Below are positions 1-34,194 of a stretch of 34,194 nucleotides of DNA, piece after piece. Source of the DNA: a virus; the IMG/VR virus record IMGVR_UViG_3300042876_000317, positions 1 to 34,194 of that record; one strand, given 5' to 3'. A model generated the notes under the pieces. That model worked only from the letters and a program-made list of their open reading frames with translations, made no database searches and was not told the DNA's origin. Numbering within the stretch: the first letter of the stretch is position 1; every line of letters starts with the position of its first letter. A program made the translations under genes and the position numbers.

Positions 1-869
1 ACGAATCTCCTAAACGGGGCTTCCTGGTTCACGAAAATTGTGAGCCTATGTCGGTAGATAGCCTCGCAAGAATTGTAGGCGCTCAACCGCGTCAGATTCA
101 GGCTTGCTTGTCCGAAATGGAGAAAGCTGGAACCTTTAGCCGTGACGAAGCAGGGGCCATCTATTCCCGCAGAATGGTTAGAGATAGCCACATTTCTGAG
201 GTTAGGCGGCAAGCAGGAGAGGCTAGCTTTCGGGCGCGTTCTGGGAAGAATTTTGTTGAACAAATTGTTGAACAAAACGGCAGCAAAAGTTCAGCAAACG
301 TCCAACAGGGTGTTGACGGTTTGTTCAACTTTTGTTCTACGAAGATATACGAAGAACACGAAGAACACGAAGAACCGAAGAAAGAAGAAAAGGTTACTTC
401 GAATTTTCTGGACCCGAACGACGCGCTGAAGGTGGGCGGTAAGTCTCCCGATGAATGGGCAAATCACTGGTGCTCGCGCCATCCGCGGAACGGCGGGTAC
501 GTCCAGGTCATGCAGTGGATTCTACGGCAGGTCGAAAGCCAGCCAGTGGAACATGCTGCATCTAAGCTTCTCCAAGTTGACGAATGCCACGCCGCATGGT
601 GCGCGTCTGACAAATGGAAAGTTGACGTTGACTTTGTCCCAGGCTTGCCGAAGTGGCTTGAAGATCGTTGCTACCTTCGCATGCCGCCAGTAAACGGATC
701 GCCACCTCCACCCCGTGGCGGCAAGGCACCACCAAAGCTCGGCAGCAAGCAGGAAGTCGATGCGTTCGTGTCGTTGGTGAAGATCAACAGGCCGGGAAAG
801 GAGAGATCGCATGCTAGCAATGGACGATGTAGAGCCAATCTGTACCGCGTACTTGGCATCGCAGCGTAA
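1..869 (+). CDS. Phage replication initiator-like protein, 5' end missing
   Basis: The frame is open from base 3 through the first ATG at 48, and the upstream residues (PKRGFLVHENCEP) continue the fold, so the true start lies left of the window. The visible N-terminus contains a winged-helix segment (LARIVGAQPRQIQACLSEME) and then YSRRMVRD, a pattern known from phage replisome-organiser/replication initiator proteins. These bind the origin and recruit the helicase. A low-complexity acidic/basic linker (EEHEEHEEPKKEEK, about residues 102-115 counted from ATG 48) separates this from a C-terminal domain rich in Trp. The AT-rich linker DNA carries repeats that may be the origin. The 3' end overlaps the next gene by 59 bases. 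The family is fairly sure; the exact role is inferred. Confidence 0.7.
   Translation, partial: ESPKRGFLVHENCEPMSVDSLARIVGAQPRQIQACLSEMEKAGTFSRDEAGAIYSRRMVRDSHISEVRRQAGEASFRARSGKNFVEQIVEQNGSKSSANVQQGVDGLFNFCSTKIYEEHEEHEEPKKEEKVTSNFLDPNDALKVGGKSPDEWANHWCSRHPRNGGYVQVMQWILRQVESQPVEHAASKLLQVDECHAAWCASDKWKVDVDFVPGLPKWLEDRCYLRMPPVNGSPPPPRGGKAPPKLGSKQEVDAFVSLVKINRPGKERSHASNGRCRANLYRVLGIAA
255..375. repeat. Repeat clusters in the replication gene, possible origin
   Basis: Two copies of GTTGAACAA lie at 255-263 and 267-275 (12-base period), and an inverted copy, TTGTTCAAC, lies at 321-329. Three perfect tandem copies of ACGAAGAAC follow at 349-375, preceded by a partial copy, ACGAAGAT, at 339. The stretch is clearly more AT-rich than its surroundings. 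Lambda-type phages keep iterons and an AT-rich unwinding region inside the O initiator gene; this arrangement is similar. The tandem unit also encodes a simple Glu-rich linker, so codon repetition alone could explain part of it. Confidence 0.45.
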
Positions 870-1278
870 GTTTACAGACCTGGAAGAATCCGCGTGGAAG
901 ATGTTGATCTTCACCACCTGCGAAGAAGCCCGGTCGATGGAGCACGTCAAGGCCATCATGGACCGATGGACCCGCAATAGCGAATTCGTTCCAACGCGCG
1001 CGGACATCGTGGCTCTTGCTGGCGAAGTGCCGGACCCAGCCACAGCGCCGCCGCCAATGGAAGGCAAATGCCAAGCGTGCGGCGGATGCGGATACACCAG
1101 CGTCTATGCCCTTCACTCGGAGATGACCACGCGCGAGGGGCGCCGTTGGACGAAGAAAGAATGGCTGACGCCAGATCAAGCGGTCGAGCTTGAGCATCGT
1201 GTTGACTGGCGAACGCAGAGCGTACACCAGGGCAGCAAGCGGTGCTTTTGCATGCCACCGCGGAGGGACGACCAATGA
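811..1278 (+). CDS. Cys-motif early protein, possible helicase loader
   Basis: The 155-residue protein starts at ATG 811 after a good ribosome site (GGAGAG) inside the end of the replication gene. Residues 1-70 are helical, with a WTRNSEFVPTRADI segment like that seen in phage helicase-loader proteins of the G39P type. The C-terminal half carries a Cys cluster (C87, C90, C93 in CQACGGCGY, then C145 and C147) that could bind zinc as in DnaJ. Its place just after the initiator fits a loader, but this is inference and similarity is weak. It overlaps the next gene by four bases (ATGA). Confidence 0.6.
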   Translation: MLAMDDVEPICTAYLASQRKFTDLEESAWKMLIFTTCEEARSMEHVKAIMDRWTRNSEFVPTRADIVALAGEVPDPATAPPPMEGKCQACGGCGYTSVYALHSEMTTREGRRWTKKEWLTPDQAVELEHRVDWRTQSVHQGSKRCFCMPPRRDDQ

Positions 1279-1475
1279 ATCGCCAGCAATATGCCTTCGA
1301 CCTACGCAGCGCGTCTCGCCATGGGTATCAGGATGGGCTTGCGGACCGCCACAGCGCGCGCGTGCATGGCATAGCCAACAAACCGCACTGGTACGGCGTA
1401 CCGGACGCATGGCGGGCTTATTTGGAGGGCTGGCGGCAGGGCCAGCGAGCGAAACAGGAAAGGCGGGCAGCATGA
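1275..1475 (+). CDS. RMF-like small protein
   Basis: The 66-residue product starts at ATG 1275, which overlaps the previous stop and sits behind GGAGGG; an in-frame upstream start at 1242 would overlap more and lacks this site. The sequence has the spaced pattern HGYQDGLADR, a central gap, then YLEGWRQGQ. This resembles bacterial ribosome modulation factor (GYQAG.AGR ... WLGGWRE), which dimerises 70S ribosomes in stationary phase. The phage protein is about 10 residues longer, mainly in the central loop. A role on host ribosomes is inferred from this pattern only. Confidence 0.6.
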   Translation: MNRQQYAFDLRSASRHGYQDGLADRHSARVHGIANKPHWYGVPDAWRAYLEGWRQGQRAKQERRAA

Positions 1476-1795
1476 CTACGCAGGAGAAACTAGCGGCGTG
1501 CCGCGCAATGGAAGCGCGGATGACGCGAGCACCGTGGTCGGGTAATTGTGGACTACACACGGTGGATAGGCATCAGTTCATTGCCGATGGACCGCGCTAT
1601 CAAGACTTGGACGGAATCGCCACCATGCGCAACGAATACACCCGCCTGCTGGCGCTGGTGGAGGCGCTGGTGGCGGAACGGGAAATTGCTGAAACAGAAA
1701 CCGATCGTGGTTGGCCGAGGCTTACGGCAGCACAAAAGCGAACTAACGCCGCCCTGGCCGCATGGCTGGCGGACGGCGGGAAGGAGGGCGCGTGA
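1472..1795 (+). CDS. Hypothetical early protein, 107 aa
   Basis: I do not recognise it. The start at ATG 1472 overlaps the previous stop (ATGA) and follows an AGGCGGG ribosome site; the longer open frame upstream is a shadow of the previous gene. A likely amphipathic helix (LLALVEALVAEREIAE) lies around residues 59-74. The product is soluble, without signal or membrane segments. It belongs to the tightly overlapped early operon running from 811 to 5194. Confidence 0.6.
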   Translation: MTTQEKLAACRAMEARMTRAPWSGNCGLHTVDRHQFIADGPRYQDLDGIATMRNEYTRLLALVEALVAEREIAETETDRGWPRLTAAQKRTNAALAAWLADGGKEGA

Positions 1796-1962
1796 ACCAA
1801 GTTTGCAAGGAAATACTCGCCATTATGCGCGTGTACCGCGAACAGGAGGCATCCAGAAACGGCGTAGGTACTCCCGGTGGCTTGGAGCACATGGGGGACG
1901 TGTGGAGTCTGTTCTTGAAATGGGAACAGGTATTACTTGCGGAGGCCCGCGATGCCGAATGA
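1792..1962 (+). CDS. Hypothetical early protein, 56 aa, GTG start
   Basis: A GTG at 1792 overlaps the previous stop and follows a strong GGGAAGGAGGG ribosome site, so it is preferred over the in-frame ATG at 1762. The product is small and helical (VCKEILAIMRVYREQEA near the start, WSLFLKWEQVLLAEA near the end). No known family was recognised. Its last bases overlap the start of the following gene. Confidence 0.55.
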   Translation: MNQVCKEILAIMRVYREQEASRNGVGTPGGLEHMGDVWSLFLKWEQVLLAEARDAE

Positions 1963-2167
1963 GCCGATGGCGGCAGGACCCGTGCTTGATCGCCTCTGCT
2001 GCGAGGCGCTGACCAAGGCAGGGGCGCAGGGGTGGCATCCGGTATCCCGGTTCATCCTATCTCGCGATGGCGGCAACACCGGAATTAACTGGAGCGACAA
2101 TCGGGCGGAACTGGAATCATTCGTAGCGGAGCATCCGATTTTCCTGCAAGACGGCGGCACAGAATGA
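1952..2167 (+). CDS. Hypothetical early protein, 71 aa
   Basis: ATG 1952 lies seven bases after GGAGG and is the better start; the in-frame TTG at 1937 has no such site. The product has an N-terminal helix (VLDRLCCEALTKA), then GWHPVSRFILSRDGGNTGINW and an acidic end. No family was recognised. It ends in an ATGA overlap with the tiny membrane gene that follows. Confidence 0.55.
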   Translation: MPNEPMAAGPVLDRLCCEALTKAGAQGWHPVSRFILSRDGGNTGINWSDNRAELESFVAEHPIFLQDGGTE

Positions 2168-2268
2168 GGCTCCTAATTTCCATCTGCGAAGTTTTAGAAG
2201 TCGTCTCACCGTGGATTTTCGGGCTACTTCTCTTACTTTATCTTGTTGTGAAAGCAGGCGCAGAATGA
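2164..2268 (+). CDS. Tiny one-helix membrane protein, 34 aa
   Basis: The frame begins at ATG 2164, overlapping the previous stop by four bases, and ends at TGA 2266-2268, which overlaps the next ATG at 2265. The product begins MRLLISICEVLEVV and has a hydrophobic span (WIFGLLLLLYLVV), then KAGAE. One membrane helix is clear, with the short tail probably in the cytoplasm. The double four-base overlap, the same as for neighbouring genes, is the main evidence that it is real. Small phage membrane peptides can be exclusion or host-signalling factors; nothing here decides this. Confidence 0.55.
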   Translation: MRLLISICEVLEVVSPWIFGLLLLLYLVVKAGAE

Positions 2269-3164
2269 GCGAGAAACTGCAACCGGACGGCTGGGCATAC
2301 CCCATGCCCGACGATGGCCTGCGTAGCAAAGAGCCCTACGTGTGGCTGAGCCGCGCCGAAGCCGCGCTTGCGGCAGAGCGGCAGCGGGCGGACAAGCTCG
2401 AAAGTGAATTAGCATTTGGCCGCGAGCCGATCACCGACGAACAAGGCACCGTATGGGTGCAACCAACCACGTGGGCATATATGCAGGCATGCAAGGCGAT
2501 TGAATCAACCCGTGCCCAATACAACGAACTCCGGGCCCTACTGCAATCTGCCCGTCCTGACGACACGCAGTTAACCACACACGCCGATGTGATGGCTGAT
2601 TTGCGCGACTTGATTGAGTCGCGGCAGGAGGAGCGGGACAACTGGCGGAAGGCGGAACAAACAATCGAGAACCAACGCCGAGACAACCGCCAGCACCAAG
2701 ACTTATACCGGGGCACGGCGGAACTACTGCGGCTGGCGAATATTCAACTAGCCGATGCCCGGCGCGAACGCGACGAAGCCCACGTCCTGCTTGCGTCGGC
2801 AAAGGCGGAAGCGGAAAGGCTGCGGGCGGCACTGGAGCACGTAAAGCGATACACAAAACATCGGGAAGATTCCTCACCGTATGAAACTTGTTACGACTGG
2901 TGCCCACGTTGTCGAATTGATACGGCACTCGCGCCGCCACCTGCCGCACTCACTGAGGCGGCGGACCTGATATGTGCCCTCTGTAATTACCCGGAGAGTA
3001 AGCACGGTGAATACTATACCGGATCTCCGGTATGTCAGCTATTTCATGATCCGTCCAAACATAACCCCAACGGAACCCCGATTGAGGCGGCGGCGGAACA
3101 GGAGTTTACGTTCGAAGACAAATACGTCACCAACTGGCCGAAGGAGGCACGCAATGACGGCTGA
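2265..3164 (+). CDS. Long coiled-coil protein with C-terminal Cys/His clusters
   Basis: The 299-residue product starts at ATG 2265 (ATGA overlap) and not at the in-frame 2211 start, which lies inside the tiny gene. Predicted coiled coils cover about residues 29-55 and 115-195 (rich in Ala, Glu, Arg). The last third has two possible metal sites: C209, C213, C216 and C237, C240, H247, C257, H261. Proteins of this shape are common in phage early operons but have no agreed role. I do not recognise a named family. Confidence 0.6.
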   Translation: MSEKLQPDGWAYPMPDDGLRSKEPYVWLSRAEAALAAERQRADKLESELAFGREPITDEQGTVWVQPTTWAYMQACKAIESTRAQYNELRALLQSARPDDTQLTTHADVMADLRDLIESRQEERDNWRKAEQTIENQRRDNRQHQDLYRGTAELLRLANIQLADARRERDEAHVLLASAKAEAERLRAALEHVKRYTKHREDSSPYETCYDWCPRCRIDTALAPPPAALTEAADLICALCNYPESKHGEYYTGSPVCQLFHDPSKHNPNGTPIEAAAEQEFTFEDKYVTNWPKEARNDG

Positions 3165-3381
3165 GAAGCGCGATCCCCGCGTTAATCCGAAGGCGGGGGA
3201 CCGCATAACGGGCCGCGACACGGAACATTTCGTCACTGGAATCCAGAAGTTTCAGCGATGCAAAGTGGTCTATTACGAATACCGTGAGCATGGGCGCGGC
3301 TGGCAGACCGCCATGCCGATATCGCTAGCCAAATGGCGCAAGCGTCAGGCAAAACGCGAGGTGCTGTATGTTGCCAAATGA
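3154..3381 (+). CDS. Hypothetical basic protein, 75 aa
   Basis: ATG 3154 follows GAAGGAGGC and overlaps the previous gene's end; the longer frame starting at 2974 is antisense-like shadow sequence inside the coiled-coil gene. The product reads MTAEKRDPRVNPKAGD, then beta-rich sequence (KVVYYEYREHGRGW) and a basic helix (LAKWRKRQAKRE). Small proteins with the DPRVNPKAGD opening and a final WRKW-like helix recur in phage early regions; their role is unknown. Confidence 0.6.
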   Translation: MTAEKRDPRVNPKAGDRITGRDTEHFVTGIQKFQRCKVVYYEYREHGRGWQTAMPISLAKWRKRQAKREVLYVAK

Positions 3382-3820
3382 CGAACTGGCGCGGCTGACG
3401 CAGCCAATGGGGTACGACGGCAGCGAGTGGATGTCGGAATATGACCCCACACCTGCCCGTAAGTATGTTTGGCAGGATAGCGCCAACGCCCGACTTGTCG
3501 CGCTTGCGGCGCACATTGCGGAGTTGCAGGCGCAGTTAGAGTCTCAGACCCTACGTGCGGACACCACGCACACCGTACTTGCGGCGATCGAAGAAAGCGA
3601 GCACCAGAAGGCACGGCACATCGCAGGCGAACCCGCCCGCACCGCGAAGGCTGTGGCGGCGGAATTGCGGCAGATGCGGGACAAGATGCGCTGGCTCGCG
3701 GGTAGCCGCATGTCGCACTATTGCTGCGCATCCACGGAGAGCGCAACCTACGAACGCGCTGCTGATATGTGCGACGACCGCGCCGATGAACTGGACCCAC
3801 CGGAGGCGCAATGCGGCTGA
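3368..3820 (+). CDS. Coiled-coil early protein, 150 aa
   Basis: It starts at ATG 3368, 14 bases inside the previous gene. Residues about 43-100 form a probable coiled coil (LVALAAHIAELQAQLESQ), followed by more helix and a C-terminal part with Cys residues (HYCCAST, MCDDRADEL). No catalytic motif is seen. It overlaps the next start by ten bases. Function unknown. Confidence 0.6.
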   Translation: MLPNDELARLTQPMGYDGSEWMSEYDPTPARKYVWQDSANARLVALAAHIAELQAQLESQTLRADTTHTVLAAIEESEHQKARHIAGEPARTAKAVAAELRQMRDKMRWLAGSRMSHYCCASTESATYERAADMCDDRADELDPPEAQCG

Positions 3821-4281
3821 TTCTCCTACTCGCAATCGCGGCGCAAGCACAGGACCCGGCAGGCTCCTACCGCTTCTCAGGCAAGTACTACGACGTGACC
3901 TTCAGCCGATCCGGCGCCCCGCCAGAGATGCTCGGCAACGTGGCCACCAAGCCCACCAAGGCCACAGACGGCACAGGGCAGGTGATTACCTCCATCCCCG
4001 CATGGCCGGCGATTCAGCCAACGCCTGTGGGCTACACCGTGACCGCTGTGCCGCACGTCCGCCCCGCATCAGTACCGCTGGCTAAGTGGCCGCTGCGAGT
4101 CCCGGTGTGCACGGTGATTGATGTGCGGGTGTATCTGGCGAGCGGGCAGCGGCCAAGCTTTCTGCAGAAGTACAACCCGGTGGGGACTCCGGTGTTTCTG
4201 CCGACACCATCATGGCCGGTACTGGTCAATGTGGTGTGCTTTGGGGTGAGCAGTACAGATACGGCGGTGAGGGTTCAATGA
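3811..4281 (+). CDS. Exported Pro-rich protein with short signal peptide
   Basis: ATG 3811 follows GGAGG at a good distance. The N-terminus, MRLILLLAIAAQAQDPAG, is a short Sec signal with likely cleavage after AQA. The mature part (about 140 residues) is rich in Pro, Val and Thr with predicted beta structure and two Cys (PVCTVIDV, VVCFGVS). An exported product inside an early operon of small cytoplasmic proteins is unusual and suggests action at the host envelope, for example superinfection exclusion. That role is inference. Confidence 0.6.
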   Translation: MRLILLLAIAAQAQDPAGSYRFSGKYYDVTFSRSGAPPEMLGNVATKPTKATDGTGQVITSIPAWPAIQPTPVGYTVTAVPHVRPASVPLAKWPLRVPVCTVIDVRVYLASGQRPSFLQKYNPVGTPVFLPTPSWPVLVNVVCFGVSSTDTAVRVQ

Positions 4282-4571
4282 TTGACCGTGAAAAGAATCG
4301 AAAGTATTGGGAGCAGCGCGGATACGAGCCACTGCTCGACTGGCAATACGACGTGCTGGATTTAATCAAGCACCTGCGGGGATCCAATAATTCCAAGGAC
4401 CGAACCATTTACGCTTTCCTTAAGGATTTAGCGGTCGGCCACGACATACCAGTAGAGTGGGAACCATTAGATCGAACTGAAAACCGCGTGTATCGCTCAA
4501 TCGCGGCACTACACCGTGAACTAATTGGGGGCAAGCAGCCACGGCATAAACGGAAAGGCGAAACCGCATGA
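4278..4571 (+). CDS. Hypothetical early protein, 97 aa
   Basis: ATG 4278 overlaps the previous stop (ATGA) behind GGTGAGGG; the upstream in-frame ATG at 4212 lies in the previous gene. The product is charged and helical (WQYDVLDLIKHLRG, YRSIAALHRELIGG) and ends in a basic tail (KQPRHKRKGETA). No domain was recognised. Its codon use looks slightly more AT-rich than its neighbours. Confidence 0.55.
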   Translation: MIDREKNRKYWEQRGYEPLLDWQYDVLDLIKHLRGSNNSKDRTIYAFLKDLAVGHDIPVEWEPLDRTENRVYRSIAALHRELIGGKQPRHKRKGETA

Positions 4572-4771
4572 GCCGCCAATGGCAGAGCGACCAAATCGGC
4601 GTGGATCTAGCGTCGGGGCCGGACGTCGCGGTTGAGACGTATTGGGAGACATGCCCGGCATGCCTCGGAACAAAGGTGATCGAACTATTGCGTGAGTCGA
4701 TTCCTTGCACAATCTGCACGAACGGCATGGTACTGGTTCGCGCGGTCCCGTGGGTGGCACGTAATGAGTAA
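4568..4771 (+). CDS. Small zinc-ribbon-like protein, 67 aa
   Basis: The ATGA overlap fixes the start at 4568. Two Cys pairs, C29-x2-C32 (CPAC) and C47-x2-C50 (CTIC), are spaced as in a zinc ribbon or half a DnaJ zinc domain. The first nine residues, MSRQWQSDQ, nearly match those of the next gene (MSKQWQSDR), and the match extends to the DNA. Function unknown; a metal-binding fold is likely. Confidence 0.6.
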   Translation: MSRQWQSDQIGVDLASGPDVAVETYWETCPACLGTKVIELLRESIPCTICTNGMVLVRAVPWVARNE

Positions 4772-4979
4772 GCAATGGCAGAGCGACCGCATGCGGCGGA
4801 AACGGGCGAGCATCAGGCGGGAGCGGCTACTCAGGCTGCTTGAGGCATACCGGGAAGTACGGCGATGGCAACGTAAAGTCGTCGATGGCATCATCGCTAC
4901 CAACGAATCGCTACGGGAAATACTGATTCGAAAGCCGCAAACGTGCCAGGTGATCGCGCCGGAGGCAAAACAGGAATAG
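4764..4979 (+). CDS. Basic helical protein, 71 aa
   Basis: The start ATG 4764 lies eight bases inside the previous gene. After the shared MSKQWQSDR opening, the protein is a run of Arg-rich helix (MRRKRASIRRERLLRLLEAY, then VRRWQRKVVDG) with an overall strong positive charge. Nucleic-acid binding is plausible. No family was recognised. It is followed after two bases by the HTH gene. Confidence 0.55.
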   Translation: MSKQWQSDRMRRKRASIRRERLLRLLEAYREVRRWQRKVVDGIIATNESLREILIRKPQTCQVIAPEAKQE

Positions 4980-4981
4980 CA

Positions 4982-5194
4982 ATGGCAGAAGTATTTGCAC
5001 TCGAAAAGCACTACACAGCGGAAGAACTCGCGGACCTGTGGCACCTGGATTCAACCACGGTGCGGCGAATCTTCCAAGATCAACCCGGGGTGCTCAAGAT
5101 CGGGAACCACCATCGCCGCGGCAAGCGCGCTTACGTGAGTCTGCGCATACCTGAATCGCTGGCGAAGCGCTTCCACGATGAACGCTCCAGGTAG
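4982..5194 (+). CDS. HTH DNA-binding protein, possible excisionase
   Basis: ATG 4982 follows AGGAAT; the in-frame start at 4943 lies in the previous gene. Residues 11-30 (YTAEELADLWHLDSTTVRRI) form a MerR/excisionase-type helix-turn-helix and the basic segment after it (HHRRGKRAYVSL) could be the wing. The gene overlaps the integrase start by 17 bases. Small HTH proteins placed directly before int often act as recombination directionality factors; here this is inferred from position and size. Confidence 0.65.
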   Translation: MAEVFALEKHYTAEELADLWHLDSTTVRRIFQDQPGVLKIGNHHRRGKRAYVSLRIPESLAKRFHDERSR

Positions 5195-6326
5195 TATGAT
5201 TTCCGACGTGGCGGAACTCTATCGTCGGCATTCGAAAACCTGTAAGCACCGGGCCAAGGGGCCGGGCTACACAAAGTGCTCCTGCCCGATCTGGGCGTAT
5301 GGCCGCATCAGTGAAGACGTGCCGCCGATCCGCGAGTCGATGAAGACGCGGAATTGGGAACGGGCACAGAAGCGGCTGAAGGATAGGACGCAAAACCCCG
5401 ATGCTGGGAGCCCCGTGGTGCGATTGGACGAAGCGGTGAGGCGATATATCCTCGATTGCACCGACAGGCGCTTGGCGGCAAGCACGCTGCGAGCATATAC
5501 GGCTCAATTGAATCACCTGATTGCTTTCGCCCCGGATGCTAGAGTCGCTGAACTCACGGCGGACTTCCTGGGGCGCTATCGGTCAACCCGGACCATTGCG
5601 GCAGGGACGAGCAGGAAAGAACTCGAAACGCTACGCGGATTCTGCGACTACTGCGTCCGTGTTGGATGGCTGGCTGCGAATCCGGCAAAGATGATCAAGC
5701 CTCCTCGGGAAGAACGAGTTCCGACCCTGCCATTCACCCGGGAAGAGATCGCCAAGATACTGGAAGCGTGCGACACGATGCCGGACCGCAACCCGAAGTC
5801 GGTAGAGCGGACACGCCGGATTGCCAAAGCCCGGGCGCTGGTCATGCTCTACACCGGGTTTCGCATTTCGGACACGGTCACACTGCGGCGCACGGCGGTA
5901 GACATGCAGACCGGACGCTGCCTGATTCGGGTCATGAAAACCCGGGAGCCGATGTACATCATGCTCAATACCGCCACACTGAACGCACTCTCAGCGCTCG
6001 AGCAACCCGGGGAGTATTTCTTCTGGAGCGGCAAGGGGTCGGTCAAGGCGGCAATCGGCGGCGCTCAGCGATCCATTGACAGGCTGATGAAGCATGCGGG
6101 TATCACGGACGGCCACCCGCACAGATTCAGGGACACGTTCAGCGTGGGGCTGCTCGAGAACGGCGAGGACTTGCGGACAGTGCAATTGCTTCTCGGGCAC
6201 TCGAGTATCAAGACCACAGAGCGCCACTACGCACCATGGGTCCGGTCTATGCAGCGCATTCTGGACGCCGCGACGTCCAAGTTGGACTTTTCCCGCCGTG
6301 TACAAAAAACGGTACAGATCGCTTAG
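5178..6326 (+). CDS. int: Tyrosine-type site-specific integrase
   Basis: The 382-residue protein carries the full catalytic set: R229 (TGFRIS), K254 (VMKTRE), H315 and R318 (PHRFRD), H341 (LLGHSS) and the nucleophile Y351 (RHYAPW). The N-terminus has Cys/His residues (C22, H24, C34, C36), a feature I associate with integrases from acidobacterial genomes. Residues about 83-170 are the core-binding SAM-like domain (VRRYILDC ... YCVRVGWL). ATG 5178 gives the longest product; ATG 5196, just past the HTH stop, is an alternative. Its 3' end runs straight into attP, the usual place for int. Confidence 0.93.
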   Translation: MNAPGSMISDVAELYRRHSKTCKHRAKGPGYTKCSCPIWAYGRISEDVPPIRESMKTRNWERAQKRLKDRTQNPDAGSPVVRLDEAVRRYILDCTDRRLAASTLRAYTAQLNHLIAFAPDARVAELTADFLGRYRSTRTIAAGTSRKELETLRGFCDYCVRVGWLAANPAKMIKPPREERVPTLPFTREEIAKILEACDTMPDRNPKSVERTRRIAKARALVMLYTGFRISDTVTLRRTAVDMQTGRCLIRVMKTREPMYIMLNTATLNALSALEQPGEYFFWSGKGSVKAAIGGAQRSIDRLMKHAGITDGHPHRFRDTFSVGLLENGEDLRTVQLLLGHSSIKTTERHYAPWVRSMQRILDAATSKLDFSRRVQKTVQIA

Positions 6327-6350
6327 GGTTGCTTGGGATGCTTGATTTTA

Positions 6351-6371
6351 TTGGGGTGGAGTTTGGGGTGG
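6351..6371 (+). repeat. Two copies of TTGGGGTGG at the core edge
   Basis: TTGGGGTGG occurs at 6351-6359 and 6363-6371, a 12-base period. The second copy covers the CCA end and last acceptor bases of the tRNA-derived core (in minus-strand terms). It could be an integrase core-type site or a trace of an older attachment event. Confidence 0.4.
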
Positions 6372-6387
6372 GTAGTGGGGTTCGAAC
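6364..6387 (-). other. attP core: 3' end of a tRNA (probably tRNA-His)
   Basis: Read on the minus strand from 6387 to 6364, the sequence fits a tRNA from G53 to the CCA end: T-loop TTCGAAC, T-stem half CCCAC, acceptor half TACCCAC, base 73 C, then CCA. C73 is the known hallmark of bacterial tRNA-His. The bases before it (on the minus strand) do not complete the T-stem, so no whole tRNA exists here. A tRNA 3' end directly beside int is the usual form of a phage attP. Exact crossover limits cannot be set from one sequence. Confidence 0.75.
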
Positions 6388-6401
6388 TCTTCACATCTGT
6401 A

Positions 6402-6430
6402 TAGACTCTGTAAGTTACTGAAAGTATAAT
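6402..6430 (+). promoter_or_regulatory. Promoter for the GIY-YIG gene, apparently leaderless
   Basis: A -35 TAGACT (6402-6407), a 17-base spacer and a perfect -10 TATAAT (6425-6430) precede ATG 6440 by only nine bases. Transcription would begin about 6437, leaving almost no leader, so the AAGAGAG before the ATG would not be used as a ribosome site. Confidence 0.6.
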
Positions 6431-6439
6431 AAGAGAGAC

Positions 6440-6985
6440 ATGGCAAAAACGGCAAAAGTGCAGATCGGATGTACAAAGCGTGTACAAAAACGCGAACTGC
6501 CCAAGCGCGAGCAGCAACTAGTTAGGGAGGCGATTCGGATCATAGCCAAGCATGTGGATGATAGCGAATCGGGCTATATCTACGTGGTGGAGGCCGTCGG
6601 GATAGATCGGTTCAAGATTGGGGCGTCAAAGGGTCTACATGGCAGGGTTGAGGGCATCCAAACAACCTGCCCGGTCCCGGCCAAGTTGAGACTATGGCTG
6701 CATGGTGGGTTTAAGCTGGAGGGCAAATTGCATCGGCTGTTCGACCGATTCCGCTGCAACGGCGAGTGGTTTGAAGCGTGTCCAGCGCTTCGGCAGTTCG
6801 TGGAAGATGCCCTGCCATTCCAGCGAGATTGCGAGCGGCTGAGAAGCCCTAAGCGAGCCCCGGGAGTCGATTGCGTCGAGGAGCAACTTGCCGCTGAGCG
6901 TAGGGGGAAACGGCTAGCGTTTCCTGATCTGAACTGGGTAAGCATTTCGATGAAATCAAACCCGCGCATGTGGTCCATTTCTTAG
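6440..6985 (+). CDS. GIY-YIG / T5orf172-family protein
   Basis: The 181-residue product has a central domain of the T5orf172 type, a GIY-YIG nuclease relative: GYIYVVEA (about 45-52), FKIGASKGLHGRV (58-70) and a helix with E94 and H98 (KLEGKLHRLFDRF), then GEWFEA. The first 40 residues are basic, with KVQIGCTKRVQKRE resembling the RVQKTVQIA tail of the integrase because the DNA repeats on both sides of attP are translated. A nuclease or DNA-binding regulatory role is possible; the first motif is degenerate. It stands alone with its own promoter. Confidence 0.7.
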   Translation: MAKTAKVQIGCTKRVQKRELPKREQQLVREAIRIIAKHVDDSESGYIYVVEAVGIDRFKIGASKGLHGRVEGIQTTCPVPAKLRLWLHGGFKLEGKLHRLFDRFRCNGEWFEACPALRQFVEDALPFQRDCERLRSPKRAPGVDCVEEQLAAERRGKRLAFPDLNWVSISMKSNPRMWSIS

Positions 6986-7098
6986 TTGAAGGTTTTGCAG
7001 ACCTTTCAAGCAAATGCGGTAAACCTGTATTTAGCGCGGAGTTCAGAGAGGCATGTACCGGGCAGTGTTCCGGTGGGAGTATAGGAAAAGGGGGCTAA

Positions 7099-7428
7099 TT
7101 GGAGCGACTAAAAGCTGCAGAGATACTTAGGGAGTACAAATGCGAAGATCTCATGGATAAGCCGGTCGCAGAGATTTTGCAGGCCGTCTTAGACGGAGCT
7201 TATGATTATGCTGCTTTGGAAACAAGACGGGCACGGGGAATAGAGGAATGCGTTATGAAGCTGGTATCAGCGCTACGTCACGCGATTGACCGTGGATGCA
7301 TCGAGCACTCGCAAACGTTGAAGAGTGGTAAGTTTTTCTGTTACCCATCATGCTCTCGATGCCGCGCCGATGAAGCGCTTGCGTTCTATGAACTATATAC
7401 TCGAAAAGCGCGCGAAGTGTATCATTAA
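7099..7428 (+). CDS. Hypothetical protein, 109 aa, TTG start
   Basis: The frame opens at TTG 7099 behind AGGGGG. The product is helical at the N-terminus (LKAAEILREY, VAEILQAVLDGAYDY), with a C-terminal Cys cluster (C81, C85, C88 in CYPSCSRC). No family was recognised. It ends facing the leftward operon. The non-ATG start and low AT/GC contrast make it less certain than its neighbours. Confidence 0.5.
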   Translation: MERLKAAEILREYKCEDLMDKPVAEILQAVLDGAYDYAALETRRARGIEECVMKLVSALRHAIDRGCIEHSQTLKSGKFFCYPSCSRCRADEALAFYELYTRKAREVYH

Positions 7429-7438
7429 AATCTCGCAA

Positions 7439-7485
7439 CCCCGCCTGGAGTGCCGCCCAGCGCTGGAGCCAGGCGGCAGGCGGGG
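7439..7485. terminator. Strong GC hairpin between converging genes
   Basis: CCCCGCC (7439-7445) pairs with GGCGGGG (7479-7485), and TGCCGCC (7451-7457) with GGCGGCA (7472-7478), leaving a five-base bulge on one side. It lies between a rightward gene ending at 7428 and a leftward gene ending at 7607. On the plus strand no T-run follows, and on the minus strand only a distant TTTT, so it may act as a barrier or RNA-stability hairpin more than a simple terminator. Confidence 0.45.
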
Positions 7486-7513
7486 AAATGAAACAGACAG
7501 GTGCAGCATATCA

Positions 7514-7554
7514 CGAAGTAACCGCACGCGCACATTCGGCGAAGTAACCGCACG
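7514..7554 (+). repeat. 15-base direct repeat pair CGAAGTAACCGCACG
   Basis: Perfect copies lie at 7514-7528 and 7540-7554 (26-base period) in the non-coding gap between converging genes. Exact conservation of a 15-mer outside coding sequence suggests a protein-binding site. No promoter was seen beside it. Confidence 0.6.
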
Positions 7555-7606
7555 GTGCCTAGTTTACCGGGCATAGCCTGAGGATGCGGCTGGAATGCCT
7601 AGCGGA

Positions 7607-8080
7607 TTAGGCACCAGCCTCCCGGCGCAGTTCGGCGGCACGATTCCAGCATGCGCGGGCAATCTCGTCACGAGCATCGTCCCGGTCGTATTCCCTGCCG
7701 TCTCGAACCCAACCGTGCAGCCGCTCCAATTCCTCCGCAGCGGCCAGTTTGCGCTGTCGCTCCAGCCACGCGGCGGCGGGTTCGGTGTCGGCAAGGGCTA
7801 CGCTTACAGCCCACTGAGCCGCTTCGTATGTGGCACGATCCTCGTCCGTCGACCAATCCATGATGGGCAATGTCATCTCAAGCGCCGTCCGCAGCCGTGC
7901 GACTTGCGCCCGCAGTTCGGCAATCTGCTCATCGATTGTCGATTGGCGGCGTGCATCCTCGCTGAGTAATTCTTCATGCACTATCCGCGTTTCGCACTCC
8001 AACCGCCCAAGGTCGGGCAGTTTGCCGTTGCGGAGATCCTCCGCATAGAGTTTCAGCGCTTCAGCCAATTCGTCCGTCAT
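7607..8080 (-). CDS. Coiled-coil protein, 157 aa
   Basis: Last gene of the leftward operon; its ATG overlaps the preceding stop by four bases. A coiled coil spans roughly residues 38-70 (LLSEDARRQSTIDEQIAELR and on). The remainder is helical and charged (AWLERQRKLAAAEELERLHG, WNRAAELRREAG). No catalytic or DNA-binding motif is seen. Function unknown. Confidence 0.6.
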   Translation of the reverse strand: MTDELAEALKLYAEDLRNGKLPDLGRLECETRIVHEELLSEDARRQSTIDEQIAELRAQVARLRTALEMTLPIMDWSTDEDRATYEAAQWAVSVALADTEPAAAWLERQRKLAAAEELERLHGWVRDGREYDRDDARDEIARACWNRAAELRREAGA

Positions 8081-8370
8081 GCGGTCCCCCTTGCCTTGGC
8101 GATGGCGTTAACGGCTTGATCGTGGATTGCGACCGCATCCGCATTCCCACTAGTAGCGACAAGCCACAAAGCGGGAACGGCTCGTTCCAGTGCGGCCAGC
8201 AGGTCAGGCGCTGCGGCGAATAGGCGGGCGATTTCTTCAGATTCTACCTCTGACGCCCCAGCAGAGCGCCCAACGAACCCCAATCGGGCATCGGAAATAG
8301 GTGCCTCCCAAAACCGTTTGGGATGGTTATGCGTGCTGTGCGGTGATTGTGTGGTTAATTGGTATGTCAT
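8077..8370 (-). CDS. Conserved phage protein with APDLLAALE motif, 97 aa
   Basis: ATG 8370 follows GGAAGGAGACGAA and overlaps the previous stop (ATGA); the longer upstream frame to 8616 is a shadow. The core segment ARLFAAAPDLLAALERAVP and the ending VNAIAKARG match a very common small phage protein family, known only by its motif. Its role is unknown. It is coupled on both sides in the leftward operon. Confidence 0.65.
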   Translation of the reverse strand: MTYQLTTQSPHSTHNHPKRFWEAPISDARLGFVGRSAGASEVESEEIARLFAAAPDLLAALERAVPALWLVATSGNADAVAIHDQAVNAIAKARGTA

Positions 8371-8558
8371 TTCGTCTCCTTCCGTGGTCGTCCCCGGCGA
8401 TCCGGGCGTTTCCGCGCCTTTTCCAGCGCACGCGGGTTGATCAGATACATCCCGCCGATGGATTGCGCCGGCAGGATGCCCTGCTGTACAAGCTGCTGCA
8501 CCCGGCGCTCGCTGACGCCAAGCTCGGCGGCTGCTTGTGCTGTTGTTAGCGGGGTCAC
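8367..8558 (-). CDS. Small HTH DNA-binding protein, 63 aa
   Basis: A GTG at 8558 overlaps the previous stop by four bases. Residues 5-27 (TTAQAAAELGVSERRVQQLV) are an excisionase/MerR-type helix-turn-helix, and GGMYLINPRAL forms the short wing region. The tail KRPDRRGRPRKETK contains an AT-hook-like GRPRK. It is the only clear DNA-binding protein of the leftward operon, so it is a candidate to act on the operators near 9060-9210 or to control excision. Confidence 0.7.
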   Translation of the reverse strand: MTPLTTAQAAAELGVSERRVQQLVQQGILPAQSIGGMYLINPRALEKARKRPDRRGRPRKETK

Positions 8559-8770
8559 TGCCCCACCGCCACGACGTCATCGCCGCAAACTTCGTAGTTC
8601 GGATCTGCCCATTCAACTGGAACCGTTACGCTGGCCTTTGCCTCGTCGACCGTCGCAAACGGACCCGCAAATTGATGCGGCGGCATATCGTCGAGGCAAT
8701 AGTTCACCATGTAGCCGTCGAAGTGCATCACCGTGCTGATGTAAACCGTCAGTGTTTGTTCCATTGTCAC
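8555..8770 (-). CDS. Hypothetical protein, 71 aa
   Basis: GTG 8770 overlaps the previous stop; ATG 8764, ten bases after GGAGG, is an equally good start. The product is acidic with a predicted alpha-beta fold (TVYISTVMHFDGYMVNYCLD, FATVDEAKASV). No family was recognised. Confidence 0.55.
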   Translation of the reverse strand: MTMEQTLTVYISTVMHFDGYMVNYCLDDMPPHQFAGPFATVDEAKASVTVPVEWADPNYEVCGDDVVAVGQ

Positions 8771-9051
8771 AGTTCCTCCACGCCCTTGCGGCTTCGAATC
8801 TTCCAGCCCGAAAACTGCGGGAACTGCGCCTGCATCTTGCGTGCCTGATCTTTGGCGTCGATGCGTTCAGCAACGATTCCTCCACCCTGGTTGGACGCAA
8901 TAATCAGCGAGCCATCAACCCCCAGTTCGATTTCAAATTTGCGGCCAATCATCACCTTCCCTTGTCGGACTTCAGTGCGGGGGTATTCAGCGCTGATAAT
9001 GGTAGCAATCTGCTTAAGTTGCTCGGTCTGTGTCGTCTGTTTGCCTTCCAT
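8767..9051 (-). CDS. First gene of the leftward operon, 94 aa, leaderless
   Basis: The product has an N-terminal helix (TEQLKQIATIISAEY), beta segments (VMIGRKFEIELGVDGSLIIA) and a basic end. No helix-turn-helix is seen. The best promoter places the transcript start at or next to ATG 9051, so translation would be leaderless, as for lambda cI from PRM. Position suggests a lysogeny gene, but the sequence does not show repressor features. No family was recognised. Confidence 0.6.
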   Translation of the reverse strand: MEGKQTTQTEQLKQIATIISAEYPRTEVRQGKVMIGRKFEIELGVDGSLIIASNQGGGIVAERIDAKDQARKMQAQFPQFSGWKIRSRKGVEEL

Positions 9052-9057
9052 GTCTCT

Positions 9058-9087
9058 ATACTACGCCAAAGCGAAATGAATAGTCAA
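9058..9087 (-). promoter_or_regulatory. Leftward promoter of the lysogeny-side operon
   Basis: On the minus strand, -35 TTGACT (9087-9082), an 18-base spacer and -10 TAGTAT (9063-9058) precede ATG 9051, placing the expected start at the ATG itself. Confidence 0.55.
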
Positions 9088-9111
9088 GAGAAAAGATACG
9101 CCAAAGCGAAA
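9062..9111 (+). promoter_or_regulatory. Twin operator-like repeat TACGCCAAAGCGAAA
   Basis: Perfect 15-base copies lie at 9062-9076 and 9097-9111 (35-base period). One fills the spacer of the leftward promoter, the other lies just upstream of its -35. Each contains a short dyad (CGC-CAAA-GCG). This layout is typical for repressor or activator sites; the binding protein is not known. Confidence 0.6.
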
Positions 9112-9148
9112 ATATTTTTAGCCAGCCGAACCCGAAATCAGTACCCCC

Positions 9149-9177
9149 TTGTACTTTGATTTCCCTTCGAGTACAAT
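9149..9177 (+). promoter_or_regulatory. Rightward promoter framed by an inverted repeat
   Basis: -35 TTGTAC (9149-9154), a 17-base spacer and -10 TACAAT (9172-9177) would start transcription near 9184. TTGTACT (9149-9155) and AGTACAA (9170-9176) are perfect inverted copies covering the two boxes, so a dimeric regulator could bind both at once. Confidence 0.55.
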
Positions 9178-9192
9178 CGGTGTCGTGGTTAC

Positions 9193-9211
9193 GTGGTCAC
9201 CATGTGATCAC
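9193..9211. promoter_or_regulatory. Operator-like dyad GTGGTCAC-CAT-GTGATCAC
   Basis: The arms 9193-9200 and 9204-9211 are inverted repeats with one mismatch around a three-base centre. The dyad lies about ten bases past the predicted rightward start, where a bound repressor would block transcription. Confidence 0.5.
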
Positions 9212-9222
9212 ACGATAGCCCA

Positions 9223-9268
9223 GCGCTGATGGGCAGGCTCCCTCGGCCAGCATCCCGACGGTCAGCGC
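9223..9268 (+). ncRNA. Structured 5' leader of the rightward operon
   Basis: GCGCTGA (9223-9229) and TCAGCGC (9262-9268) are perfect complements enclosing a GC-rich loop in the untranslated leader before ATG 9302. It may control translation, as no ribosome site precedes that ATG. No riboswitch family was recognised. Confidence 0.3.
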
Positions 9269-9301
9269 AGTAGCCTTTCAGCCCCATACCCCAAACCATA
9301 G

Positions 9302-9637
9302 ATGGCACAGCAAATAGCTGAGCGAATCCGGGTACTCTACCCGAGCGGCAGACTTGCGTACCACGCCACGACTACTCAAGCGCGGCAGTTGATCCGTGCG
9401 GGGCTAGGTCGGGCAATCGGCCAACGGCGCACCATTGTAGCCATCGAACTATGCGATGGACCTTCCCGTATTCCCACAGGGCAGAAGTACTCACACAATC
9501 ACGACACGCCCGATAACCCGGAGAAGTGCTGGACGCTCAAGCACATAGATACGGAAGACCGCATCTGTTTCGTGATGAGCCTATTCCCGCCTGAGACGTT
9601 CACCCGTAAGCGTGAGCAAGTGGCGGCAACCAAATGA
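9302..9637 (+). CDS. First gene of the rightward middle operon, 111 aa
   Basis: ATG 9302 comes straight after an in-frame TAG, so it is the earliest possible start, yet no Shine-Dalgarno sequence is visible. The product shows an alpha-beta pattern (RLAYHATTTQARQLIRAGLG, RTIVAIEL) and ends basic. No helix-turn-helix is seen and no family was recognised. It ends in an ATGA overlap with the next gene. Confidence 0.55.
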   Translation: MAQQIAERIRVLYPSGRLAYHATTTQARQLIRAGLGRAIGQRRTIVAIELCDGPSRIPTGQKYSHNHDTPDNPEKCWTLKHIDTEDRICFVMSLFPPETFTRKREQVAATK

Positions 9638-9891
9638 GACGTCGGCTAAGTTGCGATTGCGGGATGGGCTGGTGTAGTGAATGCCATCCTGACGGTCCAG
9701 TGCAGTACGGGCAGCATGTGTACCCCACAGTAGGCGAGTTACTCAATCGACCCACGGATGAGCGTCCACGGTACATGTCAGAGGCAGAGATGCTATTCGA
9801 TGCCATGATCACGCCAAGGCCAGCACGTAGCCACCGATGCCCTGACATGGATGGTAGATACCCGGGCACGGACGGAATAGGCCGATGGTAA
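9634..9891 (+). CDS. Cys-rich N-terminus protein, 85 aa
   Basis: The ATGA overlap sets the start. The N-terminus has a compact Cys cluster (C7, C9, C14, C17 and H18 in SCDCGMGWCSECHPDG), likely a zinc knuckle. The rest is a short helical part (SEAEMLFDAMITPRP) and a polar tail. Function unknown; it lies directly before the HNH nuclease and overlaps it by seven bases. Confidence 0.55.
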   Translation: MRRRLSCDCGMGWCSECHPDGPVQYGQHVYPTVGELLNRPTDERPRYMSEAEMLFDAMITPRPARSHRCPDMDGRYPGTDGIGRW

Positions 9892-10292
9892 CAGTAGCGT
9901 GCGCATCTGAGCACACACGTACACAGCAACCCTTGACGCGCTACTGTCTACAACCTGGCTGTAGTGAACGGGTTAGCACAGGCAAGTGCGCCCGGCATAG
10001 CAAGCGGCATGGGGCAACGGCAGCACCACGGTACGGCTCGGACTGGCGAGAGTTTAGGCAACAGGCAGTAGCCGATGTGATGCGCATTGACTTCCCGCGC
10101 GGTGGCCCACTGTGTTGGGCATGCGAGCAGGAAGGCATTGTGACCCAGATGGATGAGCTTGACCACATCATCCCGCTGGACCTGGGCGGCGCACGGCTGG
10201 ACCCACGCAATGTGCAGAGCCTATGCCAGCAGCACCATCAGGCGAAGACAGCGGCAGAGATAGCGGCAAAGGCAAAGGGCTTAGACAGTTGA
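9885..10292 (+). CDS. HNH endonuclease
   Basis: The 135-residue protein has zinc-binding Cys (C77-x2-C80), the catalytic LDHIIPL motif (D93, H94), N109 and the closing SLCQQHHQAKT (C114, H117 and H118). It also has N-terminal Cys/His (CLQPGC, KCARHSKRH). HNH proteins of this size near phage terminases, such as HK97 gp74, are known to assist DNA packaging by terminase; here terminase lies 3 kb downstream in the same direction. A role in packaging is likely but inferred. Confidence 0.85.
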   Translation: MVTVACASEHTRTQQPLTRYCLQPGCSERVSTGKCARHSKRHGATAAPRYGSDWREFRQQAVADVMRIDFPRGGPLCWACEQEGIVTQMDELDHIIPLDLGGARLDPRNVQSLCQQHHQAKTAAEIAAKAKGLDS

Positions 10293-10537
10293 TCAAAGGT
10301 AAATGGCGCAAGGAGAATGGCGTCGATGCATTCTATGAAGTCGTCAATGAATCATATGACGATGAGTACGGGCGGCTAAAGATAGACTACGTGCCTTATA
10401 GGACCGTAGATGGCGTAAGGAAAAGACTTAGCCCTCCGTCGTATGCGTTATCGCAGTGGGATGCTGAGCAATATCTACGGTTTGGAAAGCACCTGAAGTG
10501 CGAGCACTGCGGCAGTGTGTACTTCAAGGAAGAGTAG
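10289..10537 (+). CDS. Hypothetical protein with C-terminal CxxC, 82 aa
   Basis: TTG 10289 overlaps the HNH stop (TTGA) with AAAGGG upstream; the in-frame ATG at 10223 would overlap the HNH gene by 70 bases. The product begins with a basic stretch, then beta-rich sequence (AFYEVVNESYDDEYGRLKID), and ends CEHCGSVYFKEE (C71, C74). Function unknown. Confidence 0.5.
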   Translation: MIKGKWRKENGVDAFYEVVNESYDDEYGRLKIDYVPYRTVDGVRKRLSPPSYALSQWDAEQYLRFGKHLKCEHCGSVYFKEE

Positions 10538-10634
10538 GGGAGGGGTGGGCGAAATCTCTGCGCGTGAAGCGGCGGAAACCACTCGTGGCCAAATACGTTA
10601 AATCCCGAGTTTCGGCAACATTTTTAGAATCAGC
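10538..10634. other. Short gap without a gene
   Basis: I see no coding frame, clear promoter or terminator here. The last 30 bases are AT-rich (CATTTTTAGAATCAGC), which may mark a start region for the tiny gene that follows. Confidence 0.4.
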
Positions 10635-10742
10635 ATGTTAGCGTGCATCGGTTTTCTGCTAGGCATCGGGGCAAGTGCGGTGGGCAGCGCGATAGCTGCG
10701 GCTTGCGTGTTTCCGGTGGTGGTTGGGCGAAAGTGGCTGTGA
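10635..10742 (+). CDS. Tiny hydrophobic membrane protein, 35 aa
   Basis: ATG 10635 opens a frame for MLACIGFLLGIGASAVGS and on through AIAAACVFPVVVG to RKWL. The whole peptide is hydrophobic with small residues and a basic end, enough for one membrane helix. Its TGA (10740-10742) overlaps a GTG start at 10739, the same coupling used by neighbouring genes. No ribosome site is clear upstream. The alternative, a longer frame from GTG 10643 in another frame, gives a poor-looking protein there, so this reading is preferred. Confidence 0.45.
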   Translation: MLACIGFLLGIGASAVGSAIAAACVFPVVVGRKWL

Positions 10743-10909
10743 AACCGGCGGTTTGCATCAAGCATCGGGCGGCGGTGAACGCAAAGGGCGAGTGTTCACG
10801 GTGCGTGAACGAGCGGCGTGAAGAGCGGCGCGAATCCAAAGCGCGATTCAAGGCAGTGAAAAACTACGTCGCTTGGTGGCGGCAGAACCGAGGGAGCACG
10901 GCGGCGTGA
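10739..10909 (+). CDS. Small basic protein with Cys/His cluster, 56 aa, GTG start
   Basis: GTG 10739 overlaps the end of the tiny membrane gene. The product has C6, H9, C19, C22 (VCIKHR ... GECSRCVN), a compact possible zinc site, and then a highly charged helix (NERREERRESKARFKAVK). Nucleic-acid binding is plausible. The frame stays open upstream to 10643 but that part does not look coding. It ends in a GTGA overlap. Confidence 0.5.
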   Translation: MKPAVCIKHRAAVNAKGECSRCVNERREERRESKARFKAVKNYVAWWRQNRGSTAA

Positions 10910-11361
10910 GCAATCTTCAGTCTTATATAAAGAAACCTGTTGCCGAAAAGACAACAGATCTGGTGCCAAAAAGTCACCAGAAGCCGCGCTTTTCACGGGT
11001 ACCCGCAGAGGTTTGGATGGACCCCGAAGCTACCGGATCGGACCTCAGGGTGTACTGTGCTTTGGCTGCGGGGACGTACCACGGGAATATTTGCCGTGCT
11101 TCGCTTGCTGAACTTGCTGAACTCTGCAATACGACGCGTCAGGTGGTGCTCCGGTCGATCAAGCGGCTCGTTGCCTCCGGGCATGTCCGGTTGCCCGAAT
11201 CGTACAAAGAGCGCAGGGCGGGATGGTACATGCTGGCGTCCCCGGTGTTCGGCCAGAAGCAGGGCAAGGAAGACGTAATCGTTTCCAGCCCGCGCGGTCA
11301 GCGGTACGTGAGCATGGACCACGACAGGCACGGCATGGTGCCACGGGAGGAAGTTGCGTGA
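10906..11361 (+). CDS. Winged-helix DNA-binding protein, 151 aa
   Basis: GTG 10906 overlaps the previous stop. Residues about 31-100 form a winged helix of the kind found in phage replication and regulator proteins: RVPAEVWMDP, then DLRVYCALAAGTYHG, the HTH LAELAELCNTTRQVVLRSIK and the wing GHVRLPE. The tail is unstructured and basic. It may act in replication or gene control of this operon; the first residues (SNLQSYIKKP) show no further domain. The end encodes GGAGGAAG, the ribosome site for the next gene. Confidence 0.7.
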   Translation: MSNLQSYIKKPVAEKTTDLVPKSHQKPRFSRVPAEVWMDPEATGSDLRVYCALAAGTYHGNICRASLAELAELCNTTRQVVLRSIKRLVASGHVRLPESYKERRAGWYMLASPVFGQKQGKEDVIVSSPRGQRYVSMDHDRHGMVPREEVA

Positions 11362-11684
11362 TGGACGTAGTAGCGAAAGCGCAAGACGGTGTGCCCTATC
11401 GGGCGTTGCTGTATGGTCCCAGGTTCACATTGGACCAATGGATAGACGGCCACCGCGAAGCGATTCAGTCTGCAAAGGGGAAGATCATTCTGTCGCAGCG
11501 GTGCATAAAGTTCGCGAACGGATCGGAGATCTTACTCCGATCTGACGACAGCATGTTTGACGGATTAGATGTTGACGACGTTCTTCTGTTTGCGCCGATG
11601 AAACGGATCAACCCGAGGGGGCTGGTGTTTTCGCGGCGCGGATGCGTCCACGATCTTGCGCAGTCACGAGAGGAAGTAGCGTGA
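11361..11684 (+). CDS. Hypothetical protein, 107 aa, weakly terminase-like
   Basis: ATG 11361 shares one base with the previous stop (TGATG); the frame upstream is shadow. The middle, KIILSQRCIKFANGSEIL then a SMFDGLDVDDVLLF segment, resembles the stretch before Walker B in terminase large subunits (IRFANGS ... LRGL..D.v..DE), but the acidic catalytic pair and any Walker A are missing. It may be a coincidence, a degraded relative or an accessory protein. It ends REEVA, as does the previous gene, again encoding the next ribosome site. Confidence 0.55.
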   Translation: MDVVAKAQDGVPYRALLYGPRFTLDQWIDGHREAIQSAKGKIILSQRCIKFANGSEILLRSDDSMFDGLDVDDVLLFAPMKRINPRGLVFSRRGCVHDLAQSREEVA

Positions 11685-12001
11685 ACCGACGATCAGCAAT
11701 CTTGGCGTCGCTGCTGACGGCGGTGGCGCGGCCAGTGTGGGCGGTACCGCAGTCGGCATCGCAAACGCATGAAGAGTTTGAGAAGGTGGTTGCGGATGCA
11801 ACATCGTCATCGGCCACCTGCGTAAACTGCATCGCGGTATCAAGCCCCGAAATTGAGTCCCCGCGCCTACTGCTGGAACTGAAGGACTTCAACTGCTTGA
11901 TTGTCAGGCACACAGACGGGCGAGAAGTGAAGATCACTGCGGATGATATTTGGCAAGCTTTGCAGCCGGGCGGTATCACGTATGCGACGGGGGCCAAGTG
12001 A
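11681..12001 (+). CDS. Exported protein with signal peptide, 106 aa
   Basis: GTG 11681 overlaps the previous stop behind GAGAGGAAG. The N-terminus, MNRRSAILASLLTAVARPVWA, is a clear export signal with cleavage after VWA; the RR pair hints at Tat but lacks the full motif. The mature part (about 85 residues) has one CVNC pair and beta-rich sequence (LLLELKDFNCLIVRHTDGRE). Why a middle-operon gene before terminase is exported is unclear; envelope exclusion is possible. Confidence 0.6.
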   Translation: MNRRSAILASLLTAVARPVWAVPQSASQTHEEFEKVVADATSSSATCVNCIAVSSPEIESPRLLLELKDFNCLIVRHTDGREVKITADDIWQALQPGGITYATGAK

Positions 12002-12261
12002 ACGACGTCCGAGTCGGGCCGTGCGCATCCGGCGTCCGCATCTGGCATCAGGACGGCACAGTCCAGGAACTATCGCAGTGGCAACTTGAACGGCTCCAGC
12101 GAGTATCCGAAAAACTACTGACCAAAGGTTTGGACCATATGAGCGAATACGACATTGACCTTCTGACAGGCAGCGGCTCCAGCGGTAGCGGTAGCGACGG
12201 CGGTGGAGCGAGCAACGGCGGGGACGATCCGCCCGACAACGGCGGAGGCGGCGGTCAGTGA
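11998..12261 (+). CDS. Small protein with Gly/Ser tail, 87 aa
   Basis: GTG 11998 overlaps the previous stop. The first half is folded (VRIWHQDGTVQELSQWQLER, then helix), the last 35 residues are low-complexity Gly, Ser and Asp (SGSGSDGGGASNGGDDPPDN). Such tails usually act as flexible linkers. Function unknown. Confidence 0.55.
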   Translation: MNDVRVGPCASGVRIWHQDGTVQELSQWQLERLQRVSEKLLTKGLDHMSEYDIDLLTGSGSSGSGSDGGGASNGGDDPPDNGGGGGQ

Positions 12262-12497
12262 CATTCGTAAACGACAGCGTCCGCGCGGAGATTGACTTTC
12301 GCGGTGCGCAGTTCGAGTACAGCGTGTCCCTGTTGCGTAAGGGCCAATGGAAGCGTGAGTCGCACGGGGTAACGATGCTGTTGCGCGATGTGTTGCAGTC
12401 GGTGCGTCAGCATTCGCCGGCGCTTGCCAACACCATCGCAGAGCGTGTGCGTCCTGGGCGCATCGGCACTGCGTTCACTCAGCAGGGGGCCGCGTGA
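12258..12497 (+). CDS. Hypothetical protein, 79 aa
   Basis: GTG 12258 overlaps the previous stop (GTGA). It has a beta-hairpin start (AEIDFRGAQFEYSVSLLRKG) and a helix (VTMLLRDVLQSVRQHS). No family was recognised. It is coupled to the methyltransferase gene by another GTGA overlap. Confidence 0.55.
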   Translation: MTFVNDSVRAEIDFRGAQFEYSVSLLRKGQWKRESHGVTMLLRDVLQSVRQHSPALANTIAERVRPGRIGTAFTQQGAA

Positions 12498-13051
12498 GCA
12501 CTGCCGTCACATCATCACCCGTCGACGCAGCCGAGCGCATCGAAGGATGGATGGACCGCGCTGAACTTCAGTGGCTTTACGCCACGGCGCAAAAGATGGA
12601 CACCATCGCGGAGCTTGGCTCGTGGAAGGGCCGATCCTCCTACGCGCTTGCGGCTGGCGTACGTGAGCGGCTGTATTGCGTCGACACGTTCCGGGGGAGC
12701 GCGGCTGAACTGGAAACGAATCACGCGGAGGCGAAGGAAGGCAGGATCCTTCATCAATTCATGCTGAACCTAGCGGAGTTGATTCACCACAAGGTAATCA
12801 CGGTAGTCTGCGATCACAACGAAGCGGCGCCGCAGATGCCCGACGTCGACATGGTGTTCCTCGACGGTTCCCATGACTACGTGAGCGTACTGGCCAACAT
12901 CAAGGCATGGAAGCCAAAGGCGCGGAAGCTGTTCGCCGGCCACGATATCAACTGGCCTGGCGTAGCGCGCGCGGTGGCGGAATCGTTCCCCGGTGAACCG
13001 CTGTATTGGGCAGCGGGGAGCATCTGGTTCGTGCGTATGGGGGAGAAGTGA
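12494..13051 (+). CDS. Class I SAM-dependent methyltransferase
   Basis: The 185-residue protein has the Rossmann-type methyltransferase plan: motif I TIAELGSWKGRSSYALA (E40, G42, G46), acidic D64 closing beta 2 (LYCVDTFRG), and DMVFLDGSHDY (about 119-129), then GHDINWPGVARAV. This is typical of the Methyltransf_24 group, which acts on small molecules, sugars or lipids and usually not on DNA. There is no DNA-recognition domain or DPPY-type motif, so DNA modification is unlikely. With the glycosyltransferase at 22172 it may modify a surface glycan; that is inference. Confidence 0.75.
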   Translation: MSTAVTSSPVDAAERIEGWMDRAELQWLYATAQKMDTIAELGSWKGRSSYALAAGVRERLYCVDTFRGSAAELETNHAEAKEGRILHQFMLNLAELIHHKVITVVCDHNEAAPQMPDVDMVFLDGSHDYVSVLANIKAWKPKARKLFAGHDINWPGVARAVAESFPGEPLYWAAGSIWFVRMGEK

Positions 13052-13428
13052 AAGCGATTTTGCGCTGGATTTACTGTCGGCTACTGAAGCGCTTCGCACC
13101 TCGCGATTTGATTGGGCCGATCCAGGCTCCGGATTGCGTTGTGCGTATGGTGGACGGTTCAGTTGGGCTGCGCTGTCGGTGCGGCGAAATCCACCACGGA
13201 GAGTACTTTCAAGAATCGTGGTTTCACCATAACTGCTTTCATCATGCGGAACTCGTTTGGCTTGGCATGGATTCGGATGGATCATTCGACCTGATGTGTA
13301 TGGATTGCGGCGAAACATTTAACGCAGAGTCAATCAAGAATTTGGAGCCAAGTGATTTCAGGGAATTGACCGAGATGGTGGATAAGTGTCGCGCTGAAAA
13401 CATACCGGGAGGTGCGCCATCGGCTTGA
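13048..13428 (+). CDS. Cys/His-rich hypothetical protein, 126 aa
   Basis: GTG 13048 overlaps the methyltransferase stop. Possible metal ligands are C43 and C45 (LRCRCGEIHH), H49, H50, C63 and C84-x2-C87 (CMDCGE), a zinc-ribbon-like spread. The first 20 residues (AILRWIYCRLLKRF) are a basic amphipathic helix that may touch membranes. Function unknown. It overlaps the small terminase start by four bases. Confidence 0.6.
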   Translation: MKAILRWIYCRLLKRFAPRDLIGPIQAPDCVVRMVDGSVGLRCRCGEIHHGEYFQESWFHHNCFHHAELVWLGMDSDGSFDLMCMDCGETFNAESIKNLEPSDFRELTEMVDKCRAENIPGGAPSA

Positions 13429-13892
13429 GGGGGCCGGCACCAAAGCCGTCGATCGTGCGCATCCGTGAAGGCATGCGCGGCCATCGGCCATTGCCTGCCA
13501 ACGAACCGCAGCCACGGCAGACGCCGCCGAAGTGCCCAAGCCATCTGAACGCAGCGCAGAAAAAAGAATGGAAGCGGCTGGCAACGCTGTTGATGCGGAT
13601 GCGTGTGCTCACCGAATCAGACGGCGACGCGCTGGAGCAACTGGTCGTGGCGATCGTGGCGAAGCGGGAAGCAGAGCAGGTGATTGCATCAGTGGGGCTA
13701 ATGGTCCCCGGATCAACAGGCAATGAGGTGCTGAACCCAGCGTGTAAAGAGCGGGATGCCGCGGCGAGTCAAATCCGCTGGTGGTCGACGCAGTTCGGGC
13801 TGACGCCATCGGCGCGTACACGGGTAGCGGCTGAACCGTTGAACGAAGAGGGAACCATTACGGACGACGTGGAGCGTGCTCTGTGTGGGTAG
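13425..13892 (+). CDS. terS: Terminase small subunit, P27 family
   Basis: TTG 13425 follows GGGAGGTGC and overlaps the previous stop. The N-terminus, RGPAPKPSIVRIREGMRGHR, and the SARTRV end are typical for the P27 family of small terminases. The centre is the expected helical, DNA-binding and oligomerising part (MRMRVLTESDGDALEQLVVA). It recognises phage DNA for packaging together with the large subunit that follows. About 155 residues is normal for the family. Confidence 0.85.
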   Translation: MRGPAPKPSIVRIREGMRGHRPLPANEPQPRQTPPKCPSHLNAAQKKEWKRLATLLMRMRVLTESDGDALEQLVVAIVAKREAEQVIASVGLMVPGSTGNEVLNPACKERDAAASQIRWWSTQFGLTPSARTRVAAEPLNEEGTITDDVERALCG

Positions 13893-13904
13893 CTGCCGGA
13901 GCCG

Positions 13905-13936
13905 CCCCGTTTCCGGGGTACTGCATCTGCATGCAG
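13905..13936. other. Two hairpins between small and large terminase genes
   Basis: CCCCG-TTTC-CGGGG (13905-13918) and CTGCAT-CTGC-ATGCAG (13921-13936) sit next to each other in an 87-base gap, the longest in this otherwise overlapped region. They could control terL expression or be part of a packaging site. Confidence 0.4.
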
Positions 13937-13979
13937 CCCGCATTCCCGGCCACTTGGATTATAGCAGGGGCAAACGGAT

Positions 13980-15638
13980 GTGGCTAACCTATGGCGGCTC
14001 GATGAATGCGCAATCTGCCAAACCCCGACTTGGTGTATCGCCCGAGCAGATGGACGGCCTCAATGCCGAGCGTGCGAGGTTGAGCGTTTCTTCGATAATT
14101 ACCTGTATCCGCCCCTCGGGTATCGACTCCTGCCATGGCAGCGAGATTTTCTGCGAACCATCTACGGGACATCGGAAAGCGCGGACTCGTGGCGGCGCTA
14201 CTACTGGAGTGCATACCTCTGTGTCCCGAAAAAACAAGGTAAGACTTTCCTGGTTGCAGGACTCCCGCTTTACCACCTGATTGTTGAAGCCGAGCGCGAT
14301 GAGATATTCAGCCCGCTGGCAGTATCGGCAGCAAGCGCACGTGATCAAGCCAACCTCGTAATGAAGGCGGCGCTGGAGATGATCCAGGTCAACCCTGGAT
14401 TGAAGGCGCGGCTGAAGCCGCTGCCATCAGTGAAGCGCATCATGAAGCGCAACGGGCACGGCGAGTATCAGGTACTTTCGGCGGACGGTAAGACGAACGA
14501 TGGCTGTGAGCCGTCGCTAGTGATCAAGGATGAGTACCACCGCTGGGGGCAGCAGCGTCACGAGACGTTGGATTCGGTGTTGACCAAGGGCATGAAGATC
14601 AGCCGGAAGGAGCCGCTGGAAATCAAGATCACCACGAGCGGATCCATCTACGAATCAAAGTTGTGGGCAGCGGAGCATCAGCAAGCCAAGAACGTAACTG
14701 CAGGGCGCGTAATTATCGCGCGGTATTACGCCAAGATCTATCAGGCTGATCCAGAAAAGATCAAGAAAGATCCAGGGTATTGGAAATCAAAAGAGGCACG
14801 CGTGGCGGCGTGTCCCTCTCATGTTGATAACGGCGGATTCATTTCAGACGAAGGGTTGGCGAGCGAGGTTCAGCAGGCAGAGGGCAACCCACAAAAGATC
14901 AACGAAGTAATCCGGCTGATACTGAACGTCGAAACGCTGACGGCTGGTGTGAAGGCAATTGACCCGCATCGATGGGAAGCCTGCCCGTACATCAGCCGCG
15001 GGCTTATGGGGCAGCGCTGCTACGGTGGCGTGGATTTGGCGAGCACTACGGATCTAGCGTCGTTCGCCTTGTGGTTTCCCGATGACGAAGGCGGCGGCGA
15101 TCTGAAGACGTGGTCATGGCTGCCATCAGAGCGCATCGCGGAATTGTCGGACGTGTGCAAGGTGGACTTCCGCGCATGGGTGCGCGACGGCTGGCTGATC
15201 GAATGTCCGGGGCACACGGTAGACCAAGACATGATTCAGGACAAAGTGCGCTGGGCTATGTCGGAGTTCGACCTTCGGCAGGTTGGCTACGACCAGCACA
15301 ACGCCTGGAAGTTTGCCAGCGAACTGAAGAATGAAGGCTTGGACATGGTTGCGGTGACGCAGGACTACGCGGGGCTGAATGAACCGGCGAAGGTCATGTT
15401 CGAAATGATTCAGAACGGCACGCTACGCCACGATCACCAACCACTGGAAGCGTGGGCCGCTGACTGCTTGCGGGTGAAGACGTTCAACGATCGCGTGGCA
15501 CCAGTGAAGCCTGACCGCGCGGGCGCAATGTATCGCATCGATCCAATGGTAGCGGCGATGAACGCTACTCACTGTTGGCTGAAGTTAGAAGTGGGCGAAG
15601 GCGAAGTCTGCAGCGCCTACGACAACCTCAAAGTCTAG
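13980..15638 (+). CDS. terL: Terminase large subunit with N-terminal Cys motif
   Basis: The 552-residue ATPase-nuclease drives DNA into the prohead. Walker A is PKKQGKT (83-89), Walker B is SLVIKDE (179-185, D184 E185), and the coupling motif ITTSGS follows at 217-222. The nuclease domain starts about 348 with GGVDLASTTDLAS (D352). Unlike many relatives, the N-terminus has five Cys (C10, C13, C19, C29, C32) resembling a zinc ribbon. GTG 13980 is chosen as the start since the ATG at 13978 is in another frame; AGGGG lies upstream. Confidence 0.92.
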   Translation: MANLWRLDECAICQTPTWCIARADGRPQCRACEVERFFDNYLYPPLGYRLLPWQRDFLRTIYGTSESADSWRRYYWSAYLCVPKKQGKTFLVAGLPLYHLIVEAERDEIFSPLAVSAASARDQANLVMKAALEMIQVNPGLKARLKPLPSVKRIMKRNGHGEYQVLSADGKTNDGCEPSLVIKDEYHRWGQQRHETLDSVLTKGMKISRKEPLEIKITTSGSIYESKLWAAEHQQAKNVTAGRVIIARYYAKIYQADPEKIKKDPGYWKSKEARVAACPSHVDNGGFISDEGLASEVQQAEGNPQKINEVIRLILNVETLTAGVKAIDPHRWEACPYISRGLMGQRCYGGVDLASTTDLASFALWFPDDEGGGDLKTWSWLPSERIAELSDVCKVDFRAWVRDGWLIECPGHTVDQDMIQDKVRWAMSEFDLRQVGYDQHNAWKFASELKNEGLDMVAVTQDYAGLNEPAKVMFEMIQNGTLRHDHQPLEAWAADCLRVKTFNDRVAPVKPDRAGAMYRIDPMVAAMNATHCWLKLEVGEGEVCSAYDNLKV

Positions 15639-15651
15639 ATACCCAAATCCA

Positions 15652-16980
15652 ATGTCAATCAAATCCCGACTGCGCCAATGGCTCAGCGATGAAAGCGACG
15701 CGGAAGTGTCGGAAAGTTGGGCACCCGACGATAAGCGCTGGTACGCGCCCGTCACGCTTTCGTCTGTGAGTCCGCAGACCGCGCTAGGCATTGACACCGC
15801 GTATGCATGCGTCGACCGCTACGCGAAAGAGCTTTCAACGTGTCCGCTACAGGTGTACGAGCGGTTGAAAAGCGGCGGAAACTCGCTGGCGTACTCGCAC
15901 AACCTGTATTACCTACTGCACGATTCACCCAATGAAGAACTGACGGCGGTTGAGTATTGGGACACGGTAATCCGGCACATTCTGACGTACGGCAACAGCA
16001 TCTCGCGCGTGTATGTCAACGGGCGCAACGACGTCACAGACATTCAACTCCTGATGCCGTGGAAGGTTGAGGTGAAGCGGGACAAGGACACTGGCGTCCG
16101 CTACTACCTCCACCACAAAGACGGCGGCGCAGAACCGGAAATTCTGTACGACGGCGACGTGATGCACATTCCGGGCCCTGGCTTTGACGGGCTTATGGGG
16201 TATTCGCCGATTGAAATGAATCGGCGCACGTTTGAGTCTGCCTACTACGCGGAAGACTACACGACGCGGTTCCTCGCAAACAACGGCATTCCGCCCGCGT
16301 ATCTCAGCTTCCCAGGAACGTTGAGCGAGAAGTCTTTTGAGTCGCTGCGCAAATGGATTGCGAAGTACTTCAACAGGCTGTCAGCAGGATCGCCGCAGGT
16401 GCTTGACCGCGGCATGGAGATCAAGACGGTTGCGATTAACCACCGCGATCTTCAGTGGATTGACCTTCGACGGCTGCAGGTGGAACAGATCTGCCGCATC
16501 TACGACGTCCCGCCGCATCGCGTGCAGGACTTGAGCCGCAGCACAAACAACAACATCGAGCATCAGGACATTGAGTGGACGAAGCACAGTATCCGTCCGC
16601 TGGCCAAGCGCATTGAGGCGCGCGTAAACAAGTCGCTGTTCGGCTCCATCGAGGGCAATCGATTCTTTGCTGAGTTCAACCTGAACGCCATGTATCGCGG
16701 CGACATGATCAGCGAAGCGAACGCCGCCAGCATCAAGATTTCCAGCGCGCAAATGAGCCCGAACGAAGCGCGGCGGCTGCGCAACGAGAACCCATACGAA
16801 GGCGGGGACACCTATTGGATTCAGGGCGCAATGATGCCGGTCGATCGGCTCATTAATCCACCTGAACCGCCGCCAGCCACAGCACCCGTCGCCGATCCCG
16901 CAGACGCGGAAGACGAGAACGCGCCAGCAGATGACGCGGAAGACAGCACTGAAGATCAACCCACAGAGGAGGCCGCATGA
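15652..16980 (+). CDS. Portal protein, HK97 family
   Basis: The 442-residue protein forms the ring through which DNA enters and leaves the head. It shows the family pattern: AYACVDRYAKELSTCPLQVY, NSISRVYVNGRNDVTDIQLL, FLANNGIPPAYLSFPG and the helical stem with RIYDVPPHRVQDL and QDIEWTKHSIRPLAKRIEA. The tail is rich in Pro and acidic residues, as is common. No strong ribosome site precedes ATG 15652. It overlaps the protease by four bases. Confidence 0.92.
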   Translation: MSIKSRLRQWLSDESDAEVSESWAPDDKRWYAPVTLSSVSPQTALGIDTAYACVDRYAKELSTCPLQVYERLKSGGNSLAYSHNLYYLLHDSPNEELTAVEYWDTVIRHILTYGNSISRVYVNGRNDVTDIQLLMPWKVEVKRDKDTGVRYYLHHKDGGAEPEILYDGDVMHIPGPGFDGLMGYSPIEMNRRTFESAYYAEDYTTRFLANNGIPPAYLSFPGTLSEKSFESLRKWIAKYFNRLSAGSPQVLDRGMEIKTVAINHRDLQWIDLRRLQVEQICRIYDVPPHRVQDLSRSTNNNIEHQDIEWTKHSIRPLAKRIEARVNKSLFGSIEGNRFFAEFNLNAMYRGDMISEANAASIKISSAQMSPNEARRLRNENPYEGGDTYWIQGAMMPVDRLINPPEPPPATAPVADPADAEDENAPADDAEDSTEDQPTEEAA

Positions 16981-17690
16981 AACCGCAGCCTGAACTATTA
17001 ACCGCAACTCTGCTGGCACCCGAACAGCAGACCGAACCCGAGGCGCGAGTGCGCGATGTGCTGTTCTACAGCGGCACCCCAATCCTCCGTTACGACATGT
17101 GGAATGACGAGGAATACCTGCTGTCATTCAGCACCGATCCGAAAGATGTACGGCTTAATCGGCTGAACGCGGGAGCCCCTGTATTCAAGGACCACGTTCC
17201 GTCAGTAGACAGCACCATCGGCAAGACGTCGAACGCGCGCATCACCAACGGCAAAGCATACGCCACGTTGGAATTCTCCGCGCGTGAAGACCTCGATGGA
17301 TTCTGGCAGGACGTGCAGGCGGGCATCATTCGTGCTGTCTCGATGGGCGTCGCGATGGATTCGCTGGAAGACATCACGCCCAAAAAGAAAGGCGCGATGA
17401 AACACCTGATGGCTCGTGGCTGGGAGCCATTTGAAATTTCCGTTGTACCGCTGGGTGCCGATCCAAAGGCGAAGTTCCTGGCCGCGCAGTTCATGAGCGA
17501 GCAGCATTTCGCGCGGCAGGCTCAGCAATCACCAATCCCATTCCCGCTGGTGGGGGCAGAACTACTGACCCAGCAGCCGGCGCAATCACAACAAGAACCA
17601 TCCGTACATCGCAGTGATGCGCGGGTGAAACTCGCACTCGCCTTAAATCTGAATCAGCGAGAGCGCAATTGGAAAGGAGCAAAGGCATGA
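16977..17690 (+). CDS. Prohead protease, HK97 family
   Basis: The 237-residue serine protease matures the capsid by cutting scaffold and capsid N-termini. The probable catalytic His is H73 (VFKDHVPS) and Ser is S122 (IIRAVSMGVAMDS), and the family ending WEPFEISVVPLGADPKA is present. The C-terminal 60 residues are Gln-rich and may act as scaffold. ATGA overlaps link it to portal and capsid genes. Confidence 0.92.
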   Translation: MKPQPELLTATLLAPEQQTEPEARVRDVLFYSGTPILRYDMWNDEEYLLSFSTDPKDVRLNRLNAGAPVFKDHVPSVDSTIGKTSNARITNGKAYATLEFSAREDLDGFWQDVQAGIIRAVSMGVAMDSLEDITPKKKGAMKHLMARGWEPFEISVVPLGADPKAKFLAAQFMSEQHFARQAQQSPIPFPLVGAELLTQQPAQSQQEPSVHRSDARVKLALALNLNQRERNWKGAKA

Positions 17691-19015
17691 AGAAGCGAGA
17701 ACTTCTGAAAACTCTCGACGCGCTTATCGCTGACGAGAAAGCCCAACTGGAGCGGTTGAAAGACATCGGGCTCGAAGGCGAAGAGGAGAACGAGTATAAC
17801 GCGCGCCGCGAGCGAATCGTGGAATTACAGGATGAAGTCGCCCGCATCGAAGTAGCGGAGCGCAAGATCCGCGAAGCCGAAGAGCGGCTGGCGGTTGAGC
17901 GGCGCAATGGTGGCCGCGTTCCGGCACAGGTCCACGACAACGCGCAGGATCGCCCGTGGGCAACGCTTGGCGAACAGCTTCAGGCGATCGCCTACGCACA
18001 TTCCCCTTACGGTACGTTCGGCGGACTCGGCGGAAAGTCCGACCCCCGCTTGTATCAAACGCTTGCACCCAGCGGCGCATCCGCCCAGGTACCCGCCGAT
18101 GGTGGCGTGTTCATCAGTAAGCAGTTCACCGATGCGCTGATGGCGCGCGTGGGTGAGACTTCGCAACTGCTGAGCCGCTGCGACAATATCCCGATCAGCG
18201 AAGGCAATAACGGCTTGGAAGCGCCGTACGTCGATGAGACTTCACGCGCAACCGGCTCCCGTTGGGGCGGCGTCCGCGTGTATCGCGCGGCTGAAACCGA
18301 TACCGTCACGGCATCGCGTCCGAAGTTCAACAAGCATCAGTTGGACCTGGAAGACTTGAAGGGGTTGGCCTACATGTCCGACCGGCTGCTGCGCAACGTG
18401 GCAGCGCTTGAGTCCATCTTCGGCACGGCATTCGCCGAAGAGTTCGCCTGGACCATCGACAACGAAATCCTTCGCGGCAACGGTGCTGCGCAGATGCTTG
18501 GCATCCTGAACTCGCCAGCGCTCATCAGCGTGTCCGCTGAAACCGGGCAGGCAGCGTCCACGATCGTGTGGGAAAACATCGTAAAGATGCGCGCCCGCGT
18601 GCATCCCCGCAGCCGCCAGAATATGGTGTGGCTGATCAACGTGGACTGCGAACCGCAACTGCACCTGATGTATTTCCAGGCTGGCACCGCGGCAGTTCCG
18701 GTGTATCTGCCGTCCAACGGCGCGGCTGGCCAGCCTGACGCCACGCTGTACGGGCGCCCGGTGATCCCAATCGAGCAGGCTTCCACGCTGGGCACGGTTG
18801 GCGATATTACCGCCGTCGACCTTTCGCAATACCTCGTCATCACACAGGGCGGCTTGCGCGCTGCTTCGAGCATGCACGTGCGCTTCATCTACGACGAAAT
18901 GACGTTCAAGTGGAACTACTCCATCAACGGCATGCCGAAGTGGAAGACCGCGCTGACCCCGGCCAACGGCAGCAACACAACCTCCCCGTTCGTCGCGCTT
19001 GCGACACGTTCGTAA
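17687..19015 (+). CDS. Major capsid protein, HK97 fold
   Basis: The 442-residue protein starts at ATG 17687 (ATGA overlap) behind AAAGGAG; ATG 17669 is a poorer start. Residues 1-80 form a charged coiled coil (delta domain), the part normally removed by the protease. The shell domain starts near DRPWATLGEQLQAIA and includes VPADGGVFISKQFTDALMA, the E-loop region and LRGNGAAQMLGILNSPA, characteristic of HK97-type capsids. Confidence 0.93.
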   Translation: MKKRELLKTLDALIADEKAQLERLKDIGLEGEEENEYNARRERIVELQDEVARIEVAERKIREAEERLAVERRNGGRVPAQVHDNAQDRPWATLGEQLQAIAYAHSPYGTFGGLGGKSDPRLYQTLAPSGASAQVPADGGVFISKQFTDALMARVGETSQLLSRCDNIPISEGNNGLEAPYVDETSRATGSRWGGVRVYRAAETDTVTASRPKFNKHQLDLEDLKGLAYMSDRLLRNVAALESIFGTAFAEEFAWTIDNEILRGNGAAQMLGILNSPALISVSAETGQAASTIVWENIVKMRARVHPRSRQNMVWLINVDCEPQLHLMYFQAGTAAVPVYLPSNGAAGQPDATLYGRPVIPIEQASTLGTVGDITAVDLSQYLVITQGGLRAASSMHVRFIYDEMTFKWNYSINGMPKWKTALTPANGSNTTSPFVALATRS

Positions 19016-19046
19016 TCGGGACTCTTGAGGAAAGGAGAAACAGAAC

Positions 19047-19520
19047 ATGTATAGCCTCATTGAAAAACTTCACTTCGTCAAGGGTCTGGACCCGGTCGCG
19101 GATTTCATGGACAGCACCCAGTACTCGGACATCGTGGATTTCAGCCTCCATCAGGAGATGCTCTTTGTGATTTACAAGGGCGTCGGCACCACCGGCACGT
19201 CGACCATCACCATGGAAGCATCGGACGATATCAGCGGCAGCAATGTCAGCGCGATTCCGTTCAAGTACAAGGCGGTCACCAGCACCGACCTGCAGGGCGC
19301 CGTCACCACGGCGACCTCGGCGGGCTTCACGACCACGGCTGGCTCCAGCCAGATCTACGTGATTGAGGTGATCCCGGAAGAGCTTTCCGCGAGCGGCTAC
19401 AAGTACGTGCGGCTCAAGGCAGTCGAGTCCGTCAACTCGCCCGTGCTGGGAGGCATCTTGGTAATTGCAGGCGCACCGAAGTACGGCAAGCCCTCCACTA
19501 CGCTCTCGATCATCGACTGA
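19047..19520 (+). CDS. Head-associated structural protein, 157 aa
   Basis: It follows the capsid gene after 31 bases with an AAAGGAGAA ribosome site and its own space, as expected for a strongly expressed protein. The sequence is beta-rich, with Ser/Thr-rich strands (TSTITMEASDDISGSNVSAI) and YKYVRLKAVESVNSPVLGGI. Place and composition suggest a head decoration or stabilising protein. No named family was recognised. A terminator follows. Confidence 0.7.
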   Translation: MYSLIEKLHFVKGLDPVADFMDSTQYSDIVDFSLHQEMLFVIYKGVGTTGTSTITMEASDDISGSNVSAIPFKYKAVTSTDLQGAVTTATSAGFTTTAGSSQIYVIEVIPEELSASGYKYVRLKAVESVNSPVLGGILVIAGAPKYGKPSTTLSIID

Positions 19521-19554
19521 TCATCCCCAACACCAACTAACCAAAGGGCCAAAT

Positions 19555-19594
19555 GGGGCGTGCCGTACCGTATCCCGGTGCGCCCCGATTTTTT
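19555..19594 (+). terminator. Rho-independent terminator after the capsid genes
   Basis: GGGGCG (19555-19560) pairs with CGCCCC (19581-19586), extended by five inner pairs including two G-T wobbles, and is followed by a run of six T (19589-19594). Confidence 0.85.
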
Positions 19595-19645
19595 CAACCA
19601 ACAAGCTGAACGCCGCAAGGTGATTCCAAAAAAGGAGCCAGCCAA

Positions 19646-20377
19646 ATGAGAACGCAGACATTCTACAACAGCCGCAACTTGGTTATCTGGGACCGCGATT
19701 ATTCGCCTACTCGTGGAGCTTCCCTGTGGGAAACGTGCCCTATCCATGCAATCAATCAGGACCCACTTGTCGGGCACGTCTTCTTCGATGACTTCCACGA
19801 TTTCAAGCTGAGCGGCACAGATATCGGATGGACCCGAACCGCAACAGGCGCGGGCACCAGCGTCATCAGCGACGCGGCGTGCGGCGTTCTATTGAACACC
19901 AACGCGGCGGCGGATAACGACATGATCCAGATCCAATGGAACTCTGAGATCTTCCTGCCCGCAGCCAGCAAGCCGCTCTGGTTCGAAGCGCGCGTCAAAG
20001 TTTCCGATGCAACGCAGTCCGATATGTACGTCGGGCTTGCGGTACTTGATACCAGCATCGTGGTTAGCGAGCCAAGCGATGGCATCTGGTGGAGAAAGAA
20101 CGACGGCGACGCGCTGTTGGACTTCGCTACGGTGGGCACCTCCACCGAAACCGCATCGACCAGTCAGGGCACGCTTGTTGATGACACGTGGGTAAGGCTT
20201 GGATTCTTTCACAACGGCAATGGTTCGGTGTACTCGTACATCAACGGCGTCCTGAAAGCCACGCACACGACCAACATCCCGGCCACCGAACTGACGCCAT
20301 CGTTTGCAATTCAGAACGGTGAAGGCGTCGCGAAGACGGGCAGCGTTGACTACATCAAGGTGGTACAGATTCGATGA
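19646..20377 (+). CDS. Concanavalin/LamG-like structural protein, 243 aa
   Basis: After the terminator, ATG 19646 follows AAAAAAGGAG. The product is beta-rich and shows the jelly-roll pattern of phage-encoded lectin-like proteins: FFDDFHDFKL, PLWFEARVKVSDATQSDMYV, WVRLGFFHNGNGSVYSYING and VDYIKVVQI. Such proteins are found on phage capsids and tails and may bind sugars. Its place between capsid and connector genes fits a head surface protein. Sugar binding is inferred. Confidence 0.7.
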   Translation: MRTQTFYNSRNLVIWDRDYSPTRGASLWETCPIHAINQDPLVGHVFFDDFHDFKLSGTDIGWTRTATGAGTSVISDAACGVLLNTNAAADNDMIQIQWNSEIFLPAASKPLWFEARVKVSDATQSDMYVGLAVLDTSIVVSEPSDGIWWRKNDGDALLDFATVGTSTETASTSQGTLVDDTWVRLGFFHNGNGSVYSYINGVLKATHTTNIPATELTPSFAIQNGEGVAKTGSVDYIKVVQIR

Positions 20378-20865
20378 AACGCTTGGCGGTCCTAACATGG
20401 CTGGCGATTCTGTCGGGCTGGATCGCCAACGCCCAACCGAACATTCTCAACACGTACACAGCGACGTGTGACACAACGCCATCGGCGGCAACGACAGCCT
20501 GCACGATTCAGCAGCCGGCGAGTGGTGCCAAGACTGTGGAGTTTGTCGAAGCCTTCATTAGCACTGCCGCGGCTACGGACATTACCTTTACCTGCAACGG
20601 CACAGCGGCAAGCGGCACAGCGGTCACGCCTGCCGTCAATAACCCGGGCGTGGCATCGGCGGCGACGGCAACCGCCTGGCACACGTCCGACGCGGGATCT
20701 GGGACGGCCTGTGGCCCAACAATCCCGTTGTCAGCGGGTGCCGCCCCCACGCTAAACATCGCGGATTACCAACTCCGCGGCAACGGCACAACCAAGAACT
20801 TCACCATCCGCGCGTCGTCGATGACGGGCCGGATAGTGATCGTCGTGAAGTGGCGGGAGTACTGA
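20374..20865 (+). CDS. Exported Thr/Ala-rich protein in the head module, 163 aa
   Basis: ATG 20374 overlaps the previous stop. The N-terminus, MKRLAVLTWLAILSGWIANA, is a clear Sec signal with cleavage after ANA. The mature part is rich in Thr, Ala and Ser with three to four Cys that could form disulfides (TATCDTTPSAATTACTIQQ, FTCNGTA, GTACGPT). Virion proteins are normally not exported, so this may be an extra gene acting at the host envelope, or the N-terminus may have another use. Confidence 0.6.
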   Translation: MKRLAVLTWLAILSGWIANAQPNILNTYTATCDTTPSAATTACTIQQPASGAKTVEFVEAFISTAAATDITFTCNGTAASGTAVTPAVNNPGVASAATATAWHTSDAGSGTACGPTIPLSAGAAPTLNIADYQLRGNGTTKNFTIRASSMTGRIVIVVKWREY

Positions 20866-20867
20866 CG

Positions 20868-21431
20868 ATGTATAAAGAGCCGCGGGTAATCGTAGCGCCC
20901 ACATGGGAGCCGATCGAGCTAGCAGACGCGGCTCTACAGGTGCGGCAGGATTCATCCGACGATGATGACCACCTGCTGAGCCTGATCACGGAAGCGCGGG
21001 AGTTTGTAGAGCGCCACACAGGCGAGTGCCTGCCAGTCCGAACCTTGGAGTTATCCATGGATGGTTTCGGATGCCATCGGCGTATTACGCTTCCGCGTTT
21101 CCCGTTGATCGAAGTTCAGAGCGTAACGTACACGGCGGAAGACGGCACGGAGTACACGCTAAGCACCGACTATTACGAGGTGGACACCAAGTCAACACCG
21201 GGCGGTATTGTGCTCAAGCGCGGCTACGTGTGGCCCTCGCTGACGCTGACAGCCGTCAATGGCGTGGTGATCCAGTACACGGCAGGGTACGACACACCCG
21301 AAGAAATTCCAAGCGGCTATATCAAGGCGATGAAGCTTTTGATCACACACAGCTATCGGCGCGCTGATGCAGAGAAGCCGATTCCGCCAGCAGTGTTTAC
21401 GTATCTCAGCCTAGAAAACGTCCATGCCTGA
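20868..21431 (+). CDS. Head-tail connector protein, gp6-like
   Basis: ATG 20868 is preferred over GTG 20850 since it follows GGGAG and lies past the previous stop. The pattern EPIELADAALQVRQDSSDDD, LISLITEAREFVERHTG and the RFPLIEVQSVTY part match the head-tail connector family (HK97 gp6 / phiE125 gp8). It forms a ring under the portal. The end overlaps the next start by eight bases. Confidence 0.85.
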   Translation: MYKEPRVIVAPTWEPIELADAALQVRQDSSDDDDHLLSLITEAREFVERHTGECLPVRTLELSMDGFGCHRRITLPRFPLIEVQSVTYTAEDGTEYTLSTDYYEVDTKSTPGGIVLKRGYVWPSLTLTAVNGVVIQYTAGYDTPEEIPSGYIKAMKLLITHSYRRADAEKPIPPAVFTYLSLENVHA

Positions 21432-21762
21432 GTTTGTATTTGATGAGGGCCGCGCAACGAAGCGCATCAGTGTTATCTCCGCGCCTACGGGCGCGAATGC
21501 GCTGAACGAGGCCACCACAGATGGAACGCTCGTGGGTAAAGCATGGGCTGAACTCAACCCCGATGGCTCAGCAACCAGCAGGGACTTCGCGAGGCAGGGC
21601 GGCGACGGCGTGCAGTCCATCGACACGTGGCGCGTGCGCTATCGCTCAGCGTTCACGGAGAACATGAGCATCACATGGAATTCGCAGACATGGCGCATCG
21701 CATCGATTGACATTCTCGGCAGCAAAGTGGCGATGGATATCCGCGCGGTGAGGGTTGCATAG
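21424..21762 (+). CDS. Head-tail adaptor (head closure) protein
   Basis: The 112-residue protein is beta-rich and has the family signatures AWAELNPDGSATSRDFARQG, WRVRYRSAFTENMSITWNSQ and WRIASIDILGSKVAMDI, typical of SPP1 gp16-like head closure proteins. Gene order directly after the connector supports this. It binds the connector ring and joins head to tail. Confidence 0.85.
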   Translation: MPEFVFDEGRATKRISVISAPTGANALNEATTDGTLVGKAWAELNPDGSATSRDFARQGGDGVQSIDTWRVRYRSAFTENMSITWNSQTWRIASIDILGSKVAMDIRAVRVA

Positions 21763-22179
21763 ATGAAGGTCGAAATTATGGAGGCGATGATCAAGCGCAT
21801 CCAGAACAGCGGCGTCATCGGCACCCGGTCTGTATACATCGAAGACGGCGTACCGAAGGGCACCGGGCACCCGCAGACCACCATCGGCTACGCATCCATG
21901 TCTGCGCTATCGCCCGCGCAATCCGGCACGGTGCGCAAGTATTCGTTTCTGTTCGGCGTCAACAGCATCACGAGCGCGGCGACGGCTGGCTCTATGACGG
22001 ATGCCATTGAAGAATCCGACGCCATCCTCGAACTGTTCGAGGCCAAGCAGTTCGGTGTCACCTTGGCGAACGGCAAGCAGATTCAAGTGCAGTCATTTCT
22101 GAGCGGCGGCACCTTGTTCAAGGACCTCGACAAGCAAGAGTGGATCGCACAGCACCTCTACGAAATCATTCATGGTTAA
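21763..22179 (+). CDS. Tail terminator-like protein (DUF3168 type)
   Basis: ATG 21763 begins right after the previous TAG. The 138-residue product has the family form, with an N-terminal helix, GVPKGTGHPQTTIGYASMSA and later FGVNSITSAATAGSMTDAIE. In siphoviruses this protein caps the tail tube next to the neck. Assignment rests on order and general pattern. It overlaps the glycosyltransferase start by eight bases. Confidence 0.7.
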   Translation: MKVEIMEAMIKRIQNSGVIGTRSVYIEDGVPKGTGHPQTTIGYASMSALSPAQSGTVRKYSFLFGVNSITSAATAGSMTDAIEESDAILELFEAKQFGVTLANGKQIQVQSFLSGGTLFKDLDKQEWIAQHLYEIIHG

Positions 22180-22981
22180 TAAGCCCTACATCGCAACGCC
22201 CTGTTACAAGGACGTGTGCCCGAAGTATGCCGCTTCGTTGGCGGCGACAGCATATCAACTGGGAGCGCTGAAGGTTCCTTGCTTTATTTCGGAACCGATG
22301 CACAACTTTAACACGCCCATCGCGCGTAACCTCTACGTCCAGATGTTTCTGGAAACAGATTACGACCCGCTGGTGTTCATCGACAGCGATATGGGTTGGA
22401 CGTGGGAGCAGTTCTCTAGACTCATCACATGCGGGCACGACATAGCGGTGGCCACGTATCCGCAGAAGTCTGACCCACTCGATGACGCGAAATGGGTACA
22501 TACCAACTGGATCGGGAAAACCATAGTTGAGGTGCAGCCGCAGCCGCTATGGAAAAGCGCATGGCAGTTTATCCAGCGGCGGATATTTCGCATGGATGTT
22601 CAGTTGGGGACAACTCGGTATATCCCGATTGTCCACCCAAGGACTGGCTTTGTAAAAGTCAAAGCCAGCGGTACGGGCTTCTTTGCCATCCGCCGCGCGG
22701 CATTGGAAAAGATAATCGCTGCTACGCCCGAGCGCGCGTGCATGGTGGGGGAGGCAAAGTCGCACAACCTATTTGAGGTAGCCGTCGTCAACGGTCACAC
22801 GCACACGGAAGATACATTCTTCTGTCAATTGTGGAACCAGTTGCACTCGGATCACCCGGACGATTGCACGTGCGATCACCATATCTGGTGCGACCCACAG
22901 GGGCAACTCAATCACGTCGGACAGTACACATGGACGGGCGGTCTGTGCGACACGCTGAGCGTGGTTGAGACGGTGGCGTAG
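22172..22981 (+). CDS. GT-A fold glycosyltransferase
   Basis: The 269-residue protein begins KPYIATPCYKDVCPKYAAS and contains the metal-binding DSD motif in VFIDSDMGWTWEQF (D71, D73), typical for GT-A glycosyltransferases of the GT2-like group, with a later GTGFFAIRRAALEKI acceptor-side region and ED (HTEDTFFCQLW). It lies between tail terminator and neck genes and overlaps the former, so it is made with the virion proteins. It may glycosylate a virion or envelope component. Substrate cannot be read from sequence. Confidence 0.75.
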   Translation: MVNKPYIATPCYKDVCPKYAASLAATAYQLGALKVPCFISEPMHNFNTPIARNLYVQMFLETDYDPLVFIDSDMGWTWEQFSRLITCGHDIAVATYPQKSDPLDDAKWVHTNWIGKTIVEVQPQPLWKSAWQFIQRRIFRMDVQLGTTRYIPIVHPRTGFVKVKASGTGFFAIRRAALEKIIAATPERACMVGEAKSHNLFEVAVVNGHTHTEDTFFCQLWNQLHSDHPDDCTCDHHIWCDPQGQLNHVGQYTWTGGLCDTLSVVETVA

Positions 22982-22985
22982 ATCG

Positions 22986-23258
22986 TTACGGCAGATTGAT
23001 ACAGGCAGCCGATATATCGCCAGCGCGAGAGCTTGCCTTGCTGGTCTTTAGTGTGATTGAACCATCAGGTGCCAGATCGATAGATACGCGCCTACGTTTT
23101 GAGCCGGTATTTTTGAAAATCACAAGCCCGTGGCGCAGTGGCGAATGGTCCGAACTCCCACCAGATCCGAGCCAGTTTAGCCATGGGAGATTCGACAAGT
23201 CGTTGGCATCTGGCAGTTGGCGAGTAGTGACTTTTGGCTTTCTCATGATCAACCCCAT
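22986..23258 (-). CDS. Leftward ORF between glycosyltransferase and neck gene
   Basis: The 90-residue reading starts at ATG 23258, or at ATG 23246, which has GGGG upstream and may be better. It fills the only gap in the late genes. The sequence looks protein-like (DLSNLPWLNWLGSGGSSDHS, HGLVIFKNTGSKRRRVSIDL) more than the opposite plus-strand frame. It could be a separately expressed accessory gene. No family was recognised. Confidence 0.45.
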   Translation of the reverse strand: MGLIMRKPKVTTRQLPDANDLSNLPWLNWLGSGGSSDHSPLRHGLVIFKNTGSKRRRVSIDLAPDGSITLKTSKASSRAGDISAACINLP

Positions 23259-23281
23259 TCTAATGCAACCGAAGGTGTCGG

Positions 23282-23905
23282 ATGGGGCGCGCTGAGAACC
23301 TTGCAGCCTGGCGGCGCAGAGTTCCCGCGCTACGCCGATCCGATGTTGCTGAACGGGGTAAGGCTGGCAAGCTTATCCGCGCCGAATGGAAAGGCGTCAA
23401 GCAACTGGAGGATGAGGTTGAAGGGCTGCTTGAGCATCTGGAAGGCAAGCGCGAACAGAGCGGCATCCGGTCAATCGATAGAGAGGTAGTCGGACCCGCG
23501 GCGGAAATCATTCGCGATTCCATTGCATCGCGAACCATTAGCCAGCGATGGCCGCGCGCTGTGTCTGATGCGGCGTTTGCATTCACCGATCTATCAAAGG
23601 TTCAAGGCAAGAAGCGCCAAGCGCTGGTAGGCATACCTACAGGCGCACCGCAGGGTAAGCGCCCTTCGATCCGCACACGCGAGAATCCGCGCGGGCTGTA
23701 CGTGGAATGGGGCAAGCGCAGCGGCGCAAAGCGCGGCATGTCGCTGGCACGCATCTTCGAAAGCGGAACAAAGAAATTTGCTGCAAGGCCCGTGATGCAA
23801 CAGGCAGTGCATCAGGCAGGACCCGCCGCACTCAAGGCGATGGGAGATGGATACAGAGCAGTGCTCGCCGATCTGCGGGCGCGATACACGTTTGCTGATT
23901 TCTAG
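23282..23905 (+). CDS. HK97 gp10-like neck/tail protein
   Basis: The 207-residue protein has an N-terminal coiled coil (KQLEDEVEGLLEHLEGKREQ) and the gp10-type ending: LYVEWGKRSGAKRG, RIFESGTKKFAARPVMQQAV. Proteins of this family work at the head-tail joint or in tail assembly. Order fits, with only the glycosyltransferase and the leftward ORF placed before it. ATG 23282 has an AAGGTG site. Confidence 0.75.
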   Translation: MGRAENLAAWRRRVPALRRSDVAERGKAGKLIRAEWKGVKQLEDEVEGLLEHLEGKREQSGIRSIDREVVGPAAEIIRDSIASRTISQRWPRAVSDAAFAFTDLSKVQGKKRQALVGIPTGAPQGKRPSIRTRENPRGLYVEWGKRSGAKRGMSLARIFESGTKKFAARPVMQQAVHQAGPAALKAMGDGYRAVLADLRARYTFADF

Positions 23906-23916
23906 AAAGGAGAAAT

Positions 23917-24279
23917 ATGGCTACACGAATTCAATTCAGTGAGGCGAGCCAAGCCGCAATCCAAGCCAAGTCACCCGATACTTTGGTGACCACTGGCGTA
24001 ACGTTCGCCTTCAGCGGAGGGCACGGTCTACTCGTGCTCCAGAACACGGTTACCAACGCAACGGCGCTGGTCACAATCACCAGCGCGGAGGATGAGCACG
24101 GACGCAAGGCAGGCGCATCTGGTGCGCTCACGGTGCCCGTAACGCTGGCGTCGGCTGCTAGCGCTGGCCTCGGCTATCAATGCGTGCCGATGCGTAACGA
24201 AGCGTGGGCGGATGCCAACGGCTACATCAATCTCGCGGGCGCGGCCACCGTCAATGCGTGGTTCATCGACACCCCGTAA
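23917..24279 (+). CDS. Beta-rich structural protein, 120 aa
   Basis: A strong AAAGGAG site precedes ATG 23917. The product is beta-rich (GLLVLQNTVTNATALVTITS, DEHGRKAGASGALTVPVTL, GYINLAGAATVNAWFID). It resembles the next protein in the LVLQNTVTN-type strand and in the final WADANGYI pattern, so the two may be adjacent duplicates. Likely a virion surface or tail part. No named family was recognised. Confidence 0.65.
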   Translation: MATRIQFSEASQAAIQAKSPDTLVTTGVTFAFSGGHGLLVLQNTVTNATALVTITSAEDEHGRKAGASGALTVPVTLASAASAGLGYQCVPMRNEAWADANGYINLAGAATVNAWFIDTP

Positions 24280-24303
24280 TCAGAAAAACAAAGGAGAACA
24301 CAT

Positions 24304-24636
24304 ATGGCAACAGGTACCAGCCTTTGGGCGGACGATTATTCCGGTGTGCCGATGACGATGACGCCCATCGATGTAAGCTCGGCATCCACCTTCCAGATCA
24401 GCGATCGCACAATCGTGATCTTCCACAATTCATCGACCAACACGACATACACCTGTACGATCACGGCTCAGCCGAACCGCCACAACCGCGCGAAGAACAT
24501 CACGCAGACGTTGACCGGGACGCAGTTGGGCGTGGCGCTCCTGCCGTCCGAAGGGTGGGCAACGCTGGGCGGCCAGATGTCAGTGTTGGGCAGCAACGCG
24601 GCGGTGCTTGCAATGGCCGTCAACATGAGGGACTAA
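24304..24636 (+). CDS. Beta-rich structural protein, 110 aa, related to its neighbour
   Basis: ATG 24304 follows AAAGGAG. TIVIFHNSSTNTTYTCTITA aligns in pattern with LLVLQNTVTNATALVTITS in the previous protein, and EGWATLGGQMSVLG with EAWADANGYINLAG. This suggests an old tandem duplication. It precedes the probable tail tube gene. Function as a tail or decoration protein is inferred. Confidence 0.65.
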   Translation: MATGTSLWADDYSGVPMTMTPIDVSSASTFQISDRTIVIFHNSSTNTTYTCTITAQPNRHNRAKNITQTLTGTQLGVALLPSEGWATLGGQMSVLGSNAAVLAMAVNMRD

Positions 24637-24640
24637 CACC

Positions 24641-25096
24641 ATGCCATCGAACACCATCTATCAATTTCGCAGCACGTTCGCGTACAAGCTGCCGTCTGGC
24701 ATCCGCTTCAATCTGGAACTCGCCACCGAGGTCGGGCATCCGGTTGAAACGCGCGAGTCGGATGAAACCCCGCACCACGGACAGGCCGGCCAGTACATCC
24801 CGAAGAAAGTCCGCGCCACCAAATCGCTCTCGAGTGTGACTCTCAAGTTCTACGAGAATCTGTTGTGCCCTGCGCAATACCAGTTGCGTGCGGCATCAGG
24901 CACAAACACCGTGCTGAACTGCTTCGACATCTTCCCAGAGTGGGATGTGCCTTACGGGCAGAACTTCTCCGCACAGGTCAAGTCCTACACCCCGGAGAAC
25001 AGCACGACCGAAGGCCAGAAGATGGCAACGGTCGAACTCGAATTGACCAGCGGCGTTACCGCAGTGGGCTCGCTGGTGTCCGCTCTCGCTGCGTAA
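24641..25096 (+). CDS. Probable major tail tube protein
   Basis: The 151-residue product lies directly before the overlapping chaperone pair and the tape measure gene, the standard place of the tail tube gene. It is beta-rich (YQFRSTFAYKLPSGIRFNLE, NFSAQVKSYTPENSTTEGQK, ATVELELTSG). No sharp motif identifies the family, so the call rests on order, size and composition. Confidence 0.65.
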   Translation: MPSNTIYQFRSTFAYKLPSGIRFNLELATEVGHPVETRESDETPHHGQAGQYIPKKVRATKSLSSVTLKFYENLLCPAQYQLRAASGTNTVLNCFDIFPEWDVPYGQNFSAQVKSYTPENSTTEGQKMATVELELTSGVTAVGSLVSALAA

Positions 25097-25101
25097 CTTC
25101 T

Positions 25102-25581
25102 ATGAGCCAACCCATCAGCATTATCGAACCTGTACCGCTGGAGTTAACCGACGGGCGGGAGGTTCGCGTTATGGTCACCGCTGGCGCCGCTGCACGATTG
25201 CGGCGCCGCGGCATCGACGTCATGAAAGAAAAACTGGACCCCCGCGCGATGGAGCCGGGAGTCCTGTATCAGTGCCTTGCCGATTCGCTGATCAAATGGG
25301 ATTCACAGCGCAAGCCGCGGCCAGGCTACGTGTACGATGATCAGCTTTTGGCGGAAGCGGACACGTGCGAATGCGGTGCCACTGAATCGGAGCACCCTAC
25401 GACTGGATGCAAAGAGTTCACCACGCAATTGCTCAACTTAATTGAGCTATCGTCCGGCGTGCTGGCGTGGTTCCTAGCGACCAATCGCGGAAACAAGGGC
25501 CTCCCTCATATGCCGTTGCCCGGTACGACGGCGGCAACGGCAGAAACGAACCAGAGCCCGAGTACGAACCCCGCGACATAG
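25102..25581 (+). CDS. Tail assembly chaperone (gpG-like)
   Basis: ATG 25102 (MSQPISIIEPVPLEL) is the likely start; the open frame before it is shadow of the tube gene. The 159-residue product has an alpha-beta start (LTDGREVRVMVTAGAAARL) and a Cys-rich centre (CECGATESEHPTTGCKE). It overlaps the next frame by 115 bases, and that frame is the -1 frame. This matches the lambda G/GT arrangement in which ribosomal slippage makes a fused chaperone that loads the tape measure. Confidence 0.7.
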   Translation: MSQPISIIEPVPLELTDGREVRVMVTAGAAARLRRRGIDVMKEKLDPRAMEPGVLYQCLADSLIKWDSQRKPRPGYVYDDQLLAEADTCECGATESEHPTTGCKEFTTQLLNLIELSSGVLAWFLATNRGNKGLPHMPLPGTTAATAETNQSPSTNPAT

Positions 25582-25961
25582 GCGACTCCGACACGGAATG
25601 GATCAGCCTGCATGCGCGCGCATGCATCGCTGGCATCGACCCCGCCGACTTCTGGGACATGACGCTCGGCGAAATCCAAGCGCGAATCTTCTACTATCGG
25701 CAGGCGCTGATAACTCCAGTGGCGCATCAGATCTGCTCGCAGCAGTACCGCAAGCCTGATGATCCTACGCCGCTGCTGAAACCTCACGATCTATTTCCGA
25801 ACCTGATCGAACCGCCGCCGAAGGTTAAGCAGGCTGACCCGAAGGCGATGAGCAGAGAACAGCGGCGACTTGCACGGCTTGAAAAAAAGCTGTCAGACCG
25901 CATGATTACCCCGAAGGAATTTCAGCACGAAGTGCAGAAGCTCGCAGCAGGGACCAACTAA
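25467..25961 (+). CDS. Tail chaperone extension (gpT-like), possibly by -1 frameshift
   Basis: The frame begins with a GTG at 25467 that has no ribosome site and is best read as the -1 continuation of the gene before. Helical parts include WISLHARACIAGIDPADFWD and QARIFYYRQALI; the end is highly charged (SREQRRLARLEKKLSDRM). A slip at CCC (25570-25572, in AACCCCG) would keep pairing; CGGAAAC near 25490 is a weaker option. It ends one base before the tape measure start. Confidence 0.6.
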   Translation: MVPSDQSRKQGPPSYAVARYDGGNGRNEPEPEYEPRDIGDSDTEWISLHARACIAGIDPADFWDMTLGEIQARIFYYRQALITPVAHQICSQQYRKPDDPTPLLKPHDLFPNLIEPPPKVKQADPKAMSREQRRLARLEKKLSDRMITPKEFQHEVQKLAAGTN

Positions 25962-25962
25962 A

Positions 25963-28900
25963 ATGGCGTTCGACCTCCTACTAAAGATCGGCTCCGATAT
26001 CACGGGATTTTCCGAAGGCATGACAGGCATGTCTTCGGAAATCTACGATAAGGTCACCCAGTCCGTAAAGAACTTTGACCTATTCGATTACGTGGGCGAC
26101 AAGATCGGCGGCGTGTGGGGCGCGGTTGCCATTGGTGCGGCGACTGGCGCTACGGCCATAGGGAAGGAACTGTACAAGATCGGTTCCGACTTCGACGGCA
26201 TGATGGACACCATCCGCGTTCAGACTGGGGCGACCGGGCCAGCGTTGGAAGCACTTGGAGAGTCAGCGAAAAACGTATTCGCGAATGTGCCCGCGTCCAT
26301 TGAGGATGTGAGCAAAGCGCTGGCAGAACTACACACGCGTACCGGATTTACGGGGCCAGCGCTCGAATCACTCACCACTCAGACCATCAACCTGTCGAGG
26401 GTGACGGGCGAGGATTTGAGCGGCATCATTGCGTCCACTACGCGAGTGTTCGGCGATTGGTCCGATGAGATTGGTACCAACACCGGACCAGCGCTGGATA
26501 CGCTTTACAAGGTTTCTCAGTCAACCGGAATCGGTGTTACATCTCTATCTGAAAGCGTAGTGAAATTTGGGGGTCCGCTTCGACAGTTGGGGTTTGACTT
26601 CGAAACATCTGCCGCACTGATTGGGAAGTTTGAGAAGGAAGGCGTCAATGCTGATCTGGTGCTCGGCTCGCTCCGAATCGGGCTGGCAAAGATGGCGAAG
26701 GAAGGCGTCACCGACACCAACGCCGCACTGCTGGAACTGATCGACCGGGTTAAGGGAGCGGGGACGGCTGGCGAAGCAACGCGCATCGCGATGGAACTGT
26801 TCGGCGCGAAGGCCGGACCGGACATGGCGGCAGCGATCAAGGAAGGCCGATTCGAACTGGATCCGCTGCTTGAGCAACTGCGCAATTCCCCGGAGACGAT
26901 CAACGGCGCGGCAAAAGACACGGAAGACTTAACGGAGCAGTGGAAGACTTTCTCAAACGCCATCAGCGTGTTGGTGGAGCCTGCTGCATCCGGGTTGTTT
27001 TCGCTGATCAATGAGGTTGGCGTCGGAGCGCTCCAGTCACTACTGAAATGGATTCAGGACACCACGAAGGATTTAACGCCAGCAGTGGAAGGCTTCAAAA
27101 ACTTCTACGATTCACTTGGCCCGATCCCCGGAATCATCGGCGACGTAGTTGGCTGGATGGGAAAGATTGCCATCGAGGGCACCGTCAGCTTTATCAAGTC
27201 GGTTGGCGACGGGTTCAATACGATGGGCTCGCTGATTAATGGTGCGGTGTCTGCGGTGCAGACAGTCGTCACATGGCTTGGAACGCTTTGGGAGAAACTG
27301 GGGCCGATCCCCGGCGCGGTGCAGGCAGTCAGCGAGAAAGTCGGATCGATGGTTACGGCCATCGGGGGCATTCCCGGCGTTGCTGGATTCTTCGATGGGT
27401 TAAAGACGAAAACCAAAGACGCTGGCGAAGCTGCGGGGACCGCTGCGGTTGAGGTCACGAAGCTGACTACCGCGCATAACCCCGATAAAGTGAGGGCATT
27501 CAAGGAAGTCCTGGAAGCCACAAAGCTGGCGTTTACGAACGGCGAGGCAAGCGCTAAGGATTTAAAGAAGGCCACCGACGACTACAATAAAGCCGTCGAA
27601 GATGCTGGCAAAAAAGCTGGCACCACTACGGGCCAAGTAGACACGCTGACTGAATCCAAAAAGCGCGCGGCGGCAGCGGCAAAAGCGGCGAAAGACGAAT
27701 CGCACGCGCTTGAAACCGCGCTAAAGAATCTAGGTGGCGAGAGCTACAACTCTGAGCAAAAGGTCAAGGACCTGAATACTCAGATGGCTGCGATTGACAA
27801 GGCGTTCCGTGATGGCAAGATCAGCGCAGAGACGCACGCCGCAGCCGTCGCAACGTATAGGCAGAAGACAGACGAGGCGCTGAACCCGACGAAGGATCTA
27901 AAGGATGCGCTGGGTCTGCTGAAGGTCAATGTCGACGATTCGGAAAAGAAAACCGTTGCGCTCAATACGGCACTGGAAACGGCGCGGCTGGCGTACTTCA
28001 ACGGGAAGCTCCCGCTCAACGATTACATCGAGGCGCAAGCCAACCACAAGAAGGCGCTCGATGATTTGAAGGACCCGCTTGCCAACCTGAACGCAGAAAT
28101 GCTGAAGGTCATCAACCAGTCAGGCACCGCGAAAACCAACATCGACAACCTGAATCTGGCGATGACCAATTCCCCGCAACTGCTGCGGGACATGAACACA
28201 GAGGTTATCAATCAAGGGCTTGCGCAATCTGCAACGAATGCCACGATAGCCACCAGCATTCAGTACATCGGATCGGATCTGCCAAAGGCGAACACGGACG
28301 CGGGCACAAGCTGGGGCACGCATGCCACCGCAGCGGGAACTGCCATGACGGGCATCCAGACAGGCATGGGCGCGATGGTCACCGCAGTAGGTGCGCAAGG
28401 TGCCGCGCTCGCAGCGGACCTGACGGCGAAGCTTTGGAGCGGAGAGGGATCGTGGACCGCTATTGGAGCAAAGGCACTCGACAGTTTCATCACAGGCGAC
28501 TGGACAAAGTTCAAAGACAACGCTATCAGCTTGGTTGGTGGGCTCGCTTCCGGCGCGATTGCAAAGCTGTTCGGTGGCGGCAATGACTCGCTGAAGTCGG
28601 CACACGCGACGGGTACGGCTGCGCTTCCCGGCGATTGGGGCAAGTTTAAGGATGGGTCACTGACGCACGTGGGCGGCTTTGTCACGGGTGCAATTGGAAA
28701 GCTGTTCGGCAGTAGCGCTGACTCACTGAAGTCTCAGCACGGAACAGCCGTCACCGCGATGGCAGGCTCTTGGGAGTCATTCAAAACCGGGGCGATGCAG
28801 CATATCAGTGGCTTCGTCACGCAGGGTATTAACGCTTTGGTCAGCGGCACCGGATCGTTTGGCGACCGCATCAAGGGCATGCTGACGTCGCTGGTGGGCG

Positions 28901-30183
28901 AATTCGCCAACATGGCGGCAGGCTGGATCAGCGAAGCAACAGGACTGGCAAGCCGAATCACAAGCATTCTCGGTAGCATCAATGTCCCATCTGGATTGGT
29001 GGGTGTCCTGGGTGGCGGTGGTGGGGCGGCTGGGGCTGCAGGTAGCGTAGCGGGCGGTGCCGCTGGCGCGGGCGGCGATGCTGCCGGAGCGGTAGCCGGG
29101 GCGATCGGTAGCAGCGTAACCGGACTAGTGGGCGCAATCTCGGGGGTTGCCACTGCAGTATCCAGCATCGTCGGCAACTTCCAGATGAGCGCCATGAACA
29201 AGGCGCTCGACAACATCGTTCTGCACACGCTACAGACGGCGAACGATCTAGCGAACCTCAGGCGCGATGATTGGGACCGCGAAACGCACCTGATGCGAAA
29301 GATTGACGACGTCTTTCAGTTCACTTGGCTGAAGATGGACGATATCTGGGGAGCTATCCTGGACCTGGGCGGCGGCGTCACAGTCGGCACCGACAACGGC
29401 ACGCTTACACTCGCGGCGCAAGCAATCGAAGGGCACACGGGCACGCTGCTCACCGACGTCGCCGGATTCCGCGGCGAAGTCTCCACTGGATTTTCCAATT
29501 CGATGACGAAGGCTAACGACCTGTGGCGCACGCTGCAAAACATCGAGACGAATACCAAAAAGGTCGAGGTAGTTGTTGAAGATACTACGACGCTAGGGAC
29601 GATTGCGGAGGGGTTGCGTAACATCAACCTCAGCCTGCAGGGCATATCCAATGTGTTCGCTAACGATGTGCTGTCAAAGATCCAAAGCAACACAGCGCCA
29701 ATTGGGGAGATGCGGACTCTCGTGGTGAACGGCATCAACGGCGTGACGACATTCCTACTGAATGATCTCAAATTATGGATGAGTGAGATTTCCGGGCTTC
29801 TGTCGCCCGTGTTCTACGCTTACGACAGGCTGAAAAACCGCAACCTTGCTGATGACATGTACCAGATGGTGGGCGGGTTCGACCGCATGGTGGAGATGAT
29901 GCGCCCAGTCACACAGATGGGCGTTATGTTCACTCGGCAGGATGTCGATGAGTCGCGCTGGCAAGATCGAATGGAGCGCTACCTGATCCCGCAGTACCAA
30001 TACTACGACCGCGTTGAGAAGGCCATTGCAGCGCGTGTGTCTGGTGGCAATACCGTTTCGGTGAACATCAGCGAAATCAATCTGGGGTCAACCCAGAACC
30101 TTTCGCGCGACACCATCGACAGGCTCGCTGCCACCATCGGCACACAGATTACGCGGTCAATGGCGCTGCAGGGCGCATCATGA
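25963..30183 (+). CDS. Tape measure protein, 1406 aa
   Basis: This largest gene sets tail length. Residues about 85-300 match the TP901-type tape measure core (VSKALAELHTRTGFTG, INLSRVTGEDLSGIIAS, LDTLYKVSQSTGIGVTSLSE, FGGPLRQLGFDF). Hydrophobic stretches occur around 50-65 and in the Gly/Ala-rich part near 1020-1070. Two internal repeat sets are seen: units with A...AF.NG...A.D...A near 509, 600 and 663, and a 45-residue unit (DW.KFK ... HVGGFVTGAIGKLF) near 846, 891 and 936. No lytic enzyme domain was seen. Confidence 0.9.
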   Translation: MAFDLLLKIGSDITGFSEGMTGMSSEIYDKVTQSVKNFDLFDYVGDKIGGVWGAVAIGAATGATAIGKELYKIGSDFDGMMDTIRVQTGATGPALEALGESAKNVFANVPASIEDVSKALAELHTRTGFTGPALESLTTQTINLSRVTGEDLSGIIASTTRVFGDWSDEIGTNTGPALDTLYKVSQSTGIGVTSLSESVVKFGGPLRQLGFDFETSAALIGKFEKEGVNADLVLGSLRIGLAKMAKEGVTDTNAALLELIDRVKGAGTAGEATRIAMELFGAKAGPDMAAAIKEGRFELDPLLEQLRNSPETINGAAKDTEDLTEQWKTFSNAISVLVEPAASGLFSLINEVGVGALQSLLKWIQDTTKDLTPAVEGFKNFYDSLGPIPGIIGDVVGWMGKIAIEGTVSFIKSVGDGFNTMGSLINGAVSAVQTVVTWLGTLWEKLGPIPGAVQAVSEKVGSMVTAIGGIPGVAGFFDGLKTKTKDAGEAAGTAAVEVTKLTTAHNPDKVRAFKEVLEATKLAFTNGEASAKDLKKATDDYNKAVEDAGKKAGTTTGQVDTLTESKKRAAAAAKAAKDESHALETALKNLGGESYNSEQKVKDLNTQMAAIDKAFRDGKISAETHAAAVATYRQKTDEALNPTKDLKDALGLLKVNVDDSEKKTVALNTALETARLAYFNGKLPLNDYIEAQANHKKALDDLKDPLANLNAEMLKVINQSGTAKTNIDNLNLAMTNSPQLLRDMNTEVINQGLAQSATNATIATSIQYIGSDLPKANTDAGTSWGTHATAAGTAMTGIQTGMGAMVTAVGAQGAALAADLTAKLWSGEGSWTAIGAKALDSFITGDWTKFKDNAISLVGGLASGAIAKLFGGGNDSLKSAHATGTAALPGDWGKFKDGSLTHVGGFVTGAIGKLFGSSADSLKSQHGTAVTAMAGSWESFKTGAMQHISGFVTQGINALVSGTGSFGDRIKGMLTSLVGEFANMAAGWISEATGLASRITSILGSINVPSGLVGVLGGGGGAAGAAGSVAGGAAGAGGDAAGAVAGAIGSSVTGLVGAISGVATAVSSIVGNFQMSAMNKALDNIVLHTLQTANDLANLRRDDWDRETHLMRKIDDVFQFTWLKMDDIWGAILDLGGGVTVGTDNGTLTLAAQAIEGHTGTLLTDVAGFRGEVSTGFSNSMTKANDLWRTLQNIETNTKKVEVVVEDTTTLGTIAEGLRNINLSLQGISNVFANDVLSKIQSNTAPIGEMRTLVVNGINGVTTFLLNDLKLWMSEISGLLSPVFYAYDRLKNRNLADDMYQMVGGFDRMVEMMRPVTQMGVMFTRQDVDESRWQDRMERYLIPQYQYYDRVEKAIAARVSGGNTVSVNISEINLGSTQNLSRDTIDRLAATIGTQITRSMALQGAS

Positions 30184-31379
30184 TCAACGCCGTTGAGGTG
30201 ATCATCGGCGGTGTAGACCGATCGCCCGTTGTCATTCAGCCTTCGATTGATATCGAGCTTGCGGTGGGCGGGCTATCACAGGCAAGATTCTCCATCGATG
30301 ATTTCGACGGTACGTGGTTCCCGCCGCGCGGTGAGTCTGTTGAAATCCGAGTGATCAACAACGATGGCGCGTCCGCGATGCCCAACGGATTCATGCTCAA
30401 CGGTGGGACGGCGAACGGCTATCCGTTTGCGCGAACGCTGTTTGGCGGCACAATCCGCCGCTGGAGTATGTCGCTGTATGAGCACGAGCCGATTGAAAGC
30501 AGCGCGTCTTTCATGCTCAACAGTAACCTGCTCGACGACCAACGCTTAGCGCCCGTCGCGGGGAAGTTCTGGTCCCGCAAGTTCGATATCGAATGCACGG
30601 ATTTCACACACTGGTTTCGGCGCGTGGCGATCAGGGACAACCCGTCATGGACCGGGCAAACGCTGGAGTTCATCGTTGAAGATATCGTCTCAACCTACAT
30701 GCCGAGCTTTGGCATCACCACAACCGGAGTGGCGACTGGCCCAACACTCACTTACGCCATCACGCGCCCGATGTATGTGGCTGACGTCTTCAACGAACTC
30801 TCCGCGCTGACGGGCGATCCGCCGTACCTGTGGCACGTCGACGAATTCGCGAATCTGTACTTCGCCCAATCCGCTGATCGGCTCTGCCCGTTTGAAATCG
30901 ACGGCACCTACACGTTCCACATGGGCCGCACGGAGCGCATTGACGTTAGCGAGTCAGACGAGAACTACCGCAATCGCGAAGTGCTGGTGCTGGAAGACGG
31001 CACTGTGGTCACTGATTCGGACGCCGGCGAGATTACCGATTGGGGCACGTGGGACAAGATCGAAGAACTACGGACGACTGACGCGGCAACGGCTGCGATA
31101 TTCGCGGCAGCGCAACTTCGCAAGTACCGCACGGAATATCAGGCGACTATCGCGCACAGGGAGCACGGCGCAAAGCCGGGGCAGCGAATCAACATCTATC
31201 TTCCCTCGCTTGGGCTGTCTGGGCCGTACGGCATCACCAGCGTCCGAGCCACCATCGGGTGGGACTGGATGACCAACGGCGAGTACGAGGCCAACGTGCA
31301 ATACGAGATGCAGGTATCCCGCAGCGGCGAACTGTTGTCGGACTTCAGAGAGTTTTTCACCCGAAAACTGAGGCAGTGA
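30180..31379 (+). CDS. Tail tip / baseplate hub protein, 399 aa
   Basis: The ATGA overlap couples it to the tape measure gene. The sequence is beta-rich (AVEVIIGGVDRSPVVIQPSI, IELAVGGLSQARFSIDDFDG) with a central YVADVFNELSALTGDPPYLW typical of gp27-like hub or tail-tip proteins, and a late NGEYEANVQYEMQ. It follows directly after tape measure, where distal tail and hub proteins lie. The exact counterpart is not certain. Confidence 0.7.
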   Translation: MINAVEVIIGGVDRSPVVIQPSIDIELAVGGLSQARFSIDDFDGTWFPPRGESVEIRVINNDGASAMPNGFMLNGGTANGYPFARTLFGGTIRRWSMSLYEHEPIESSASFMLNSNLLDDQRLAPVAGKFWSRKFDIECTDFTHWFRRVAIRDNPSWTGQTLEFIVEDIVSTYMPSFGITTTGVATGPTLTYAITRPMYVADVFNELSALTGDPPYLWHVDEFANLYFAQSADRLCPFEIDGTYTFHMGRTERIDVSESDENYRNREVLVLEDGTVVTDSDAGEITDWGTWDKIEELRTTDAATAAIFAAAQLRKYRTEYQATIAHREHGAKPGQRINIYLPSLGLSGPYGITSVRATIGWDWMTNGEYEANVQYEMQVSRSGELLSDFREFFTRKLRQ

Positions 31380-31382
31380 TCT

Positions 31383-32456
31383 ATGGCTAATCCCAATTCA
31401 GCAGTATTCCCGAGTACCGTTGCGACCGATACTGATTTGGTCCCGGTGACCGACAACTACCAGACAACGCTGGTTGGCAGCATCGGAACGGGCGACACGA
31501 GCCTGACGGTAGCGTCCATTCAAAACGCCGTCGGCAACAACGTCAACACGCCCATTGTGCTCACGATTGATAGCGAGCAAATCCACGCCGCGAGTCGTAG
31601 CGGAAACACGTTCACGAGCCTGACGCGCGGCATCAATGGCACGACGGCGGCATCGCACGCGGGAGGCGCGGCGGTCTATGGCAATCTAGTCGCGGACGTC
31701 ATCAACCAGCTTTGCGCGGAAGTGAAGGCCACACAGAACGAACTACTGAACAACGTCGCAAACATCGGCAAGCGCTTCTCGTATCTGACCAGCGGCAATT
31801 TCCTGGTGCCCACTGGCATTAGCCAAGTGATGATCAAGGCTTGGGGCGGCGGTGGCGGCGGCGGCGGTGGCAATGCTGCGCCCAATGGCGGCGGCGGTGG
31901 CGGCGCGGGGCAAGTGCTGGAGGCCGTCTATGGCGTGACCGCAGGGCAGACGATCACCATTACGTATGGCTCCGGTGGGTCAGGTGGAGGCGTCGGAGCG
32001 GACGGCAGTAACGGCGGCAATACTACCCTATCAGGCGGTGGCCTGTCAGCAACCATCACAGTATTTGGCGGCAAGGGCGGGAAGACTCTCGGCACAGGTG
32101 GCGAGAGTGGGTGCCCTTCGACCAATGCGGACGGTTCGCCTGGTGGGACTGTGGGCGGGACTCGGCCTGAGTTACGCGATACCAGTGGTGGCGGCGGCGG
32201 TGGCTCAAACATCTCAGGCGGGAACTCTGTGCTTGGCGCTGGTCCTAATCCTGGGGCATCGATTGCGGTGGCGGCAGGTATCTACGTAGGTGGGCACGGT
32301 GGAGGCTGTGCGCTCGGATTCCCTGGAATCCCCACCACCACCACGGGCGGCGTAGGCGGAGGGATCGGTGCAGGCGGCGCGGGTGGCAGCACTAACGCAG
32401 GCACGCGCTACGCTGGCGGGGCTGGAGCGGCGGGCGGCGTGCTGATCGAGTGGTAA
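31383..32456 (+). CDS. Glycine-rich tail fibre or receptor-binding protein
   Basis: The 357-residue protein has an N-terminal part (1-145) with SLTVASIQNAVGNNVNTPIV and SLTRGINGTTAASHAGGAA, a pattern common in phage fibre attachment parts. From about 150 it is very rich in Gly, with runs of six to nine Gly (around 153-160) broken by short Asn, Ser and Thr segments, ending AGAAGGVLIEW. Such Gly-rich tips, likely polyglycine-II bundles, are known in phage adhesins that choose the host receptor. Its stop abuts the stop of the leftward gene. Confidence 0.8.
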   Translation: MANPNSAVFPSTVATDTDLVPVTDNYQTTLVGSIGTGDTSLTVASIQNAVGNNVNTPIVLTIDSEQIHAASRSGNTFTSLTRGINGTTAASHAGGAAVYGNLVADVINQLCAEVKATQNELLNNVANIGKRFSYLTSGNFLVPTGISQVMIKAWGGGGGGGGGNAAPNGGGGGGAGQVLEAVYGVTAGQTITITYGSGGSGGGVGADGSNGGNTTLSGGGLSATITVFGGKGGKTLGTGGESGCPSTNADGSPGGTVGGTRPELRDTSGGGGGGSNISGGNSVLGAGPNPGASIAVAAGIYVGGHGGGCALGFPGIPTTTTGGVGGGIGAGGAGGSTNAGTRYAGGAGAAGGVLIEW

Positions 32457-32825
32457 TCACTGCACCCGGAAGTTCCGCGAGGCAATAACGGCGAATCCCG
32501 CAGACGTCGCGAAGTTCACCACGGCGGCCAGCTTCCGGCGTTCCGGGTGCTTGCGCAGCACGAAGTACTGTGACGCCAGCACGCCAGCCGTGATGCCAGC
32601 CTTTAGTGCAACACCGCGCTTACCGTATCCGCCATCCGCCGAACGCAGCAGCGGGTTACGCTCCGTGAGCCCTGCCGAGGAAACGGCATCCATGGTGGTC
32701 GTGGCAACCAGCGAGGCAACGGACCAACGGTAAGCGGTGCGCCAGTCGGAACCGGACACGGTGGAAGCGGCAGGCTCAGCGGCCATCAGCGAACCAGCAA
32801 TCGCAATCAGGATTAAGTATCTCAT
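32457..32825 (-). CDS. Exported/membrane protein on the opposite strand, 122 aa
   Basis: The start is ATG 32825, or ATG 32834 three codons earlier. MRYLILIAIAGSLMAAEPAA is a signal peptide with cleavage near MAA. Later parts are RWSVASLVATTTMDAVSSAG, NPLLRSADGGYGKRGVALK, and two weakly hydrophobic helices (AGITAGVLASQYFVL, AAVVNFATSAGFAVIA). The first and only leftward gene among the lysis/tail genes, it converges with the fibre gene without any gap. Could be a lysogenic accessory or lysis-related protein; unknown. Confidence 0.6.
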   Translation of the reverse strand: MRYLILIAIAGSLMAAEPAASTVSGSDWRTAYRWSVASLVATTTMDAVSSAGLTERNPLLRSADGGYGKRGVALKAGITAGVLASQYFVLRKHPERRKLAAVVNFATSAGFAVIASRNFRVQ

Positions 32826-32904
32826 CGCACTCATTAATGCAAGGTGACGCGAATACGTTTCACTTTGCCCACATTTTGATTGTACCGGGAGGGAAATAAC
32901 GAAC

Positions 32905-33315
32905 ATGTCAGAGCAAATCAAAACGCCGTGGGGTACCACCAATACCCCCGGCCAAGGCATCACCAACGCGAAGGACCCCGGACCAGTACCGGAGGATCTG
33001 ACGCCAGCCAGCAAACTACCGCCGCCGCCAGCAGAGCCCAACGTACTCAACGATCCAGCGACAAACCGCGCCATCGCGGAGTACGAGCAGTTGGAACGCG
33101 CGGACCACATCTACCGCAGAGCACTTGCGCTCTACGCGAAAAAGCTGCACGAGTATCGGCAGCAGCAGTTCTGGGGCAAGTCGCCCGTCGTGCCGTATTT
33201 CGGCGCGTCGTTTGCCGCTGCCTTTAATGGTTCCAATCTCACCGATGAGGTGAAAAACGCTCTGCCGTTTACCAAGGTGGCGGGGCTGTACGAAAAAGTC
33301 CAGGAGGTTAAGTAA
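32905..33315 (+). CDS. Hypothetical late protein with Pro-rich start, 136 aa
   Basis: ATG 32905 follows GGAGGGAAATAA. The first 45 residues are Pro-rich and unstructured (PEDLTPASKLPPPPAEPNV), the middle is helical (RAIAEYEQLERADHIYRRAL) and the end contains FGASFAAAFNGSNLTDEV. No family was recognised. It lies between the fibre and the lysin genes. Confidence 0.6.
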   Translation: MSEQIKTPWGTTNTPGQGITNAKDPGPVPEDLTPASKLPPPPAEPNVLNDPATNRAIAEYEQLERADHIYRRALALYAKKLHEYRQQQFWGKSPVVPYFGASFAAAFNGSNLTDEVKNALPFTKVAGLYEKVQEVK

Positions 33316-33710
33316 TGCCGCAGAGTTTTCAGTTGAAAGTCAGTGACTACGCCGTCCCCGGTGGACCGCCCGTCGCAATCGTAGTGCAGGAAAAGGATAA
33401 GGGCGGAAACCTCATCGGGCGCTATTTCGTGACGATGGTTCTGCCGCAGGGTGTGATCGGCATCGTTGCATCTGGCTCTGGCTATATGCACGAAATTCCG
33501 ATCACAGAAAACGTGTACCAGTTCCTCAAGGGCGCTGGCTTCCGGGCTGTCGAGTATCAGCCCGAACCGGACCCGATCGTGATCGAAGGCGAACTGAACC
33601 AGACGGACCCGTGGAAGTACCTGCTGGCCGTCGGCATCGGCGTAGCGAAGTTCGTGCCGCGCTCAACGGTCGTGACAATCGCTCGCAACTACGGATATCT
33701 GGGGAACTAA
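33315..33710 (+). CDS. Hypothetical late protein, 131 aa
   Basis: ATG 33315 shares a base with the previous stop. Beta strands dominate (SFQLKVSDYAVPGGPPVAIV, YFVTMVLPQGVIGIVASGSG), followed by a helix-like WKYLLAVGIGVAKFVPRSTV near the end that is hydrophobic enough to touch a membrane. A holin role is conceivable but there is only one such segment. Its stop overlaps the lysin start. Confidence 0.55.
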   Translation: MPQSFQLKVSDYAVPGGPPVAIVVQEKDKGGNLIGRYFVTMVLPQGVIGIVASGSGYMHEIPITENVYQFLKGAGFRAVEYQPEPDPIVIEGELNQTDPWKYLLAVGIGVAKFVPRSTVVTIARNYGYLGN

Positions 33711-34194
33711 TGAACCGTGACCAGTGGCTCTCCACCATTGCGCCCGTCGCGCTGAAGATGGAGAGCCTATTCGGTGTTCCTGCCCATGTGATGATCGCGC
33801 ACTCTGCCGTGGAATGCGGATGGGGTAGCGCGATCATCGGCAAGCATAACCACTTCGGCATCACCGCCGCGGCGCGGCACGCGCTTACTGTCATGGTGGC
33901 GACAAAGGAAGTACTCACGGACGATGAGGCGCGATGGTGGCGGGCGAAGTACCCCAACCGTCCACTCACGCCAGTCGGCACGTTGCACGGCAAGACGGTG
34001 TACAAAACCGTGCGCCCCTTCGCTGACTACCCAACTCTCGAAGATGGCGCCCGCGATTGGGTCAGCATCGTGACGGGCGAACGCGGTGGGCAGAAGCGCG
34101 TCGACGGGCAAGTGATCAGCTATCAAGGCGCGTGGCTGCAATACCGCGCGACGAACGATTGGAAGGCGTGGTGCCATCGCTATCTGCTGGTGTA
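33710..34194 (+). CDS. Glucosaminidase-type endolysin, 3' end missing
   Basis: ATG 33710 overlaps the previous stop and the frame runs off the window without a stop (161 complete codons). ALKMESLFGVPAHVMIAHSA, then VECGWGSAI with likely catalytic E35, and KHNHFGITA match the FlgJ/GH73 glucosaminidase fold that cuts cell-wall glycan strands. Later YKTVRPFADYPTLEDGARDW also fits the family. It should release progeny from the cell; there is no signal peptide. Confidence 0.85.
   Translation, partial: MNRDQWLSTIAPVALKMESLFGVPAHVMIAHSAVECGWGSAIIGKHNHFGITAAARHALTVMVATKEVLTDDEARWWRAKYPNRPLTPVGTLHGKTVYKTVRPFADYPTLEDGARDWVSIVTGERGGQKRVDGQVISYQGAWLQYRATNDWKAWCHRYLLV

Follow-up and report, generated by a model that had tools for sequence, protein, structure and literature searches.

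The stretch of DNA analysed here, referred to as the window, comprises positions 1 to 34,194 of IMG/VR virus record IMGVR_UViG_3300042876_000317 (34,194 nucleotides). It carries a tyrosine integrase gene and, close behind it, a 24-nucleotide copy of the 3' end of a tRNA-His gene. The relevant features are listed below.

48-869, left of the integrase: O-like/primosomal replication protein (weak match)
4943-5194, plus strand: small helix-turn-helix (HTH) protein, candidate excisionase (weak phrog_10045 HTH match, E 0.00047)
5178-6326, plus strand: tyrosine integrase, 382 aa (PF00589, E 1e-25; phrog_1, E 5.8e-45)
6297-6308, plus strand: probable arm-type site on the left (int side), CGTGTACAAAAA, a 12-nt direct repeat with 6479-6490
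6364-6387, minus strand: predicted attP core, a copy of tRNA-His positions 53-76 (T-loop to CCA) that exactly matches the 3' ends of complete tRNA-His genes
6440-6985, plus strand: MUG113/T5orf172 domain protein, the first gene beyond the predicted attP (PF13455, E 5.4e-9; PF10544, E 1.3e-7; PHROG matches)
6470-6477, plus strand: probable arm-type site on the right, a repeat of TGTACAAA
6479-6490, plus strand: probable arm-type site on the right, CGTGTACAAAAA, a 12-nt direct repeat with 6297-6308

The protein encoded at 5178-6326 is a tyrosine recombinase by its PF00589 domain and its catalytic R-K-H-R-H-Y set, which a motif reading of the alignment with acidobacterial relatives places at R229, K254, H315, R318, H341 and Y351. 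The 24-mer starts 38 bp past the stop codon of this gene. The presence of the MUG113/T5orf172 gene indicates that phage DNA runs on past the core, and it is followed on the right by HNH, small and large terminase subunit, portal, capsid and tail genes. To the left of the integrase lie the small HTH protein and the replication protein, and several ORFs on this side found no family match in Pfam or PHROG.

The minus-strand letters of 6364-6387 (GTTCGAACCCCACTACCCACCCCA) follow tRNA numbering from 53 to 76 in order, confirming the reading given in a preliminary description of this DNA: G53, the T-loop TTCGAAC, C61-C65 (CCCAC), the acceptor 3' strand TACCCAC, C73 and CCA. C73, positioned opposite G-1, is characteristic of bacterial tRNA-His. 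The T-stem is left incomplete, as had also been described, with AAGA standing 5' of G53 where GTGG is required. ARAGORN called zero tRNAs in the whole window; this result and the missing 5' strand of the T-stem rule out a degenerate complete tRNA at 6364-6387. A generic T-loop-to-CCA pattern has its sole match in the window at this position, and no further copy of the 24-mer is present in the window with up to three mismatches allowed (100 shuffles likewise gave 0). GTTCGAAC reads as a perfect palindrome, a symmetry that would fit paired core sites.

A scan of the genomes of 84,980 species detected the exact 24-mer in four contigs only, belonging to two Acidobacteria MAGs, Anaerovorax sp. and an uncultured Clostridia bacterium. 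In all four, a complete tRNA-His(GTG) gene ends with these 24 nt, and chance is therefore effectively excluded, in keeping with the missing shuffle copy and the single pattern match. The same result supports the tRNA-His identity previously assigned from C73, and the two MAGs support the predicted insertion site in an acidobacterial tRNA-His gene. When up to two mismatches were allowed, about a tenth to a sixth of the genomes sampled from the second MAG's order and the first MAG's family had a match, which almost always lay within a full tRNA-His. The identity between the 24-mer and the host tRNA-His stops at G53 leftward and gains 0-2 bases past CCA. The window thus matches a host tRNA gene exactly over its 3' part and does not carry the full tRNA.

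Phage genes flank the segment on both sides and there is no complete tRNA, so the site is read as attP rather than attL or attR; these two observations also rule out an attL or attR within a chromosome. The unintegrated phage form is well supported, and the proposal of an attP beside int holds. The preliminary description had regarded the genome as both intact and unintegrated; the second part stands on the phage genes at either side, but the first is not supported in this way, as the suggested check for a circular contig found no terminal repeats at the record ends. Directly next to the site, nothing was recognised as a host gene.

Direct repeats surround the core. TGTACAAA occurs at 6299, 6470, 6481 and one other window site, where 0.41 occurrences are expected and no shuffle reached four; the statistics are nevertheless modest in a test that does not preselect the word, as a direct word of at least 12 is shared across flanks of equal size at about 1.4% of window positions. 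The TGTACAAA/CGTGTACAAAAA repeats are probable arm-type sites. The repeat DNA at 6297-6308 and 6479-6490 codes for RVQK, once at the integrase end and once near the start of the next ORF, and the putative arm sites therefore overlap both coding regions.

An IMG/VR scan with an integrase alignment yielded 86 related loci, 80 of which were kept, and the nearest integrases in this alignment-based scan reach only about 43% identity. Scans of IMG/VR with a single integrase or TerL sequence returned nothing, neither exact nor two-position degenerate searches of IMG/VR found a viral contig with the core, and a blastn comparison of the int-attP region with phages produced no match. The sample of genomes searched held no integrated copy of the window phage at tRNA-His. 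Of the search of acidobacterial genomes proposed earlier, the tRNA-His genes ending with the 24-mer were thus recovered, but no prophage of the same phage joined there; natural support comes from an island with a distant integrase (G518, below) and from viral relatives at other tRNAs.

Related integrases in acidobacteria adjoin tRNA-Ser, -Asp, -Phe and -Cys genes or tmRNA; the tmRNA gene is found beside the relatives at L023, L024, L030, L035 and L038. Fourteen T-loop-to-CCA matches were present in 51,145 flank bases of 61 of the related IMG/VR loci, where about 0.2 are expected by an estimate from pattern information. Several of them (L101, L111, L113, L131, L155 and L157) are fragments that lack a called full tRNA and are attP- or attR-like in appearance. 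The tRNA lies on the 5' side of int in most relatives; L155/L157/L160 and L127 resemble the window in having the fragment past the 3' end of int and on the other strand. The L127 fragment, CGAGTCCCGCCCGGCTCACCA, is the end of the tRNA-Lys present in L126. In two related viral loci, L091 and L095, ARAGORN called a tRNA-SeC 83-111 bp upstream of int. The G001 relative (L034/L056) has no adjoining tRNA or T-loop-to-CCA match.

A comparable element occupies tRNA-His in G518, an acidobacterium that shares its order with one of the two host MAGs. Its contig C316 (L087/L088) contains tRNA-His at 5852-5928, and the integrase ORF starts about 57 bp past this gene. A displaced repeat, TCGAATCCCACTACCCACCCCAT, lies 29.5 kb away at 35409-35431 in the same direction as the tRNA; it starts in the T-loop and runs to CCA. 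Direct repeats (GGTGGGGAATGG) are present near both ends of the element. The element thus resembles the window in its tRNA-His target, T-loop-to-CCA repeat, related integrase and direct repeats near the ends. In contrast to the window, its integrase (26% identical to that of the window, E 1e-30) reads away from the tRNA, and its scanned cargo includes type I restriction-modification and DUF3987 genes in place of structural genes of a phage. Since no phage structural gene was found among the scanned ORFs, it is considered an island and not a phage. A type I restriction-modification system is thus encoded on this 29.5-kb tRNA-His island (5852-35431).

An 11.6-kb element also resides in tRNA-His at L080 (G515 contig C273, 51-11742), with a longer displaced repeat that begins in the anticodon region. 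Its integrase has no tblastn match to the window integrase, and it was accordingly rejected as a prophage copy at the same site. The G515 and G249 tRNA-His repeats were likewise rejected as the same site, because both start in the anticodon region and end at CCA, which is another subsite. In the acidobacterial family of L080, tRNA-His seems to serve as a hot spot for integration.

Junctions constructed in silico indicate the likely outcome of integration. When the 5' part of the host tRNA was joined to the 24-mer and the int-side flank, a complete tRNA-His resulted for 4/4 genomes; therefore, integration should leave the tRNA intact. The reciprocal junction gave no tRNA-His call for any of the four genomes, and for the uncultured clostridium only the neighbouring host tRNA-Cys and tRNA-Gln were called. 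Phage insertion at tRNA-His would thus very likely leave the tRNA unbroken.

We propose that the integrase recognises and binds the core together with the TGTACAAA repeats on its flanks. The left border of identity lies at G53 in the window, T55 in G518 and C56 in L127; if these three act alike, strand exchange would take place at or 3' of the T-loop, and this crossover position is that of the T/J class of Islander (PMC4383910). The 5' part of the host tRNA would become joined to the phage 24-mer, which would place int immediately downstream of the regenerated tRNA, reading toward it. The old 24-nt end would be moved to the far prophage end as a dead fragment, and the upstream HTH protein would probably act as the excision factor.

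Taken together, we hold with high confidence that 6364-6387 is the attP core of a temperate tailed phage and that the tyrosine integrase encoded at 5178-6326 recombines it with the 3' end of a tRNA-His gene in the host, which is most likely an acidobacterium. The support for attP is sequence only, which leaves some room for a chance or vestigial tRNA-like fragment that plays no role in recombination. This can hardly be the case, however, as 24 identical bases with exact borders adjoin int, and in L127 the end of a tRNA-Lys is arranged in the same way. A 3' tRNA fragment between two stretches of phage DNA would likewise be seen at the junction of two tandem prophages in one tRNA-His gene, and the record has no end repeats to prove a free circle. 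Such a junction is nonetheless very improbable compared with the attP of a free phage: an identical 12-nt repeat stands on either side of the core, as for one attP, and just one relative of the integrase was noted across the window. Identical copies in tandem would be indistinguishable, yet its attP sequence would be the same.

If the attP reading is correct, the host could still be a clostridium, since the identical tRNA-His end occurs in two Clostridia genomes; for this reason, the placement in Acidobacteria is made with fair but not final confidence. A clostridial host is nevertheless unlikely. The nearest integrase in the phage database is that of the Tunturiibacter (Acidobacteriota) phage Tunturi_4 (31%), integrase relatives of 35-42% are found on acidobacterial chromosomes, capsid relatives of 39-40% occur in the first host MAG's family, and the G+C content of the window is about 58%. 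An acidobacterial host is therefore quite probable.

The 4943-5194 protein has no Pfam match. It has 46 matches in the integrase-relative loci examined, mostly near int, including L024, L030, L090, L092, L108, L110, L112 and L127, and these occur in two orientations. Where the att side is known, an HTH gene just downstream of int on the opposite strand goes with an att upstream of int (L024, L030, L043, L095, L111, L113 and L126), whereas an HTH gene just upstream on the same strand goes with an att downstream of int, as seen in the window and L127, the only two informative members of this type. The order would thus be att, int and opposite-strand HTH in most loci, versus HTH, int and att in the window and L127. 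This arrangement fits an excisionase gene, which makes the protein a candidate excision factor. The integrase family, which occurs in acidobacteria and environmental viruses, might even exist in two polarities relative to its att site and HTH partner, although we regard this as a tentative and somewhat doubtful idea. If it were true, int would have changed direction in the course of evolution while its neighbours stayed in place, and the HTH protein, which is uncharacterised, would represent a new excision-factor family.

The feature belongs to the tRNA 3'-end attP sites that use the T-loop/T-stem subsite, and it illustrates a well-known strategy cleanly but without being unusual. Mycobacteriophage Ms6 uses a 26-bp core at the 3' end of tRNA-Ala that includes the T-loop, the possible site of strand exchange (PMC1762012). 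Both phages have a short core identical to a tRNA 3' region with the T-loop and integrate by a tyrosine-type mechanism; the Ms6 target, however, is a mycobacterial tRNA-Ala, its core (AGGGGTTCGAATCCCCTTAGCTCCAC) begins further 5', in the T-stem, and lacks the CCA end, and its integration was tested by experiment (PMC1762012). Islander-type genomic islands use the T/J subsite of tRNA genes (PMC4383910) and share with the window a displaced 3' tRNA fragment, an element that regenerates its target and a crossover in the T-loop or at the T/acceptor junction; unlike them, the window is seen solely as the unintegrated phage form. Pseudomonas phage phiC725A is also a temperate phage that inserts at a tRNA-His locus, beside the gene and not inside it (PMC5217972).

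Conceptually, these findings confirm known biology. They provide an integrase-attP pair with a defined tRNA-His target, and to our knowledge temperate phages of the Acidobacteria phylum are little studied. An anonymous virus record thereby gains a precise, testable mechanism of lysogeny and a predicted insertion site in its host.
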